From: Marichromatium purpuratum 984
GTDB lineage: Bacteria > Pseudomonadota > Gammaproteobacteria > Chromatiales > Chromatiaceae
DNA: 64,000 nt
Assembly (NCBI RefSeq): GCF_000224005.2
Contig: NZ_CP007031.1
Span: forward strand, 2,509,001 to 2,573,000
Direction of reading: 5' to 3'
Each line of letters starts with the position of its first letter. Position 1 is the first letter of the stretch. Below are positions 1-64,000 of the stretch, piece after piece. The translations under genes and the position numbers were made by a program. The notes under the pieces were generated by a model. That model did not search any database and was not told the DNA's origin. It saw nothing but the letters and a program-made list of their open reading frames with translations.

Positions 1-306
1 TCAGCAGCACGGCACGGGGGCAGCGGCACATGACACGGGACCTCGGTCGCTAGCGCAGGGCGGGGTTTTCGAGCATAGACAGGGCGACAGTGGGGTGTCC
101 AGACAATCGCGGACAAGACTGACAAAAAACGTCGGGATTCTTGTCAAGCGATCATGCTGCCCCGATCATCAAACAATGAAAACAACGACATAAAAACTGG
201 TCCAGTTCATGCTTTGTTGTTTCCGGAGACGCACCGACCAACACCGCATCGCGCCACCGACGACAACATGGCGCGGTCACCCAACGGGCAGGTGGACCTG
301 CCGGAG
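1..306. other. Left-edge non-coding stretch
   Basis: I see no gene supported here. The only local structure I noticed is a spaced inverted repeat, TGACAA at 120-125 and TTGTCA at 141-146, upstream of the PEP-CTERM-like gene. It could be an operator or chance. An in-frame upstream ATG at 154 would add 51 residues with no signal-peptide character, so I treat 154-306 as leader sequence. Confidence 0.4.
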
Positions 307-1071
307 ATGGCCGAGATGACGCACAACACCACCCTGCTGCTCGCGCTGACCCTGCTGTTCGGCGGGATCGTCCCTGCCACCGCCGGGACCATCACCACCA
401 GGATCGAGGACTTCACCAACGGCGGCGGCTTCTTCGCCGAGGTACGGGTCAGCGATCTCGGCCCCGACCGCATCCGCCTCACCCTCGATGTCTCCGATCC
501 GGTCAATCCGGGGCTGACCCAGGCCGACCTGCTCGCACTCTGGTTCGATCTCGCCGACCCCGGGCTGCTGCCGTCATTCACCCGTCTCGATACCAGCGGC
601 GCGACCGCGAGCCTCGCCGACGACCCCAGCCAGGTGTTCCCGAGCGGGGGTGTACTCGATGCCTGGTTCGACGCCGACGCGATCGGCAGCCTCGGCGGCA
701 ACAACAACCTCAACGGCGGTGGCGGCGTGGCGACGGGCTTTGATATCGGCCTGCTGCTCGGACTCAACGGCGGTCGCGACGGCTTTCAGCAGCAGCGTAC
801 CTTCGACCTGGTGCTGCCCGGACTGAGCAGCGCGGCGCTGACCGATCAACGCATCGGGCTGCGGGTCCAGAGCATCGCCGGCGGGGCCTTCGACGGTATC
901 GGCTCGTCGAAGCTGCTCGGTGAGCTGACCGACACCACGCCGCCGCTGATCGCTACCAGTTTCGCGACCTTTGCAGCGCCATCGGGCAGCATCCCGACCC
1001 CTGCCCCCTGGGTGCTGATCGGGCTCGGCCTCGCTGCACTGACCCCCTGGTCACGGCGACGCACCGGCTGA
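307..1071 (+). CDS. PEP-CTERM-like exported protein
   Basis: A 254-residue protein with a hydrophobic signal peptide near the N-terminus (LLLALTLLFGG) and a C-terminal tail that reads IPTPAPWVLIGLGL, then a short hydrophobic run and the basic cluster SRRR. That tail is the tripartite layout of PEP-CTERM sorting signals (Pro-rich motif, membrane segment, Arg cluster), recognised by exosortase in exopolysaccharide-producing bacteria. The body is rich in Gly, Asp and Asn, with a Gly/Asn run near residue 140, and has no enzyme motif I recognise. The start at 307 (or 316) is chosen because it places the signal peptide at the N-terminus. No exosortase gene is visible in the window. Function unknown. 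Confidence 0.7.
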   Translation: MAEMTHNTTLLLALTLLFGGIVPATAGTITTRIEDFTNGGGFFAEVRVSDLGPDRIRLTLDVSDPVNPGLTQADLLALWFDLADPGLLPSFTRLDTSGATASLADDPSQVFPSGGVLDAWFDADAIGSLGGNNNLNGGGGVATGFDIGLLLGLNGGRDGFQQQRTFDLVLPGLSSAALTDQRIGLRVQSIAGGAFDGIGSSKLLGELTDTTPPLIATSFATFAAPSGSIPTPAPWVLIGLGLAALTPWSRRRTG

Positions 1072-1076
1072 GCAGC

Positions 1077-1985
1077 TCAACCGTTGGCCACACCGTGCGG
1101 GACGTGTCCGGTGGCCACCCGCAACCGCGCCGCCTCGCAGTGCTCGGCCTGGTCGTCGAAGAAGATGTCGGCGTCGAAGGCCTCGAGGAAGGGTGACTTG
1201 CCGAGGCCGCCGAGGAACAGTGACTCGTCGAGCCGAATCCCCCAAGCGCGCAGGGTGCGGATCACCCGCTCGTGCGAGGGCGCGCCACGCGAGGTCACCA
1301 GTGCAGTACGCAGCGGCGCGGCATCGGCCGGGAAAAGCCGCTGCAGCCGATGCAGCGCGACCAGAAACCCCTTGAAGGGCCCGCCCGGCAGCGGGTCGTG
1401 GGCGGCGGCCGATTCACTGGCGTTGAACACCGCCAGCCCCTGCTGGCGATAGAGTCGCTCGGCCTCGTCGGAGAACAGCACCGCGTCGCCGTCGAAGGCG
1501 ATGCGCAACTGGGCGTCGTCGTCGCCGTGCGGCGGCGCGCTGCTCGGCAGCACGGTCGCGGCGGCACAGCCGGCGTCGAGCGCCAGACGCACGTCGGTGG
1601 GATCGGCCGAGAGGAACAGATGGGCGCCGAAGGCGGCGACATAGCGATAGGGGCTCTCGCCCCCGGTGAAGGCGGCGCGCTCGATATCGAGCCCGTGGTG
1701 ATGGGCCGAAGTGAGCACCCGCAGCCCGGTGTCGGAGCTGTTGCGCGAGAGCAGGATCACCTCTACCCGGCCACGATCACCGAGCAGGTCGTTGAGATTC
1801 ATCAGCTTGCGCACCAGCGGGAAGGCCACGCCGGGCTCGAGGACCTCCTGCTCGTGGGCGATCTGGTAGGCATGGTAGGCATCCACGCCCTGCTCCTCGA
1901 ACACCCGGTGCGAGGCGCTGAGATCGAACAGCGCGCGCGAGGAGATCGCCACCACCAGCCGCACCTCATCCATCTCCGTCATCAT
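1077..1985 (-). CDS. 5'-nucleotidase (PF06189-type)
   Basis: A 302-residue protein that looks like the bacterial cytosolic 5'-nucleotidase family (PF06189), which dephosphorylates nucleoside monophosphates. Supporting segments are the N-terminal LVVAISSRALFDL, the central LLSRNSSDTGLRV, the LFLSADPTDVRLALDAG region, and a C-terminal LGGLGKSPFLEAFDADIFFDDQ stretch (first and last parts quoted separately in the family). The conserved DD near the C-terminus would help bind Mg2+. There is no signal peptide. It begins 12 bases after the stop of the small membrane-protein gene on the same strand, so the two are probably cotranscribed. Several in-frame ATGs lie close together at the start (1985, 1982, 1973); the exact one is uncertain. 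Confidence 0.75.
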   Translation of the reverse strand: MMTEMDEVRLVVAISSRALFDLSASHRVFEEQGVDAYHAYQIAHEQEVLEPGVAFPLVRKLMNLNDLLGDRGRVEVILLSRNSSDTGLRVLTSAHHHGLDIERAAFTGGESPYRYVAAFGAHLFLSADPTDVRLALDAGCAAATVLPSSAPPHGDDDAQLRIAFDGDAVLFSDEAERLYRQQGLAVFNASESAAAHDPLPGGPFKGFLVALHRLQRLFPADAAPLRTALVTSRGAPSHERVIRTLRAWGIRLDESLFLGGLGKSPFLEAFDADIFFDDQAEHCEAARLRVATGHVPHGVANG

Positions 1986-1997
1986 CCCGACAGCCAG

Positions 1998-2528
1998 CTA
2001 CCAGGGCATGAACCAGTTCATGAACTGCATCGGCCGGCTGATGCTCTGGTTCATCACCGCCATGTCGTTGCGCATCGACGAGGTCGAGTAGGTCATGTGC
2101 TGCATCGCGCGGTCCATCGACTGCAGGCTGTCGAGCATCGGCTCGAGGGTGTTGACGTCATGGGCGAGCGAGTCGACGCCGATGCCCATGTTGCGCATGG
2201 TGGCGGTCATCTGGCCCATGTTGTCGGAGATCGACTGCATGTTGCTGGCCAGCACGGTCATGTTGGTGTCGACGCTGATCGCCAGATAGTGCACGTCCTT
2301 GGCGAGACTGAAGACCAGATAGAAGCCGTAGGCGGCGAGGATGATGAAGGCGAAGAGGGTCGGATAGACGATCAGCTCCCAGCGCTTGGCGCTGGTCTCG
2401 AAGGCCTGCGAGAGACGCTCGATGGCATAGGCATTGAGGTGCGACTCGGCGGCGACCTCGTCGATGGTCTCGCTGCTGGCGCGTCCCCGCGCCTCCTCCT
2501 CGCCCGCTGGGTTCTGATGATCGGCCAT
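1998..2528 (-). CDS. Hypothetical membrane protein, coiled-coil tail
   Basis: A 176-residue protein I cannot name. It has an acidic N-terminal region, one clear membrane segment at about residues 53-76 (LIVYPTLFAFIILAAYGFY), then a region very rich in Met, Asn, Ser and Asp with regularly spaced hydrophobics that looks like a long amphipathic helix or coiled coil, and an aromatic C-terminus (MNWFMPW). The layout suggests a protein anchored by one helix with most of its length on one side of the membrane. It lies 12 bases upstream of the 5'-nucleotidase on the same strand. I infer no function. Confidence 0.7.
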   Translation of the reverse strand: MADHQNPAGEEEARGRASSETIDEVAAESHLNAYAIERLSQAFETSAKRWELIVYPTLFAFIILAAYGFYLVFSLAKDVHYLAISVDTNMTVLASNMQSISDNMGQMTATMRNMGIGVDSLAHDVNTLEPMLDSLQSMDRAMQHMTYSTSSMRNDMAVMNQSISRPMQFMNWFMPW

Positions 2529-2682
2529 GATGAGACAGACTGCTCGTTGTGATTGTCCACCGGCCAGGGCCGGACGACCGGCTCGGAACGCTGATCTTCG
2601 AGATTAACAGAATTGCCACGACGGGCAACACGGACGATCCCAGTGGAAACGGCCAAGTACCGTGCGAAGCCGGTCGGCTGGC

Positions 2683-3312
2683 TCAGACGAGTTCGGGGTA
2701 GAGCGCCGCGGCCAGCGCCAGGAACTCGCGCGCGCCCTTGCCCCGGTGTTCGAGCTCGAACACCGCCAGCCCCTCGCTGAAGGAGCGCCGGAACAGGGTG
2801 CGCTGCGACAGGCGCGGGCGGATGAAACGGAGACCGGGGAGCGCGACCAGCGCTGCGGCGGCCTCGGCGGTCTCGCGCACCGCGTGGTGGGTGTCTCCGC
2901 GGTTGATGAAGCCGAGGATCTCGGGCGTGCGCGCCAGCCCCTCCTCGGCGATCAGGCGGATGTAGCGCTGCGCCGACCAGATATCGGCCTGCGACGGCTG
3001 CACCGGCACCAGCACCCGGTCGCACACCGCCAACGCCCGGCGCATCGCCGCCATGTCGGCGGTGCCGACATCGATCAGCACCTCATCGGCCTCGCCCAGC
3101 GCGGGATCGTCGAGCGCGGCCAGCGGCTCGACCGCCAGCGCCGGCTCGAACCCCTCCTCCCGGCGCACCTCGAGCACGTCGCTGAGGGTCGCCTGGGGGT
3201 CGGCATCGATCAGCCGCACCCGGCGCTCGGCCATGGCCAGCCACACCGCAAGATTGAAGGTGACGGTGCTCTTGCCTGAGCCACCCTTGAGACTGCCGAC
3301 GATGGTGATCAT
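2683..3312 (-). CDS. ParA/MinD-family ATPase (orphan)
   Basis: A 209-residue ParA-type P-loop ATPase. The deviant Walker A motif KGGSGKST lies within the first 20 residues, followed by the switch segment LIDADPQATLSD and a Walker B-like LIDVGT. Such proteins position plasmids, chromosomes or protein clusters. No parB or partner gene adjoins it, so the cargo is unknown. The ATG at 3312 is preferred over the TTG at 3321 because a GAGGAG ribosome site sits 9 bases upstream of the ATG. At 209 residues it is close to the short ParA class (ParF/McdA type) without an N-terminal DNA-binding domain. Confidence 0.82.
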   Translation of the reverse strand: MITIVGSLKGGSGKSTVTFNLAVWLAMAERRVRLIDADPQATLSDVLEVRREEGFEPALAVEPLAALDDPALGEADEVLIDVGTADMAAMRRALAVCDRVLVPVQPSQADIWSAQRYIRLIAEEGLARTPEILGFINRGDTHHAVRETAEAAAALVALPGLRFIRPRLSQRTLFRRSFSEGLAVFELEHRGKGAREFLALAAALYPELV

Positions 3313-3389
3313 GCTGCACAACTCCTCAACGACTGCTCCCCGGGCGGACCAGGCGGGGCGCCGCCGCCATGCCCGGCGGCACCTCCTCC

Positions 3390-4154
3390 CTAGCGCTGCT
3401 GCTGTGGCTCGGCGCGGCTATAGCCCTCGGGGACGCTGAACAGGTGATCGGGCTGCGGGCCGACGTGGATGGCGTCGAGTTCGCGCACATAACCGCCGGG
3501 GAACTCCTCGCGCACCGCCAGCCCCAACTCGGGGTCGAACCACTGGAAGGTCCGGGTCGGCTGCTGGTTCGGCGCGCTGGCGGTCACCTCCCACTTCTCG
3601 ACTTGGCGTCCATCGAGCCGCTCCTCGCCGATCAGATGCAGCTCCATGCGCCGACCATCGGGCATCTCGTACTTCAGCGGCAGCCCGCGCTCGACATCGA
3701 GCCACTGGGCGCCGGTGAGGGTCTGGCCGTCGCGGCTGATCGTCATCTCCCACTTGACCGCGACACGACCGCCGACGGTCTCCTCGCCGGCGCGCCGACA
3801 GTTCATCTCCGGCAGCCCGGCGCAGGGGTTGCGCTCGGCCGAGGGGGCGGGCAACGGATCACTGCTCGCCTGGGGCGGGAGGCTGCGCTCCATGTAGACG
3901 CGCTGCGCCGGCAGCAGCAACCACTCGCGCCCCTGGTCACGATCGACGATGCGCACCATCTCCCGCCCCTCGCGGGTCATCTCGACGCGCATCCGTCCGT
4001 CGCCGACATACATCCGCCCCGAGGTCGTCTGCCCGTCCGGGGCGCGACTGAGCATCTCGGCGGAGAACTCGGTCGCCGCCGAAGCCCCCTGGGCCATCGC
4101 GGCCAGACCGGCGCCGAGGGCGACGGCCGTCTGCATCCATTGTTTCAACCGCAT
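3390..4154 (-). CDS. Exported protein, LolA/DUF4412-like
   Basis: A 254-residue exported protein with a signal peptide (MRLKQWMQTAVALGAGLA, cleaved after ASA near residue 26). The mature part has repeated beta-strand-like segments: GRMYVGDGRMRVEM, LLLPAQRVYMER, KWEMTISRDGQ, QWLDVERGLPLKYEM and WFDPELGLAVREE. This resembles periplasmic proteins of the LolA-like or DUF4412 kind that handle hydrophobic ligands; the assignment is by general resemblance only. A CAGLPEMNC segment could form a disulfide. The start at 4154 has an AGGAGG ribosome site upstream. It lies 56 bases after the next gene on the same strand, so they may form a unit. Confidence 0.65.
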   Translation of the reverse strand: MRLKQWMQTAVALGAGLAAMAQGASAATEFSAEMLSRAPDGQTTSGRMYVGDGRMRVEMTREGREMVRIVDRDQGREWLLLPAQRVYMERSLPPQASSDPLPAPSAERNPCAGLPEMNCRRAGEETVGGRVAVKWEMTISRDGQTLTGAQWLDVERGLPLKYEMPDGRRMELHLIGEERLDGRQVEKWEVTASAPNQQPTRTFQWFDPELGLAVREEFPGGYVRELDAIHVGPQPDHLFSVPEGYSRAEPQQQR

Positions 4155-4210
4155 GACGTCAGCTCCTCCTGATGGTGTGTGGGATGGTGATCGGGACCAC
4201 GCCGCTGAGG

Positions 4211-4663
4211 TCAGTCCAGGGACCAGGGGGCGGGCCAACCGAGGGGTGGCGGCGCCTGGCCGTCACTCGAGCGCTGTCGTCGCGGCCGCCAGTCGCGATT
4301 CCTTGTCTCATCACGCCGCATGCGTTCGCGCTCGGTCAGCGGTCGGAAGCGATACTCGATCCCCTCCCCCGGCACCACCAATGGCGCATCGGCGCGACGC
4401 CCGGGCTCACGGAAGCGATAGCCCGGAACCTCATCCGTCCTCGTCTCCTCAGCGCCCCAGGGGCGGAAGCGATAGCCGTCGTCGCGAGCGCGCGGCGGCG
4501 CTGACCAGACAGGCGGTGCGGCCTGCTGCTCGAGCCCCTGCTCGAAGCCCTGGCGATAGGGTGAATCCGCCCCATCGGGGGCCGACCACAGCGATTGGGC
4601 GGCCCCGGGGGCCGCGCACCAGAGCGCGCACACCAGGGTGGCGGCCGACAACCGACGCATCAT
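4211..4663 (-). CDS. Small exported protein with YRFR motifs
   Basis: A 150-residue protein of unknown function. It starts with a signal peptide (MMRRLSAATLVCALWCAAPG, likely cleavage after GAAQ). The mature protein is rich in Arg, Pro and Glu and carries three short repeats, GYRFRPWG, GYRFREPG and EYRFRPLT, about 20-30 residues apart, then a basic region (RRDETRNRDWRPRRQR). No cysteines remain after the signal peptide. It looks like a disordered periplasmic protein. It precedes the LolA-like exported protein on the same strand. Confidence 0.6.
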   Translation of the reverse strand: MMRRLSAATLVCALWCAAPGAAQSLWSAPDGADSPYRQGFEQGLEQQAAPPVWSAPPRARDDGYRFRPWGAEETRTDEVPGYRFREPGRRADAPLVVPGEGIEYRFRPLTERERMRRDETRNRDWRPRRQRSSDGQAPPPLGWPAPWSLD

Positions 4664-4752
4664 GAACGTGACTCCTTGTGCACGCTCACACGGCGACGTG
4701 CAACGCAGCGACCTTAGCAGACCGCCCCGGCAGGCGACCAGACGGAGACGAC

Positions 4753-7700
4753 TCAGTCATCGCTCGGCGGCTCCTGAGCGTCGTCCTTCAACTGGATGCC
4801 ACGCCGCCCGCTGCGCTTGGCGGTCTTGCGCGTCGTGGTCGACTTCGCCGTGGTCTTGCGCGCCGTCGTCTTCTTCGCGGTGGCCTTCTTCGCCGTCGTC
4901 TTCTTGGCGGTCGTCTTCTTCGCCGGCGACTCGGACTCAGGCTCAGGTTTCGGTTTCGGCTCGGCGGCACGCGTCGTGGGCGACGCACCCGCTGCCGGAG
5001 TGTCGCTCGGCGGCGCCGCCGTGGTCCGCGGCGGTACCGGGCGCTGCGGCTGGCGCCGCTCGCGCCAACGCCCGAGCATCCCCTTGAGCGCCTCGAACAG
5101 CAACACGAAGATCGCGCGCACCGCATAGAACACCATCACCAGGATCTCACCGACCTGGGCGGCGATCCGGCGCATCCGTCCCGCGCCTTGCGCGGCATCG
5201 GGACGCGCACGCGCCGCGGCCTCGGCGGCCTCCTCGCGCTCGGCGAGACAGGGTACCCGCACCCCGGGCGGCGCGCTCGCCGCTGCGACCTCGCACATGG
5301 CCTCGCTCGCGGCGACACAGCCGAGCGGGATCACGATCAGGGTGAGCAGGGTCGAGACCACCACGCCCGAGAGCAGCGAGATCGCCATGCCCTGGAAGAT
5401 CGGGTCGGTGATGATCACGCTGGAGCCGGCGACCAGCGCCAGTGCGGTGATGAGGATCGGGCGCGTGCGGATCTTGCAGGCGCGGATCATCGCCTCGGCC
5501 ACCGGCACGCCCTTCTGGATCTCGTGGATGGCGAAATCCACCAGCAGGATGGAGTTGCGCACGATGATCCCGGCCAGGGCGATCCAGCCGATCATCGAGG
5601 TGGCGGTGAACTCGCCGCCCATGCCCATGGCGAAGACCAGCGCGTGGGTGGGGATGATGCCGAGCAGGGTCAGCGGGATCGGCGCCATGATCACCAGCGG
5701 GATGCGGAAATTGCCGAACTCCCACACCACCAGGATGTAGATCAGCACCAGGGCGACGGCGAAGGCCGCACCCATGTCGCGGAAGGTCTCGAAGGTGACC
5801 GTCCACTCACCGGCCCACTGCCAGGCGAGCCGCCCGTCGTTGGGCGGTGCGCCGAGCCAGTGGAAGGCATCGCCGAAACCACCGCCGGCGTTCGGACGCG
5901 AGCCGTCCGGGGCGAGGTAGTCCTGCTCGGCCATCAGGTCCTGGACCTGGAACATGGCATAGACCGGCGCGGCCAGACGCCCGCCGACATCGGCGACGAC
6001 GTATTCGACCGGGCGCAGGTCCTTGTGATAGATCAGGTCCTCCTCGGGGGTCAGCACGAAACGCCCGAGCTCGCTCAGCGGCACCGTGAAGCCCTGCTTG
6101 GAGAGGATCGGCAGATCGCCCAGACGCTCGATCTGCGAGCGCTCGGCCAGCGGCACCTGGATGACGATCCGGGTCGGCTCGTGACCGCTCTGACGCCCGG
6201 TCTGCTGCTTGATGTCGCCCATGGTGGCGCCACCGAGGGCCATCTCGAGGTTGCGGTTGATGGTGTCGACCGAGATGCCGCGACGCACCGCCTTCTCGGT
6301 ATCGACCTCGAAGCGCCAGTAGTCGAAGTCGTCGCGCAGATAGTTGTCGACATCGCGCGCGCTCGGCGCCTGCCCGAAGAAGGCGGTGACATCACGCGCG
6401 AACTCGCGACGCAGCTCCGGGGTCGGACCGTAGATCTCGGCGACCACCGATTGCAGCACCGGCGGCCCCGGCGGCATCTCCACCACCGCGACCCGCGCAC
6501 CGGCCTGGTGCGCCGTGGCGGTGATCAGCTCGCGCGCGGCGACCGCGATCTCGTGACTGCTGCGCTCGCGCGCGTGCTTGTCGGTGAGCTGGACCTGCAG
6601 CTCGCCCTGCCAGGGATCGGCGCGTAGATAGTAGTGGCGCACCATGCCGTTGAAATCGAACGGGCGCGCGGTGCCGGCATAGAGCTGGATTGCGGTCACT
6701 TCGGGCAGGGTGCGCAGCTGCTCGGCGAGCCGGTGGGCGAGGTTCGCCGTCACCGGCAACGCCGTGCCCTCGGGCATGTCGATCACCACCGAGAACTCGG
6801 GCTTGTTGTCGAGCGGCATCATCTTCACCGCCACCCACTTGAAGTAGAACAAGGAGCAGGCGAAGAGGAAGGTGCCCCAGAGCACCAGGCGGAAGATGCG
6901 CCGCTTGGCGCGGCTCTCCATCAGCGGGGTAAGCACGCGGCGGAAGAAGCGCTCGAGGCGCTCGGCGTCGCGATGCTCGCGCCGCTCGGCGGCGGCGAGA
7001 TAGCCCATCGAGGGCTTCAGCCACTTGGAGATCGCCAGATAGGGGGTGAAGACGAAGGCGGCGAACAGCGAGACGAACATCGCCACCGAGCCGAGCACCG
7101 GGATCGGCGCCATGTAGGGTCCCATCATGCCGCTGACGAAGCCCATCGGCAGCAGCGCCGCAATCACCGTGAAGGTGGCGAGGATGGTCGGGTTGCCGAC
7201 CTCGCGCACCGCATCGACCGCGGTGGCCTCGTCGGTGCGCCCCTCGGCGAGCCAGCGCCGATAGATGTTCTCGACCACCACGATGGCGTCGTCGACGAGG
7301 ATGCCGATGGAGAAGATCAGCGCAAACAGGCTCACCCGGTCGATGGTGAACTCGCCCACCCAGGCGATGAACACCGTCATGAACAGCACCACCGGGATCA
7401 CCAGCATCACCACCAGCGCCGGGCGCACCGCGCGGAAGGCGATCAGCACCAGCACCACCACGAACAGGGTGGCCTTGATCAGCTTCCAGATCAGCTCCGA
7501 GACCTTCTGGTCGGCCGACTCACCGTAGTTGCGGGTGACGCTGACCTCGACGTTGTCGGGAATGCGCGAACCGCGCAGCTCCTCGACCCGCTCGAGAATG
7601 GCATCGGCCACGGTCACGCCGTTGGTCAGCTCCTTCTTGGCGATGGCGAGGGTGACGGCGGGACGACCATCGGCGCGGGTCTCGATCTCGGCGGCCGGTC

Positions 7701-8622
7701 CGGTGTAATAGGTGACGAGCTGGCTGGCGTCCTCGGGACCGAGACGGATCTCGGCGACGTCGTACATGTAGACCGGGATGTCGTTGTAGGTCCCGACCAC
7801 CAGTCGGCTGATGTCCTCGACCCCGGTGAGGAAGGCGCCGGTGGTGACGGTGAAGTGCGCGCCGCTCGACTCGACCCCACCGGCGACGGTCTCGGCGTTG
7901 GCGCTCCTGAGCGTCTGCGCCACCTGATCGAGACTGATGCGATAACCCGAGAGTCGCTCGGGCGAGACGTCGATGGTGACCTGCTCGCGCCGCCCCCCGA
8001 CGATGAAGGCGTTGCCGGTGTCCTCGACCTGTTTGAGCGCCTGCAGCAGATCCTGGGCCAGCAGGCGCAGTTGACCGTCGTCGACATCGGCGATGCCGTT
8101 GTCGTCGAGATCCTTCGACCACAGCGTCAAGGTGACGATGGGCACATCGTCGATGCCCTTGCTCTTGACCAGGGGCGGCAGCACCCCCGGCGGGATCAGA
8201 TCCATGTTGGAGGCGAGCTTGTCGTTGACCTTGACCAGCGAGGGACCCATCTCCTCGCCGACGTCGAACTCGACGGTCACCAGCCCCTCGCCACGACGCG
8301 AGGCCGAGTAGACATGCTTGACCCCGGGGATCTCGCTGATCAGCCGCTCCAGCGGCTGGGTGGCGATATTGGCCACCTGCTGCGCCGAGGCGCCCGGATA
8401 CTGCACCATGATGTCGATCATGGGCACCGAGATCTGCGGATCCTCCTGGCGCGGGGTCATGATCAACCCGAGCAGGCCCATCATCAGCATCGCCGCGTAG
8501 AGCAGCGGCGAGAGCGGCGAACGGATGAAGAAGCGGGCGGTGCGCCCGGCGATACCGAGGTGCGCGTCGTCGGCGAGACGGGTGTCTTGATCCGAGGTCA
8601 TGGGGGTTACGTCTTGGCTCAT
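4753..8622 (-). CDS. RND efflux pump with H1-like C-terminal tail
   Basis: A 1289-residue inner-membrane pump of the RND (AcrB-like) superfamily, a proton-driven exporter. It shows the usual layout: first helix near residue 35, a periplasmic porter domain with PGASAQQVANIATQPLE, a membrane block with GILVDDAIVVVENIY, a second porter domain, and a final block with GIIVRNSILLVDFAI. Most relatives end near residue 1050-1100. This one adds a predicted extra hydrophobic segment (about 1160-1184), a Pro/Glu linker, and from about 1234 a run of KKTTA-type repeats like histone H1 tails. The adaptor gene lies just upstream on the same strand. The substrate cannot be read from sequence. An alternative ATG lies at 8601. 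Confidence 0.88.
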   Translation of the reverse strand: MSQDVTPMTSDQDTRLADDAHLGIAGRTARFFIRSPLSPLLYAAMLMMGLLGLIMTPRQEDPQISVPMIDIMVQYPGASAQQVANIATQPLERLISEIPGVKHVYSASRRGEGLVTVEFDVGEEMGPSLVKVNDKLASNMDLIPPGVLPPLVKSKGIDDVPIVTLTLWSKDLDDNGIADVDDGQLRLLAQDLLQALKQVEDTGNAFIVGGRREQVTIDVSPERLSGYRISLDQVAQTLRSANAETVAGGVESSGAHFTVTTGAFLTGVEDISRLVVGTYNDIPVYMYDVAEIRLGPEDASQLVTYYTGPAAEIETRADGRPAVTLAIAKKELTNGVTVADAILERVEELRGSRIPDNVEVSVTRNYGESADQKVSELIWKLIKATLFVVVLVLIAFRAVRPALVVMLVIPVVLFMTVFIAWVGEFTIDRVSLFALIFSIGILVDDAIVVVENIYRRWLAEGRTDEATAVDAVREVGNPTILATFTVIAALLPMGFVSGMMGPYMAPIPVLGSVAMFVSLFAAFVFTPYLAISKWLKPSMGYLAAAERREHRDAERLERFFRRVLTPLMESRAKRRIFRLVLWGTFLFACSLFYFKWVAVKMMPLDNKPEFSVVIDMPEGTALPVTANLAHRLAEQLRTLPEVTAIQLYAGTARPFDFNGMVRHYYLRADPWQGELQVQLTDKHARERSSHEIAVAARELITATAHQAGARVAVVEMPPGPPVLQSVVAEIYGPTPELRREFARDVTAFFGQAPSARDVDNYLRDDFDYWRFEVDTEKAVRRGISVDTINRNLEMALGGATMGDIKQQTGRQSGHEPTRIVIQVPLAERSQIERLGDLPILSKQGFTVPLSELGRFVLTPEEDLIYHKDLRPVEYVVADVGGRLAAPVYAMFQVQDLMAEQDYLAPDGSRPNAGGGFGDAFHWLGAPPNDGRLAWQWAGEWTVTFETFRDMGAAFAVALVLIYILVVWEFGNFRIPLVIMAPIPLTLLGIIPTHALVFAMGMGGEFTATSMIGWIALAGIIVRNSILLVDFAIHEIQKGVPVAEAMIRACKIRTRPILITALALVAGSSVIITDPIFQGMAISLLSGVVVSTLLTLIVIPLGCVAASEAMCEVAAASAPPGVRVPCLAEREEAAEAAARARPDAAQGAGRMRRIAAQVGEILVMVFYAVRAIFVLLFEALKGMLGRWRERRQPQRPVPPRTTAAPPSDTPAAGASPTTRAAEPKPKPEPESESPAKKTTAKKTTAKKATAKKTTARKTTAKSTTTRKTAKRSGRRGIQLKDDAQEPPSDD

Positions 8623-8765
8623 GTCGAATCCAGCTTGTACGGGCCAGCGCGGCGTGGCGGCGATCGGCGGACGCCCGCGGCGGGCGTCGCTGCCCAGCGG
8701 CGCGACGGTCGCAGGCCGTCACGCCGGGTCGCGGGCGGTCCTGCGCGCCGCGACCGGTTGATCCG

Positions 8766-9926
8766 TCAGTGCCCGGCGTCCTCGCCTCGGGCCCAGCCGG
8801 CACTCACCCCGGGACCGGGGTCGGCGAGCACTCGCTCGCCCGGGCGCAACCCGCTGAGCACGGTGATGAAACCGCCCTCGAGCGACTCGCCGACACGGAT
8901 CAGGCGCAGCTTGGGCGCGCCCTCGGCGTCGAGCACATAGACCCCGGGCAGGCTGCCGTTGTAGCGCACCGCCGAGCGCGGCACGACCGGATTGGCGCGC
9001 GCCGGGGCGTTGTGATCGGGCACCAGCACCTTGGCGTACATCCCCGGTTCGGAGACGCCCTGGGGCAGGTCGAACTTGATCTTGATGGTGTGACGCTGGG
9101 GATCGGCCATGGGGAAGATCTGCGCCACCCGGACCGGCACACGCTGGTTCGAGGGATCGATCTCGGCCTGCAGCATCATCCCCTCGCGCAACCCCGCGCG
9201 CAGGCGCGCCGGGACATCGACCTCGACCTGGAGGTACTCGATGTCGGCATAGTTGAGCAGCGGCTGACCCGGCTGCACGGTATCGCCGACCTCGACGAAT
9301 TTCTTCACGATCACCCCGTCGAAGGGCGCGATACCGCGCGCATCGCGGATCTTGGCGTCGAGCGCCTGCAGCTCGGCCTGCAGCCGCAGCATCAGGTTCT
9401 GCGCCTCCTGGATCTGCACGCCGGAGGCGAACAGGTCGGCCGAGCGCTCGGCGCTGCGATCACGCTCGCCGATGAAGGACTCGACCGGACGGGTGAACAT
9501 CTGATCGAACAGGTTGGGCAGACCCATGCCGCCGGGCACCGCGCGCGACTGCGGCGAGAAAATCTCGCGGGTGTACTGCACCCCGGCGTTGCGCAGCTGG
9601 GCGTCGGCGCTGGCCATCTGCGCGAGCAGCGCACGGCGCTTGGCCAGCAGCTCGGCGTCGCCGATGGCTACCAGCAACTCGGCATCATCGAAGGCATCGC
9701 CCTCGCGCCCGGCGATGAAGGTCACCCGTCCGGGGAGCTGGGCGGCGAGCATCACCTCCTTGTAGGGGACCACGGTCCCGCCGATGGAGACCGTCGGCGC
9801 ACCCTGCGCCTGCTGGACGACGAAGGTCTCGTCCGGACCGCCCCGCCCCTGCGCCGTGGTTGCGGCGCCCACCAGGGCGAGGGCGAACAGCCACACGGCT
9901 GAGGCCTTTCTCATCTGTATTGCCAT
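8766..9926 (-). CDS. RND periplasmic adaptor (HlyD/MFP family)
   Basis: A 386-residue membrane fusion protein that would bridge the RND pump to an outer-membrane channel. A signal peptide follows the start (VWLFALALVGAATTAQG). The lipoyl halves are recognisable: GGTVVPYKEVMLAAQLPG and GIAPFDGVIVKKFVEVGDTVQPG. Between them lies a helical hairpin (about residues 95-195) that contains an unusual insertion around GGMGLPNLFDQMF. A beta-barrel segment follows (VPARLRAGLREGM). The start is set at 9926 (MAIQMRK) or 9914; the longer frame adds no signal-like sequence. The pump gene follows after 143 bases on the same strand. No outer-membrane channel gene is in the window. Confidence 0.87.
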   Translation of the reverse strand: MAIQMRKASAVWLFALALVGAATTAQGRGGPDETFVVQQAQGAPTVSIGGTVVPYKEVMLAAQLPGRVTFIAGREGDAFDDAELLVAIGDAELLAKRRALLAQMASADAQLRNAGVQYTREIFSPQSRAVPGGMGLPNLFDQMFTRPVESFIGERDRSAERSADLFASGVQIQEAQNLMLRLQAELQALDAKIRDARGIAPFDGVIVKKFVEVGDTVQPGQPLLNYADIEYLQVEVDVPARLRAGLREGMMLQAEIDPSNQRVPVRVAQIFPMADPQRHTIKIKFDLPQGVSEPGMYAKVLVPDHNAPARANPVVPRSAVRYNGSLPGVYVLDAEGAPKLRLIRVGESLEGGFITVLSGLRPGERVLADPGPGVSAGWARGEDAGH

Positions 9927-10364
9927 CGGATCGCACACCAAACGCTGTGTGTTGAGTCGGAAGCCCGAAGGGCGCGATTGCGGTTCGGAGCGGAACTCGG
10001 ACACCGTCGGGAGGGAGGGTCGTTGAGCCCGGCGCGCGTCCGTCTTTCATGGACCAGGCGATCTTCGGCCGGGTACTGCGAGACATGCCAGGTGCCGCAT
10101 CCCTGTGCTCCGGACGGCGCAGTTGTCCAGTATGCCTGTGTCGCCGCGAGACATTCAACCCAGTCCATGGGGCTGTCCTTGGACCACATCATGGCCGCCG
10201 CGCGGCCCACTATCACTGGCCTGGGGGTTCGTTGTAACATCGCGGGCCATCGCGCGCCGGGAAACCGCAGGTGAACCCGATCGAGTGCGCGTCCGCCGCG
10301 ACGTGCCCGGCACACACCCGCAAGCTGACGAGCGCACGGACCATCGCAGAGAGGAACCCAATCC
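9927..10364. other. Intergenic region between divergent genes
   Basis: A 438-base gap between the adaptor gene (leftward) and the GTPase gene (rightward). It must hold two promoters. I find no convincing coding region, RNA or repeat. A GAGAGGAAC ribosome site precedes the GTPase start. Confidence 0.5.
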
Positions 10365-11873
10365 ATGCCGTCTACCGCTGACGCTGTGCAGCAGCGCCTG
10401 AAGGAACTGGAGTCCCACCTGGAGCAGGAGAACCCGGTCCTGCTCAGTGCCGTGCAGAGCTTTCGGGCGATCGACGAGGTCGCCTACGCCACCGGCGTGC
10501 TCCAACCCAATCAGACCTTCTCCAGCCAGATCCCGTGGTGGCCGCTGATCTCGGTGCTCGGGACCTTCTCGGCGGGCAAGTCGACCTTCATCAACCACTA
10601 TCTCGGCGAGAAGCTCCAGCGCACCGGCAACCAGGCCGTCGACGACCGCTTCACCGTCGTCGTCTACAGCGCCGACCCGATCAGCCACTCGCTGCCCGGC
10701 GTCTCGCTCGACTCTGATCCGCGCTTCCCCTTCTACCAGATGTCGCACGACATCGCCCAAGTCGACGCCAGCGAGGACAGCGGCGACGGCAACCGCATCG
10801 ACACCTATCTACAACTCAAGACCTGTCACAGCGACCGGTTGCGCGGCAAGATCCTGATCGACTCCCCGGGCTTCGACGCCGACGCCCAGCGCACCACCAT
10901 CCTGCGCCTGACCGATCACATGATCGACCTCTCGGACCTGGTGCTGGTGCTGTTCGACGCCCGCCATCCCGAGCCCGGGGCGATGCGCGACACCCTCCAG
11001 CACCTGGTGCGCGACACCATCAACCGCGCCGATTCAGGCAAGTTCCTCTACATCCTCAACCAGATGGACTCGGCCGCCACCGAGGACAATCCCGAAGACG
11101 TGGTCGCCGCCTGGCTACGCGCGCTCGGCGAGGCCGGACTCACCGCCGGACGCTTCTACACCATCTACAGCCCGGACGCCGGCACCACCATCGCCGACGA
11201 ACACCGCCGTGCCCGCTTCGAGAAGAAGCGCGACGAGGACCTCGCCGAGATCTATCTGCGCATGGAGCGCGTCGAGATCGAGCGCGCCTATCGCATCGTC
11301 GCCGCGCTGCGCAAGACCGCCACCGACTTCTCCCACAGTTCGATGTCGCTGCTGCAGGAGGCCAAGCGCCGCTGGCGCCGCCGCACCCTGGTCACCGAGA
11401 CCATCCTGCTCGCGCTGTGCGCCACCGCCTTCATGATCTGGAGCCTGCGCGCCGGACACTGGCACGGGCTGGCCTACGACCCGCAATGGCTCGATTTCTT
11501 CACCACCGTCTCCTGGGGGTTGTGGGGGCTCGAAGGCGTGGTCGCGGTCCTGGTGATCGGTGGACACTTCACCATCCGCCGGCTGGCGGCACTGAGCGTG
11601 ATGCCCTGGTTGCGCGGCCAGGTCGAGAAACACGACCCGCCGGGCGACGTGATCGCCGCCTTCCGGCGCAACACCCGCTTCTGGCGTACCGTGCTGTCGG
11701 GCACGCCGAAGGGCTGGCGACGCAAGCGTCGGCACGCCATCGACGAGGTCCTGCAAAACTGCGAGAACTACATCCAGAGTCTCAACGAGCGCTTCACCAA
11801 CCCACGTGGCCTGCCCGACAAGCCACGCCAGGCGGCGACCCCCGGGAACGACACCGAATCGGTCTCGGCCTGA
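10365..11873 (+). CDS. Dynamin-like membrane GTPase
   Basis: A 502-residue protein of the dynamin/YeeP-like GTPase group. The G1 loop GTFSAGKST is at residues 66-74, a G3 DSPG at 166-169 and a G4-like NQMD at 232-235. Such proteins couple GTP hydrolysis to membrane binding or remodelling, and many are poorly characterised. A helical region follows, then two predicted membrane segments at about 345-365 and 383-405, and a basic C-terminal part. It would sit in the inner membrane with its GTPase head in the cytoplasm. It is not paired with a second GTPase as in many bacterial dynamin operons. The gene stands alone, with nadA about 226 bases downstream. Confidence 0.78.
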   Translation: MPSTADAVQQRLKELESHLEQENPVLLSAVQSFRAIDEVAYATGVLQPNQTFSSQIPWWPLISVLGTFSAGKSTFINHYLGEKLQRTGNQAVDDRFTVVVYSADPISHSLPGVSLDSDPRFPFYQMSHDIAQVDASEDSGDGNRIDTYLQLKTCHSDRLRGKILIDSPGFDADAQRTTILRLTDHMIDLSDLVLVLFDARHPEPGAMRDTLQHLVRDTINRADSGKFLYILNQMDSAATEDNPEDVVAAWLRALGEAGLTAGRFYTIYSPDAGTTIADEHRRARFEKKRDEDLAEIYLRMERVEIERAYRIVAALRKTATDFSHSSMSLLQEAKRRWRRRTLVTETILLALCATAFMIWSLRAGHWHGLAYDPQWLDFFTTVSWGLWGLEGVVAVLVIGGHFTIRRLAALSVMPWLRGQVEKHDPPGDVIAAFRRNTRFWRTVLSGTPKGWRRKRRHAIDEVLQNCENYIQSLNERFTNPRGLPDKPRQAATPGNDTESVSA

Positions 11874-12099
11874 TCCGCCGATCCCGCCCGCCGCAGACAC
11901 CACCCCGGCCACCCCGGCCGGCGGTGGCGTCCGACACGACCGTCCAGTGTCCAGGGATGGCCTCGTCCGCCACGGCGCGACGACACACCCGGACGGGAGC
12001 ATTCACCCGCGAAGACAGGTCCGAGACCATGACATCGGAAGGCGCCCGACGCCCTCGCCGTCGACTCGGAACCCATCACGACACACTTAGAGAACGACC

Positions 12100-13143
12100 A
12101 TGCCAAACGCGACCACGGGGGGTGGCTCCCGCCCCACTGTCCAGGTACCGCCCCAGCCCCAATGGCCCACCCTCGGCGCCGACGAGAAGCGCGCCACCAA
12201 GGCGCGCATCGCCGAACTGCTCAAGGCGCAGGACGCGGTACTGGTCGCCCATTACTACACCGACGGCGACCTCCAGGAGCTGGCCGAGGAGACCGGCGGC
12301 CGGGTCGCCGACTCGCTCGAGATGGCGCGCTTCGGCACCCAGACCGAGGCCAGCACCCTGGTCGTCTGTGGGGTGCGCTTCATGGGCGAGACGGCCAAGA
12401 TCCTCAACCCCGAGAAGCGGGTACTGATGCCGGACCTGAGCGCCACCTGCTCGCTCGACGAGGGCTGTCCGCCGGAGGACTTCGCCGCCTTCTGCGCCGC
12501 TCACCCGGATCACACCGTGGTGGTCTACGCCAACACCAGCGCCGAGGTGAAGGCACACGCCGACTGGATGGTGACCTCGAGCATCGCGCTCCCGGTGGTG
12601 CGCCATCTCGCCGAGCGCGGCGAGAAGATCCTGTGGGCGCCGGATCGTCATCTCGGCCACTACGTCCAACACATGACCGGCGCCGAGATGCTGATGTGGG
12701 ACGGCGCCTGCGTGGTCCACGAGGAGTTCAAGTCCCTCGCCCTCGAACGGGTCCGCGCCCTACACCCCGACGCGGCGGTGCTGGTCCACCCCGAATCGCC
12801 CGATGCGGTGGTCGAGCAGGCCGACGTGGTCGGCTCCACCACCCAGCTGATCCGCGCCGTCACCGAACTGCCCAACCCCGAGTTCATCGTCGCCACCGAC
12901 ACCGGTATCTTCTGGAAGATGCGCCAGCTCGCCCCGCACAAGACGCTGATCCCGGCTCCCACCGCCGGCGAGGGCGCAACCTGCGAGAGCTGCGCCCACT
13001 GTCCGTGGATGGCGATGAACGCGCTGCAGAACCTCGAGCGCGTGCTGCGCGAGGGCGATCAGGAGATCCAGGTCGAGGACGCCATCCGCGAACGCGCGGT
13101 ACGCCCGATCCAGCGCATGCTCGAGTTCTCCGCGCAGCGCTAG
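12100..13143 (+). CDS. nadA: Quinolinate synthase
   Basis: A 347-residue NadA, which condenses iminoaspartate with dihydroxyacetone phosphate to make quinolinate for NAD synthesis. Recognisable segments are [65 protein letters not shown], the [10 protein letters not shown] cysteine, and the CESCAHC motif near residue 300. The [4Fe-4S] ligands are expected from the cysteines of DLSATC, DGAC and the CxxCxxC segment. Length is typical. It is monocistronic here: the next element is a repeat region, and nadB and nadC are not adjacent. The ribosome site before the ATG is weak. Confidence 0.96.
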
Positions 13144-13518
13144 AGGCCGTCACACCAGCGACCAGCGACCAGCGACCAGCGACCAGCGACCAGCGACCAG
13201 CGACCAGGGGATTGAACCGCCAAGGCGCGAAGGGCGCAAAGAGGCTCAAGTCGTAAGCGACCAGTCTCCAGCAGCCAGTGGGAGTACACCCTCGACGACA
13301 GCACGTCTTGCCCGCATCCGTGGTGCAGGTCTTTGGCGCCAGTGCTTGAGGGTAGTCAGCCACTGGCGACTGGCGGCTGATCGCTGGAGGCTCTTCCTGC
13401 CTTTGCGCCCTTCGCGCCTTCGCGGTTCAATCTCCCCGGCTGGCGGCTGGCGGCTGGCGGCTGGCGGCTGGCGGCTGGCGGCTGGCGGCTGGCGGCTGGC
13501 GGCTGGCGGCTGGGCACC
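13144..13518. repeat. Dispersed repeat A: inverted core pair with heptamer arrays
   Basis: Seven CCAGCGA heptamers (13155-13203) are followed by a core starting ATTGAACCGCCAAGGCG (about 13210-13243). An inverted copy of the core (CTTTGCGCCCTTCGCGCC, about 13400-13433) is followed by ten TGGCGGC heptamers (13441-13510). The whole is an imperfect inverted repeat of about 370 bases lying between nadA and the amidotransferase, downstream of both. There is no open reading frame of interest and no transposase. The same core and heptamers recur at 28373-28866 and 36080-36333. Confidence 0.85.
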
Positions 13519-14223
13519 CTACCGCCCGCTCACCAAAGCGGCGAAGCGTTGGAGCAGGCCGGCCGCCTCGGGAGTGTCGACGACCTCGACCTCGGCCCCG
13601 CGCGCGCCCAGCTTGTCGATCTGACGATCGACATAGACCTGGGTCACCTCGCGATCGAACTCGGGATGGAACTGCACGCCCCAGGCCGTCTCGCCCAGGC
13701 GTAACGCCTGATGAGGATCGTGATCGTTGGCCGCCAACACCTGCGCTTCGGGCGGTGGGCGCAAGACCGATTGGGCATGGGTGAGCGGCGCCACGAAGCG
13801 ACCGGGCAGCCCGCCGAACAGCGGATCGTCACGCGCCACCGCAGTCAGCCGGATCTCGACACAACCGAGTTCGAGTCCGCGCGGATTGAAACCAACCTCA
13901 CCGCCACAGGCGCGCGCAAGCAACTGATGCCCATAGCAGATCCCGAGCACTGGCACCCGGCGGGCCAACAGCCCCGCAAGCCATTGCTCGACGCTCAGAC
14001 TCCAGGGCGCGGCCTCGGTGACCATGGCATGCGAACCGGTAATCACCACCCCAGCCAGCTCGGCACCGTCGGGCAGCGCCTCGCCAGCAGATGCGTCGAT
14101 CACCTGCCACCTGCGTCCGTCCGCGCCGAGGCCGGCGCGGATCCAGTCCTCGAAGTCACCCCGACACGCGGTCAGCGCACCAAAACTGCCCCCGACCTTG
14201 ATGATGCAACGGCGTCCCTGCAT
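13519..14223 (-). CDS. Class I glutamine amidotransferase (GuaA-N-like)
   Basis: A 234-residue class I glutamine amidotransferase. The nucleophile elbow GICYGHQLLA carries the catalytic Cys and the segment WGVQFHPEFD carries the His-Glu pair; VVITGSHAMV forms part of the oxyanion region. It resembles the stand-alone GMP-synthase-like amidotransferases (YfeJ-type), which are often of unknown acceptor. The start at 14223 is preferred because GGAGG lies just upstream; the longer reading frame to 14370 has no family-like sequence. The stop lies right beside the heptamer array of repeat A. Confidence 0.87.
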   Translation of the reverse strand: MQGRRCIIKVGGSFGALTACRGDFEDWIRAGLGADGRRWQVIDASAGEALPDGAELAGVVITGSHAMVTEAAPWSLSVEQWLAGLLARRVPVLGICYGHQLLARACGGEVGFNPRGLELGCVEIRLTAVARDDPLFGGLPGRFVAPLTHAQSVLRPPPEAQVLAANDHDPHQALRLGETAWGVQFHPEFDREVTQVYVDRQIDKLGARGAEVEVVDTPEAAGLLQRFAALVSGR

Positions 14224-14576
14224 CGCCTTACCTCCTTCGACTCGATTCGACCTCGCACCCGACACCCTCGCCCGATCAACCCTCGCCGCACCTCGGCGAC
14301 AGCGAGGCAAGCGCGGAAACGCGCACCCCGCTGTCGGTCGTAGTGGTGTGACGGAACTCGGCGTGGGCACGCCGTGCCTCGCGCCGACACCGTGCGAACG
14401 GGGCTCGGCACGGACGCCTCACGCCCCGCAGACACTTTCCGGCCGAGGAACTCGGGCACCGGCCTTGGCAACCAAGTAGCACTTCACTTAATATCAATGA
14501 CAATTATCAAGGCGGAGACGCCCGCCCGGTCTCATCAGGGCGCATCGTCAATCCGCCGTCGGGGAGGATGGTTCGC
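14224..14576. other. Divergent intergenic region before the sulfide-oxidation module
   Basis: A 353-base gap between the amidotransferase and the tetraheme cytochrome genes. It holds an AT-rich patch (about 14480-14510), in contrast with the GC-rich surroundings, that is the likely promoter area for the rightward module. A GGGGAGG ribosome site at 14561-14567 is placed 9 bases before the ATG at 14577. No gene is supported. Confidence 0.5.
14490..14508. promoter_or_regulatory. Candidate Fur-type box
   Basis: The segment AATATCAATGACAATTATC (reverse GATAATTGTCATTGATATT) matches the classical 19-base Fur consensus at about 12 of 19 positions by eye. It lies in the only AT-rich patch upstream of the heme-rich cytochrome gene. 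Iron control of this module would be plausible but is an inference; the match could be chance. Confidence 0.28.
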
Positions 14577-15140
14577 ATGCCCCAGCGCAAGACGTCTCGA
14601 CGCAGATTCTCCATGGCAGTCCTGGTGCTGATGTTCTTTGCCGGCATCGGCTTCGTCGCCGCGCTCGACTTCGGCATCCGCTCCACCAACACCATGGAGT
14701 TCTGCACCTCCTGCCACACCATGCACACCAACTTCGAGGAGTACAAGGAGACACTCCACTACAAGAACCCCTCGGGCGTACAGGCAACCTGCGCCGACTG
14801 TCACGTGCCCAAGGCATTGTGGCCGAAGCTGGTCACCAAGGTCATCGCCGCCAAGGACGTCTATCACGAATTGGTCGGCACCATCGACACCCCCGAGAAA
14901 TTCGAGGCACGTCGCTGGGTGATGGCCTCGCGAGTGTGGGCAAAGATGGAACGCAGCGACTCGCGCGAGTGCCGCACCTGCCACGACTTCTCCAGCATGG
15001 ACCTGTCCGAGCAGGGGCGCTCGGCGCGCAGCCGTCACGCCGCCGCCGAGGACAAGGGACAGACCTGCATCGACTGTCACAAGGGCATCGTCCACGAAGA
15101 GCCCTACGAACCGCTGCCCGAAACGGCCGCCGCCGATTGA
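14577..15140 (+). CDS. NapC/NirT-type membrane-anchored tetraheme cytochrome c
   Basis: A 187-residue protein with an N-terminal membrane anchor (about residues 12-30) and four CxxCH heme sites: CTSCH at 43, CADCH at 72, CRTCH at 132 and CIDCH at 164. This is the NapC/NirT/NrfH architecture, in which the anchored cytochrome exchanges electrons between the quinone pool and periplasmic redox enzymes. The segment after the first heme ([16 protein letters not shown]) is typical. The ATG at 14577 is chosen over 14568 because the GGGGAGG site abuts 14568. It leads a same-strand group with the ankyrin protein and FccAB, so I infer it may pass electrons between sulfide oxidation and the membrane. Confidence 0.9.
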
Positions 15141-15171
15141 GGTCGACGCCCGCGCAACGACGAGGCCGGAG

Positions 15172-16128
15172 ATGATGACCAGCAACAGGACCCGCTGCGC
15201 CCCGAGAATCCCCCTGCTCGCCGCCCTGCTGCTCGGCGCGAACGGCACCGCAGCGGCCGACCTCGCCACCGAACTCAGGCTCAATGCCATGGTCGGCGAC
15301 ACCGATGCCATGGTCGAGCTACTCGACCGTGGTGCACCGGTGGACGCCGCCAACGCCTTCGGCAAGACCGCGCTGATGTTCGCCGTCGAGGCCGACGAGC
15401 TGGAGACGGTGGCGCTGCTGCTGACCCGTGGCGCAACGGTCAACGCTCGCACCGTCGCCGGCTGCACCCCGCTAACCTTCGCCGCCGAGGGCGGACACAT
15501 CGGCATCTCGGCGTTGCTGATCGCGCGCGGCGCCCATGTCCACGACCGCACCCGCGCCGGTTGGGACGCGCTGATGATCGCCGCACGCCACGGCATCCTC
15601 GAGATGGTCGAACAGTTGCTGTTTCGCGGCGCCGACCCCAAGGCCGCCGATCGCGACGGTCGCACCGCACTGATGCAGGCGGCCGAGCGCGGCCATGTCG
15701 CCCTGGTCGCGCCGCTGCTCGGCGCCGGTGCCGAACTCGAGTCGCGCGACCGCGACGGTGCCACCGCGCTGCTGATCGCCGCCGACCGCGGCCAGCTCGC
15801 CATGGCCCGCGCTCTGCTCGGCGCCGGCGCCGAGGTCAACGCCCGCGACGCGCTCGACGCCAACGCGCTGATCCTCGCCGCCAGCCAGGGGCACCTCGAA
15901 CTGGCGCGGCTGCTGCTGGAACAGGGCGCCAACCCCAACCTGCAGGATAGCGACGGCACCACGGCGTTGATGGAGGCCATCTCGACCGATCACAACGCCC
16001 TGATCGATCTACTGATCGACTACCGCGCAAACCCCGCTCTCGAGGATGCGCAGGGACGCACTGCGGCGGACCGCGCCCGCCAGCTCGGCAATCGCGAGGC
16101 GATCGAGCTGCTGGCCCGCGGTCACTGA
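15172..16128 (+). CDS. Exported ankyrin-repeat protein
   Basis: A 318-residue protein with a signal peptide ([16 protein letters not shown], about residues 14-29) followed by about nine ankyrin repeats of 33 residues filling residues 31-318, each with the G-x-TAL...AA..G......LL..GA pattern; the last is a cap. Ankyrin stacks bind other proteins. The signal peptide places it in the periplasm, the same compartment as the cytochromes. It lies 31 bases after the tetraheme gene and 138 bases before fccA. A role as chaperone or scaffold for heme or flavoprotein assembly is possible but unproven. ATG at 15172 or 15175. Confidence 0.88.
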
Positions 16129-16266
16129 CCCCGCTCGCCGCCGCGCGACGACACGACTCCGCGCACCGCGCACTTGCTCAAGAGGCAGTGGCCCAGGCCG
16201 CTACCCCTTAGCCGCCGACGCCCCGGAGGGCGTCGGTCTACCGCAAAGACGCAACAGGAGGAAGGA

Positions 16267-16872
16267 ATGGCCGACTCGATCCGCAACAGACTGTCCCTGA
16301 CCGCGGGACTCCTCGCGCTCGGACTCGTCTCCGCCGCCCAGGCCGGAGACGCCACCCCGGAGATGCTCGCCAATGCCTGCGCCGGCTGTCACGGCACCGA
16401 AGGCAACAGCATGGGGCCGGCTGCGCCCAGCATCTCGGCGATGGACCCGCTGGTGTTCGTCGACACCATGGAGGCATTCAAGAGCGGAGACACCTACTCG
16501 ACCGTGATGGGCCGCATCGCCAAGGGCTATGACACCGCCGAGTTCGAGGCGATGGCCGAATACTTCCACGCCCAGCCCTATCGTCCCGCGCCCCAGGACT
16601 ACAACGCGGCACTGGTCGACACCGGCGCCCAGCTCCACGACCGCTTCTGCGAGAAGTGCCATGCCGAGGGCGGTATCCCGCTGGTCGATGAGGAGGACTA
16701 CAACATCCTCGCCGGGCAGTGGGTGCCCTATCTGCGCTATGCCATGGAGGACTTCCGCGCCGACCGTCGCGAGTTGCCGAAGAAGATGCGCAGCAAGCTC
16801 GAGGACCTGCTCGAGCGCCACGGCGAGGACGGTCTCGAAGCCCTGTACGCCTTCTACGCCAGCCAACAATAA
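16267..16872 (+). CDS. fccA: Flavocytochrome c sulfide dehydrogenase, diheme subunit
   Basis: A 201-residue cytochrome: signal peptide to about residue 26 (cleavage after AQA), then two heme sites, CAGCH at 38 and CEKCH at 128, with C-terminal helices. The mature size of about 175 residues matches the diheme subunit of the Allochromatium vinosum enzyme. It accepts electrons from the FAD of FccB during periplasmic oxidation of sulfide to sulfur or polysulfide. The start at 16267 is set by an AGGAGGAAGGA ribosome site; upstream in-frame codons have no signal-peptide character. fccB begins 23 bases after its stop. Confidence 0.95.
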
Positions 16873-16895
16873 GGACATCGGAGGATCAGCACGCG

Positions 16896-18191
16896 ATGAA
16901 GCTCAGCAGACGCGATTTCGTCAAGACCGGCGCCACCGCCACCGCCGCCCTCGGCCTGCTCTCGGCCCCCTATCTCGCCCGGGCCGCCAGCCACCGCGTG
17001 GTGGTGGTCGGCGGCGGCACCGGCGGGGCCACCGCAGCCAAGTACCTCAAGCGCGCCGACCCGGCGATCGAGGTCACCCTGATCGAGCCCAACGAGACCT
17101 ACTACACCTGCTATCTCAGCAACGAGGTCATCGGAGGCGATCGTCAGCTCGACACCCTCGAGCACGGCTATGACGGGCTGCGCGCGCACGGTATCCGTGT
17201 GGTCCACGACACCGTCACCGCGATCGACCCCGAGGCGCGCGCGGTCGATACCGCCGGCGGCGAGCGCTTCGAGTATGACCGCTGCGTCGTCGCCCCGGGC
17301 ATCGAGCTGCTCTACGACCGCATCGAGGGCTACAGCGAGGCCGCCGCCGAGACCCTGCCGCACGCCTGGAAGGCCGGCGCCCAGACCGCGCTGCTGCGCC
17401 GCCAGCTCGAGGAGATGGCCGACGGCGGCACCGTGGTGCTGGTCGCCCCACCCAACCCCTTCCGTTGTCCGCCCGGACCCTACGAGCGCGCCAGTCAGAT
17501 CGCCCACTACCTCAAGGGCCACAAGCCCAAGTCCAAGGTCATCATCCTCGACAGCAAGCAGGCCTTCTCCAAACAGGGACTGTTCACCCAGGGCTGGGAG
17601 CGGCTCTACGGCTTCGGTACCGAGGACAGCCTGATCGAGTGGCACCCCGGCCCGGACGCCGCCGTGGTCAGGGTCGAGGCCGAGGGCATGGTCGCCGAGA
17701 CCAGCTTCGGTGACGAGATCCGGGCCGACGTGATGAACGTCATCCCGCCACAGCGCGCCGGCAAGATCGCCCAGGTGGCGGGCCTTGCCGACGACAGCGG
17801 CTGGTGCCCGGTCGACAAGCGCACCTTCGAGTCGAGCATCCATCCCGGCATCCATGTCATCGGTGACGCCTGTATCGCCACCAAGATGCCCAAGTCCGGC
17901 TACTCAGCCAACAGCCAGGGCAAGGTCGCCGCCGCGGCGATCGCCGCACTGCTCAAAGGCGAGGAACCGGGAACGCCCTCCTACATCAACACCTGCTACT
18001 CGATCATCGGCACCGACTACGGCATCTCGGTCGCCGCCGTCTACCGCATCAGCGAGGACGGCGCCACCATCGCCCCGGTCGAGGGCGCCGGCGGCCTGAC
18101 CCCGAGCGACGCACCCGACTGGGCGCTGGCCCGCGAGGTGCAATACGCCTACAGCTGGTACAACAACATCACTCACGACACCTTCGGCTGA
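16896..18191 (+). CDS. fccB: Flavocytochrome c sulfide dehydrogenase, flavoprotein subunit
   Basis: A 431-residue flavoprotein exported folded through the Tat system: the signal begins [13 protein letters not shown] and ends after residue 30. The mature part begins with the FAD-binding loop [15 protein letters not shown]72 in YYTCYLSNE (mature C42) is the residue that carries FAD covalently in the A. vinosum enzyme. [11 protein letters not shown] and LNTCYS-like INTCYS regions hold the redox cysteines, and the end is HDTFG. It oxidises sulfide and passes electrons to FccA. An intrinsic terminator follows 50 bases after the stop, ending the module. Confidence 0.97.
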
Positions 18192-18241
18192 TCCGCCACC
18201 CGGCGGGCCGCCCGAGAGGGACCAAAGGAGGAGGAATCTTC

Positions 18242-18265
18242 GGGGGCCGCACGGCCCCCTTTTTT
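18242..18265 (+). terminator. Intrinsic terminator after fccB
   Basis: A perfect 7-bp stem, GGGGGCC (18242-18248) with GGCCCCC (18253-18259), a GCAC loop and six T (18260-18265). It closes the cytochrome-ankyrin-fccAB transcript. Confidence 0.9.
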
Positions 18266-18353
18266 CGCCATCGCGAGATGTTAGGGGCATCGCCTAGAAT
18301 GAACAGCACCGACCAGCCACGGAGCGGGGCCAGGCGCCCCGGACCTCGCCATC

Positions 18354-18650
18354 ATGACAGACCCCAGCCTCGGCAACTGCTGGCACTGCGGCGGCTCCTT
18401 GACCCGCCTCGACTACACCCGCGAGGGCCGCTGCCCGAACTGCGAGCACGCCACCCATTGCTGCCGCAACTGCCGGCATCACGCCCCGGGACGCGCCAAC
18501 GACTGCATCGAGCCGATCGCCGAGGCGGTGACGGACAAGGTCCGCGCCAACTTCTGCGAACTGTTCGAGCCGCGCCACCAAACCGGCGCCGCCGCGCCCG
18601 CCGATCAGGCCGAGGCGCTGCGTCAGGCCGCCGAGGCGCTGTTCAACTGA
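18354..18650 (+). CDS. Small cysteine-rich zinc-ribbon-like protein
   Basis: A 98-residue protein with eleven Cys/His in its first half: CWHCGG, then CPNCEHATHCCRNCRHH. The two CxxC pairs look like a zinc ribbon, and the tail is Ala/Glu-rich and helical. No enzyme motif is present. It is isolated between the fccB terminator and its own terminator at 18666-18694, so it is probably a single-gene transcript. The ORF is supported by the conserved spacing of the CxxC pairs and by the flanking terminators. Function unknown; a protein- or RNA-binding role would be typical for such ribbons. Confidence 0.68.
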   Translation: MTDPSLGNCWHCGGSLTRLDYTREGRCPNCEHATHCCRNCRHHAPGRANDCIEPIAEAVTDKVRANFCELFEPRHQTGAAAPADQAEALRQAAEALFN

Positions 18651-18665
18651 GCGCCCGGCAAAGCC

Positions 18666-18694
18666 GCCGTCGACGAGCGGTCGACGGCGTTTTC
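18666..18694 (+). terminator. Intrinsic terminator after the zinc-ribbon gene
   Basis: A 9-bp perfect stem, GCCGTCGAC (18666-18674) with GTCGACGGC (18680-18688), a 5-base loop and GTTTTC after it. It lies 16 bases after the stop codon. Confidence 0.82.
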
Positions 18695-18747
18695 GGCTAA
18701 CCTCTCAGCCACGGCCAGCAGTGCGGGACCGCCCCGGGATCGAGCCG

Positions 18748-20106
18748 ATGCGCAACTTCTGGAAACACCTCACCGCCCCCAGGGGCGAGACCCGCCCCGG
18801 ACCAGAGCCTCTCCACGCCGAGCAGACAACCGCCTTTCCCGATCTCCCCGAGACCGAGATGGTACGACTGCACAATCGCGCCCTCCCGCTGCGGCTCGCC
18901 TCGGGTGACGTGCTGTTCCGCGCCGACAGCCGCGCCGAGCGACTCTACGTGATCATCACCGGCGAGATCGTCATCGGCGACACCACCGCCCCGGACGCCG
19001 AGCGTTTCGGCCCGGGCGACTGGATCTGCGAGTTCGACCTGACACAACCCGGCATCCACGCCGCTACCGCCACCGCCCTCACCCACAGCCAGGTGCTGGC
19101 ACTCGAACGCAGCGCCATCGTCGACCTCGAACCCACGCTGCGCGACTATCTCCGGCACCGCGTGCACCAGTTCAGTCTCCAGCGACTGTACCGGGCGCAG
19201 CGGCGCCAGGCGGCGCTCGCGCGTCACAGCCGGGCGCTCACCGATGCGCTGATCGCCGCGCGAACCAGCGGCGGCGCAGGCTTTGCCGAGACCGAGACCG
19301 CGCGCCAGCTCTTCGCCAAGGTCCCGGCGCTGCCGATCTCGACCACCGCGCTGCTTAACAAGATGCTCGACGAGCGCACCACCAAGGGCGAGATCGTCGA
19401 ACTGGTGACCATGGACCCGGCGCTCACCAGCACCTTGCTCAAGTCGATCAACTCGCCCTACTACGGCCTGCAGCACCAGGTCACCAGCGTCAGCCACGCC
19501 ATCGCCCTGCTCGGTCACAACGCCGTCTACCAGGTGATCATGACCGAGAGCATGCGCCGCAGCCTGCCCAACACCGAGCTGTTCACGGACATCCACCAGC
19601 GCGCCATCGAACTCTCGCACCTGGCCTTCACCCTCGCCCAGACGCTCGCCGTCGGGCGCCCCGCGGAGGTCGCCACCCTCGGCATCCTCGCCGACATCGG
19701 GTTGGTGATCAACGAACTGCTCAAGCGCGTCAACCCAAGGCTCAAGCCCTTGTTCGACCTGCTCGACCCGGCCGAAATGGGCGCCGCGTTGCTGCGCAGC
19801 TGGCACCTGCCGACGGTGGTGTGCGACAGCCTGCACCACCAGCACCACCCCGAGTTCGCACCGCCGGCGCGGCTCTCCGAGACGGTGCGCGACAACGTCG
19901 CCGTGCTCTATCTCGCGCGCCGACTGCTCGCACGACTACACGGCCACACCCCGAGCGACCCCGGACTCTTCCTCGAGGCCTATCTGGCGCTACTCGGACG
20001 CGCGGGCATCAGCGAGGTCGAGCTGCTCTACGAACAGCTCGTCCCCCGGCTGCGCGCCCAGCTGCGCCAGCTGCCGCGCTCGCTGGCCGAACGGCTCGAC
20101 GGCTGA
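18748..20106 (+). CDS. Cyclic-nucleotide-binding + HDOD domain protein
   Basis: A 452-residue signalling protein. Residues about 40-140 form a cNMP-binding fold (LPLRLASGDVLFRADSRAERLYVIITGEI, in family terms the P-B-C region). From about residue 190 an HDOD domain follows: LPALPISTTALL-like start, VTMDPALTSTLLKSINSPYYG, VTSVSHAIALLGHNAVYQVI and the LGILADIGLVIN helix. HDOD proteins lack the HD catalytic residues and usually scaffold signal transduction in motility, biofilm or second-messenger circuits. A GTG at 18721 would extend it by nine residues. A second HDOD protein, fused to GGDEF, is encoded at 36337-38325. Confidence 0.86.
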   Translation: MRNFWKHLTAPRGETRPGPEPLHAEQTTAFPDLPETEMVRLHNRALPLRLASGDVLFRADSRAERLYVIITGEIVIGDTTAPDAERFGPGDWICEFDLTQPGIHAATATALTHSQVLALERSAIVDLEPTLRDYLRHRVHQFSLQRLYRAQRRQAALARHSRALTDALIAARTSGGAGFAETETARQLFAKVPALPISTTALLNKMLDERTTKGEIVELVTMDPALTSTLLKSINSPYYGLQHQVTSVSHAIALLGHNAVYQVIMTESMRRSLPNTELFTDIHQRAIELSHLAFTLAQTLAVGRPAEVATLGILADIGLVINELLKRVNPRLKPLFDLLDPAEMGAALLRSWHLPTVVCDSLHHQHHPEFAPPARLSETVRDNVAVLYLARRLLARLHGHTPSDPGLFLEAYLALLGRAGISEVELLYEQLVPRLRAQLRQLPRSLAERLDG

Positions 20107-20112
20107 GCCGGC

Positions 20113-21237
20113 TCAGGCCGGCTGCGGGCGGCGCCAGGTGTAGACCGCGGTCACCGCATAGTTCCACACCGCACCGACGAGGATGCCGGCGAGCGCCGAG
20201 AGGAACCAGCCCGAGAGCCCCTCGATGAACAGATAGTTGGCGATGCCGACATTGGCCAGGGCACCGACGCTGCAGACCACCACGAAGGAGAGCCAGCCGC
20301 GCAGCAGCGCGCGACCGCGCAGGCGCATGTCGCGATAGGTGAGCAGGTTGTTGAGGAAGAAGTTGCTGGTCATCGCCACCAGGGTGGCGGTGGCCTGACC
20401 GGCGAGGAAGGCGCCCTCGCCGAGCAGTGCCAGCAGCGGCCACAGCACCGCCATGTGGACGAACACGCCGAACCCGCCGATCAGCGAGAAGGCGAGGAAG
20501 CGCACCGGGATCGCCGAGCCCAGGGTCTTCTGCGCGAGCATCAGCAGATACTCCCAGAGCACCGCGTTGTCGAGCTTGCTCGTCCCGGCATGACGCTCGC
20601 GGAAGGTGAAGGGCAGCTCGCGACAACGCAGCGGCCGCTCGCTCGAGGAGACGATGTCGAGCAGGATCTTGAAACCGACCCCGCTGAGCCGGTGCACACA
20701 ACCCTGGAAGGCGGCGGCGCGGACCATGAAGAAGCCGCTCATCGGGTCGGCCAGCTCGACCCCGAGCAGCCGCTGCCCGACGCGGGTGGCGAAGCGGCTC
20801 ATCGCCTGGCGCCGCGCGTTCCACTCACCGACCCCGCCACCGCCGACATAGCGGCTGCCGACCACCAGGTCCAGCTCGGGCTCGGCGTCGAGGGTGTCGT
20901 ACATCTGGCGCAACAGCGACTCGTCGTGCTGCAGGTCACCGTCCATCACCGCCACGCAGGGCGCGGTGGTGGCGAGCATCCCCTCGATACAGGCCGAGGA
21001 CAGCCCGCGCCGCCCGATGCGCCGGATCAGCCGCACCCGCGGGTCCTGCCGGGCCTGCTCGCGCACCCGCTCGGCGGTGCCATCGGGCGAGTCATCGTCG
21101 ACGAAGATCAGCTCCCAAGCGAGCCCGTCGAGCACCCGACGGACACGTTCGACAAGCTCGGGGACCGATCCCGCCTCCTTGTAAGTGGGCACGACGACGG
21201 CGAGCTGGGGCGGCTGGTGGGGGGGTCTGTGTGGCAT
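20113..21237 (-). CDS. GT2 glycosyltransferase fused to a GtrA domain
   Basis: A 374-residue membrane protein. The N-terminal 230 residues are a family 2 glycosyltransferase of the dolichyl/undecaprenyl-phosphate sugar transferase type (VVVPTYKEAGSVPELVERV, FVDDDSPDGT, VMDGDLQHDE). The C-terminal part has four hydrophobic helices of the GtrA family, which is linked to flipping lipid-linked sugars. It would make a polyprenyl-phosphate sugar for use in the periplasm. The start at 21237 is chosen by family length. The divergent gene at 21386 encodes a GT39 transferase that could use that lipid-linked sugar, so the pair probably works together. Confidence 0.87.
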   Translation of the reverse strand: MPHRPPHQPPQLAVVVPTYKEAGSVPELVERVRRVLDGLAWELIFVDDDSPDGTAERVREQARQDPRVRLIRRIGRRGLSSACIEGMLATTAPCVAVMDGDLQHDESLLRQMYDTLDAEPELDLVVGSRYVGGGGVGEWNARRQAMSRFATRVGQRLLGVELADPMSGFFMVRAAAFQGCVHRLSGVGFKILLDIVSSSERPLRCRELPFTFRERHAGTSKLDNAVLWEYLLMLAQKTLGSAIPVRFLAFSLIGGFGVFVHMAVLWPLLALLGEGAFLAGQATATLVAMTSNFFLNNLLTYRDMRLRGRALLRGWLSFVVVCSVGALANVGIANYLFIEGLSGWFLSALAGILVGAVWNYAVTAVYTWRRPQPA

Positions 21238-21385
21238 GGATCCGAACAACCTGAAACAAGGGATTTGGCGCGCCGGCGGAACCGGACGCGGCATGACTGA
21301 GCGGCGATCGCGCACGCGGGTCGGTTGCGCGGCGACCCTGGTGGGCGGCATTCTAACGCGTTCGTCCACCGAACCCGTGCCCGCC

Positions 21386-22930
21386 ATGTCCACCGCCGTC
21401 CCGAGCCGTCCCGCTGCCGAGTCCATCGACTGGCGCCCGATCGCGCTGCTGATCCTCGCGCTGAGCGCGCTGCGCCTGGCCATCGCCGCGCTCCTGCCGG
21501 TCACCCAGGACGAGGCCTACTACTTCGACTGGGCGCGCACGCTCGGCTGGGGCTATTTCGATCACCCGCCCGGGGTCGCCGCACTCGGGCTCGGCACCCT
21601 GCTCGAGCCCGGCTCGGCGCTCGCCGCACGGCTCGGCACCCTGCTCGCCGGCGTCCTCACCCTGGTGGTACTCGCGCGGCTCTACTGGCGCGCCGGGCTG
21701 ACCACCACCGCCACCCTGGCGAGCGCGCTGCTGCTCGCCTGCGCCACCCTGCCGGGGCTGGTCGGCGGCGTCATCACCACCCCGGACACCGTGCTCGCGC
21801 TGGCCTGGGCGCTGGCCCTGCACGAGGCCGAGCGCGCCCTCGGCGGTGCGCGCCGGCGCTGGGTCACGGCGGGCATCGCCGTCGGTATCGGGCTGCTCGG
21901 CAAGTACACCATGGTGCTGATCGGGCCGGTGCTGCTGTGGGCGATCCTCTGGGTCGACCCGCGCGCGCTGCGCACCCGCTGGCCCTATCTGGGTGCGCTG
22001 ACCGCGCTGCTGGTGTTCGCCCCCAACCTGTGGTGGAACGCCAGCCACGACTGGCTCAGCCTCGGCTTCCAGCTCGGCCACGGGCTCTCCACCGAGCTAG
22101 CCGCGCCCGAGACCTTGGGCGCCGGCACCATGGCGCACAGCGGACCGCAGACGCTCGCCGAGCGGCTGGCCAGCCTCGGCGGCTATTTCGGCGCCCAGCT
22201 CGCCTTCTGGGGGCTGTTGGTCCCGGCGCTGGTGATGGCGCTGCGTGGCGCTGGCGATACGCCGCCGCGACAGCGATTCACCCGTCACGCCCGCGCCCTG
22301 CTGATCGCCGCGACCCTGTTCCCGCTCGGCTTCTTCGCCGTCATCGCCAGCTTCAGCGAGGTCGAGGCCAACTGGCCGGTGATCTATCTGCTCGCCGCCC
22401 CGGCGCTGCTCGCGCCGCGACTGCTGCGACGACCGCGCTGGCTGCTCGCCGGCGCCGGGGCCAACCTCGTCCTGGTCACGCTCTATGCGGCGCACGCGGC
22501 GAGCGCCGCGCTGCCGCTGCCCGACAGCGCCAACCGGGTGCTGCGCGAGACCCACGGCTTCGCCGCGCTAGCCGAGGTCGCCGCCGGGCTCGACGCCCCG
22601 GTCCATGCCGACCGCTATCAGCTCGTCGCGATGCTGCGCTTCCACGCCCCGAGGCTCGCGGCCACCACCAGCCAGTGGCCGGGACTGCACCGCCCCTCGG
22701 AGTATCTGCACGGGCGCATCGCGCCACGCCTCGACCCGGCGCGCATCGACCAGCCCTTCTGGCTGGTCTCGCGCGCCGGTCATCCGCCCGCGCTCCCCGG
22801 CTTCCGGGTGACCGAGCAGCGCCTCCTCCAGGATTGCGCGGGACAGCCGCTCCACCAGGGGACGAGCGCGCCCTGCGCGCGACCGCTCCACGTCTGGCGG
22901 CTCTATCGCTACGCCCCGCTCGGCGACTGA
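21386..22930 (+). CDS. GT39 (ArnT/PMT-like) membrane glycosyltransferase
   Basis: A 514-residue polytopic membrane protein of the GT39 (dolichyl-phosphate-mannose/ArnT-like) family. The first periplasmic loop carries the diagnostic acidic pair in TQDEAYYFDWART, followed by GYFDHPPG. About ten hydrophobic helices follow, then a soluble C-terminal region. Such enzymes move a sugar from a polyprenyl phosphate to lipid A, protein or glycan on the periplasmic face. The start at 21386 places the first helix in the usual position. It is divergent from the GT2-GtrA gene that could supply its donor. The acceptor is unknown. Confidence 0.85.
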   Translation: MSTAVPSRPAAESIDWRPIALLILALSALRLAIAALLPVTQDEAYYFDWARTLGWGYFDHPPGVAALGLGTLLEPGSALAARLGTLLAGVLTLVVLARLYWRAGLTTTATLASALLLACATLPGLVGGVITTPDTVLALAWALALHEAERALGGARRRWVTAGIAVGIGLLGKYTMVLIGPVLLWAILWVDPRALRTRWPYLGALTALLVFAPNLWWNASHDWLSLGFQLGHGLSTELAAPETLGAGTMAHSGPQTLAERLASLGGYFGAQLAFWGLLVPALVMALRGAGDTPPRQRFTRHARALLIAATLFPLGFFAVIASFSEVEANWPVIYLLAAPALLAPRLLRRPRWLLAGAGANLVLVTLYAAHAASAALPLPDSANRVLRETHGFAALAEVAAGLDAPVHADRYQLVAMLRFHAPRLAATTSQWPGLHRPSEYLHGRIAPRLDPARIDQPFWLVSRAGHPPALPGFRVTEQRLLQDCAGQPLHQGTSAPCARPLHVWRLYRYAPLGD

Positions 22931-22937
22931 GCCGGGC

Positions 22938-24188
22938 TCAGTCGAGACGCTCGTCGTCGAGTTCGCTGTGGATCAGCATCAGTGATTCGAGCGAGCGGTT
23001 GACCGGGGCACGCTCGGCGACCTCCAGCAACCGTGCCCGCTGCCCGGCGGTGAGATGGCCGAGCAGGTTGATGCGCTGCTGCACCCGGTCGACCCGGACC
23101 TCTTCGCGCTCGCAGGCGGTGCAGTCGGCGGCGTGACTGCGATCGAAGGCGAGGCGCACCTCGACGTCGTCGAGATCCCAGCCCTTGGCGGTGGCGTATT
23201 CGCGCAGCGTCATCGAGGTGCAGGCGCCGAGCGCCATCAGCATCAGCTCATAGGGATCAGGACCCAGCCCGCTGCCGCCGACGGCCGAGGGCTGATCGGC
23301 GAGCAACTGATGGCGACCGGTATAGAGCCCACGGAGGAAGCGGGCGTGCAGCTCGGTGACCAGCACCTCGCCCTCGCCCACCTTGGGCGCGGTGCCCAGG
23401 CTCTGCTCGAAGCGATGACCGCCGAGCCCGAGATAGCGGCTGGCCCAGGCCACCAGGGTTTCGGCGACGTACTCGGCGTCCTCGCGGTCACTGAGCATGT
23501 GGTCGGCGTTGTCGAGCGAGATGAAGCTCTTGGGGTGACGCGCGGCCTGATAGATCTTGGCCGCCTCGTCGATCGAGACGATGGTGTCGAGCGGCGAGTG
23601 GAACACCAGCAGCGGTCGGTCGAGGTCGCGGATGTGGTCGGCCGCACCGTACTGCGCGAGGTCCTCCAGCAACTGCTTGCGGATACGGAAGCGACGCAGC
23701 CCGATCTTGACCTCGGCCTCGCCGCGCGCCTCGAGTTCGTCACGGGCGTCGCTCAACAGGTGCTGGACGTGCGAGGCGGTGGCCGGCGCGGCGATGGTCA
23801 CCACCGCCTCGACCGAGGGCAGCTGGGGCGCGGCGGCGAGCACCGCAGCACCACCGAGGCTGTGGCCGATGAGCAGCGCCGGGGCCTGGAAGGCCTCCTC
23901 GAGCTTGCGCGCCGCCGCCAGCAGGTCCTCGACGTTGGAGGAGAAGTTGGTGTTGGCGAAGTCGCCGTCGCTGTTGCCCAGCCCGGTGAAGTCGAAGCGC
24001 AGCACCGCGATCCCGCGATCGGCCAGGGCGCGACTGATCCGGCTCGCCGCGGCGATGTCCTTGCTGCAGGTGAAGCAGTGGGCGAAGAGCGCATAACGTC
24101 GCGTCGGCACCCGTTCCGGCGGCATCTCCAGCAGCCCCGCCAGTCGGTGCCCTGCGGCATTCGGAAACTCGAGCTTGATACGTGGCAT
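22938..24188 (-). CDS. Bifunctional alpha/beta hydrolase-OsmC protein
   Basis: A 416-residue fusion. Residues 1-255 are an alpha/beta hydrolase with the nucleophile elbow GHSLGG, a likely acid in HSPLDTIVS and a likely His in NADHML. Residues about 270-416 are an OsmC/Ohr-like domain with GACTSMTLREYA and a later DCTACERE segment. OsmC domains reduce organic hydroperoxides through cysteines. Proteins of this exact two-domain order are known in many bacteria but their substrate is not established. Start at 24188. The stop lies 8 bases beyond the convergent GT39 gene's stop. Confidence 0.88.
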   Translation of the reverse strand: MPRIKLEFPNAAGHRLAGLLEMPPERVPTRRYALFAHCFTCSKDIAAASRISRALADRGIAVLRFDFTGLGNSDGDFANTNFSSNVEDLLAAARKLEEAFQAPALLIGHSLGGAAVLAAAPQLPSVEAVVTIAAPATASHVQHLLSDARDELEARGEAEVKIGLRRFRIRKQLLEDLAQYGAADHIRDLDRPLLVFHSPLDTIVSIDEAAKIYQAARHPKSFISLDNADHMLSDREDAEYVAETLVAWASRYLGLGGHRFEQSLGTAPKVGEGEVLVTELHARFLRGLYTGRHQLLADQPSAVGGSGLGPDPYELMLMALGACTSMTLREYATAKGWDLDDVEVRLAFDRSHAADCTACEREEVRVDRVQQRINLLGHLTAGQRARLLEVAERAPVNRSLESLMLIHSELDDERLD

Positions 24189-24435
24189 TCCGATCTCCTC
24201 GGTGTCTTCTCGTGCGAATCGCGACCAAAACAGACCACCCGCGCAGACTGCGTGCGCGGGCGGCACGAAACGAAGTGATGAACCGCCGTGGCCGCGCCAC
24301 GGCAAGCCCTCCATCCTCTCGCATCCACGAGCGCGGTTCCAGTCAATCGCACACACTCCGCATCGGTGGCGCGCCCGGCGCAAGACGATCAGGTCGACCG
24401 GACCGTCTCGTTCGGCATCCCCCGCGCCCGCGGGT

Positions 24436-25236
24436 TCAACGCAAGGACTGCTCGGCGCCGAGGATCCATCCCTCGATCGCCGCCTGATCGCGCTCCACCG
24501 CGTCGAGCGACGGCGCCAACCAACCATCGAGTCGTCCGGCGCGATCCTCGCGCGCCAGCCACAGCGCCACGGCGCGGGCATCGCACTGATCCGGGGTGAG
24601 TCCGCCGCACGCCTCATCATCGCGATAGAGTGCGGGATAGGCCTCGACCAGTACCGATCGACCCGGCGCCAGGGTCCAACCGTCGAACGGCCAGCAGTGC
24701 AGTCGCTCGCCGAGACGCGCGCGCAGCAGACGCACCCAGGGCAGCCCGGCATGGGTCGACTTGGCCACCGAGCCGGGCACGTCGAAATGGAATACCGACT
24801 TGGCGCCACCGGCGCGACGATCGGTGAGGCGCCGCCAGCGCGCATCACCACTGCGCGCAGCTCCGGCCCCAACGCGCCCGCGGCGCACATCCTCGACCCT
24901 GACCCCAACGGCATCGGTTGGCCAGTGACACTGGAAGTCGTCGAGAAAGGCCGGCCAGTCGTGCCTCAGCCCATGCTCGACGAAGTACTCGAGCGGGAAG
25001 GAGAGCGCGTGATCGATCCCGACCAGGGTCGGCACCGGCTCGCGCAGCACCGTTTCGAGCCACTCGGCCAGGGCGCGTCGTCCCCAGCGACGGGCGCATC
25101 CGACGGGGAAGATCTCGCGAGGGACATGCTCATCGGCCTCGAGCCGATAGACCCGGATTCCGGCCAACCGCTGTTCCGGGGTACCGGCCCCGGAATAGTC
25201 GATCCCCAGATAGCGCGAGAAGGTGGGTGTGGGCAT
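24436..25236 (-). CDS. DUF429-like protein
   Basis: A 266-residue soluble protein resembling DUF429: an RNase-H-like start YLGIDYSGAG with an acidic residue, then LVGIDHALSFPLEYF and a later LVEAYPALY. The spaced acidic residues D12, D76-like and E-containing EAYP suggest a metal-dependent nuclease-type fold, but no activity is established. The start at 25236 is supported by AGGAG eight bases upstream; the frame continues to 25428 only because it runs into the tRNA gene. The hydrolase-OsmC gene lies 247 bases downstream on the same strand; that gap holds nothing I recognise. Confidence 0.72.
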   Translation of the reverse strand: MPTPTFSRYLGIDYSGAGTPEQRLAGIRVYRLEADEHVPREIFPVGCARRWGRRALAEWLETVLREPVPTLVGIDHALSFPLEYFVEHGLRHDWPAFLDDFQCHWPTDAVGVRVEDVRRGRVGAGAARSGDARWRRLTDRRAGGAKSVFHFDVPGSVAKSTHAGLPWVRLLRARLGERLHCWPFDGWTLAPGRSVLVEAYPALYRDDEACGGLTPDQCDARAVALWLAREDRAGRLDGWLAPSLDAVERDQAAIEGWILGAEQSLR

Positions 25237-25292
25237 GGAAGGCTCCTGCGGCAGGGTCACGGAGCGGGCCGCCTTGCCCACCCCCAAACGCA

Positions 25293-25326
25293 AAACGGGC
25301 CAGCCGCTTTCGCGACTGGCCCGTTT
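25293..25326 (-). terminator. Hairpin ending the tRNA operon
   Basis: An 11-bp perfect stem, AAACGGGCCAG (25293-25303) with CTGGCCCGTTT (25316-25326), 7 bases after the last tRNA gene on the minus strand. On the minus strand the stem is followed by TGCGTTTGGGGG, so the T tract is partly inside the stem. It is the likely end of the tRNA transcript. Confidence 0.78.
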
Positions 25327-25332
25327 GCTTGT

Positions 25333-25408
25333 TGGCGTCCCCACGGGGGTTCGAACCCCGGTTACCGCCGTGAGAGGGCGGTGTCCTAGGCCGCTAGACG
25401 ATGGGGAC
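25333..25408 (-). tRNA. tRNA-Glu (anticodon CTC)
   Basis: A 76-base tRNA with encoded CCA. Acceptor GTCCCCA pairs with TGGGGAC, the T arm has GGTTCGAACC, and the anticodon loop reads CTCTCAC, giving CTC. It differs from the neighbouring tRNA-Glu at only two of 76 positions, one of which is the anticodon. Confidence 0.95.
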
Positions 25409-25470
25409 TGAAACTCGGTCTCAGTCAAGACAGGGCCTGCCTAGGCGATCCTGTCTTTCTTAGCTGAATT

Positions 25471-25546
25471 TGGTGGAGCCAGGCGGGATCGAACCGCCGA
25501 CCTCAACACTGCCAGTGTTGCGCTCTCCCAGCTGAGCTATGGCCCC
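25471..25546 (-). tRNA. tRNA-Ala (anticodon GGC), copy 1
   Basis: A 76-base tRNA with encoded CCA. Acceptor GGGGCCA pairs with TGGCTCC (one G-T pair), the D arm has AGCTCAGCTGGGAGAGC, and the anticodon loop is CTGGCAG, giving GGC. It is identical to the copy at 25740-25815. Confidence 0.95.
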
Positions 25547-25600
25547 GGCTTGATACTTTTAACGGACTAGCCAGCCGAATTGCTAACCCGTTATGCTTGT

Positions 25601-25676
25601 TGGCGTCCCCACGGGGGTTCGAACCCCGGTTACCGCCGTGAAAGGGCGGTGTCCTAGGCCACTAGACGATGGGGAC
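25601..25676 (-). tRNA. tRNA-Glu (anticodon TTC)
   Basis: A 76-base tRNA with encoded CCA, acceptor GTCCCCA with TGGGGAC, and anticodon loop CTTTCAC, giving TTC, the standard glutamate isoacceptor that reads GAA and GAG. Confidence 0.96.
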
Positions 25677-25739
25677 TGAAACTTTTTCAGTCTTGCAGAT
25701 CGGGCCTGCCTAGGCGATCCGATCCAAACTACCGAATTT

Positions 25740-25815
25740 TGGTGGAGCCAGGCGGGATCGAACCGCCGACCTCAACACTGCCAGTGTTGCGCTCTCCCAG
25801 CTGAGCTATGGCCCC
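25740..25815 (-). tRNA. tRNA-Ala (anticodon GGC), copy 2
   Basis: Identical in all 76 bases to the copy at 25471-25546. It is first in the minus-strand transcript Ala-Glu(TTC)-Ala-Glu(CTC). Confidence 0.95.
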
Positions 25816-25833
25816 AGCGACCTGAGACCACGT

Positions 25834-25862
25834 ATGCTACGCACATCTTTTGACTTTGTCTA
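25834..25862 (-). promoter_or_regulatory. Candidate sigma-70 promoter of the tRNA operon
   Basis: On the minus strand, TAGACA (25857-25862) and TAGCAT (25834-25839) are separated by 17 bases and lie 18 bases before the first tRNA-Ala. They match the -35 and -10 consensus at 5 and 4 of 6 positions. Confidence 0.55.
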
Positions 25863-25979
25863 CCCCTTGTGCGGAATTTTTTTCATCCCGTCGGTCTCAA
25901 GGGGGGTAAAGAGCCAACCCCATCGGTTCACCCGACCGATCGATGGTTCTCTTGTCCGACGATCCAGGAGCCTTGTTCC

Positions 25980-26849
25980 ATGATGCGTATCTTCCTCTTC
26001 CTGACGACCAACCTCGCGATCCTGGTCGTCATCAGCGTGGCCTTCCGGCTGTTCGGCATCGACGGCGTGGTCCAGCAGAACGGACTCGACATGGGCGCGC
26101 TGCTGCTGATGGCGGCGATCATCGGCTTCAGCGGCTCGCTGATCTCGCTGTTCCTCTCCAAGACGCTGGCCAAGCACGGCATGCGGGTGCAGATCATCGA
26201 GCAGCCGTCGACGCCCTTCGAGCAGTGGCTGCTCGAGACCGTCGCTCGCCAGTCCGAGCGTGCCGGCATCCGCATGCCCGAGGTCGGCATCTTCGACTCA
26301 CCCCAACCCAACGCCTTCGCCACCGGCTGGAACCGCAACGACGCCCTGGTCGCGGTCAGTACCGGGCTGCTGCAACACATGAACAAACAGGAGGTCGAGG
26401 CGGTGGTCGGCCACGAGATCAGCCACGTGGCCAACGGCGACATGGTCACCCTGGCGCTGATCCAGGGGGTGGTCAACACCTTCGTGGTATTCCTCGCGCG
26501 GATCATCGGCCACACCGTCGACCGGGTGATCTTCAAGAACGAGGACGGACCGGGGATCGGCTACTTCGTCGTCTCGATCATCGCCGAGATCCTGCTCTCG
26601 GTGCTCGCCACCATGATCGTGATGTGGTTCTCGCGCTATCGCGAGTTCCGCGCCGACGCCGGCGGTGCCGCACTCACCAGCCCCAGACAGATGGCCGACG
26701 CGCTGCGCGCGCTGCAGCGGGTCCACGAGCCACAGGATCTGCAGGCCAAGGAGTTCGCCGCCTTCGGCATCTCCGGCAAGATCGGCAGCCTGTTCAGCAG
26801 CCACCCGCCGCTCGAGCAGCGCATCGCCGCGCTTGAACAGGCGGGCTGA
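25980..26849 (+). CDS. htpX: Membrane zinc protease HtpX
   Basis: A 289-residue M48 metalloprotease of the inner membrane that degrades misfolded membrane proteins. Two membrane helices lie at about 4-25 and 36-58. The zinc motif HEISH is near residue 142, with the third ligand expected in the later E-F-R-A-D segment (YREFRADAGG). Two more hydrophobic segments lie between them. The C-terminal SSHPPLEQRIAAL is typical. Length matches the E. coli protein. The start at 25980 (or 25983) follows CAGGAG about 10 bases upstream. It is convergent with the glutathione peroxidase gene. Confidence 0.95.
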   Translation: MMRIFLFLTTNLAILVVISVAFRLFGIDGVVQQNGLDMGALLLMAAIIGFSGSLISLFLSKTLAKHGMRVQIIEQPSTPFEQWLLETVARQSERAGIRMPEVGIFDSPQPNAFATGWNRNDALVAVSTGLLQHMNKQEVEAVVGHEISHVANGDMVTLALIQGVVNTFVVFLARIIGHTVDRVIFKNEDGPGIGYFVVSIIAEILLSVLATMIVMWFSRYREFRADAGGAALTSPRQMADALRALQRVHEPQDLQAKEFAAFGISGKIGSLFSSHPPLEQRIAALEQAG

Positions 26850-26862
26850 ACGGCCACCACAT

Positions 26863-26884
26863 GCCCCGGCCCGCGCGCCGGGGC
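26863..26884. terminator. Hairpin between convergent htpX and peroxidase genes
   Basis: An 8-bp perfect stem, GCCCCGGC (26863-26870) with GCCGGGGC (26877-26884). There is no T tract on either side, so it may act only as a weak or Rho-assisted bidirectional terminator. Confidence 0.45.
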
Positions 26885-26898
26885 GCGCCCTCCCCGGC

Positions 26899-27441
26899 TC
26901 ACAGCAGACGTTCGATCGCCCGCACCAGCCGACCGCTCTGCGGCTTGGTGACGCTCGAATAGCTCTCGACCAGATTGCCCTCGCGATCGATCAGATACTT
27001 GTAGAAGTTCCACTTCGGGTAAGGCGCACCGGCGGCAGCCAGGCGCTCGAACAGAGGCGCGGCCCGACCACGCTTGACGCTGACCTTCTCGAACATCGGG
27101 AACTCGACCGAGTAGGTCAGACGACAGAAGTCGCGGATCTCGGCCTCGTCGCCCGGCTCCTGGTTGGCGAAGTCGTTGGAGGGGAAGCCGAGCACCACCA
27201 GACCCCGATCGGCGTAATCGCGATAGAGCGCCTCCAGCCCCTCGTACTGCGGGGTGAAACCGCACTTGCTGGCGGTGTTGACCACCAGGATCACCTTGCC
27301 CTGATAGGCCTCGCAGAGATTGACCCGCTCGTCCCCGGCGAGCCGACGCACCTCCAGGTCGAGCAGTGACGAACAGGCCGGGGACTCGGCCGCGACCTGG
27401 GTGGCCGCGGCCAGACCGAGGGCGAACAGTGGCAATCTCAT
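26899..27441 (-). CDS. Exported glutathione-peroxidase-family protein
   Basis: A 180-residue thiol peroxidase of the glutathione peroxidase family, reducing hydroperoxides. The peroxidatic Cys is C60 in NTASKCGFTPQYEGL, with the Gln in LGFPSNDFANQEPG and the Trp in KWNFYKYLID completing the active site. There is a Cys instead of selenocysteine. Unlike cytoplasmic BtuE-type enzymes it has a signal peptide (MRLPLFALGLAAATQVAA), placing it in the periplasm, and an extra Cys pair (C23 and C43) before the core. Its reductant there is unclear. Confidence 0.9.
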   Translation of the reverse strand: MRLPLFALGLAAATQVAAESPACSSLLDLEVRRLAGDERVNLCEAYQGKVILVVNTASKCGFTPQYEGLEALYRDYADRGLVVLGFPSNDFANQEPGDEAEIRDFCRLTYSVEFPMFEKVSVKRGRAAPLFERLAAAGAPYPKWNFYKYLIDREGNLVESYSSVTKPQSGRLVRAIERLL

Positions 27442-27628
27442 GATGGGTCTCTCCCGAGGTATCGACGAACATGGAGCGAGACATGGCGCCCGTAAGCGTC
27501 ATTGCAATAATTTCCTACCAAATTGGTTGGAAAATCTCGAAGGTGCGCCCACATCCCTTACTCCGAACCCATCAACACGCCCGCGTCGCCTTGCGGGCCA
27601 TGAGCAGCACAGCATTCGAGGAGCCAAG

Positions 27629-28372
27629 ATGAGCGACTGGGTCAAAGGCAGGGTAGCAGCCAAGCAGCAATGGGCCGAGGGGCTCTACAGCATGCGCTTC
27701 GAGGCAACGCTCGAACCCTTCAGCGCCGGGCAGTACATCAAGGTGGCGATGGACATCGATGGCGAGCGCGTCGGTCGTCCCTACTCGCTGGTCAACCCAC
27801 CGGGGCAGGCCGAGCCCGAGATCTATTTCAACGCCATCCCCGAAGGGCCGCTCACCCCCCGACTCTCCGACCTCGAGCCGGGCGACACCGTCTGGCTCAG
27901 CGCGCGCGCCAGCGGCATCTTCACCCTCGATACCGTGCAACCGGCCAAGACACTGTGGCTGCTCGCCACCGGCACCGCGCTCGGGGTCTATCTCTCGATC
28001 CTGCGCACCGCCACGCCCTGGGAACAGTTCGAGCGCGTGGTCCTGGTCCACGGCGTACGCCAGCCGAGCGACCTCACCTATGGCGACACCCTCGCCGAGA
28101 TCGTCGCGCACCATGGCGAGCGCTTCACCTTCATCCCCGCGATCAGCCGCGCCGAGGCCCCGGACGCGCTCTATGGCCGCATCACCGACCTGCTGGTCTC
28201 GGGCACCCTGGAGGCACGCGCCGGCGCCACCATCACTCCCGAGGACAGCCACGTCATGCTCTGCGGCAACTCGGCGATGATCAAGGAATCCAAGGCGATC
28301 CTCGAATCACGCGGACTCGAACGCCACCGCCGCCACGCCCCGGGGCAGTACACCACCGAGCAGTATCATTGA
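27629..28372 (+). CDS. fpr: Ferredoxin-NADP+ reductase
   Basis: A 247-residue FAD enzyme of the bacterial ferredoxin/flavodoxin-NADP+ reductase type. The FAD-binding RPYSLVNPPG is near residue 50, the NADP-binding LLATGTALGVYLSILR near 110-130, and VMLCGNSAMI near 210. The C-terminus ends HAPGQYTTEQYH, close to the short C-terminus of the Fpr subclass. It links NADPH with ferredoxins in redox balance or oxidative-stress defence. The start at 27629 is supported by GAGGAG eight bases upstream; in-frame sequence further upstream is non-coding in character. The stop lies just before repeat B. Confidence 0.92.
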   Translation: MSDWVKGRVAAKQQWAEGLYSMRFEATLEPFSAGQYIKVAMDIDGERVGRPYSLVNPPGQAEPEIYFNAIPEGPLTPRLSDLEPGDTVWLSARASGIFTLDTVQPAKTLWLLATGTALGVYLSILRTATPWEQFERVVLVHGVRQPSDLTYGDTLAEIVAHHGERFTFIPAISRAEAPDALYGRITDLLVSGTLEARAGATITPEDSHVMLCGNSAMIKESKAILESRGLERHRRHAPGQYTTEQYH

Positions 28373-28809
28373 GGGCAGCGAGCAGCTGCCAGCGATCAGC
28401 CACCAGCTTCCAGTCACTCGGCGGCTGGCGGCTGCTTTGAACCGCAAAGACGCGAAGGACACGAAGGCTTTTTCAGCCATCAGCGACCAGCCGTCGGCCT
28501 CCAACGCAACACCTTGCTCACAGGCAGCGCCAGCTGGCGACTGGCGGCTGATAGCTGGCGGCTGGCGGCTGGCGGCTGGCGGCTGATAGCTGGCGACTGG
28601 CGACTGGCGACTGGCGACTGATTTGAACCACAAAGACGCGAAGGACACGAAGGTTTTTTCAGCCATCAGCGACCAGCCGACGGCCGCCGGCACAAGACTT
28701 TGCTCACAGGCAGCGCCGACTGGCGGCTGATAGCTGGCGGCTGACGACTGACGGCTGGCCGCTGAAAAGTAGCTAGCAGCTCACAACCGACCGCTCCCCT
28801 CCCTCATCA
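28373..28809. repeat. Dispersed repeat B: two tandem core-heptamer units
   Basis: Two direct units, beginning TTTGAACCGCAAAGACGCG at 28436 and TTTGAACCACAAAGACGCG at 28622. Each continues with ACACGAAGG, TTTTTCAGCCATCAGCGACCAG, a variable part, TTGCTCACAGGCAGCGCC, and irregular CTGGCGG/CTGGCGA heptamers with CTGATAG spacers. A third, inverted core copy (TTCGCGTCCTTCGCGCC, from 28813) overlaps the 3' end of the PAP2 gene. No gene is present between 28373 and 28809. The family is the same as at 13144-13518 and 36080-36333. Confidence 0.85.
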
Positions 28810-29673
28810 TCACTTCGCGTCCTTCGCGCCTTCGTGGTTGACCTCTTCGTGGTTGACCTCTCCCCTACGCCACACCGGCAGATAGCCGATCATCGCACTG
28901 CAGAGCGCCGCCACGGCGATCAGGCGCAGCGGCCAGGTCGCGGCGGCATAGCCGCCGTTGTCGAGCAGCAGCGAGACGGCGAGCAGCGCAGCCACGCCGA
29001 CCAGCAGCAGGTGCGGCAGTGGGCGCGTCGCGCCGCCCGGCCAGCGCGCGGCCAGCCAACTCCCGAGCAACGCCGCCAGCCCACCACCGGCGAGACCGAA
29101 GGCGACGTCGACCGGCCAGTGCACCCCCAACGCCACCCGGCTTGCGCCGACCAGCAGGGCGCAGCCGAGCCACACCCAACCCCAGGCGCGGGCGTGCACC
29201 GCCAGCACCCCGAAGAAGACCCCGGCGGTGACGCTGTGCCCGGAGGGGAAGCTGTGCCGGGTATGTCCCGGCCCGATCAGATTGAAGGCATCGGCGCCAA
29301 ACACCGCCGGCGGACGTGCGGCATCGACCAGCGGCTTGAGCCCACGCGCATAGAGCGCGGCGATCAGCGCCGCCAGCACCAGCGCCCAGAACAGCCGGGG
29401 CCGCCGCCAGGAGAAGAGCAGCGCCAGCGCAAAAGCGACCCGCTCGTCGCCGAACAACGTCAGCCACTGCCACAGCCAGTCCGGGGCCAGGGCCGCTGCG
29501 GCATTGAGCCGCAAGAAACCGGCGTGATAGCCGCAGACCAGATAGAGCACCGCCCCCAGCGCCAGCCAGCCGAGCGCCCAGCGCCACTGCCGTCGCGCCC
29601 CCGGCAGCGCCGCCGATTCGGCCCCGGCGCGCGCGGCGAGCCGCGCGCCTAGGCAGGTACGCCAGTCGCTCAT
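28810..29673 (-). CDS. PAP2-family membrane phosphatase
   Basis: A 287-residue membrane phosphatase with about six hydrophobic helices. The PAP2 signature is split as KPLVDAARPPAVF, PSGHSVTAGVFFG and SRVALGVHWPVDVAFG, containing the three motif regions (K...RP, PSGH, SR...H...D). Such enzymes dephosphorylate polyprenyl pyrophosphates or phospholipids. It is the last gene of a run with GT39 and GT2 genes (4-base overlap with GT39), so it may recycle the lipid carrier or modify lipid A. The last 18 residues (RGEVNHEEVNHEGAKDAK) and the stop are encoded by the dispersed repeat core. Confidence 0.88.
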   Translation of the reverse strand: MSDWRTCLGARLAARAGAESAALPGARRQWRWALGWLALGAVLYLVCGYHAGFLRLNAAAALAPDWLWQWLTLFGDERVAFALALLFSWRRPRLFWALVLAALIAALYARGLKPLVDAARPPAVFGADAFNLIGPGHTRHSFPSGHSVTAGVFFGVLAVHARAWGWVWLGCALLVGASRVALGVHWPVDVAFGLAGGGLAALLGSWLAARWPGGATRPLPHLLLVGVAALLAVSLLLDNGGYAAATWPLRLIAVAALCSAMIGYLPVWRRGEVNHEEVNHEGAKDAK

Positions 29674-31286
29674 TGCTCATCTCCCGGCACCGCGCCCTGC
29701 GCGCGCGGGTGCATCAGTACCAGCGCCACCGGCCCGCGCCGATAGAGCTGTTCGCCACGCAGCAACGGATAGTCCTCGACGAGCCGGTCGAGCTTGTCGA
29801 CGCGGAGGAACACCAGATCACCGGCACGCGGCGGGCGGTGCGGGGTGATGGCGTCGCGATAGACGCTGAAGCTCGGCATCGAGGTGCGATAGACCACGGT
29901 CGGACGATCCAGCTCGCGCGCCAGCAGCCCGGCCTCCTTCACCGGCGCCTGCATCACCGCGAACACCCGAGGGACCACCGTGCCATAGACCACCGCCGTC
30001 TGGATCAGCCCGACCAGCACCAGCCGCTGCCACAGCGCCGGGCGCGACCACAGCGCCAACGCCACCACCAGCACGGTGGCGAGCGCGATCTGCGCCAGAT
30101 AGGCCGGGCCGAGCAACGGCAGCGCCAACTCGAACTGGGCGACCTCGTGGGCGCGCCCGCCCTGCCCGGCGGCGATCTGCACCACCAGCGGCAGCGCCAG
30201 CAACAGCGCGAGGAAGACCAGCGGCGGAGCCATCGCCAGCGCGCGGCTGGTCAAGGCGTCACGGTGGCGCGCCATGAGGATGAACAACGGCGCGGCGCCA
30301 TAGAGCAGATAGTGCGGCAGCTTGGTCCCGGAGAAGGAGAAGAACACGAACACGGTGGCAAACCACAGCCACAGGAAGCGGTCGAGCGGATCGGCCCAGC
30401 TCGCGCGCAACCGCGCCAGCAGGCTGAGGAACCAGCCGGTGAAGGGCAGCAGGATCAGCGGCAGCACCACCAGATAGTAGCCGGGGAAGCCCGCGTGGCC
30501 GTGCATGGTGCCGCCGAAGCGCCCGGCGTTGTGTTCGAGGAAGAAGCTGCGGAAGAACCCGGCGCCGTCATCGAGATAGACCGCCAGGTACCAGGGACCG
30601 GCCACCAGCACGAACACCAGCCAGCCGAGCGGCGCGAAGGCCGCGCGCAGCCAGCGTTCGAGCCGCCCCTGCGACCAGAAGAACAGAAAGCTCACCACGA
30701 CCGGGAAGAACACCGCCACCGGCCCCTTGGTGAGGAAGCCGAGCCCCATCCACAGATAGGCGCGCAGCAGCGCGTTGCGGCTCCGCCGTTCACCGGGATC
30801 GAGGAAATAGCGATAGATCTCGAAGAAGGCGAGCGCGATGAAGAGGTTGAGCACCGCATCGGCCACCGCCGCCTTGGCGATCAGCGAGACCTGCAGCGAG
30901 AGCGTCATCACCAGCGCGGCGACGGTCGCCGTGGGCGCATCGAGCCGACCACGCACGAACCCCCACAGCGCCATCACCCAGAGGGTGGCGGCCAGCGCCG
31001 AGGGCAGGCGCAGCGAGAACTCGTCGAAGCCCAGGCCGGAGGCCGAGAGCGCCTGCAGCCAGTAGATCAGCACCGGCTTGTCGTAGCGCGGCTCGCCGTC
31101 CTTGTGTGGGGTGATGAAGTTGCCGCTGGCGAGCATCTCGCGGGTCGCCTCGGTGAAGGCGCCCTCGTCGAGATCGTAGAGCGGCACCGCGCCGAGCTGC
31201 CAGTAGAAGGCGAACAGCACCACCGCGGCAAGCAGCCACGGCGAGGTCAGCGTCCGCGTCAGCGGAGAGTTCTCCGGCCGGCTCAT
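29670..31286 (-). CDS. GT39 (ArnT-like) glycosyltransferase
   Basis: A 538-residue polytopic membrane glycosyltransferase. The first periplasmic loop has the diagnostic YDLDEGAFTEATREMLASG and then RYDKPVLIYWLQA, both typical of ArnT-like lipid A aminoarabinose or related sugar transferases. About twelve hydrophobic helices follow and a soluble C-terminal domain. It overlaps both neighbours by four bases, so it is translationally coupled in a GT2-GT39-PAP2 unit. The GT2 protein would supply a polyprenyl-phosphate sugar. The other arn genes (arnA, arnB, arnD) are not present in this window, so the sugar is not defined. Confidence 0.88.
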   Translation of the reverse strand: MSRPENSPLTRTLTSPWLLAAVVLFAFYWQLGAVPLYDLDEGAFTEATREMLASGNFITPHKDGEPRYDKPVLIYWLQALSASGLGFDEFSLRLPSALAATLWVMALWGFVRGRLDAPTATVAALVMTLSLQVSLIAKAAVADAVLNLFIALAFFEIYRYFLDPGERRSRNALLRAYLWMGLGFLTKGPVAVFFPVVVSFLFFWSQGRLERWLRAAFAPLGWLVFVLVAGPWYLAVYLDDGAGFFRSFFLEHNAGRFGGTMHGHAGFPGYYLVVLPLILLPFTGWFLSLLARLRASWADPLDRFLWLWFATVFVFFSFSGTKLPHYLLYGAAPLFILMARHRDALTSRALAMAPPLVFLALLLALPLVVQIAAGQGGRAHEVAQFELALPLLGPAYLAQIALATVLVVALALWSRPALWQRLVLVGLIQTAVVYGTVVPRVFAVMQAPVKEAGLLARELDRPTVVYRTSMPSFSVYRDAITPHRPPRAGDLVFLRVDKLDRLVEDYPLLRGEQLYRRGPVALVLMHPRAQGAVPGDEQ

Positions 31287-32296
31287 GCCTCGGGCTCCTT
31301 CCAGGCAGCGGTCTCGGCGGGTGAACTCCAGCGGATGCGGAAGTGGGTGCGATCACCCGAGGCGAAGAAGGTGCGGGTGAGCATCTCGGCCAACACCCCG
31401 GTGGTGAGGAGCTGCACCGAGGCGAGCAGCATGAGGATGGCGACGATCAGCAGCGGGCGGCCGCCGATGTCCTCGCCGAGCCAGAACTTCACCCACAGCA
31501 GGTTGGTCATCAGCAGCCCGCCGATCACCCCGAAGGCGATCCCGATCAAGCCGAAGAAGTGTCCGGGACGCGCCCCGAAGCGCAGGAAGAAGAAGGCCGA
31601 GAGCAGGTCGACCAGCACCCGGAAGGTGCGCGAGATACCGTACTTGGAGGTGCCGAACTGGCGTGCCTGGTGGCCGACCTCGATCTCGCCGATACGCTGC
31701 GGCGCGGTCACCCCCGCCACCCACACCGGGATGAAGCGGTGCATCTCGCCGAGCAGCGCCACCTCCTGGATGACCTCGGCGCGATAGACCTTGAGGCTGC
31801 AGCCGTAGTCGTGCAGCGCCACCCCGGTGACCTTGCCGATCAGCTTGTTGGCGATGCGCGAGGGGATCTTGCGCATCACCAGCGCGTCCTGGCGCCGCCG
31901 CCGCCAGCCCTGCAACAGATCGAGATCGCGTTCGAGCAGCGCATCGACCATCCGCGGGATGTCGGCCGGGTCGTTCTGCAGGTCGCCGTCGAGGGTAGCG
32001 ATCAGCTCGCCGCGCGCGCTCTCGAACCCGGCCTGCATCGCCGCGGTCTGGCCGAAGTTGCGCCGCAGCCGGATCACCCGCACGTGCCCGCCCCGGCGCT
32101 CGGCGCAGGCGCGCAACCGCTCGCCGGTGCCGTCGCGGCTACCGTCGTCGACACAGATCAGCTCCCAGGGCGCGCCATAGTCCGCCAGCCCCTGGTGGAC
32201 GCGTTCGAGCATCGGCTCGACGTTGTCGAGCTCCTGGTACATCGGGATGACGACCGACAGCGACGGCCGGGAGGGGGTTCGATCTGGGGTGCTCAT
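31283..32296 (-). CDS. Polyprenyl-phosphate GT2 glycosyltransferase (ArnC/DPM1-like)
   Basis: A 337-residue family 2 glycosyltransferase: LSVVIPMYQELDNVEPMLERV, the nucleotide-binding CVDDGSRDGT, DGDLQNDPADIP and the C-terminal two-helix hairpin (about 235-300). This matches ArnC, YfdH and DPM1-type enzymes that attach a sugar from a nucleotide donor to a polyprenyl phosphate. The product would feed the overlapping GT39 gene downstream. It starts 80 bases after darP on the same strand, so it may be read from the recJ-darP transcript. Confidence 0.88.
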   Translation of the reverse strand: MSTPDRTPSRPSLSVVIPMYQELDNVEPMLERVHQGLADYGAPWELICVDDGSRDGTGERLRACAERRGGHVRVIRLRRNFGQTAAMQAGFESARGELIATLDGDLQNDPADIPRMVDALLERDLDLLQGWRRRRQDALVMRKIPSRIANKLIGKVTGVALHDYGCSLKVYRAEVIQEVALLGEMHRFIPVWVAGVTAPQRIGEIEVGHQARQFGTSKYGISRTFRVLVDLLSAFFFLRFGARPGHFFGLIGIAFGVIGGLLMTNLLWVKFWLGEDIGGRPLLIVAILMLLASVQLLTTGVLAEMLTRTFFASGDRTHFRIRWSSPAETAAWKEPEA

Positions 32297-32376
32297 CGCA
32301 GACAGGGATCCATTCGGTTGAATTCGAAGACCGGGCAGCGACTGCCGGGACCTGGTGGGCGCGCGCAGTATTCCGC

Positions 32377-32907
32377 TCAGTCGGCGGCGGCGTCCATGAC
32401 CTCACGCAGATAGCGAAACAGCTTGCGCGGCGCGTCAGGACGCCCCTGCTCGGCGTCGCGCCGCGCCGCACGCACCAGATGACGCAGGTGCTGACGATCG
32501 ACCTGAGGGCAGGCGTCGATGAACTCGCCAAGGGCCGCCTCCTCGGCGATCAGGCGCTCGCGCCAGCGTTCGAGTTGGTGATGGCGTGCGGAGGCGGCGC
32601 GCTCGCGCGCATCGGCCTCGTCGAGCAGGGCGTGGACGGCGTCCATGTCCTCGCGTTCGAGCAGGTTGGCGATCCGCTTCCAGTGACGCTTGCGCGCGCG
32701 CAGATCCTTGATCCGCGGCGTCTCGTCGATCGCCGCCCAGGTCGCCTCGCTCAGCGACAGGCGCAACAGCTCGGCGCGCGGCATCCCCACCATGCGCTCG
32801 GCGAGCGCCTGCAGCGCCTGGCGCTCGCGCTTGATCTGGCTCCTGCTCGGGCCGAGATCCTGTTCGAGTTCGTCCTCGGTCACGGTGGGGTCGTGGTCTG
32901 TGGTCAT
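32377..32907 (-). CDS. darP: Ribosome-associated protein DarP (YjgA/DUF615)
   Basis: A 176-residue highly charged helical protein of the YjgA (DUF615) family, which joins the 50S subunit during assembly. The N-terminal part reads PSRSQIKRERQALQALAER, then LRLSLSEATWAAIDE, and the C-terminal APRKLFRYLREV is conserved. Its start codon overlaps the recJ stop by four bases (ATGA), so translation is coupled to recJ. The protein is basic and has no membrane segment. Confidence 0.9.
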   Translation of the reverse strand: MTTDHDPTVTEDELEQDLGPSRSQIKRERQALQALAERMVGMPRAELLRLSLSEATWAAIDETPRIKDLRARKRHWKRIANLLEREDMDAVHALLDEADARERAASARHHQLERWRERLIAEEAALGEFIDACPQVDRQHLRHLVRAARRDAEQGRPDAPRKLFRYLREVMDAAAD

Positions 32908-34610
32908 ATCGGTTGTACTGATTCCAGGATGAGTTGTGGGCTCCGACGGCCCCGATAATCATTGACGTCGAGCCGGTAGGCCAGACGCACCCGCCCGTGC
33001 GCGAGCGCGAGCTGCTCGGCCAGATCGAAGCCGATGGCCTCGATCGAGCCGCCCTCGGGCGGCGCCACGCGCAGCTTGAGATGACGCTCGCCGACCAGAC
33101 GCGCCTGCAACACCTCGAACTCGCCGTCGAAACGCGGCTCCGGGAAGCCCTTGCCCCAGGGACCGCCGAGACGCAACGTCTCGGCCGTCTCCAGGGTCAG
33201 CAGCCGCGCCGGCAACGGACCGTCGGAGACCAGCTCGGGGCCGCTCGCCACGCCCTCGAGCATCTCCTCGACCACCGCCGCGAAACGCGCGCGGAAGGGC
33301 TCGAAGGCCTCGGCGCGCAGGCTCAGCCCGGCGGCCATGGCATGACCGCCGAAGCGCGCGATCAACCCCGGCTCGGCCCGGTCGACGCGATCGATGGCGT
33401 CGCGCACGTGCAACCCGTCGATCGAGCGCGCTGAGCCGCGCAGCAGCCCGTCGCCGCCGTCGGCAAAGGCGATCACCGGGCGATGATAGCGTTCGCGGAT
33501 GCGCGCGGCGACGATCCCCGAGACCCCCTGGTGCCAGTCCGCGCCGTACAGACAGAGTGCTGCGGGCAGTCCCTCCTCGGCGAGATCGAGCGCCTGCACC
33601 GCCGTCTCAGCCTGGGCCTTCATCTCGCCCTCGATCTCGCGCCGGCGGCGATTGATCGCATCGAGCTGCTGGGCCAGCGCATTGGCCCGCTCGGCATCGT
33701 CGCTGAGCAGGCACTCGACCCCGACCGACATGTCCTCGAGCCGCCCGGCGGCGTTGAGCCTGGGCGCGGCGGCGAAGGCCAGATCGGTGGCGCTCGCGCG
33801 CATCGGATCGCGCCCGGCCACCCGCAACAGCGCGCGCACCCCGGGACCGCAGTGCCCGGCGCGGATGCGCCTGAGCCCCTGCTCGACGAGGATGCGGTTG
33901 TTGCGATCGAGGGTGACCACATCGGCGACGGTGCCGAGCGCGACCAGATCGAGCAGCGTCGCCAGATTAGGCTCGGCGCGCCCGGCGCCGAACCAGCCGC
34001 GCTCGCGCAGACGCGCGCGCAGCGCCATCAGCAGATAGAAGACCACCCCGACGCCGGCGAGATCCTTGCTCGGGAAGTCGCAACCGGGCTGATTGGGATT
34101 GACGATCGCTGCCGCCTCCGGCAATCGCTCGCCCGGCAAGTGATGATCGGTGACCAGCACCGCCAGCCCCAGCTCGCGTGCCCGCGCCACTCCCTCGACA
34201 CTGGAGATGCCGTTGTCGACGGTGATCAGCAGATCCGGGCCGAGCGCGTGCGCGGCCTCGGCCACCGCCGGACTCAGCCCGTAGCCGAAGTCGAAACGGC
34301 TGGGGATCAGATAGGAGACCCGCGCCGCGCCGAGCGCGCGCAGCCCGCGTACCGCCAGCGCGGTGCCGGTGGCGCCGTCGGCGTCATAATCACCCACCAC
34401 CAGCAGGTGCGCGCCGTCGTGCAGCGCCGCCTCCAGGGTGTCGAGCGCGGCATCCAGCCCGCGCAGCGCGGCGAAGGCCGCCAGCGCCCCGAGCCCGGGT
34501 GGGGCCTCGCCCGAGCGCAACGCATAGAGCCTGGCGAGCAGCTCGGCGGGCGAGTGGACATCGACGAAGGGGGCGTCGCCACCACGGCGACGGATCTGCG
34601 GCTGGGTCAT
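32904..34610 (-). CDS. recJ: Single-strand-specific DNA exonuclease RecJ
   Basis: A 568-residue DHH-family 5'-3' exonuclease for recombination and mismatch repair. The phosphoesterase motifs are present: VVGDYDADGATGTA, ITVDNGISS, VTDHHLPGE (the DHH motif) and IVNPNQPGCDFPSKDLAGVGV, followed by the DHHA1 domain with GGHAMAAGL and a C-terminal OB fold. Length fits RecJ. The start at 34610 is the conventional position; the frame to 34631 adds seven residues. It is followed by darP with a four-base overlap. Confidence 0.95.
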   Translation of the reverse strand: MTQPQIRRRGGDAPFVDVHSPAELLARLYALRSGEAPPGLGALAAFAALRGLDAALDTLEAALHDGAHLLVVGDYDADGATGTALAVRGLRALGAARVSYLIPSRFDFGYGLSPAVAEAAHALGPDLLITVDNGISSVEGVARARELGLAVLVTDHHLPGERLPEAAAIVNPNQPGCDFPSKDLAGVGVVFYLLMALRARLRERGWFGAGRAEPNLATLLDLVALGTVADVVTLDRNNRILVEQGLRRIRAGHCGPGVRALLRVAGRDPMRASATDLAFAAAPRLNAAGRLEDMSVGVECLLSDDAERANALAQQLDAINRRRREIEGEMKAQAETAVQALDLAEEGLPAALCLYGADWHQGVSGIVAARIRERYHRPVIAFADGGDGLLRGSARSIDGLHVRDAIDRVDRAEPGLIARFGGHAMAAGLSLRAEAFEPFRARFAAVVEEMLEGVASGPELVSDGPLPARLLTLETAETLRLGGPWGKGFPEPRFDGEFEVLQARLVGERHLKLRVAPPEGGSIEAIGFDLAEQLALAHGRVRLAYRLDVNDYRGRRSPQLILESVQPI

Positions 34611-34736
34611 GGACACGGGACAAGACAGCAAGGGACGCGGGGCCCGGCCATCAGCACTCGTTCGCGCAAGGCGCGTTGGTTCGACGGCTGATGGCGCGAC
34701 CGCCCCGAGGACCGGGATTCGGGCGAACGCTATAGC

Positions 34737-35942
34737 CTAGCCGGATCGACGCCCCGGGTCGAGCAGCCGCCGCACGCCCTGCCCCACCCGGTCGCGCACG
34801 AAGGGCCACAGCCGCCCCTTCTCCCAGAGGATACGGGCGAACATCCGCCCCTTGTCGCGCGGCGGGATCGCCGGGTTGGGACGCGCCACCAGGGTGATCG
34901 CGCCCTGCGGACAGGCATCGAGACAGGCCGCGCAGCCGAGACAGACCGTCGGGTCGATCGCCGCATATCGCTGTGCGCGCGCCACCCCACGCAGCCCCTC
35001 GGCCAGACCGATGCACTTGACGTTGCACACCGGGAAGCAGGCACCGCAGTAGTCGCAGCGCTCGGGGTCGATCTCGGCGAGGAAAGGCGTCTTGGCGATG
35101 CCGTCGCTGAAGCCCATCTGCACCCCGGCCATCAGCTCGCAGCAGCAGCGACAGCAGTTGCAGAGGAAAGAGGGCTGCTCGCGCACGTTGTCGGTGACGT
35201 GGGTCAGTCCCAGCGAGCGCGCCAGCTCCAGCTTCTCCAGCATGGTCGGCAGGTCGCACTCGCGGGCGAAGCCCCGGCGCACCAGGAAGCGCGCGCCCTC
35301 GCCGAGCACCATGCAGATGTCCTCGACCGGCGCGCCCTTGCGACAGTGCTCGCCGAGGTGCTCCTTCTTGTGGCGGCAGTAGCAGAGGGTGACGGCGAGA
35401 TAGTCGGCCTGTTCGAGGATGGCGCGCGCGTCCTCGTAAGAGGTGATGCGCGAGTTCACCGGCACGTGCTCGTCATAGACCAGGGCGCGGGTGAGCTGGG
35501 TGGGACTGCCGAAGAACTCGGCGGGCTGACCCCCGCGCCCCTGCTCGTGCAGATACTCCGACATCAGCTGCGCCAGACGCTCGAGCGGCAACTCGGTGTC
35601 GGCGCGCCGACGCATGAAGCTGAACTCCATGAAGCCGATCAGCCCCGGCACCAACAGATAATAGGTGTGACCGGCATAGTCCATGTCCATCACCAGCCCC
35701 TTGTCGGCCATCGACTCGAGTATCGGCGCGAGCGCCTCGGCGGGTGTCCCGGTGCGCTCGACCAACTCCTCGAGCGTGGCCTCGTGCAGCGGGAAGGCGG
35801 CGCCGACCCGCGCCTCCTCGGGCGAGAACAGGATCGACAGGATCTCGCGCAGATGGGCGTTGTCGACCAGCCCGATCGGATACTGGTTGAGACGATCGAT
35901 CAGCGGGATCAGCGAGGACTTGCTACCGGCCAGATGGCCCAT
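34737..35942 (-). CDS. Iron-sulfur protein with two 4Fe-4S sites and extra Cys clusters
   Basis: A 401-residue soluble iron-sulfur protein. The N-terminal part (about 1-150) resembles a winged-helix region with LFSPEEARVGAAFPL. A central region has LCYCRHKKEHLGEHC and the dense cluster CNCCRCCCE near residue 265. Near residues 290 and 330 are two ferredoxin sites, CDYCGACFPVC and CLGCAACLDACP. This architecture appears in a family of ferredoxin-like proteins annotated only by their 4Fe-4S domain; the reaction is unknown. The start at 35942 has GGAGCC upstream. A likely role is electron transfer, possibly in anaerobic metabolism. Confidence 0.75.
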   Translation of the reverse strand: MGHLAGSKSSLIPLIDRLNQYPIGLVDNAHLREILSILFSPEEARVGAAFPLHEATLEELVERTGTPAEALAPILESMADKGLVMDMDYAGHTYYLLVPGLIGFMEFSFMRRRADTELPLERLAQLMSEYLHEQGRGGQPAEFFGSPTQLTRALVYDEHVPVNSRITSYEDARAILEQADYLAVTLCYCRHKKEHLGEHCRKGAPVEDICMVLGEGARFLVRRGFARECDLPTMLEKLELARSLGLTHVTDNVREQPSFLCNCCRCCCELMAGVQMGFSDGIAKTPFLAEIDPERCDYCGACFPVCNVKCIGLAEGLRGVARAQRYAAIDPTVCLGCAACLDACPQGAITLVARPNPAIPPRDKGRMFARILWEKGRLWPFVRDRVGQGVRRLLDPGRRSG

Positions 35943-36079
35943 GGCGGGCTCCAGATTCGAGGGTGACGGAGTGGCTATTGGAGCACGCCACGGCACGCCG
36001 GCTCAAAGGGCCGGAGCGGGCGGCGAGAGTACCCACGACGAGATAACCGTCTTGCCCGTCAATCCCCGATCATGCACAC

Positions 36080-36333
36080 CAGCCTCCCCGACTGGAGGCT
36101 GGAAGCTGATCGCTGGAAGCTGGTTTGAACCACGAAGGCGCCAAGGGCGCAAAGGGGAATAAGCCGCCAGCGACCAGCCGCCAGTAGGTGCGGACCCGCA
36201 TCGCTTGTGGCCTCCCGCCGACATCACACATCATTCACTTTGCGTGCTTCGCGGCTTTGCGGTTCAATCCTGGCGACTGGCGACTGGCGACTGGCGACTG
36301 GCGACTGGCGACTGGCGACTGGCGACTGGCGAC
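36080..36333. repeat. Dispersed repeat C: inverted core pair with nine heptamers
   Basis: A core beginning TTTGAACCACGAAGGCG (36124) and an inverted core (CTTTGCGTGCTTCGCGG, from about 36238 to 36270) are separated by about 80 bases. Nine perfect TGGCGAC heptamers follow at 36271-36333. Unlike the repeat A array the heptamer sequence is TGGCGAC, not TGGCGGC. The HDOD-GGDEF gene's stop codon begins 4 bases beyond the array. The remainder of 35943-36079 holds nothing I recognise. Confidence 0.85.
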
Positions 36334-36336
36334 TCC

Positions 36337-38325
36337 CTACTCCATCCAGGCTGCGACCACGCGATTGCGACCCGTTTCCTTGGCGCGATAGAGGGCGCGG
36401 TCGGCGGCGGCGATCAACGCCTTGGGACTCGCTTGGGCGGAGTCGTAGAGCGCTACCCCGATGCTGGCGGTCAGGGCATGGCCGGGGAAGCGTTCACCGA
36501 GAAGCTGGCCTCGACGCTCGATCTGGTGGCGGATGCGCTCGGCATAGTTGAGCGCCCCGCTGCCACCGGTGTCGTGGAGCACGAAGAGGAACTCCTCGCC
36601 ACCGTAGCGGGCGAGGAAATCGCTCGGTCGGGTCAGCCCGCGCATGGTGTCGGCGACGATCCGCAGCACGTCATCGCCGGTTTGGTGGCCGAAACGGTCG
36701 TTGAAATCCTTGAAACGGTCGATATCGAGCAACCCCAGGGCGAACCCGCGCCCCGACTCGGCGCTCTGGGCGAAAGTGCTGTCGAGGTACTCGTCGATCA
36801 CGCTGCGATTGTGCAACAGGGTGAGCGCATCGATCTGCGCCCGGGTCCGCTCGCGGGCGAAGGTCTGACTGCGTTCGATCGCGATCCCCAACTCGCCGGC
36901 GACCAGTCCCACCTCTTCGAGCAGACGCAGGGGAAACGGCTGTTCGCCGCCGAGCCACAACACCCCGAGGATGCGACCATTGCCCAGCACCGGCACCGCA
37001 GCGGCCTGCTTCAGCCCGAGCCGATCGAGTAGCGGCAGGTTCTCCGGCGTATTCGGCACCAGTACCGGCTGGCGCGCTCGCAGCGCGCGCACCAGATCAC
37101 CGGAGAGCATCGGAATGCTCAGCTCGATCGGCTCGGCCTCGCGCATCAGCAACGCCCGTGGCAGAGCGTGAGTGGTCACCAGGCTGCGACGGCGCGCCTT
37201 GATCTGCATCATCAGCAGCTGGTCGATGCCGAACTCGGCGCGCAACGCCTCCAGGGTGGAGGGAATGAACTCGTCGGGTTCCAGGCTGTGATGCGGCGCG
37301 GTATGGCTGCTGCGTCCACCGTGCGGCAGCGGTGGCGCATCATGGCGACACAGCCCGATGGCGGTGTTCACCATGTTCGCGCGCAACTGCATCACCGAAG
37401 GGAAGCGGACCCCGTAGAAGCCGCCGATCTCGCCCACCTCGCGATCGGCTTGGGCGAGCAGCTCGGCCAGATCGAGCTGGTCGAGCGCGATCAGCGCCGG
37501 GACCTCGGGCGCGAGCAGCGGACAGCCGACCAGATCGACCGAACCGATCCCCTGGGTCCAGGCGATGAAGTCGGCCAAGGAGACGATCGCCACCTCGCGC
37601 GCGCGCTCAACGTCGAGACCACTGTCGGCGATCGCACAATGGTGCAGCGACTGCACCCGGCAGATCAGCTCCGGCAGATCCCAGTCTGCGCACACCACCG
37701 CGCCGACCTGATCGTGCGAGACTCCGAAGAAGGTCTGCTCGTCGTCGCGGATGGGGTTACCCGAGTTGGTCACCGCGGCGAGGAAATCGCTGTAACGCAC
37801 CCGGCCGTGCGACTCGAGGATCACCTTGCCGAGATCGTGCAGCAGCCCGGCGGCATAGAGCGCGTCGGGGTCGGGGTGGCCGACGCGCTCACCGATGCTG
37901 CGGCTGAGGATGGCGACCAGCAGACAGTGCTGCCAGAAGTAGACGCGATCGAACCCCCCCTGCCCGCCGCGCCCCACCATGCCCTCGAAGAACAGCGCGT
38001 GCAGCGCTGCCTGACGGACCGCCGAAAAGCCCAGCAGAGTGACCGCGCGCGAGATCGAGCGGATACGTCGGGGAAAGCCGTAGAAGGCGGAGTTGACGAC
38101 CTGCAGCACCTTGGCGGTGAGCGCGGGCTCGGTCTCGATCACCCGCGAGATGGCGGCGATATCGCTGCTCTCGTCGTTGGTCAGACGCAGCAGCTTGACC
38201 GCCGCTGCCGGTGCCGGCGGCAACTCGCTGACATCACCGCGCAGGGCCGTGCGCACCGCCCGCGCGGTCCACTCGGGATCATCCATGCAGCGCCGGCCCC
38301 GTATCGCAAAATCGGCTGGAGACAT
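36337..38325 (-). CDS. HDOD-GAF-GGDEF diguanylate cyclase-like protein
   Basis: A 662-residue three-domain signalling protein. An HDOD domain lies at about 20-270 (LPPAPAAAVKLLRL, VNSAFYGFPRRI, LLHDLGKVILESH), a GAF-like domain at about 320-470 (LVPNTPENLPLLDRLG, AAAVPVLGNGRILGVLWLGG), and a GGDEF domain from about 490 with the active motif RYGGEEF near 573. The intact GGEEF signature suggests it makes cyclic di-GMP. The GAF domain would sense a small ligand. Start at 38325 (MSPADFA) or 38286 (MDDPEW). Its stop abuts the heptamer array. Confidence 0.87.
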   Translation of the reverse strand: MSPADFAIRGRRCMDDPEWTARAVRTALRGDVSELPPAPAAAVKLLRLTNDESSDIAAISRVIETEPALTAKVLQVVNSAFYGFPRRIRSISRAVTLLGFSAVRQAALHALFFEGMVGRGGQGGFDRVYFWQHCLLVAILSRSIGERVGHPDPDALYAAGLLHDLGKVILESHGRVRYSDFLAAVTNSGNPIRDDEQTFFGVSHDQVGAVVCADWDLPELICRVQSLHHCAIADSGLDVERAREVAIVSLADFIAWTQGIGSVDLVGCPLLAPEVPALIALDQLDLAELLAQADREVGEIGGFYGVRFPSVMQLRANMVNTAIGLCRHDAPPLPHGGRSSHTAPHHSLEPDEFIPSTLEALRAEFGIDQLLMMQIKARRRSLVTTHALPRALLMREAEPIELSIPMLSGDLVRALRARQPVLVPNTPENLPLLDRLGLKQAAAVPVLGNGRILGVLWLGGEQPFPLRLLEEVGLVAGELGIAIERSQTFARERTRAQIDALTLLHNRSVIDEYLDSTFAQSAESGRGFALGLLDIDRFKDFNDRFGHQTGDDVLRIVADTMRGLTRPSDFLARYGGEEFLFVLHDTGGSGALNYAERIRHQIERRGQLLGERFPGHALTASIGVALYDSAQASPKALIAAADRALYRAKETGRNRVVAAWME

Positions 38326-38678
38326 CGAATCATCTCTATCCTTGGCGCGCCCACCGCCTGCCGGAGGCCTGATGGACACTATTCCTGCTCAACCACAGCA
38401 TAATCACGCACTGGACTCCATCCCTGAAAGACCAGCATCGCATGACTGGCAACGAAAGCGGCACAGTATACCGGGCGTTGACGCCCGAGGAACTCCGGCG
38501 AGCGGCAACAGCATCGGAAGCCCCGCCGAGCGGCAACGTTCCGACGCACCTTATCGTGGTCTAGCCGAGATGCGAATGACTGACAAGCTTATCCGACGTA
38601 CCCCGAGACCAGCCCGCGACGCGCGAGCACCGTCGGCGAACCGCCGATCGGACAACCATGCCATCCATCCGCCAACCA
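38326..38678. other. Intergenic region between HDOD-GGDEF gene and CRISPR array
   Basis: A 353-base gap. It would hold the promoter of the leftward HDOD-GAF-GGDEF gene and the trailer end of the CRISPR array. I see no gene with supporting features; the reading frames that cross it run into the array. Confidence 0.5.
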
Positions 38679-39269
38679 CAACGAAGCCCTCCCGAGGGAG
38701 GGATGAGTGCTCCACACACCGTGCCTAACGGCAATCCGGCATCCTACAACGAAGCCCTCCTGCGGGAGGGATGAGTCGCGTCCAGGGTGTTGATGGTTTC
38801 GACGCGAGCAGCCCTTCAACGAAGCCCTCCCGCGGGAGGGATGAGTCGTGGCGGATGCCGCCGTCGGCGAGTTCGAGCGCCTCCTTCAACGAAGCCCTCC
38901 CGCGGGAGGGATGAGTCGTTCGATGTCACTGAAATACTTCAAGTTTTGCTCCCTCCTTCAACGAAGCCCTCCCGCGGGAGGGATGAGTCGCGAGCACGCT
39001 GGTTCGGTTGATAGCGGTGCTCAGCCTTCAACGAAGCCCTCCCGCGGGAGGGATGAGTCCCGAACGCGAGGATGAGCAGGAGGGCGCTAGGGATCCTTCA
39101 ACGAAGCCCTCCCGCGGGAGGGATGAGTCGCGAGGCCGCGCCCACGGCCACCCCCAACGTGGTCCTTCAACGAAGCCCTCCCGCGGGAGGGATGAGTCCA
39201 GCGAGGCCGCGCCCACAGCGACCCCGAGCGTGGTCCTTCAACGAAGCCCTCCCGCGGGAGGGATGAGTC
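38679..39269 (-). CRISPR. Type I-G CRISPR array, nine repeats, eight spacers
   Basis: Nine repeats with a spacing of 68-72 bases. The plus-strand consensus starts CCTTCAACGAAG, has the perfect palindrome CCCTCCCGCGGGAGGG, and ends ATGAGTC (35 bases). CAACG anchors lie at 38679, 38747, 38817, 38887, 38959, 39029, 39099, 39168 and 39239. Spacers are about 34-38 bases. The leftmost two repeats are degenerate (CCCGAGGG and CCTGCGGG), and the rightmost seven are identical, so the leader is on the right, beside the cas genes, and the crRNA is read on the minus strand. Two adjacent spacers (39130-39163 and 39199-39234) are nearly identical. Confidence 0.97.
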
Positions 39270-39434
39270 TGCGTGTCTTCAAGTCGCCACGCAGCCAGGA
39301 AAAAACTCCCGATTTTCGCGAACTCCTGGGTAAATCGACGCAAACGCTCGTTCGAGATCGAATCAAATCGCACAAGTCTTTGTTTCGTAAAACAACCTGA
39401 TCTGCGTGAACCTCCCAGGGTTTTGCCGGTCACT
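39270..39434 (-). promoter_or_regulatory. CRISPR leader region
   Basis: A 165-base stretch between the last identical repeat and the csb3 stop. It is AT-richer than its surroundings, with TTTTACGAAACAAAGAC and GATTTGATTCGATC on the minus strand, and has no gene. Its position next to the least diverged repeats identifies it as the leader, containing the crRNA promoter. Confidence 0.72.
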
Positions 39435-40241
39435 TCAGGTTCGCGCAACAGCGGGGCGCGCCCAGCCGAGCACCTTGCCGAACTTGCCGCCACTGAGCAA
39501 GGCCGCTGACCAGTAGGTGACCCCCAGCGCCTCGCGCTCCCGATGCGCCAACCGCTCACCGCCCAGGATCAGCGCGCGCAACATCTCGCACCCGACCCAC
39601 TCGGCACAGACCGGATAGCGCCACTCCCGGGGTGACATGCCGACGGTGCGCCCGTTGACCATCGGCCACAGCGGCAACGATTCCCAGGCCAGCCAATAGG
39701 CCCCGGCGACGCCGAACTTGGGGGTGCTGGAGACATCGCGAGGCGAGGCTGCGGGGTCGATCCGCGCCGCCGCGTCCCAACCCCAGGCAATCACCTTGTC
39801 GGCGTAGCGCCAGGGACCGAACAGCGCCTCTTGGAGCGCGGCACCGACATCATCACGCCGAGCCAGCGCAGCCATGACATCGCGCGCATTGGCGACGAAG
39901 CGATGCCGCCCCCCGAGCAGCAGCAGGCCGGTATCACGAACACCGTCCGCACGCTCGGCGGCATAGGCCGCCAGCCACTCGGACGGGATCTCCTCGGACA
40001 GGCGCCGGAACCCTTCGACACCTCCGATATTGTTGTCGCGCGGATCATCCAGCCGGGTGTGTTCCGGCGCGGCCAGTCGCGCCGGCAGCAGCGCCGCCAG
40101 GCGTGCGACGGGATCGCCCTCGCACTCCAGCTCGGGATGCACATCGCGCCAGCGCAGGCGTGCCTCGGGCAGCAGGCGCAGGACACCGTAGGCGGCCATC
40201 ACCGCCACCGGATTATTCGCTCGTAGCGCCGTCAGTCGCAC
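39435..40241 (-). CDS. csb3: CRISPR-associated Csb3/Csx17-like subunit (Cas8-type)
   Basis: A 268-residue protein in the position of the Cas8-like large subunit. Its start RLTALRANNPVAVMAAYGVL resembles the N-terminus of Csb3/Csx17 proteins of type I-G, which open with a similar L-x-x-x-x-P-x-x-x-x-A-Y-G-V-L-R-L pattern. The rest has no motif I recognise. The start is a GTG at 40241: a GAGGAGG site lies 7 bases upstream and the frame overlaps the end of cas3 by 10 bases. The long frame to 40391 is an antisense-like extension over cas3. In the complex it would help recognise the target and open the DNA duplex. Confidence 0.72.
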   Translation of the reverse strand: MRLTALRANNPVAVMAAYGVLRLLPEARLRWRDVHPELECEGDPVARLAALLPARLAAPEHTRLDDPRDNNIGGVEGFRRLSEEIPSEWLAAYAAERADGVRDTGLLLLGGRHRFVANARDVMAALARRDDVGAALQEALFGPWRYADKVIAWGWDAAARIDPAASPRDVSSTPKFGVAGAYWLAWESLPLWPMVNGRTVGMSPREWRYPVCAEWVGCEMLRALILGGERLAHREREALGVTYWSAALLSGGKFGKVLGWARPAVART

Positions 40242-42655
40242 CGCTGTTCCTCCTCGCTCACGCTCCAATCGGCCAGCCGCAACAAGGCCTCCAGATAAGC
40301 TAGCCCCCAGGGGCCGAACCGTCGTTGCAGCGTCGCGAACACCTCGGGCCAGTCGTCGAGGCGGTGCCACAGCGCGGGGTCCGGCGCGCACGGCAGCAGA
40401 GGCCGACCGTGGCCGTGATGGGCACCGACGAGATGACGCAGCAGCGGCTCGCGCTGCCGCGCCGCCGAGGCCATCTCGTGTCGCCAGCCACGCGGCAGCG
40501 TCAACCAGCCGTGATCGCCCCCCGGCCCCTTGGCCAGTGGGGTGTCGATGTCACCGCCGACCACCGCCTGCCAACGCGGATCGGCCTTGCCGAGATCATG
40601 GCCGCAGCCCGCCCGACGCAGCACGTCGACCAGCTCACCATCGAGCCCGACACCACGGGCGAACGCCTCCGCCCGCGCGCCGACCGTGCCCGAATGGTCG
40701 GCCAGCGCCACGGGTCTGAATGCGCCGTCGCTGCTCCAGGCCGACTCGGCCAGCACCACGCAGCCGCGTGCATGGGCGAGCACTCGCCCCGGTCGTTGCA
40801 GCCCGGCCCGACGCGCCAGCGCCCGCCACTGTTCGGTGGTGGTCGTCTCGGCGTCGAGCAATGCCAGGATCTCCTCGGCCAGCTCGGGATGGACCTTGGG
40901 GTGGAGCCGTACCCGCCGCTCGCCGTCACCGAGATCGACCACCGTGGCCGAGGAATCGGGCGCCCAGCCATAACGGTCGCAGCCACCGACCTCGGGGGAC
41001 AGGACCAGGGTATCGCCGACGCGTACCTCGGTGATCGACACCCGGCTGACCGTCTCGCCATCCCAACGCCACAGCGGCCTCCCCCACCGCTCGGTGTCTC
41101 TCGGGTGCTGCGCCGATACCGTGCCCTCGACATCGGCGATGTCGGCATTCCATCGACGCAGCGCATGGAGGGGAACGGCCAACAGCTCGTGGCGTATCGG
41201 CGGCGCCAGGCGCAGCGCAGCGCTCGGGTCGGGATCGGCCAGCTCGGCGCGCCAGCAGAGATAGACGTCCGGCGTCCCGCGCTCCCAGCCGTGCAGCCAG
41301 GGAGCGACCTCGACCCCGTGGGGGATGCCAGTACGCGAGAGCATCTCGACATGAGCATCGAGCAGCAACGGCGAGGCCGGCGCGGACTCCTCCGGGGGTG
41401 GCTCGGCGTCCATCAGCGCCGCCATCGTCACCAGCCCGAAGTCGACATGCTTGGGCTTGCCACTGGCAACCTTCGAGAGCCAGCGCCAGGCATCGTCGAC
41501 GGCCGGGCCGTACACCGGATCGTGCTTGTCCAGTCGATGGACGATGGCCATCGGCGCGGAACCCAGCGCCCCGACCCGGTTGAGCCGCCCGGCGCGCTGA
41601 CGCAGCGCCGAGAGCGGCGCGCACTCGGTCACCAAGGCGTCGAGATCGAGGTCGGCGCCGACCTCGATGGTCTGGGTGGCCACCACGTAGAGCGGCGCGC
41701 GCCCCGCCTCGCGACGACCCACCGCGATGCGTGGCAGAGTCGTCTCCAGCAAGGCGGCGCGATCGCCGGGGCGCACCCGACCGGTCAGCAGCACCGCCTC
41801 GTCCTCGGCATGCAGCGCCTCGAACACCGCGCGCGCCCGCGCCACCTGGTTGCAGACCACGCCGATCACCCCGGCCCCCGCCGCCCGCATCGCCCGCGCC
41901 TCGGTGACGAGCGCCCGCTCACGCCGCGCGTCCTTGCGCAACTTCACCAACCGCGCCGGCTTGGCGCCACGCAGCCGCGAGGCGAGCACCGGGTGCGCAA
42001 GATCGGCGTCGGTGAGCCCGTGTGTGCGCTCGCCCGTCCAGGTCGCGGACATCACCAGCACCCGCCAGGGCAACGTGATCGCCTCCCCGCGCAGCGCCTG
42101 GATATGCGCGAGCGTGCGCAGGAAGGGCTGCGCCAGATGCACCTCGTCGAGCACGAACAGCACATCGTTGCCGAGCAGCCCGGCATGGATCGGCGCCGAC
42201 CGGGGCGAGACGCCGTAGCCGGAGAACAGCAACCGCGAGCCGACCTGATCGATGGTGGAGACGAGCACCGCGGGGCGTCGCGGATCGGCCAGCCAGTCCT
42301 CGTCGATGGTGATGCCGCCGCGTAGCCGGGCGAGCCCGGGGCGATCGGACACCGGCAGGGAATCGATCAGCCGCTCGACATAATCACCGACCCCGTCGAC
42401 CACCAGCCGTCGGTCGATGACATAGACCAGGCGGCGCGGCACCACGCCGTGGCCGCGCAGCCGCGCCCACAGCCAGACGTCGACGATCGCGGTCTTGCCG
42501 CACCCGGTCGGCGCGCTCAACGCCTCGGGCCAGTCGCCGGCGGCGACACGCGCGGCGAGGGCCGACTGCCAGGGAAAGGGCGGATAGCCGTGGCGTTGCC
42601 GGTACCAGCGATCGAAGTCGGCCGACTCGGCGGTCTGCTCGCGCGTCGTGGTCAT
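40232..42655 (-). CDS. cas3: CRISPR helicase-nuclease Cas3 (C-terminal HD)
   Basis: An 807-residue Cas3. The helicase core has PTGCGKT at 49-55, DEVH at 170-173, an SAT-like VMSATW and the motif VI QRAGRLNRVG. The HD nuclease domain is at the C-terminus: HDLGKADPRW at about 686, a HEMAS segment, and AHHGHGRP. Type I-G Cas3 proteins have this helicase-then-HD order, the reverse of most type I enzymes. It would unwind and degrade invader DNA recognised by the Cascade complex. Its start overlaps the csb2 stop (ATGA) and it is followed by csb3 with a 10-base overlap. Confidence 0.93.
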   Translation of the reverse strand: MTTTREQTAESADFDRWYRQRHGYPPFPWQSALAARVAAGDWPEALSAPTGCGKTAIVDVWLWARLRGHGVVPRRLVYVIDRRLVVDGVGDYVERLIDSLPVSDRPGLARLRGGITIDEDWLADPRRPAVLVSTIDQVGSRLLFSGYGVSPRSAPIHAGLLGNDVLFVLDEVHLAQPFLRTLAHIQALRGEAITLPWRVLVMSATWTGERTHGLTDADLAHPVLASRLRGAKPARLVKLRKDARRERALVTEARAMRAAGAGVIGVVCNQVARARAVFEALHAEDEAVLLTGRVRPGDRAALLETTLPRIAVGRREAGRAPLYVVATQTIEVGADLDLDALVTECAPLSALRQRAGRLNRVGALGSAPMAIVHRLDKHDPVYGPAVDDAWRWLSKVASGKPKHVDFGLVTMAALMDAEPPPEESAPASPLLLDAHVEMLSRTGIPHGVEVAPWLHGWERGTPDVYLCWRAELADPDPSAALRLAPPIRHELLAVPLHALRRWNADIADVEGTVSAQHPRDTERWGRPLWRWDGETVSRVSITEVRVGDTLVLSPEVGGCDRYGWAPDSSATVVDLGDGERRVRLHPKVHPELAEEILALLDAETTTTEQWRALARRAGLQRPGRVLAHARGCVVLAESAWSSDGAFRPVALADHSGTVGARAEAFARGVGLDGELVDVLRRAGCGHDLGKADPRWQAVVGGDIDTPLAKGPGGDHGWLTLPRGWRHEMASAARQREPLLRHLVGAHHGHGRPLLPCAPDPALWHRLDDWPEVFATLQRRFGPWGLAYLEALLRLADWSVSEEEQRCD

Positions 42656-43923
42656 GCCCCGTCCTCCGGTCGCATCAGCCCCATGCCGAAGTGACGCTCG
42701 CGCCCGATCAGCAGCGGCCCGGCGACGGCGCGATCGAACCCCAGCGCCACATGCATCCAGCGATGGCGGCCACGCGGGCGGAAGTCGCGGGCGACCGGCA
42801 CGCCGATGAACGGCCCCTGCTGACCGACCCGCACCTCGATCGGACGCGGGTAGCCGGCCATCTCCACCGAGTCGGCGATCAGCCGTTCCACCGCCTCCCC
42901 CTTCTTGGGATGACGGTCGAGCACCACCGGGGTGACGCTCGCCCAACGGGTCGCGGCACGCGCCCAGGTGGCGCGGTGCAGACCGGCCGGCGGCGGCCGA
43001 TGCGCGGGCTGTCGCGACAGCTCGACCCGCATCCCGTCGACCTGGAGATGGCGCACCCCAGCGAGCGCCAGGGCGCACTGGGCACGCGCGTCCTCGTCGA
43101 TCCCACGCGGCAACCACAGCCCCAATCCCAACACCTGACCACGCGCATGCCGATGACCGACGTGCGGCAGCACGCACCAGGCGGCGTGGGCACCGTCGTG
43201 TCCGTGCAGTAACGGTGAGGCGTCATCGCCGGCGATGCTCAGCACCGCGGCCCGCAGCGCCGCGGCGAGCCGGGCGGCACGGCGGATGGAGAGTTCACGC
43301 CCCGGTCGCAGTACCAGCAGCTCACCCCAGGGCGAGGGCCGACGACGCACGCGCGAATCGGCGTAGGCCACCAGCGGTGCGATCGGTGCTCGCAGCCCGG
43401 CCTCGAAGGCCGCGTCGAGTTCGTCCAACCGCCCTTGCTGGGGCACACGCAGGAATCGATCACCGTCGGCGTCCGGCACCAGGCGCCGGGGCAGCTCCGG
43501 CGGCTCATCGAGCACCGTGCACGAAACCGGGCTCTTGGCTCGCCCGAGATAATCGACCTCGGCGGCAATCGCCGCGATCGGCGCACGCAACTCGGCGGGC
43601 ACACCCGGCCAGCACATCACCACCGGATCGCGAATCTCGACCATGCAGGGGTCGTACTTGGCCACCCGGGTCTGCTTGGCCTTGTAGGCGGCCGGCACAT
43701 AGAGGGTGCCATGACGCGCGCGCCGCGCCGGGCCGAAGCGCAACTCCGGCGCCACCCCCTCGAGTGCACGTAGCGGCGCGGGGTCCTGACCGCTCTCGTA
43801 GGCACCGGCAACCAACCCTTGAAAGGTCCGATCCACCGCCAGGGGCCACTCCGGCTCGCTCGGCGCCATCGGGTCGGCGGCGTGGTAGCACCCGTTGAGT
43901 AAATCCATCTGCAGCGTCAGCAT
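42652..43923 (-). CDS. csb2: CRISPR-associated Csb2 (Cas5-Cas6 fusion)
   Basis: A 423-residue protein of the GSU0054/Csb2 family, a marker of type I-G. The N-terminal half would form the Cas5-like part (LQMDLLNGCYHAADP, then a basic RVRRRPSPWGELLVLRPG). The C-terminal half ends with the Gly-rich loop LIGRERHFGMGLMRP, like the G-loop of Cas6 endonucleases, so it would process the crRNA and bind its 5' handle. HAARH-type His residues in VGHRHARGQ could take part in catalysis. Its start is one base after the csb1 stop. Confidence 0.88.
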   Translation of the reverse strand: MLTLQMDLLNGCYHAADPMAPSEPEWPLAVDRTFQGLVAGAYESGQDPAPLRALEGVAPELRFGPARRARHGTLYVPAAYKAKQTRVAKYDPCMVEIRDPVVMCWPGVPAELRAPIAAIAAEVDYLGRAKSPVSCTVLDEPPELPRRLVPDADGDRFLRVPQQGRLDELDAAFEAGLRAPIAPLVAYADSRVRRRPSPWGELLVLRPGRELSIRRAARLAAALRAAVLSIAGDDASPLLHGHDGAHAAWCVLPHVGHRHARGQVLGLGLWLPRGIDEDARAQCALALAGVRHLQVDGMRVELSRQPAHRPPPAGLHRATWARAATRWASVTPVVLDRHPKKGEAVERLIADSVEMAGYPRPIEVRVGQQGPFIGVPVARDFRPRGRHRWMHVALGFDRAVAGPLLIGRERHFGMGLMRPEDGA

Positions 43924-43924
43924 G

Positions 43925-45022
43925 CTAGCGACTCCGCGCGATGAGCTGTTCCAGGTTGGGGCCGGGGGCGAAGGTCACCGGCGCGGCCAGCGCAACCGCC
44001 TCGCGCGCCGCGCGCAACGCCTCCAGCGCCGTCGCCCGGGTGATCGTCAGCGGCGTCGCCTCGGACGACCCGGTGACAGGGATCGACCAGTGCACCTCGG
44101 TGGCGACCAGCTCGCAGTCACGCCGCAGATCGAGCCCATCCTCCAGTACGGCGGCAACCCCGTAGACGCCCATGCAGGCGAGCAGGGTTCGCGCGGCCAC
44201 ATTGGTGGCCTCGTCCTCCCCGAAGCGATACCGGCGCAGCCGCGACAGGCTGAGCACGCCATTGAGCGCGATCGAGTCGACCAGCACGCCCTTGGGCTTC
44301 AGGGTCGGGGCGATATTGCCGTGGTTGATCTCAGAGGGACGCTTGGTCGCGGCACCGCTCGGCGCCTGCTCGCCCTCGGGCAGCAGCTGATAATCGGTCT
44401 CCCCCGCCTCGTGGAGGATGGTCGCAACATCGCTGGGGATGCCCAGGGGGTCGAGCCTGCCGCCAGCGCGCGCCACCGGGCGCGCCCCGGCGCCGGCGAT
44501 CTCGACACTGAGCGCCGCCGCCCACTTCCGCTCCCGCCCGCCGCGACGCCCCAACCGGGTGGAATCCCAGCCACCAAGCAGTAACACCGCCGGGTCATGA
44601 CGCAACAGCCCCGTCGCATCGACCGGGGAGGCGCCGAACACCGCCCGGCCGATCTCGGTGTCTTCGAAACGGGTGCCATTGAGCTGTGAGTCGCGGAGGA
44701 TGGCGTCGAAGGCGCGATGCGGCATCTGCAGCGTCGACAGGTGCGTGCCATCGGGCAGTTGCACCGCCACGGGGGCTAGGTCCAGACCACAGCGCAGCAG
44801 CTGTTCCTCGACCCGGTTGGCGAACGAGGCGGCGCTGTCGATGCTGACCCAGGCGGCGACCCCGTGCTCGTCCGGCTGGGTCATGTTGTGACCATGGGGC
44901 GCATCGGCATAGGTCGGCGGCAGGATGTGATGCCCCCCGTTGAGCGGGCTGAGCTTGGCGTTGATACGCAGACCGGGGGACGCCTGTACGGCTTGACGCA
45001 TGGTGGACAACAAATCGGTCAC
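43925..45022 (-). CDS. csb1: CRISPR-associated Csb1 (Cas7)
   Basis: A 365-residue Cas7-type backbone protein of the GSU0053/Csb1 family, which coats the crRNA in the effector complex. Typical parts are LRINAKLSPLNGGHHILPPT near the start, the SIDSAASFANRVEEQLL region, the LLLGGWDSTRLGRRGG region and KRPSEINHGNIAPTL. The start is a GTG at 45022 with AGGAGGGA just upstream. It leads the operon csb1-csb2-cas3-csb3. Csb1 is the first gene after the AT-rich promoter region. Confidence 0.9.
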   Translation of the reverse strand: MTDLLSTMRQAVQASPGLRINAKLSPLNGGHHILPPTYADAPHGHNMTQPDEHGVAAWVSIDSAASFANRVEEQLLRCGLDLAPVAVQLPDGTHLSTLQMPHRAFDAILRDSQLNGTRFEDTEIGRAVFGASPVDATGLLRHDPAVLLLGGWDSTRLGRRGGRERKWAAALSVEIAGAGARPVARAGGRLDPLGIPSDVATILHEAGETDYQLLPEGEQAPSGAATKRPSEINHGNIAPTLKPKGVLVDSIALNGVLSLSRLRRYRFGEDEATNVAARTLLACMGVYGVAAVLEDGLDLRRDCELVATEVHWSIPVTGSSEATPLTITRATALEALRAAREAVALAAPVTFAPGPNLEQLIARSR

Positions 45023-45061
45023 GACTCCCTCCTGTGGAGAATTAACGTCAATCTGGTAATG

Positions 45062-45090
45062 AATAAAGCACTTCGATATGTGTTCGTCAA
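45062..45090 (-). promoter_or_regulatory. Candidate sigma-70 promoter for csb1-csb2-cas3-csb3
   Basis: On the minus strand, TTGACG (45085-45090) and TTTATT (45062-45067) are 17 bases apart and lie 40 bases before the csb1 start. They match the consensus at 5 and 4 of 6 positions. Confidence 0.55.
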
Positions 45091-45365
45091 CTCATACTCG
45101 AACCCGACAAAACCCCCATCAATGCGATAGCGACCCTCACTCCGCACACACGCGACGCACACAAACCAGCCACACCACAGGAGGCGCGATCAACACGTAC
45201 GGCGGAGGAACAGCGGACGGGCGACATCACCACTCCGCTCTGCAAGCGGCAATGACGGCAAAGTGAACGGGTTTCCGATCGTTGGGCGGGGTATCGAAGC
45301 GCGGAACCGGAGCCGCGCCGAGACGTGGCGCGCCACGCCTGGATATCGACGAAGTTCAGCTGTAA

Positions 45366-45401
45366 CGAAAAACGGCCCGGACGCTGAACGTCCGGGCCGT
45401 T
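45366..45401 (-). terminator. Intrinsic terminator after tRNA-Lys
   Basis: A 13-bp perfect stem (45371-45383 with 45389-45401; arm CGGCCCGGACG) with a 5-base loop and a T-rich tail on the minus strand. It lies 8 bases after the tRNA and isolates the tol-pal side from the cas operon. Confidence 0.92.
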
Positions 45402-45409
45402 GCATTTTC

Positions 45410-45485
45410 TGGTGCGCCCTGTTGGGTTCGAACCAACGACCACCTGATTAAAAGTCAGATGCTCTACCAACTGAGCTAAGGGCGC
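45410..45485 (-). tRNA. tRNA-Lys (anticodon TTT)
   Basis: A 76-base tRNA with encoded CCA: acceptor GCGCCCT with AGGGCGC, D arm AGCTCAGTTGGTAGAGC, anticodon loop CTTTTAA (TTT), T arm GGTTCGAACC. It follows cpoB on the same strand by 44 bases and may be cotranscribed with tol-pal. Confidence 0.96.
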
Positions 45486-45529
45486 CGAAGACCGAGGATT
45501 ATACGTAAACCATCGGCGCGATGTAAACC

Positions 45530-46381
45530 CTAGCGTCCGGTGGCGACGCCTTCGACCTCGTCGAGCCGCGCCAGACGCGCGCGAGCCAGGCGCGACTCGG
45601 TGCTGTTGGGGTAGTTGTCGATGACCTGTTCGAGGCGCGCGCGCGATTGCTCGAAATCGCGCTGCTCGAAGTGGATGTAGCCCATCTTCAGCAACGCACC
45701 GGGGACCTTGGGGCTGGCCGGGTGACGGCGCACCAGATCCTCGAAGGCGGTCAGCGCGGCGTCGTAGTCGCGCTGACCATAGAAGGTCTCGCCGAGCCAG
45801 TAGCGGGCGTTGTCGGCATAGCGTCCCTGCGGATAGCGCCCGAGCAGCGACTCGAAGGCGGCGCGGGCCTGGTCGTACTTGCGCGCCTTGAGCAGATCGA
45901 AGGCCTTGCCGTAGGCGTCACGTTCGTCGCCGGCGGCAGTCTCCGGGCTCGGCAGCGAGGGGACGCCGGCACCGAGGGCAGCGGCGGGCGTGGCCGATCG
46001 AACCGGCGCGGGCGCTGGCTCGGGCTGGTTGATATCGACCGGGGCCTCGAGCGCGGCCGGTGGCTCCGGGGTCTCGGGGCGCGCGCGCGCGCCGTTGAGC
46101 CGGGCGTCGATGTCGATCGACTGCTGGCGCAGCTGGCGCTCGAGACGCTGGATCTCGAACTGCTGGACCTCGACCTGACCGCGCAGCGCCTGCATCTCGC
46201 TCTGCAGTTGCTGAAGCTGTAGCTCGACGGCCGAGCCACGCTGGTGCTCGATGACGCGCTCGAGCCGCGCCACCCGGTCCTCGAGCCGGGCGTCGGCGGC
46301 GAGCACCGGCGCGGCGGCGGCACTCAGCACCAGGGCGACGACGACCCCGAGGCCGCCACGAACTCTCTGCGGGACTCGCAT
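45530..46381 (-). CDS. cpoB: Cell-division coordinator CpoB (YbgF)
   Basis: A 283-residue periplasmic protein. A signal peptide precedes a coiled-coil trimerisation region (about 35-95, HQRGSAVELQLQQLQSEMQAL), a Pro-rich linker, and a C-terminal set of TPR repeats (YGKAFDLLKARKYDQARAAF, YWLGETFYGQRDYDAAL, ALLKMGYIHFEQRDFEQ). CpoB links the Tol-Pal complex to peptidoglycan synthases at the division site. It is the last gene of the tol-pal operon, 10 bases after pal. Start at 46381; the frame to 46411 overlaps pal. Confidence 0.93.
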   Translation of the reverse strand: MRVPQRVRGGLGVVVALVLSAAAAPVLAADARLEDRVARLERVIEHQRGSAVELQLQQLQSEMQALRGQVEVQQFEIQRLERQLRQQSIDIDARLNGARARPETPEPPAALEAPVDINQPEPAPAPVRSATPAAALGAGVPSLPSPETAAGDERDAYGKAFDLLKARKYDQARAAFESLLGRYPQGRYADNARYWLGETFYGQRDYDAALTAFEDLVRRHPASPKVPGALLKMGYIHFEQRDFEQSRARLEQVIDNYPNSTESRLARARLARLDEVEGVATGR

Positions 46382-46391
46382 TCGCGCCTCC

Positions 46392-46934
46392 TCAGTACTC
46401 GATGACCACACGCCGGTTCAGCCGCCAGGACGACTCGCTCTGTCCCGGCGAGGCCGGACGCTCCTCGCCATAACCGATCACCTCGAGCTGATCGCCACGC
46501 ACCCCCTCGGCGAGCATCACCCGGCGCACCGAATCGGCGCGCTGATCGGAGAGCGCGAGGTTGTACTCGCGGGTGCCGCGCTCGTCGGTATGGCCCTCGA
46601 GGGTGACACGCACCTGCGGATGGGTGCCGAGATAACGCGCGTGGGTGCGGATCAGCGCCACGTACTCGGAGGCGATCTCGGCGTTGTCATAGCCGAAATA
46701 GATGACGCGCTTGGAGAGCGGGTTGGCCGGGTCCTCCCAGGGACCGGCGTAACGGGCGCCCGCGCCGTCGATGCCGGCGGTCGAGACCTCCGCGCCGGCG
46801 CCGGCGCCGGCACCGGCGCGGCCGGTCGCATCGTCCACCGCGGCGCCGTCCGTGTCCTGGCGGGGCGTGGTCGAGCATCCGGCGAGCACCAGCAGGAGGA
46901 CGCCGGGCAACAGGGACCAAGGGTGGATGCGCAT
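46392..46934 (-). CDS. pal: Peptidoglycan-associated lipoprotein Pal
   Basis: A 180-residue outer-membrane lipoprotein. The lipobox LAGC gives lipidated C20. A Gly/Ala linker follows, then the OmpA-like peptidoglycan-binding domain from about residue 70 with VTLEGHTDERGTREYNLALS and QLEVIGYGEERP. It anchors the outer membrane to peptidoglycan and binds TolB. It lies 12 bases after tolB. Confidence 0.97.
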   Translation of the reverse strand: MRIHPWSLLPGVLLLVLAGCSTTPRQDTDGAAVDDATGRAGAGAGAGAEVSTAGIDGAGARYAGPWEDPANPLSKRVIYFGYDNAEIASEYVALIRTHARYLGTHPQVRVTLEGHTDERGTREYNLALSDQRADSVRRVMLAEGVRGDQLEVIGYGEERPASPGQSESSWRLNRRVVIEY

Positions 46935-46946
46935 GAGTCTGACTCC

Positions 46947-48248
46947 TTACTGCACCATGGGCGACCAGGCCGGCTCGCGCACCTGATCGGTTCCCTGGGT
47001 GAGACGCTGATTGGCACCGCCGTCGACGGCAGCGGCGGCGAGCACCGCGCGACCGCCATGGGTGGTGGCGTAAATTACCATGCTCGAATTCGGCGCGAAA
47101 CTCGGCGACTCGTCGAGCGGCCCGCGACTGAGCAGACGCGAGAAGCCGCGCTCGACATCGAGCAAGGCGATGCGGAAGGCGCCGTTGATCCGGCGCGCCA
47201 TGGCGATCGAGCGACCATCGGGGGCATAGACCGGGGAGGCGTTGTAGTCACCCTCGAAGCTCACCCGGGAGACCGCCCCACCGCTGGCCGGGACGCGATA
47301 GATCTGCGGATTGCCGCCCCGCCCGGAGGTGAACACCAGGTGCGAGCCATCGGGCGACCAGGCCGGTTCGGTGTCGATGGCGAAGTGATTGGTGAGCCGG
47401 GTGAGCGCGCGCGAGTCGAGATCGAGCACATAGATCTCGGGATTGCCGTCCTTCGACAGGGTCATTGCCAGACGCCGGCCATCGGGCGAGAAGGCCGGCG
47501 AGCTGTTGATGCCGGGGTAGCTCGCCACCCGCTCGCGCCGACCGCTGGCCAGCTCCTGCACATAGATCGCCGGACGGCGGCTCTCGAAGGAGACATAGGC
47601 GATGCGGCGCCCATCCGGCGACCAGGCCGGGGACATGATCGGCTCGGTCGAGGAGACGATCACCTGCGGGTTGTAGCCGTCGGCGTCGGCCACCTGCAGG
47701 GTGACGCGGGCGTTCTCGCCGCGGCCGGTGGCGCTGATATAGGCGATGCGGGTGGCGGCCACGCCGGGGATGCCGGTCAGCGTCTCATGGATCTGGTCGG
47801 CGATGCGGTGCGCGGCGTTGCGCAGCCCGGCGGCGGTGGCCGTTAGGGTGGCGCCAGCCAGGCGCTCGCCGCGGAAGACGTCGTAGAGGATGAAGCTGAT
47901 GCGGTAGCGCGCACCCTCGCGCACGACCTGCCCGATCACCAGATTGTTCATGTCGAGCAGACGCCAGTCACGCAGGTCGACCTCCTCGTGGGTGGTCGGC
48001 TGGTCGAGCATGTCGCGCGTCGGCATCGGCGCGAAGCGACCGGTGCGGGCGAGATCGGCGGCGATCACCGCGCCGGGATCGACCGAGGCGCTCCCGCCTC
48101 CCGCGAACCCGAAGGGCACCACGGCGATCGGTTGCGCGGCCTCGACCCCGCCGGTGATCTCGATGTTCAGCCGCGCCAGCGCAGCGCCGGGCAGCGCAGC
48201 CGCCAGGAGGACGCAGAGGATCAGCAACAATTGGATGGATCGGGTCAT
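46947..48248 (-). CDS. tolB: Tol-Pal translocation protein TolB
   Basis: A 433-residue periplasmic protein. A signal peptide, an N-terminal alpha/beta domain (residues about 25-160) and a six-bladed WD40-like beta-propeller with repeats such as SPAWSPDGRRIAYVSF, SPAFSPDGRRLAMTLS and EPAWSPDGSHLVFTSG. TolB interacts with Pal, TolA and Lpp. It lies 14 bases after tolA. Confidence 0.97.
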   Translation of the reverse strand: MTRSIQLLLILCVLLAAALPGAALARLNIEITGGVEAAQPIAVVPFGFAGGGSASVDPGAVIAADLARTGRFAPMPTRDMLDQPTTHEEVDLRDWRLLDMNNLVIGQVVREGARYRISFILYDVFRGERLAGATLTATAAGLRNAAHRIADQIHETLTGIPGVAATRIAYISATGRGENARVTLQVADADGYNPQVIVSSTEPIMSPAWSPDGRRIAYVSFESRRPAIYVQELASGRRERVASYPGINSSPAFSPDGRRLAMTLSKDGNPEIYVLDLDSRALTRLTNHFAIDTEPAWSPDGSHLVFTSGRGGNPQIYRVPASGGAVSRVSFEGDYNASPVYAPDGRSIAMARRINGAFRIALLDVERGFSRLLSRGPLDESPSFAPNSSMVIYATTHGGRAVLAAAAVDGGANQRLTQGTDQVREPAWSPMVQ

Positions 48249-48262
48249 GACACGCCCCCTGC

Positions 48263-49363
48263 TCAGGGTCGGAAGGTAAAGGTGAATTCACGGAACTGGT
48301 CGAAGAGTGCCCCGGTGGGCACCGGTAGCGGCTCGGCGCGCCACAGCGCGGCGAGCGCTGCCTGATCGAAGGCCGGGGTGCCGCTGGAGCGCTGCATCGC
48401 CACGCTCCCCGGGACGATGTAACCCGCCGAGGTCACCCGCACCTCGAACTCCACGCTCAACCCCTCGGACATACCGGGCGGATAGGCGAAGTGCTGGCGG
48501 ACACGATCGCCGATCGCGCCCTTGTAGTAATCGACCTGGCGCTGCTCGGCGCTGCTCAGCCCGCCACCACCGCCGCCGGCGACGACCGGCGACGATCGGC
48601 GTGCGGTCTCGGCCGCCTCGGCCTCGAGTCGCTCGGCCTCGCGCGCGATCTCGTCCTCGAATCGCTGCTGCTCGAGTGCGGCCATCTGCTCGGCCTCGCG
48701 CGCGATGCGCTCCTGGCGCGCCGCAGCGGCCTGGCGTTCCGCCTCACGGCGTGCGGCCTCTTCGGCAGCGCGACGCTCAGCCTCGGCACGGGCTGCGGCG
48801 GCCTGACGTTCGGCCTCGCGACGGGCGGCCTCCTCGGCAGCGCGACGCTCAGCCTCGGCACGGGCTGCGGCGGCCTGACGCTCGGCCTCGCGACGGGCGG
48901 CCTCCTCGGCGGCGCGACGTTCAGCCTCGGCGCGGGCCGCGGCGGCCTGACGCTCGGCCTCGCGGCGGGCGGCCTCTTCGGCGGCGCGACGCTCGGCCTC
49001 GGCACGAGCCGCGGCGGCCTGACGCTCGGCCTCGCGACGGGCGGCCTCCTCGGCGGCGCGACGCTCAGCCTCGGCACGAGCCGCAGCGGCCTGACGCTCG
49101 GCCTCGCGGCGGGCGGCTTCCTCGGCGGCGCGGCGCTCGGCCTCGGCGCGCGCCTCGGGATCGAGCCGTTCGCGCACCTCCTGGACACGGGCGCTCAGTG
49201 CCGGATCGCCGAGCACGCTGGCCTGGACCACGCGCGGGCGATCGCCGCCGTTGCTCGCGTCCTGGGTGAAGCGCACGCCGACGAACAGCAGCAGCGCGAA
49301 CAGCAGATGCAGCCCCAGCGACCAGTAGAGCGCCCCGGGGTCACGCCGCAGGATCTGCAACAT
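48263..49363 (-). CDS. tolA: Tol-Pal membrane protein TolA with six 24-residue repeats
   Basis: A 366-residue inner-membrane protein: one N-terminal membrane helix (about 13-30), a long helical arm, and a C-terminal domain (about 270-366) with a TonB-like end. The arm carries six identical tandem 24-residue units of the pattern AEAERRAAEEAARREAERQA plus AAAR (residues about 73-216), encoded by a 72-base repeat. The arm spans the periplasm and links TolQR to Pal. It starts 3 bases after tolR. Confidence 0.95.
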   Translation of the reverse strand: MLQILRRDPGALYWSLGLHLLFALLLFVGVRFTQDASNGGDRPRVVQASVLGDPALSARVQEVRERLDPEARAEAERRAAEEAARREAERQAAAARAEAERRAAEEAARREAERQAAAARAEAERRAAEEAARREAERQAAAARAEAERRAAEEAARREAERQAAAARAEAERRAAEEAARREAERQAAAARAEAERRAAEEAARREAERQAAAARQERIAREAEQMAALEQQRFEDEIAREAERLEAEAAETARRSSPVVAGGGGGGLSSAEQRQVDYYKGAIGDRVRQHFAYPPGMSEGLSVEFEVRVTSAGYIVPGSVAMQRSSGTPAFDQAALAALWRAEPLPVPTGALFDQFREFTFTFRP

Positions 49364-49365
49364 GG

Positions 49366-49809
49366 TCAGGGTCCGTCATGCTCCGGCGGCAGGGTGATGA
49401 GTCCGACCTCGGCGGCCCCGGCGGCCTGGGCGATCACCATCGCGTTGACCACCCGGCCATAGTCGACGGCGCTGTCGCCCTTGACCAGCACCGGCGTCTG
49501 CGGGGCGTAGTCGAGGACCTTGCCGATGCGCTCGAACAGCGCCTCCTCGCCCACCGGTTGGTCGCGGTCCTCACCGATGTCGATGTAGTAGTCGCCGAAC
49601 TGATCGACGCTGATCACCACGGAGTCACCACTCTCGGAGGTGACCGCCCCGGCCTGGGCGCGCGGCAGGTTGACCTTGACCCCCATGGTGATCATGGGGG
49701 CGGTCACCATGAAGATGACCAGCAACACCAGCATCACGTCGATATAGGGGACGACGTTGATCTCGGCCACCAAGCGGCGGCGATTGCGACTGCGCGCGCG
49801 TCTGCTCAA
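49366..49809 (-). CDS. tolR: Tol-Pal proton-channel protein TolR
   Basis: A 147-residue ExbD-family protein: N-terminal membrane helix with the protonatable Asp in VPYIDVMLVLLVIFMVTAP, then a periplasmic domain (VLVKGDSAVDYGRVVNAM). With TolQ it uses the proton gradient to energise TolA. It lies 21 bases after tolQ. Confidence 0.96.
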   Translation of the reverse strand: MSRRARSRNRRRLVAEINVVPYIDVMLVLLVIFMVTAPMITMGVKVNLPRAQAGAVTSESGDSVVISVDQFGDYYIDIGEDRDQPVGEEALFERIGKVLDYAPQTPVLVKGDSAVDYGRVVNAMVIAQAAGAAEVGLITLPPEHDGP

Positions 49810-49829
49810 GGCTCGGATACTCCCGGGGC

Positions 49830-50504
49830 TCAGCCCCGCCCCTGACGTTGCAGCAAGGTCGAGAACTCTTCCATGAACTCCTCGTAGCGGTTGCTGAGGC
49901 GCTCGACCTGATCGGTATAGCGGTTGTAGGCGACCACCGCGGGGATGGCGGCGAACAAGCCGATGGCGGTGGCGATCAGCGCCTCGGAGATACCCGGCGC
50001 GACCAGCGCCAGGGTCGCCTGCTCGACGTTACCGAGGGCATGGAAGGCCTGCATGATGCCCCAGACGGTGCCGAACAACCCGACATAGGGGCTGATCGAG
50101 CCGACCGTGGCGAGGAAGGCGAGATTGCTCTCGAGCCGGTCGAGTTCGCGGCTCAGCGCCACGCGCATCGCCCGCTCTGTCGCCTGCAGCACGGTCATCG
50201 GATCGACGCCGTCGGCCTTGCGCATGCGCACGTACTCCTTGAAGCCGGCGCGGAAGATCGCCGCCAGCCCGCGCGCACTGCGCCCGTCCTGTCCCAACTC
50301 TTTATAGAGCGCGCTGAGATCGCCGCCGCTCCAGAAGCGTTCCTCGAAGGCGTCGGCGAGCTTGCGCGCCCGACCGAGCACCCGCGCGCGATCGATGATC
50401 ATGGTCCAGGAGACGACCGAGGCGAGCACCAGGATCAGCAGCACCAACTGCACCACCAGGCTTGCCTGCATCACCAGGGCCAACAACGACAGATCAGAGG
50501 TCAT
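49830..50504 (-). CDS. tolQ: Tol-Pal proton-channel protein TolQ
   Basis: A 224-residue ExbB-family membrane protein with three helices: SLVVQLVLLILVLASVVSW, then about residues 130-155 (LATVGSISPYVGLFGTVWG) and 165-190 (GISEALIATAIGLFAAIPA). It forms the motor with TolR. It lies 7 bases after ybgC. Confidence 0.96.
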   Translation of the reverse strand: MTSDLSLLALVMQASLVVQLVLLILVLASVVSWTMIIDRARVLGRARKLADAFEERFWSGGDLSALYKELGQDGRSARGLAAIFRAGFKEYVRMRKADGVDPMTVLQATERAMRVALSRELDRLESNLAFLATVGSISPYVGLFGTVWGIMQAFHALGNVEQATLALVAPGISEALIATAIGLFAAIPAVVAYNRYTDQVERLSNRYEEFMEEFSTLLQRQGRG

Positions 50505-50510
50505 GAGGCG

Positions 50511-50972
50511 TCACTCCGCGACCGTACGGCGAATGTCGGCGAGCAGCCGGGGCGGGATACGCGTCGGGCGCAGCGCCTCGCCCGCGGCATCGATACAGCC
50601 CACCTTAACCGTGCCCCGGCAACAGAGTTCGCCGTCGGCCTCGCGCACCAGCTCCTGGTCGAAGGCCATGCTCGCCCCGCCGATCCGGGTCAGCCGGGTA
50701 TGGACGTTCAACCGCTCGTTGAAGCGTGCCGCGGCGAGATAGTCGATCTCGACGCGACGCACCACGAACAGCACCCCCTCGCGTGCGCGCAGCTCGTCCT
50801 GCTCGTAGCCAAGCTCACGCAACCATTCGGTACGCGCGCGCTCGAAGAAGCGGAGATAATTGGCGTAGAAGACCACGCCGGCGGCGTCGGTATCCTCGTA
50901 ATAGACACGGATCGGCCAGATGAAGCCGGGCTGGGCGGGTTGGCTGGATGTGGGCACGGGACTCGAAATCAC
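50511..50972 (-). CDS. ybgC: Acyl-CoA thioesterase YbgC
   Basis: A 153-residue hot-dog-fold thioesterase with the catalytic motif YYEDTDAAGVVFYANYL; D29 corresponds to the active-site Asp of the E. coli enzyme (D18). It hydrolyses acyl-CoA or acyl-ACP and is the first gene of the tol-pal operon in most gammaproteobacteria, as here. An N-terminal extension of about 18 residues precedes the core. Confidence 0.93.
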   Translation of the reverse strand: MISSPVPTSSQPAQPGFIWPIRVYYEDTDAAGVVFYANYLRFFERARTEWLRELGYEQDELRAREGVLFVVRRVEIDYLAAARFNERLNVHTRLTRIGGASMAFDQELVREADGELCCRGTVKVGCIDAAGEALRPTRIPPRLLADIRRTVAE

Positions 50973-51099
50973 CGGATGGCTTGATTCTCAAGGACCGGCA
51001 GTGTATCGAAAACCGCCGCATCCGGCATCCCGCAGCCGGCGCCGACGACCGACCGACGGCCACCCCGACCACCCATCATCCATCGCGCAAGGAGTCATC

Positions 51100-51591
51100 A
51101 TGTCCCTCTTATCCCGTCTCCAGGGCCGACGCGGCGAGCACCTCGTCGTCCTCCAGTTCGTGCTCTTCTTCGGCTTCGTCCTCACCCCGAGCTGGAACCC
51201 CTGGCTCACCCCCGGCATCCTCGAGGCGATGGCGCCGCTGCGCTGGGCGGTGCTGATCGCGCTCGGCACCTTTGCCATGGTGCTCGGCGCGGTCGGCTCA
51301 CTACACATCCGCGACTACCTCACCCCGCTGCCCTACCCGGTCGATCACAACCAGCTCGTCCAGCACGGGATCTATGCCCTGGTGCGCCACCCGCTCTACA
51401 GCAGCCAGCTGTTCGCCGCGCTCGCCTGGGTGCTGTTCAGCCTCAGCCTGACGCATCTGGCGATCCTGGTCATCGGCTTCCTGTTCTTCGACTACAAGGC
51501 CGGCAAGGAAGAGGGCTGGCTGCGTGAGCGTCACCCCGAGTACGCCGACTACACCCAGCGCGTGAGCAAGTTCATCCCCTGGATCTATTGA
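51100..51591 (+). CDS. Isoprenylcysteine methyltransferase-like membrane protein
   Basis: A 163-residue membrane protein with about four hydrophobic helices and the ICMT/PEMT motif VQHGIYALVRHPLYSS, then EEGWLRERHPEYADYTQRV near the end. Such proteins methylate lipids or prenylated or other small substrates using S-adenosylmethionine. The substrate is unknown. The start at 51100 is supported by AAGGAG ten bases upstream. Its stop overlaps by seven bases with the convergent methyltransferase gene. Confidence 0.85.
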   Translation: MSLLSRLQGRRGEHLVVLQFVLFFGFVLTPSWNPWLTPGILEAMAPLRWAVLIALGTFAMVLGAVGSLHIRDYLTPLPYPVDHNQLVQHGIYALVRHPLYSSQLFAALAWVLFSLSLTHLAILVIGFLFFDYKAGKEEGWLRERHPEYADYTQRVSKFIPWIY

Positions 51592-52475
51592 TCCGTCGCC
51601 GGACGCTCGGCGCTGGCGAGCACGTAGTCGAGCCCGGCGAACACGGTCTCGGGTTCGAGCCACAGCCCGAAGCGCACCGCCGTGCGCAGCGCCGGCGGCA
51701 GGGTCGAGAGCCGCTCGGGATTGGCGCGCAGATAGGCGTGCAGCGGGGCATAGACCCGGTCGCGGATCGACTCGACCTCGACCCCGGTGAAGCCGCAGGC
51801 ACGCAGCCGCTCGGCGTACTCGGCGCGCGGATAGGCGTTCTCCGTCGGGATCGCGAACTTGGTGGCGACCTCGCGCCACGACCACCGCTGCGCCAGCCGC
51901 TGCGACCAGCCCTCGGCCGGCGCCAGCGGCAGGATGTCGGCGAGCACCAGCCGCCCGCCCGGGCGCAGCAGCCGCAGCGCCTCGGCGAAGAAGCGCTCGC
52001 GGGTGCGGAAATGGAAGGCGCACTCGAGCGCGACGACGATATCGAACGACCCTGACTCGAGCCCCGGCTCGGTGGCCGAACCCTGGCGCAGGTCGATGCG
52101 CGCAGCCTCGCCGGCGGCGGCCACCCGTTCGCGCGCCAGCGCCACCTGCGAGCCGGTGACATTGAGCCCGACGATGGCCTCGGGGCCGAGGGTGCGCATC
52201 CACTGCAGGTCCTGCTCGCCGAAGCCGAAGCCGAGATCGAGCACCCGCTTGCCCGGCGCCATGCCGGCGCGCGTGCCGACCAGATCGACCAGGGCGCGGC
52301 AGGCAGCGTCGAGTTCGTCGGCCTCGGCCCAGTAGCCGAGGTTGAGATAGTGCCCGTCGGCGGCCGGCGAGTCGGTGCCGAGCAGGTCGTAGACGGCGCT
52401 CACCGGCAGCCGGCGCAGCGGGTTGTAGATCCAGTCGAGCAGCGCGAGCGCACGGCGCGGTGGGTTGCGGGTCAT
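51585..52475 (-). CDS. Class I SAM-dependent methyltransferase
   Basis: A 296-residue methyltransferase. The SAM-binding loop VLDLGFGFGEQDLQWM is near residue 77, followed by IVGLNVTGSQVALAR, FDIVVALECAFHF and LLRPGGRLVLADILPLAP, close to the cyclopropane/sarcosine-type or sterol-like small-molecule methyltransferases. Specificity is not clear. It is downstream of the YyaL-like gene on the same strand by 86 bases. Confidence 0.85.
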   Translation of the reverse strand: MTRNPPRRALALLDWIYNPLRRLPVSAVYDLLGTDSPAADGHYLNLGYWAEADELDAACRALVDLVGTRAGMAPGKRVLDLGFGFGEQDLQWMRTLGPEAIVGLNVTGSQVALARERVAAAGEAARIDLRQGSATEPGLESGSFDIVVALECAFHFRTRERFFAEALRLLRPGGRLVLADILPLAPAEGWSQRLAQRWSWREVATKFAIPTENAYPRAEYAERLRACGFTGVEVESIRDRVYAPLHAYLRANPERLSTLPPALRTAVRFGLWLEPETVFAGLDYVLASAERPATDQ

Positions 52476-52561
52476 CCAGGGCTCCTCGATCGCAGCAGCG
52501 ATCCATTGGTCTCGATACTGCGCCGCCGACGGCGGCGCATCAGGGGCGGGCGGCGCGCGAC

Positions 52562-54613
52562 TCAGAGCTGCTCGCGCGGCGCCTCGCAGTGGGTGCCGAC
52601 ACAGCGATAGACCCGCGGACGCGGCCCGGGTGCCATGGCCGCGAGCAGCGGTGGCAGCGATTCGGCCTCATCGGGGATGGCAAACACCAGTCGATCGGCG
52701 CGATAGCCGCGCTGCGCCTCGCGCCGCCAGCTCGCCAACAGCTCCTCACTGGCGCGAATCACCAGTTGCTCGGGCGGGTCGAGCCATTCGTCGAGGGCGC
52801 AGAGCAGGGTGGCGTGGGCGTGGGGCAGCCGCCGCATCGCGGTCGCGGCCAGACGCAGCGTGCTCTCAACGGCGGCGAGATAGCGCGGCTCGCCGACCAG
52901 ATGACCGAGACGCTGCAGCGCCAGCGCTGCGACCCCGTTGCCTGCGGGCAGGGTCTCGTCGGCGAGCGGCTTGGTGCGGTGGATCAGACGTTCGTGATCG
53001 TGGGCGGTGAACCAGAAACCGCCTGCCTCGGGGTCGTGGAAACGCGCGAGCAGGGTCTCGGCCAGCTCGATGGCGAACGCCAGGTCGGCGCTCGACCAGC
53101 GCGTCTGCAACAGCTCGAGCACTGTGGCGAGCAGCAACGCGTGGTCGTCGAGATAGGCGTCGAAGGCCACGCGACCGTCGCGACAGCTCGCCAGCAAGCG
53201 GCCATCGCGCCACAGTCGCTCACGCACGCAGCCGAGCGCCTGCTCGGCCGACTCCAGATAGTCGTCGCGCTCAAGCACCCGCGCGGCGCGCGCCATGGCG
53301 CCGATCATCAGCGCGTTCCAGGCGCCGAGCACCTTGTCGTCGCGACCCGGGCGCACGCGCCGCTCGCGCTCGGCGAATAGGGTGGCGCGCGCCGCGCCGA
53401 GCAGCGACTGCACTTGTTCGAGGGTGAGCCCCTGGGCGGCGGCCACCGCCGCCGGGGTGAGATGGCCGTGCAGATGCCAGCGGCCCTCGAAGTTCGGCGG
53501 TCGGTCGAGCCCGTAGACGGCGGCGAAGGGCCGGTACTCGGCCTCGGGCAGCAGCGCCCGGACCTGCTCGCGCTCCCACAGATAGAAGCGTCCCTCCTCG
53601 CCCTCGCTGTCGGCATCCAGGCTCGAGTAATAACCGCCCTCGGGCGACTGCATCTCGCGCAGCACCCAGTCGGCGGTGGACTCGGCGGCGCTGCGAAACA
53701 GCTGCTCGCCGGTGCAGGCGTGGAGGTCGCAGCAGAGCGCGAGCAGCGCGGCATTGTCGTAGAGCATCTTCTCGAAGTGCGGGATCATCCACTGGGCATC
53801 GACCGCATAGCGACAGAAGCCGCCGCCGAGCTGGTCGTTGAGACCGCTGCGAATCATCCGCTCGAGGCTGACGCGGGCCATCTCCAGTGGCTCCGGCGCA
53901 TCCTCGCCGGGACGATCGCCGCGCGCCGCGCAGCGCAGCAGCAGCGCCAGCTCCGGGGCGTGCGGGAACTTGGGCGCACCGCCAAAACCGCCGTGCCTGG
54001 GATCGAAGCTGACCGCGAGCTGGTTCAGCGCCGCGCCGATCAGGTTGCGCTCGGGGGGGCGCTCGCCGGGCTCGGGTTCGAGCCCGGCAAACGCCTCGAT
54101 CAGATTCTCGCCCTGCTGGAGGATCTTGTCGTGTTGTTCGCGGTAGGCGCGCTCGACCCCGGCGAGCAGCTGGGTGAAGGCCGGCAGGCCGTGGCGCGGC
54201 GTCGGCGGGAAATAGGTGCCGGCGAAGAAGGGGCGCAGATCGTGCGGGGAGAGAAACACGGTCAGCGGCCAGCCGCCGCCACGGCCGTTGAGTAGCTGGT
54301 GGGCGCGCTGATAGAGCCCGTCGAGGTCGGGACGCTCCTCGCGATCGACCTTGATGTTGACGAAGGCGCGATTCATCAGCGTCGCGACCTCTGGATCGGC
54401 GAAGGACTCGTGCGCCATCACGTGACACCAGTGACAGGCCGAGTAGCCGATCGAGAGCAGGATCGGACGGTCGCGCTCGCGCGCCTGCGCCAGCGCCTCG
54501 TCGCACCAGGGCCACCAATCGACGGGGTTGTCGGCGTGTTGCTGGAGATAGGGGCTGGTGGCCCCATCGAGACGGTTGCGACCGCCTGCTGCGGGGAGCG
54601 TGACGCTCGGCAT
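52562..54613 (-). CDS. YyaL-type protein with thioredoxin-like and six-hairpin domains
   Basis: A 683-residue protein of the YyaL/SSP411 (DUF255) family. The N-terminal thioredoxin-like domain opens RNRLDGATSPYLQQHADNP and has the CxxC in YSACHWCHVMAHESF. An alpha/alpha six-hairpin domain resembling cellobiose epimerase-type or glycosidase-type folds fills the rest (GGFCRYAVDAQWMIPHFEKML). The function is not established. The start at 54613 is preceded by an AGAGG site; the frame to 54751 is not family-like. Confidence 0.9.
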   Translation of the reverse strand: MPSVTLPAAGGRNRLDGATSPYLQQHADNPVDWWPWCDEALAQARERDRPILLSIGYSACHWCHVMAHESFADPEVATLMNRAFVNIKVDREERPDLDGLYQRAHQLLNGRGGGWPLTVFLSPHDLRPFFAGTYFPPTPRHGLPAFTQLLAGVERAYREQHDKILQQGENLIEAFAGLEPEPGERPPERNLIGAALNQLAVSFDPRHGGFGGAPKFPHAPELALLLRCAARGDRPGEDAPEPLEMARVSLERMIRSGLNDQLGGGFCRYAVDAQWMIPHFEKMLYDNAALLALCCDLHACTGEQLFRSAAESTADWVLREMQSPEGGYYSSLDADSEGEEGRFYLWEREQVRALLPEAEYRPFAAVYGLDRPPNFEGRWHLHGHLTPAAVAAAQGLTLEQVQSLLGAARATLFAERERRVRPGRDDKVLGAWNALMIGAMARAARVLERDDYLESAEQALGCVRERLWRDGRLLASCRDGRVAFDAYLDDHALLLATVLELLQTRWSSADLAFAIELAETLLARFHDPEAGGFWFTAHDHERLIHRTKPLADETLPAGNGVAALALQRLGHLVGEPRYLAAVESTLRLAATAMRRLPHAHATLLCALDEWLDPPEQLVIRASEELLASWRREAQRGYRADRLVFAIPDEAESLPPLLAAMAPGPRPRVYRCVGTHCEAPREQL

Positions 54614-54861
54614 GGACTCACCTCTGCTGGTCTGTCGCGATCGTTGGACGAACGGGTCCCGGGTCTGCCTTCGAGAGTGGGAGCACGAGCGCGACCTTTC
54701 CATGCCGGCTCGCGCGATCGTCGCTTCTGGTAGTCTTGATGGCCGACACACACCGACGGCGGCGCGCCGGAGCGAGCATCAGGGCCGCGCCCACCCGTCC
54801 CGAGACACGGACGCCGCACCGAACACGCAGACGATCACCAGACAACGGTAGACCTCCAACG

Positions 54862-56058
54862 ATGAACCCCCAACCCATCCTGTTGCGCAAGGACCAGGAG
54901 CGCCGGCTGCTCGCCGGGCATTGCTGGATCTACAGCAACGAGATCGACACCAAGGCGACCCCGCTCAAGCAGCTCGAACCCGGCCAAGCGATCGAGATCC
55001 TCAGCAATCGCGAGCGCTGGCTCGGACACGGCTATGTCAATCCGCACTCGCTGATCTGTGCCCGGCTGGTCAGCCGCAGCCCGGAGCGCCACCTCACCCC
55101 GGCGCTGTGGATCCAGCGCATCCGCGATGCCCTGGCGCTGCGCGAGCGACTCTACGAGCGGCCCTACTATCGGCTGATCTTCGGCGAGAGCGACGGGCTG
55201 CCGGGGTTGATCGTCGATCGTTACGGCGACCTGCTCAGCGTGCAGATCACCACCGCCGGGATGGAGCGGGTACGTGGCGAGCTGCTCGCCGCGCTCGAGC
55301 AGGTGCTGCGTCCGCGCGCGATCGTGCTACGCAACGACACTGCGGTGCGCGCGCTCGAAGGGCTCGACCAGCAGGTCGAGGTCGCGCTCGGCGAGCCGGA
55401 CGACACCCTGGTGCTCGAGGAGGGCGGGTTGGCGTTCGAGGTCGCGCCGCTCTCCGGGCAGAAGACCGGCTGGTTCTTCGACCAGGCCGAGAACCGTCAA
55501 CGGCTCGCCCGCTACGGCGTCGGCGAGCGGGTGCTGGATGTCTGCAGCTATGTCGGCGCCTGGAGCCTGCGCGCGGCGCATCTCGGCGCGCACCGGGTCA
55601 CCACCGTCGACGCCTCGGCCAGCGCCCTCGAGCGGGTCGCGGCCAATGCCGCGCGCAACGGTCTGAGTGATCGCATCGAGCCGCTGCAAGGCGATGCCTT
55701 CGAGGTGTTGCGCGAGCTGCGCGACCAGGGTGCGCGCTTCGATACCGTGATCCTCGACCCACCGGCCTTCATCAAGCGCCGCAAGGACGAGAAGGACGGC
55801 ACCCAGGCCTATCAGCGGCTCAACCGCCTGGGCCTCGAGCTGCTCGAGCCCGGCGGCCTACTGGTCACCGCTTCGTGTTCATTCCACATGGGCCGCGACG
55901 GTTTCCAGCGTACCGTGCAGCAGGCTGCACGCAAGAGCGCGCGCAGTCTGCAGCTGCTTGAGGTCGGCCAACAGGGACCCGATCATCCGGTGCATCCGGC
56001 GATCCCCGAGACGGCCTATCTCAAGACCCTCTTCATGCGCGCCCTGCCCCACTTCTGA
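54862..56058 (+). CDS. rlmI: 23S rRNA methyltransferase RlmI-like
   Basis: A 398-residue SAM-dependent m5C methyltransferase. An N-terminal PUA domain (about 1-75: LLRKDQERRLLAGHCWIYSNE) binds RNA. The catalytic domain has LDVCSYVGAWSLRAA, VTTVDASASAL and the ILDPPAF motif, with the Cys-containing LVTASCSFHM near the end. RlmI methylates C1962 of 23S rRNA in E. coli. The start at 54862 is preferred because upstream codons are not family-like. Confidence 0.88.
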   Translation: MNPQPILLRKDQERRLLAGHCWIYSNEIDTKATPLKQLEPGQAIEILSNRERWLGHGYVNPHSLICARLVSRSPERHLTPALWIQRIRDALALRERLYERPYYRLIFGESDGLPGLIVDRYGDLLSVQITTAGMERVRGELLAALEQVLRPRAIVLRNDTAVRALEGLDQQVEVALGEPDDTLVLEEGGLAFEVAPLSGQKTGWFFDQAENRQRLARYGVGERVLDVCSYVGAWSLRAAHLGAHRVTTVDASASALERVAANAARNGLSDRIEPLQGDAFEVLRELRDQGARFDTVILDPPAFIKRRKDEKDGTQAYQRLNRLGLELLEPGGLLVTASCSFHMGRDGFQRTVQQAARKSARSLQLLEVGQQGPDHPVHPAIPETAYLKTLFMRALPHF

Positions 56059-56069
56059 GCAGACCCGGA

Positions 56070-56097
56070 GACACCGCGCACAGAGGTGCGCGGTGTC
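56070..56097 (+). terminator. Strong hairpin after the RlmI-like gene
   Basis: A 12-bp perfect stem, GACACCGCGCAC (56070-56081) with GTGCGCGGTGTC (56086-56097), loop AGAG, 12 bases after the stop. It is followed by GAAAAG, not T, so termination would need help or the hairpin protects the mRNA 3' end. Confidence 0.55.
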
Positions 56098-56189
56098 GAA
56101 AAGCACTGTGCATGCAGCGGCGCCGTGCTTAGAATTCCACCCTCGCACCCTCACCTAGCCGAAACCGACCTTTCCACCAGGACCCAGCG

Positions 56190-56759
56190 ATGCCACGCGA
56201 TGCCTCGTGTCTCCCGTCCAACCCGCCCGGCCTCCAACGGCGCGCACCCGCGGCACACCCATCGTGGCCAATCCTATTGTTCATCGTGCTCCTCGCCGGC
56301 TGTGCCGGGACCCCCGGTCCGCTGCCCGACCAGGCCGATCGCGTAGTGGTGCACAAGTCCGAACGCAGCCTCGAGCTGTGGCACGGCGAGACCCTGCTGC
56401 GCAGCTACCGGGTGGCGCTCGGTGACGCGCCCGTGGGGCACAAGTTCCGCGCCGGCGACGAGCGCACCCCGATCGGCGACTATGTGCTCGACTGGCGCAA
56501 CCCGCACAGTAGCTTCTACAAGTCGATTCATATCTCCTACCCCAACGAACGCGACCGCGCCACCGCGCGGCTGCTCGGCCATGACCCCGGTGGGATGATC
56601 ATGATCCACGGCCAGCCCAACCACATCCGCTCCGAGCGGGTGCGCCGCGAATACGCCACGCGCGACTGGACCGACGGTTGCATCGCGGTCCAGGACGACG
56701 AGATGGACGAGATCTGGCGCATGGTGCGCGATGGCACGCCAATCCGCATCCTGCCGTGA
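56190..56759 (+). CDS. L,D-transpeptidase-family lipoprotein (YafK/DpaA-like)
   Basis: A 189-residue exported protein: a lipobox LAGC with C38, then a YkuD domain (about 50-189). The catalytic Cys is C164 in WTDGCIAVQDDE, with the His in MIMIHGQPN. It resembles YafK/DpaA-type proteins that cut or remodel peptidoglycan-protein links. The N-terminus is long for a lipoprotein signal (a basic, Pro-rich stretch of about 25 residues first), so the real start may lie later. It precedes the diguanylate cyclase by 8 bases. Confidence 0.82.
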   Translation: MPRDASCLPSNPPGLQRRAPAAHPSWPILLFIVLLAGCAGTPGPLPDQADRVVVHKSERSLELWHGETLLRSYRVALGDAPVGHKFRAGDERTPIGDYVLDWRNPHSSFYKSIHISYPNERDRATARLLGHDPGGMIMIHGQPNHIRSERVRREYATRDWTDGCIAVQDDEMDEIWRMVRDGTPIRILP

Positions 56760-56767
56760 GTCGAGAC

Positions 56768-57796
56768 ATGCTGGAATTCAACGAGGATCTGGAGACCTCG
56801 GCCGACTATCTGCGCAAGGCCATCCCGCTGATGGTCCAGCGCGGCATCCCGCCCACGCCCTACAACTATGCACTGTGGTATGCCCACGTCCAGGGGCTCA
56901 ACCCCGAACTCAGCCGCGAGCTGCTCGCCGAGTTCCCGGTCTCCGGCAGCTACAGCGCGAAGAAGAGCGAATCGCTGTTCTTCAAGTACTTCATCAAGAA
57001 CTATCTGCCCAACAACCCCAAGGCGCAGAACCTGCTCGTCAGCCTGGTCGCCCAGCTCGCCCGTGCGGTGGCCCGCAACCTCGCCGGCTCGCAGCAGTAC
57101 GGCGACTCGCTGCGCGAGGCGCGCCAGATCCTCGAGCAGGCATCGGACCCGGCGCTGATCCAGGAGACGCTCTCGCAGCTGCTCGCCGACACCCGTGCGG
57201 TCGAGGGCATGCACCAGGAGTTCCAGGGCGAGCTGCAATCGGCCCGTGACGAGGTCGAGCTACTCAAGCAGGAACTCGCCCGCACCCAGCAGCGTGCCCT
57301 GGTCGACGCGCTGACCAACATCCCCAACCGTCGCGCCTTCGATCACGCCCTGCTGCGCGCGCTCCAGGACCCGGAGGCGCCGACTTGCCTGCTGCTGCTC
57401 GATCTCGATCACTTCAAGCAGTGCAACGACACCTTCGGTCATCTGATGGGCGACCGGGTGTTGCAGATCACCGGTCAGCTGCTCGCCGGTCTGCGCGACG
57501 AGCAGGTGTTCGTCGCCCGCTACGGTGGCGAGGAGTTCGCGATCATCGTCGAGGGGAGGTTGGAACGGGCCGTGGCGCTGGCCGAGCAGGTACGCAAGCA
57601 GGTCTCGGCGATCCGCTTCCGCCAGAAACCGCCGGCCTCCGGGGTGGGCACGGTGACCACCTCGATCGGCGTGGTCGAGGCGCGTGCGCACGAACGCCCC
57701 GAGGAGCTGATCGAGCGCGCCGACCGGGCGCTCTATCGCGCCAAGTCGGCGGGTCGTGATCGGGTGGAAGTGGGAGAGACGCCGGCTGCCGATTAA
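56768..57796 (+). CDS. Diguanylate cyclase (GGDEF)
   Basis: A 342-residue protein. An N-terminal helical domain of about 170 residues (DYLRKAIPLMVQRGIPPTPYN) precedes a GGDEF domain with LTNIPNRRAFDHAL and the active motif RYGGEEF near residue 252. The motif is intact, so cyclic di-GMP synthesis is expected. No membrane segment is obvious. It starts 8 bases after the transpeptidase-like gene, in the same strand, so the two are probably cotranscribed. It is convergent with the chemoreceptor gene. Confidence 0.9.
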   Translation: MLEFNEDLETSADYLRKAIPLMVQRGIPPTPYNYALWYAHVQGLNPELSRELLAEFPVSGSYSAKKSESLFFKYFIKNYLPNNPKAQNLLVSLVAQLARAVARNLAGSQQYGDSLREARQILEQASDPALIQETLSQLLADTRAVEGMHQEFQGELQSARDEVELLKQELARTQQRALVDALTNIPNRRAFDHALLRALQDPEAPTCLLLLDLDHFKQCNDTFGHLMGDRVLQITGQLLAGLRDEQVFVARYGGEEFAIIVEGRLERAVALAEQVRKQVSAIRFRQKPPASGVGTVTTSIGVVEARAHERPEELIERADRALYRAKSAGRDRVEVGETPAAD

Positions 57797-57806
57797 GCGC
57801 CCCGCC

Positions 57807-57822
57807 ACGCCGGGCGGCGTGA
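57807..57822. terminator. Short hairpin between convergent genes
   Basis: A 6-bp stem, CACGCC with GGCGTG, in the 51-base gap between the diguanylate cyclase and chemoreceptor genes. There is no T tract, so its role as a bidirectional terminator is uncertain. Confidence 0.3.
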
Positions 57823-57847
57823 CGGGACAGGACGTCGTCGGGCGGAC

Positions 57848-59464
57848 TCAGATGCGGAAGCGACCGACCACGGCCTCGAGTTCGGCGGCGAGCTTGGCCA
57901 GCCGGTCCGAGGCGTCGGTGGTCTGCTTGGCGCCCTCGGCGTTGCGGTCGGAGACGTCAGAGATGGAGGTGACGTTGCGATTGATCTCCTCGGCCACCGC
58001 GCTCTGCTCCTCGGCCGCGCTCGCCACCTGACTGTTGACGTCATTGATGGTGGCCACCGCCTGGGTGATGGCGTTGAGCGCGGTCTCGGCCTCGGCGGCG
58101 CTCTCGCGACTGACCTGGGCATGATCGCGACTCTCGTCCATCACGCTCACCGCGCGACGGCTGGCCTGCTGCAACCGCTCGATCATCGCCTGGATCTCCT
58201 GGGTGGAGTTCTGGGTGCGATTGGCGAGGTTGCGCACCTCGTCGGCGACCACCGCGAAGCCGCGCCCGGCCTCGCCGGCGCGCGCCGCCTCGATCGCGGC
58301 GTTGAGCGCGAGCAGGTTGGTCTGCTCGGCGACCCCACGAATCACATCGAGCACCTTGCCGATCTCGTCACTGTCGGCGCCGAGGTCGCGGATCACCGTC
58401 GAGGCGTCCTGGATCTCCTCGGCGAGCTGCTCGATACGTTTCATCGTGCCGGAGACCACCTCGGTGCCCGCCTGTGCCGCGTCATTGGCCTCACGCGTGG
58501 CCTCGGCGCCCTGCTGGGCATTGCGCGCCATGTCCTGCGCGGTGGCGCTCATCTCGTTCATCGCGGTGGCCATCTGATCGACCTCGGAGCGCTGCCGACG
58601 GCAACCCGAGTCGGTGATGTCGGTGATCGACTCGAGGTCGCGCGCGGCCTGGGTCAACTGCGCGGTGGAGGCGAGCACGCGACCGATGAGATCGCGGAAA
58701 TTGTCCATCATCGCGTTGAAGGCGCTCGAGGCCTGACCGATCTCGTCGCTGCCCTTCACCGGCAGGCGATGGGTGAGATCGCCGTCGCCGTCGGCGATGC
58801 CGCGCAGCCCCATGGTCATCTGGCGCATCGGTCGGGTGACGAAGCGCGAAGTGAAGATATAGAGCAGCAGCAGCACCGGCAGGCTGAACAGGATGGCGAC
58901 GGAGAGGATGCTGATACCGAACCTGTCGACGCTGGCATTGACGTCGTCGAGACTGATCTCCATGCTCACCGCGCCGAGCACCGAGTCGACCGGCGGCAGC
59001 GAATGACACATGGTGCAGTTCTTGCCCAGATAGTCCTCACGCACGAACACCGGCGCCACCGAGCGCAGCACGCTACCGTCCTCCGACAGCTGCATGTAGG
59101 GCTCGCCGGTCGCGATCACCTCCCGCTCGACCTCATCGCGCGGATGCTCGTCCTCGGTGCCCGGACCATACTGATCGGCGACCCCGGGGCCTCGCAGCAC
59201 CCGCAAGTCGTTGAGATTGCGCAGCTCGACGATCTGGTCGAGAAATTCCGCCCGCTGGGAGATGGTGCCGGTGATCATCAGGGTGGTGAGCCCGGCCATG
59301 GTCATCTCGTGGAGGGTGTCGGCGAAGGCCGCTGCCTGATCGATGGCGGTCTGGCGCTGCTCGCTGGCTGCCCAGAAGATCATGCCGGTCCAGGCCGGCA
59401 CCAGAATCAGCCACATGGCGGCCATCAGGCGCACCCAGATCGGCAGGTCATTGATACGTCGCAT
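57848..59464 (-). CDS. Methyl-accepting chemoreceptor with c-type heme motif
   Basis: A 538-residue chemoreceptor. Membrane helices lie at about 15-33 and 185-204, with a periplasmic sensor domain of about 150 residues between them. That domain contains [11 protein letters not shown]150 and C153 with H154, a CxxCH heme-attachment site. A HAMP region follows (about 205-260) and then the signalling hairpin with the conserved tip [28 protein letters not shown]. No C-terminal CheR-binding pentapeptide is present. A covalent heme would make it a redox or gas sensor like DcrA of Desulfovibrio. The start at 59464 gives the first helix near the N-terminus. Confidence 0.88.
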
Positions 59465-59985
59465 GTCGGATACCTGTGAGTCCTCGTCAATGGCGGTCGA
59501 AATCGGCCACTCTGGAGCGCGTTTGATTTGTTGATGATTGATCGCGACAGGACGGATTCCCCGACAGAATGCACCCAGGCCAGCCATTCCTAACGCCTGC
59601 GACGTCGAGTCTCTCGCCCACGATCAAGGCCGGTTTCTGGTCCCGGACATCCCCCGTCCAGTCGAACCGCTTGAATCCCAAGCCGAGGCCCCTATCTCGT
59701 TGGCAGGCCTCGCCAAACTCGAACGCATTCTATTCCCTCACGCGATACGCGCCATTCCAGCAACATGTGACTCTGCACCTAAGGCATACCGCACGCAAGG
59801 GCATGCCACACCGCGTTTGACAGCGATCAAACAAGCCCTGCAATGCGAATTTTTCTTTCAAAACTGTGAGATGACTCACCACCCCCGGACTGTTCCGGTC
59901 GCGCCCTGAGCGATGCCGAGATGACGGCGCAGCGGTTGCTTCTGCTACCATTTCGCGCCTCGACTCTCTCCGCCGGATCCAGCCG
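59465..59985. other. Intergenic region before ppx
   Basis: A 521-base gap between divergent chemoreceptor and ppx genes, less GC-rich than its surroundings. A 123-codon frame at 59538-59909 lacks a ribosome site and family features, so I do not call it. I see no repeat or RNA gene here; both promoters presumably lie in it. Confidence 0.5.
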
Positions 59986-61503
59986 ATGCCCGCAGACGCC
60001 CCGCAACCCGCCAACCCCGAGCCCCAGGTGGTCGCCGCCGTCGACCTCGGCTCCAACAGCTTCCACATGATCGTCGCCCAGGTCGACGACGGTCACATGC
60101 GCATCACCGACCGGCTCAAGGAGATGGTCCGACTCGGCGCCGGACTGCGCGCGGACAAGACCCTCGACCCTGAGGTCGAGACCCGCGCCATCGCCTGTCT
60201 GGAGCGCTTCGGTCAGCGTCTACGCAGCCTGCCGCCGGGCACGGTACGGGCCGTCGGCACCAACACCCTGCGCCAGATCAACCCGGAGTGCGGCTTCGTC
60301 GAGCGCGCCGAGGCCGCACTCGGCCACCCGGTCGATGTCATCGCCGGACGCGAGGAGGCGCGACTGATCTATCTCGGCGTGGCACATGGCCTGGCCGCCG
60401 GAGCCGAGCGCCGGCTGGTCGTCGACATCGGCGGCGGCAGCACCGAGATCATCATCGGCATGGGCTTTTCGCCACGGCTGCGCGAGAGCCTGCACATGGG
60501 CTGCGTGAGCATGTCGCAGCGCTACTTCGAGGACGGGCGGATCACCGCCCGGGCGATGGAGAAGGCGACACTCGCCGGCGCGCTCGAGGTCCGCCCGGTG
60601 CGCGAACTCTTTCGCCAGAGCCGCTGGCAGACCGCCGTGGGCACCTCCGGGACCATCCGCGCGATCGCCGCCGTGGTACGCGCCGAGGGCTGGTGCGACG
60701 ACGGCATCTCGGCTGCCGCGCTGAGCCGGTTGCGCGAGGCCCTGGTCGCGCGCGGGCGGGTCGCGGCGCTCGACTTCAAGGGACTCTCGGAAGAGCGCCG
60801 CCCGGTGTTCGCCGGCGGCGTGGCGGTGCTGTGCGCGATCTTCGAGACCCTCGGCATCGAGCACCTGCAGGTCTGCGACTACGCCCTGCGCGAGGGGCTG
60901 ATCTACGAGATGGCCGGGCGCGACCAGCACGAAGACGTGCGCGAGCGCACCGTCACCACCCTCTCGCGCCAGTTCCAGATCGACCAGACCCACGCCCAGC
61001 GGGTGCGCGCCAGCGCGCTCGATCTGCTGCGCCAGCTCGTCACGGCCTGGTCGCTGCAGGACCCGACGCACCAGCTGATGCTCGGCTGGGCGGCGCGCCT
61101 GCACGAGATCGGGCTGCTGGTCGCCCACAGCCAATACCAGAAGCACGGCGCCTATCTGCTGCGCAACGCCGACCTGCCCGGTTTCACCCGGCGCGAGCAG
61201 GCCGTGCTCGCCGCCCTGGTGCTCGGCCACCGGCGCAAGTTCCCCACCCAGGAGATCCAGTCACTGCCCGAGTCGCTGCGCGAGAGCACCGAGTGGCTCT
61301 GTCTGATCCTGCGCCTGGCGGTGCTGATGCGCCGCGCCCGCTCCGACGAGCGCAAGCCCTGTCCCGAGATCGAGGCCGGCGAACGCACGCTCGTGCTGCG
61401 CTTCCCCGACGGTTGGCTCGAGGCGCACCCGCTCAACCGGCTGGAACTCGAGCAAGAGGCCGAACGACTGGCGAACGCCGGGTTCTCGCTACGTTTCGAG
61501 TGA
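59986..61503 (+). CDS. ppx: Exopolyphosphatase / guanosine pentaphosphatase
   Basis: A 505-residue enzyme of the Ppx/GppA family, which degrades polyphosphate or converts pppGpp to ppGpp. The ASKHA phosphate-binding loops are AVDLGSNSFHMIVAQV and VVDIGGGSTEIIIGMG; a C-terminal HD-like helical region (about 310-505) with GWAARLHEIGLLVAHS is typical of the long forms. Length and the C-terminal domain fit the E. coli Ppx/GppA pair; which of the two it is cannot be decided by eye. Confidence 0.93.
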   Translation: MPADAPQPANPEPQVVAAVDLGSNSFHMIVAQVDDGHMRITDRLKEMVRLGAGLRADKTLDPEVETRAIACLERFGQRLRSLPPGTVRAVGTNTLRQINPECGFVERAEAALGHPVDVIAGREEARLIYLGVAHGLAAGAERRLVVDIGGGSTEIIIGMGFSPRLRESLHMGCVSMSQRYFEDGRITARAMEKATLAGALEVRPVRELFRQSRWQTAVGTSGTIRAIAAVVRAEGWCDDGISAAALSRLREALVARGRVAALDFKGLSEERRPVFAGGVAVLCAIFETLGIEHLQVCDYALREGLIYEMAGRDQHEDVRERTVTTLSRQFQIDQTHAQRVRASALDLLRQLVTAWSLQDPTHQLMLGWAARLHEIGLLVAHSQYQKHGAYLLRNADLPGFTRREQAVLAALVLGHRRKFPTQEIQSLPESLRESTEWLCLILRLAVLMRRARSDERKPCPEIEAGERTLVLRFPDGWLEAHPLNRLELEQEAERLANAGFSLRFE

Positions 61504-61595
61504 CCCTGTCCCCACGCCGCCCCATCCCGTGATCGGGTTCCTGATAGAATCGGCCGGCACCCATTTGCAGTAATCCACAGGAGGATATGGAACCA

Positions 61596-62015
61596 ATGGC
61601 CGCTCTCTTTTCAGATGACTGGATGAAGCAGTTCAAAGACGCCTGGAACGCCGAGCCCGAGGTGCGCGACCGCCTTGCCGAGATCGACTTCAACTCCGTG
61701 GTCTACTGCGGTTTCAAGAACGAGGAGACCCCGCGCGGTCTGTTCGTGGTCGAGAAGGGCGAGTGCGTGCACGCCGGCGCCTGGAGCGAGAGCGAACCGG
61801 CAGCGAACTGGGACATGCGCGCCGACCTCAAGGACTGGCTGAAGTGGATCGAGAACGGCGTCGGCATGATGGGCCTGGGCAGCGCCTTCGCCACCGGCAA
61901 GCTCAAATTCCTGGTCGGGGACTACAAGGGAATGCTCAAGGATCCGCGCATGGCCAACCCCTTCATCAAGTGCTTCGGCCTGATGCACCAGGTCGACACC
62001 GACGAGCTGAAGTAA
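61596..62015 (+). CDS. SCP2-like sterol/lipid-binding domain protein
   Basis: A 139-residue protein resembling SCP2 sterol-carrier domains: DFNSVVYCGFKN, PRGLFVVEKGECVHAG, WDMRADLKDWLKW and the terminal GKLKFLVGDYKGMLKDPRMANPFIKCF, which fits the C-terminal SCP2 segment. It would bind a hydrophobic ligand in the cytoplasm. No signal peptide. An AGGAGG site lies 11 bases before the ATG at 61596 and too close to that at 61587, so 61596 is preferred. Confidence 0.75.
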   Translation: MAALFSDDWMKQFKDAWNAEPEVRDRLAEIDFNSVVYCGFKNEETPRGLFVVEKGECVHAGAWSESEPAANWDMRADLKDWLKWIENGVGMMGLGSAFATGKLKFLVGDYKGMLKDPRMANPFIKCFGLMHQVDTDELK

Positions 62016-62023
62016 TTCAGTCC

Positions 62024-62046
62024 GGCGGGCGCGCACCGCGCCCGCC
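62024..62046. terminator. Bidirectional hairpin between convergent genes
   Basis: A 10-bp perfect stem, GGCGGGCGCG (62024-62033) with CGCGCCCGCC (62037-62046), loop CAC, between the SCP2-like and SDR genes. There is no T tract on either strand, so it would be a hairpin without an intrinsic tail. Confidence 0.5.
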
Positions 62047-62050
62047 ACCC

Positions 62051-62812
62051 TCACCCGAGGGTATAGCCGGCGTCGACCTTGAGGGTCGCACCGGTGATCA
62101 GGCGCGCCCGCGCCGAGGCGAGGAACTCCACCGCGTCGGCCACGTCCTCGGGGCGCACCACCTCGCCGCCGAGCACATGACGCCGCGCCACCGTCTCGGC
62201 CATCAGCGCGCGCGCCTCGCCCCACATCTCCGAATCGACCACCCCCGGCGCCACGCCGTTGACGCGGATGCCGCGTTCGCCGAGGGCGAGCGCGAGACGC
62301 TGGGTGAGCATGTCGAGTCCGGCCTTGCTGACCGAGTAGCTGGTCGAGGTGCAGCTGGCGAAAGGGTGCCCGGCGCAGGCCGAGGAGAGGTTGATGACCA
62401 CCGGCGCGGCGCTGTGCTCGAGCAAGGGCGCGGCACATTGGGTCAACGCGAAGGGAGCGACCAGATTGACCTCGAGGGTCGCGCGCCATTGTTCGAGTTC
62501 GGCCTCCAGGGTGCCGACGTCGAGGATCACCCCGGCGTTGTTGATCAGTACGTCGAGACGCCCGTCACGCGTCCTGATCTCCTCGACCAGCCGCGAGCGG
62601 AAGGCCGCGTCGGTGGCGTCTCCGGTGAGCGCGAGCAAGCGCTCGCCGACGACGGCCTCGGGGTACGCCGCGCGCAGCCGCGCCAGGCGCGCAGGATCCC
62701 GCCCAAAGGTGTAGACCCGCGCACCGAGTTCGAGAAAGCGCCCGACCAATGCCGCGCCGATCCCCGAGGTGCCGCCGCTGACACAGACCACCCGTGGCGT
62801 CGGTGCACTCAT
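62051..62812 (-). CDS. Short-chain dehydrogenase (SDR), downstream member
   Basis: A 253-residue classical SDR. The NAD(P) loop is CVSGGTSGIGAALVGRF, the NNAG motif is LINNAGV, and the catalytic set is Ser in VINLSSACAGHPF and Tyr-Lys in TSYSVSKAGLDML. The family reduces ketones or oxidises alcohols; the substrate is unknown. It overlaps the upstream SDR by four bases, so the two are translationally coupled with the pterin-type enzyme as a three-gene operon. Confidence 0.85.
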   Translation of the reverse strand: MSAPTPRVVCVSGGTSGIGAALVGRFLELGARVYTFGRDPARLARLRAAYPEAVVGERLLALTGDATDAAFRSRLVEEIRTRDGRLDVLINNAGVILDVGTLEAELEQWRATLEVNLVAPFALTQCAAPLLEHSAAPVVINLSSACAGHPFASCTSTSYSVSKAGLDMLTQRLALALGERGIRVNGVAPGVVDSEMWGEARALMAETVARRHVLGGEVVRPEDVADAVEFLASARARLITGATLKVDAGYTLG

Positions 62813-63510
62813 CGCTCGCGCTGTCCGAGGTTGGCGTGAATCAGCGCGCCGTTGAGCACCGGCGCGCCGGCGGCGAAGGCCACGGTCTCGGCGATCTCCT
62901 CGGGCTCGATCAGCCGGTCGAAGGCGCTCAGACCGGTAAGCGCCGCCAGGGTCTCGGCATTGCCGTCGATCACCCCGCGCAACTGCTCGGTATCGGTGAA
63001 GCCGGGGCAGATCATACAGGTATGGACGCCGTGCCCGGCCAGATCCTGACAGGTTGCGCGCATCATCCCGGCGAGCGCGTGCTTGGCGATGACATAGCTC
63101 GCCACCCCCGGCACCGCCTTCTCGGCCAGGGTCGAGCCGATATAGATCACGCTCGAGCCGGCGCCCATCCGTCCCAGCAGCAGGCGGTTGAGGGTCGCGG
63201 CGGCCACCAGGTTGAGTTCGAGCACTGCGCGCAGGTGCTCGGCCTCGAGCGCATCGGCACGATCGGCGTGCATCACCGAGGCGTTGTGCACCAGACATAC
63301 CCGCTCGGCGCCGGCGACCGCCTCCTGCAGCGCCCCGGCACATTGCTCCAGCGCGCCGGGCACGGCCAGATCACAGGCGAGATTGTCGACACCCACGTCC
63401 GGACAAGGACGGCGCGACAGGTTGAGCACGCTCCAGCCATCGACCAGGAAGCGCGTGGCGATGGCGCGTCCGATCCCCGAGCTGGCGCCGGTGACGATCA
63501 ATCGATTCAT
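62809..63510 (-). CDS. Short-chain dehydrogenase (SDR), middle member
   Basis: A 233-residue SDR. It begins LIVTGASSGIGRAIATRF, has VHNASVMH in place of NNAG, and a Tyr-Lys pair in VASYVIAKHALAG, with Ser in VIYIGSTLAEKAV. Such a fold fits pteridine or sepiapterin reductases and dihydromonapterin reductase (FolM), as well as many others. Given its place next to a pyruvoyl-tetrahydropterin-synthase-like gene, a pteridine reductase role is plausible. It overlaps both neighbours by four bases. Confidence 0.82.
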   Translation of the reverse strand: MNRLIVTGASSGIGRAIATRFLVDGWSVLNLSRRPCPDVGVDNLACDLAVPGALEQCAGALQEAVAGAERVCLVHNASVMHADRADALEAEHLRAVLELNLVAAATLNRLLLGRMGAGSSVIYIGSTLAEKAVPGVASYVIAKHALAGMMRATCQDLAGHGVHTCMICPGFTDTEQLRGVIDGNAETLAALTGLSAFDRLIEPEEIAETVAFAAGAPVLNGALIHANLGQRER

Positions 63511-64000
63511 TCTGACTCCCAGGTTGAATAGGCCCACTGCCCGAGCCCCGACGAGACCCCCAGCTCGATACCGCGCACGTCGGCGCCGATCAGCTCGGGA
63601 CGATCACGCAGCCGCGCGAGCAGCAGCTCGGCGAGTTCCTCGATGGTCACGTTGCGCAACGGCAACAGCAGCACGTCGCGTTCGAGAAAGGGGATGCGCT
63701 CGCGATCGAAGCACGCGAACACCATGCCGTCGCCGCGCTCGATGCGCAGGTACGGCGACAGCTCCGGCAACAGCATGCGCTCGTCGAGGGCGTCGCACAG
63801 CTCGCGCAGCACGCGCTTGAGCACCACGTAGTCGAAGGTCATGCCATCGGCGCCGATCCCGGCGGTCACGGCGCAGCGGACCCGAAAGTTGTGTCCATGA
63901 AGGTTCTCACGCGCGACGGACGAGAAGATGGTGAAGTGTCCGGCGCTGAAATTCAGATATTCCTTGCTGATCTCGATACGGGTCAGGGGATGCTTTGCCA
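63507..64000 (-). CDS. 6-pyruvoyl-tetrahydropterin synthase-like protein (partial)
   Basis: A protein cut by the window end; about 164 residues are visible, starting AKHPLTRIEISKEYLNFS. It probably begins with an ATG whose first base lies just outside (64001). The zinc-binding segments SAGHF and LHGHNF identify the 6-pyruvoyl-tetrahydropterin synthase (QueD/PTPS) fold. The position where QueD has its catalytic Cys (C-x-x-x-HGH) holds Arg here (RENLHGH), with a Glu nearby, so this may be a variant such as the PTPS-III kind. It is the first visible gene of an overlapping operon with two SDRs. Confidence 0.8.
   Translation of the reverse strand, partial: AKHPLTRIEISKEYLNFSAGHFTIFSSVARENLHGHNFRVRCAVTAGIGADGMTFDYVVLKRVLRELCDALDERMLLPELSPYLRIERGDGMVFACFDRERIPFLERDVLLLPLRNVTIEELAELLLARLRDRPELIGADVRGIELGVSSGLGQWAYSTWESE

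What the first reader, a model, noticed from the sequence alone, without database searches (positions are those of the whole stretch)
39130..39234. Two adjacent spacers differ only by synonymous changes
Spacer 7 (39130-39163) and spacer 8 (39199-39234) align over 34 bases with four mismatches. On the crRNA strand both read in one frame as TTLGVAVGAAS, and all four mismatches (TTG/CTC, GTG/GTC, GCC/GCT) keep the amino acid; the next frame changes residues (for example TGG against TCG). This points to two separate acquisitions from the same gene in two related mobile elements, not to one spacer mutated after copying. It also names the target: a protein-coding gene, likely hydrophobic or tail-like, in a phage or plasmid family that attacks this lineage repeatedly.
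Basis: partly seen in the sequence, partly recalled or inferred. Interest (0 to 1): 0.78.

Follow-up and report, generated by a model that had tools for sequence, protein, structure and literature searches.

The report
Twin CRISPR memories of related invaders
A bacterium's two newest CRISPR memory entries are near-copies that differ only by changes leaving the encoded protein the same, most likely because it was attacked by two related viruses or plasmids; this is neat but ordinary CRISPR behaviour, and the invader itself was not found.

Summary
Spacers 7 and 8 (39130-39163, 39199-39234) agree at 30 of 34 positions, and all four differences are silent in one crRNA-strand frame, TTLGVAVGAAS. 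They are the two newest spacers of a type I-G array. Four random changes are silent in at least one of six frames about 5% of the time, so silence alone is modest evidence.

Other results favour two separate acquisitions. Both spacers start at the same base on the side where this array's PAM (TTN) lies, but differ in length (34, 36). Among 167 spacers in five arrays, every other similar full-length pair is an exact copy. A codon model prefers the proposed frame by 3-4 ln units.

The target was not found in the own genome, 145 other family genomes, phage and plasmid records, IMG/VR or GTDB contigs. A phage tape-measure gene is a lead that did not clearly beat its control. Other spacers of the array do have targets: spacer 2 trbE of transfer plasmids, spacer 3 phage tape-measure genes. 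Verdict: real, ordinary CRISPR memory of two related elements.

The parts
39199..39234 (-). Spacer 8, the newest (leader-proximal); reads TTLGVAVGAASL in frame 0 of the crRNA strand
39130..39163 (-). Spacer 7, second newest; reads TTLGVAVGAAS in frame 0; four silent differences from spacer 8
38675..39269 (-). CRISPR array: nine 35-nt repeats (seven identical, the two at the left end degenerate) and eight spacers of 33-37 nt
39270..39440 (-). Leader side of the array, alignable with the same place in congener G027
38778..38812 (-). Spacer 2; matches trbE of three plasmids at 31-33 of 35, TTC beside each
38848..38882 (-). Spacer 3; matches tape-measure genes of three phages (30-31 of 35) and of a prophage in G075 (30 of 35), TTC or TTG beside each
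38710..38742 (-). Spacer 1, the oldest; the same spacer survives in G075 (2 of 33 differ) and, strongly changed, in G027 (14 of 33 differ)
39435..40391 (-). cas8g (ORF as listed; the true start is probably further inside)
   Evidence: PADLOC Cas8g, E 1.8e-25; no Pfam match
40232..43177 (-). cas3g (ORF as listed; the match covers residues 183-978)
   Evidence: PADLOC Cas3g, E 3.6e-227; HD-domain models match near the C-terminus
42652..43923 (-). csb2 (cas5-cas6 fusion of type I-G)
   Evidence: Pfam Cas_GSU0054; PADLOC Cas56g, E 2.3e-123
43925..45022 (-). csb1 (cas7g)
   Evidence: Pfam Cas_GSU0053; PADLOC Cas7g; 95% identical in G027

Best explanation
Spacers 7 and 8 are two independent memories of one site in homologous protein-coding genes of two related mobile elements. 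Each element carried a TTN PAM at the same place (inferred), so both captures were cut at the same base on the PAM side and at slightly different bases on the far side (34 and 36 nt). The two genes had diverged here only at silent positions. One difference, at crRNA position 7, lies in the usual seed (positions 1-8), so guide 7 would probably act poorly on the second element, and a second spacer was worth keeping. Shown: the sequences; the order (8 is newer); the silent pattern; the shared PAM-side end; the TTN PAM of other spacers of this array; that comparable duplicate spacers are exact. Inferred: the two elements, their PAMs, the gene and its frame, and the protection that each spacer gives.
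For: 30/34 identity, all four differences silent in frame 0. Codon model: frame 0 beats the next frame by 3-4 ln units and the best neutral fit by 2-4. G or C at 11/11 and 11/12 third positions of frame 0. Both spacers begin at the same base on the 5' (PAM) side; 9 of 10 convincing protospacers of this array type have TTN there, and in both sense-strand cases the TTC is an in-frame codon. Of 167 spacers in five arrays, the other similar full-length pairs are exact copies: three adjacent in the L117 array, two adjacent in G027. The oldest spacer changed at 2 of 33 bases between this genome and G075, whose flanking DNA is 92.5% identical, so 4 of 34 would be much drift for the newest spacers.
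Against: No protospacer was found for either spacer. Silence in some frame arises by chance in about 5% of pairs. The two spacers are adjacent, as duplicates are. The same oldest spacer differs at 14 of 33 bases in G027, so spacers can drift far. An antisense frame with one conservative change is nearly as good on third positions for spacer 7 (10/10 G or C).
Confidence: 0.82

Rival explanations
1. One repeat-spacer unit was duplicated inside the array and one copy then drifted by four substitutions and a 2-nt length change.
For: The two spacers are adjacent, and unit duplications do occur in these arrays (L117 spacers 52-54, G027 spacers 10-11). The oldest spacer differs at 14 of 33 bases between this genome and G027.
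Against: Those duplicates are exact in sequence and length. The pair is at the newest end. Seven repeats, including those around the pair, are identical, though repeats may be under selection. Drift would be silent in frame 0 about 1% of the time and in any frame about 5%. It also needs a 2-nt change exactly at the spacer-repeat border.
Confidence: 0.08
2. Both spacers come from one element that carries two diverged copies (paralogues or an internal repeat) of the gene.
For: Nothing in the array separates this from two elements; two spacers from one visit would naturally be adjacent. One I-E pair of this genome (15 and 29) overlaps by 22/22 on opposite strands, so repeated capture from one region does happen.
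Against: Two copies in one element that keep 11 residues identical with only silent change are less usual than homologous genes in two relatives (inference). The only repeat-type match seen, a 90-bp repeat of 12 copies in G081, has no TTN and matches spacer 8 at 26-27 of 36.
Confidence: 0.06
3. The pair comes from related elements, but the site is read in the antisense frame (EAAPTATPNV/EAAPTATPSV) or is non-coding.
For: Silence in some frame is expected in about 5% of random four-change pairs; the antisense frame has one conservative change.
Against: The codon model disfavours the antisense frame by 3-4 ln units and the best neutral fit by 2-4.
Confidence: 0.04

Closest known systems
Repeated and near-identical spacers in Bifidobacterium lactis type I-E and I-G arrays (PMC12915315; passages seen)
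   Same: Arrays hold repeated spacers, some identical and some differing by a few nucleotides; the authors sort them by differences in seed positions 1-8.
   Different: [quoted passage not shown] in the passages seen there is no codon-level argument. PAM there is TAT.
Repeated capture of one protospacer (Legionella type I-C, PMC5071653; 'pink berry' Desulfofustis spacers, PMC10370329; passages seen)
   Same: Independently acquired spacers that target the same protospacer; in the pink-berry case, in two related phages.
   Different: There the target elements are known; here they are not, and the two spacers differ at silent positions.
Type I-G effector of Thioalkalivibrio sulfidiphilus (PMC9638904; passages seen)
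   Same: Csb1/Cas7, Csb2 (Cas5-Cas6), Cas8g and Cas3; TTN PAM reported for type I-G.
   Different: That locus has cas4-1 nearby; no cas1 was found beside this one.

Membership tests
Type I-G (I-U) CRISPR-Cas | Effector set Cas7g, Csb2 (Cas5-Cas6), Cas8g, Cas3g | tested here: met
   All four match their families in one minus-strand operon
Type I-G (I-U) CRISPR-Cas | TTN PAM on the 5' side | tested here: met
   TTC or TTG at 9 places (spacer 2 in 3 plasmids, spacer 3 in 3 phages and 1 prophage, G027 spacer 6 in 2 prophages); TCT at 1 place (G027 spacer 17, 35/35). Weaker matches without TTN: G027 spacer 32 (28/34) and three places of G027 spacer 16 (24/33), taken as chance
Type I-G (I-U) CRISPR-Cas | Adaptation module (often a Cas4-Cas1 fusion) beside the effector genes; a usual companion, not what defines the subtype (recalled) | tested here: not met
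   The three Cas1 matches of this genome lie outside the window, in open frames of 323-355 aa; cas2 and cas4 were not searched
Array-unit duplication | The two spacers are identical | tested here: not met
   4 of 34 positions differ and the lengths differ
Array-unit duplication | The two units are adjacent | tested here: met
Independent acquisition of one site from two related elements | Same PAM-side end, changes that keep the protein | tested here: met
Independent acquisition of one site from two related elements | Each spacer matches its own element, with a PAM | tested here: inconclusive
   No protospacer found
Spacer against a phage tape-measure gene | Protospacer lies in such a gene | tested here: inconclusive
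   Similar peptides in tape-measure proteins in 5 of 30 long ORFs against 1 of 13 in the control. Closest: TALGVAVGAASV in L161, with no TTN. L082 has TTG beside TTLGLALGAVAL, but only 22 of 34 bases match spacer 7, and that pattern itself required TTN

The most novel reading that the evidence does not exclude
Spacer 8 is an update of spacer 7 made by priming. A relative of the first invader, silently diverged with a mismatch in the seed (position 7), escaped cutting but was still recognised weakly, and this triggered capture of the very same site anew. As no cas1 lies beside this locus, the capture would have been done in trans by one of the other Cas1 modules of the genome.
Probability: 0.15. 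Interest if true: 0.5.

Novelty: new member of a known kind. Interest (0 to 1): 0.3.

Why it matters
Two spacers that differ only at silent positions give codon-level evidence of a target gene and its frame even when the invader is unsequenced, and they help to tell repeated infection from array duplication. Here the pair suggests that this lineage met at least two relatives of one element and that the second met a guide mismatched in its seed. The gain is modest: the event itself is ordinary CRISPR memory.

Tried and rejected
Target searches. Codon-degenerate TTLGVAVGAA in viral contigs: 0 hits. The two-spacer pattern with up to 3 mismatches: only the array itself in the own genome and in 146 family genomes including the own one. 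blastn of each spacer against phages and plasmids: nothing convincing, best E 2e-2 (capped listings). TTLGVAVGAA in GTDB contigs: 5 loci, none with TTN; two look like dipeptide-type ABC permeases by eye, no family search made. Relaxed patterns in viral contigs: 1 locus, 21 loci, none with TTN; and 58 loci, 6 of 85 rows with TTN but only 17-19 bases of 34 or 36 matching. A last scan of all 299 loci held found 18 rows outside the array with 26-28 bases matching, none with TTN.

Rejected lead: G027:C56:37757-37787 matches spacer 8 at 90% but with a gap and without TTN. Other weak matches of the array query were not opened one by one; those whose loci were returned are covered, the rest are not. 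The G081 matches are a 90-bp repeat.

Tape-measure lead: before counting I dropped redundant contexts and ORFs under 200 aa (28 to 11, 58 to 19, control 68 to 13). 5 of 30 against 1 of 13 is no clear difference. A search for one tape-measure family (phrog_339) in 156 family genomes matched 23; the 27 loci returned held no close peptide, best TALGAAIGAAFS.

Papers: none on silent-difference spacer pairs appeared in the listings (capped lists); passages only were seen of the papers. PMC6547450 is not held.

Full report
WHAT IS THERE. The stretch 38675-39269 holds nine 35-nt repeats and eight spacers of 33-37 nt. Seven repeats are identical; the two at the left end are degenerate, which marks the old (trailer) end. 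To the right of 39269 lies a stretch alignable with the same place in a congener, G027: the leader side. The genes further right on the minus strand match cas7g, cas5-cas6, cas3g and cas8g, the type I-G set. So the crRNA is on the minus strand, and spacers 8 and 7 are the newest two.

THE PAIR. Read as crRNA the two spacers agree at 30 of 34 positions, with differences at positions 7, 9, 15 and 18, all silent in frame 0, TTLGVAVGAAS. For unrelated spacers such agreement has a chance of about 3e-13. Both begin at the same base on the 5' side and end 2 bases apart.

HOW STRONG IS SILENCE? Four random changes leave frame 0 unchanged in about 1.1% of simulations and at least one of six frames unchanged in about 5%. 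A codon model with omega 0.05-0.2 prefers frame 0 over the next frame (antisense, one N/S change) by 3-4 ln units, and over the best neutral fit (omega 1) by 2-4. Third positions in frame 0 are G or C in 11/11 and 11/12 codons; but the antisense frame of spacer 7 scores 10/10. This is moderate evidence.

PAM. Protospacers came from this array and from the congener's array of 32 spacers. Spacer 2 matches trbE of three plasmids at 31-33 of 35, two typed as conjugative and one as mobilizable, with TTC beside each. Spacer 3 matches annotated tape-measure genes of three phages at 30-31 of 35 and a tape-measure gene in a G075 prophage at 30 of 35, with TTC or TTG. G027 spacer 6 matches a capsid-like gene (by eye, recalled) in G075 at 35/35 and in G131 at 30/35, both with TTC. 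That is TTN at 9 places. At one place it is not: G027 spacer 17 matches the window's own genome at 35/35 with TCT. Weaker matches without TTN (G027 spacer 32 at 28/34; spacer 16 at 24/33 in three places) I took as chance. TTN is the PAM reported for type I-G (PMC9638904, passage). In both sense-strand cases the TTC is an in-frame codon, as it would be for frame 0 here.

COPY OR SEPARATE CAPTURE? I compared 167 spacers of five arrays: I-G, two arrays that I call I-C and I-E from their repeats (recalled), and the L117 array, all of this genome, and I-G of G027. Copies exist and are exact: L117 spacers 52-54 and G027 spacers 10-11. The 7/8 pair is the only similar full-length pair that is not identical. 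One more pair, I-E 15 and 29, overlaps by 22/22 on opposite strands. As a clock, the oldest spacer survives in three species: 2 of 33 bases differ between this genome and G075, whose flank is 92.5% identical, but 14 of 33 differ from G027. So 4 of 34 differences at the newest end would be much drift, though the G027 value shows that spacers can drift further. Adjacency is the one feature that fits copying better.

TARGET. Not found: own genome, 145 other family genomes, phage and plasmid records, IMG/VR and GTDB contigs gave no convincing protospacer, and no place with 26 or more matching bases in the 299 loci held has TTN beside it, the array aside. Relaxed peptide searches returned several tape-measure proteins, for example TALGVAVGAASV in L161, but 5 of 30 long ORFs is not clearly above the control, 1 of 13. 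I put a tape-measure gene at about 0.3.

MECHANISM. Best reading: two captures of one PAM-defined site from homologous genes of two related elements. The difference at position 7 lies in the seed as defined in PMC12915315 (positions 1-8; passage), so the older guide would probably be weak against the second element. No cas1 lies beside this locus; the genome's three Cas1 matches lie elsewhere. Capture would then be in trans, or came before a loss; this is inference.

NOVELTY. Repeated and near-identical spacers, and repeated capture of one protospacer, are in print (passages). The silent pattern is a clean example, not a new kind.

Noticed in passing
L107 (G075:C6, about 118224-118350) against 38645-38774: G075 keeps a fossil of this array at the same chromosomal place (degenerate repeats and the oldest spacer, 2 of 33 bases changed) but has no Cas7g match in its genome: the I-G locus seems ancestral in the genus and lost there.
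   Followed up: partly
L069 (G000:C1:1221408-1221442): A spacer of the congener G027 matches the window's own genome perfectly (35/35) in a region with single-strand-binding-protein-like, RusA-like and terminase-like ORFs (by eye), probably a prophage; the neighbouring bases are TCT, not TTN.
   Followed up: partly
38778-38812 and 38848-38882: One small array holds a spacer against trbE of transfer plasmids (spacer 2) and one against phage tape-measure genes (spacer 3), so it guards against both plasmids and phages.
   Followed up: yes
L116, L117, L118 (G000 near 2.92, 1.29 and 1.60 Mb): Three further arrays of 33, 66 and 31 repeats lie near Cas1 genes of this genome; L117 holds one spacer three times in a row, and two I-E spacers overlap by 22 bases on opposite strands.
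   Followed up: partly
39435-45022: The I-G effector operon has no cas1 beside it, here or on the G027 contig.
   Followed up: partly
36205-36350 and about 28307-28693: Short tandem repeats that read LATGDWRLATGDW and SRQPPAISRQSP in the ORF list, of the kind found in small intergenic repeats.
   Followed up: no
48263-49363: An ORF beside a tolB-like gene holds a long tandem repeat (AEAERRAAEEAARREAERQAAAAR...), TolA-like by eye.
   Followed up: no
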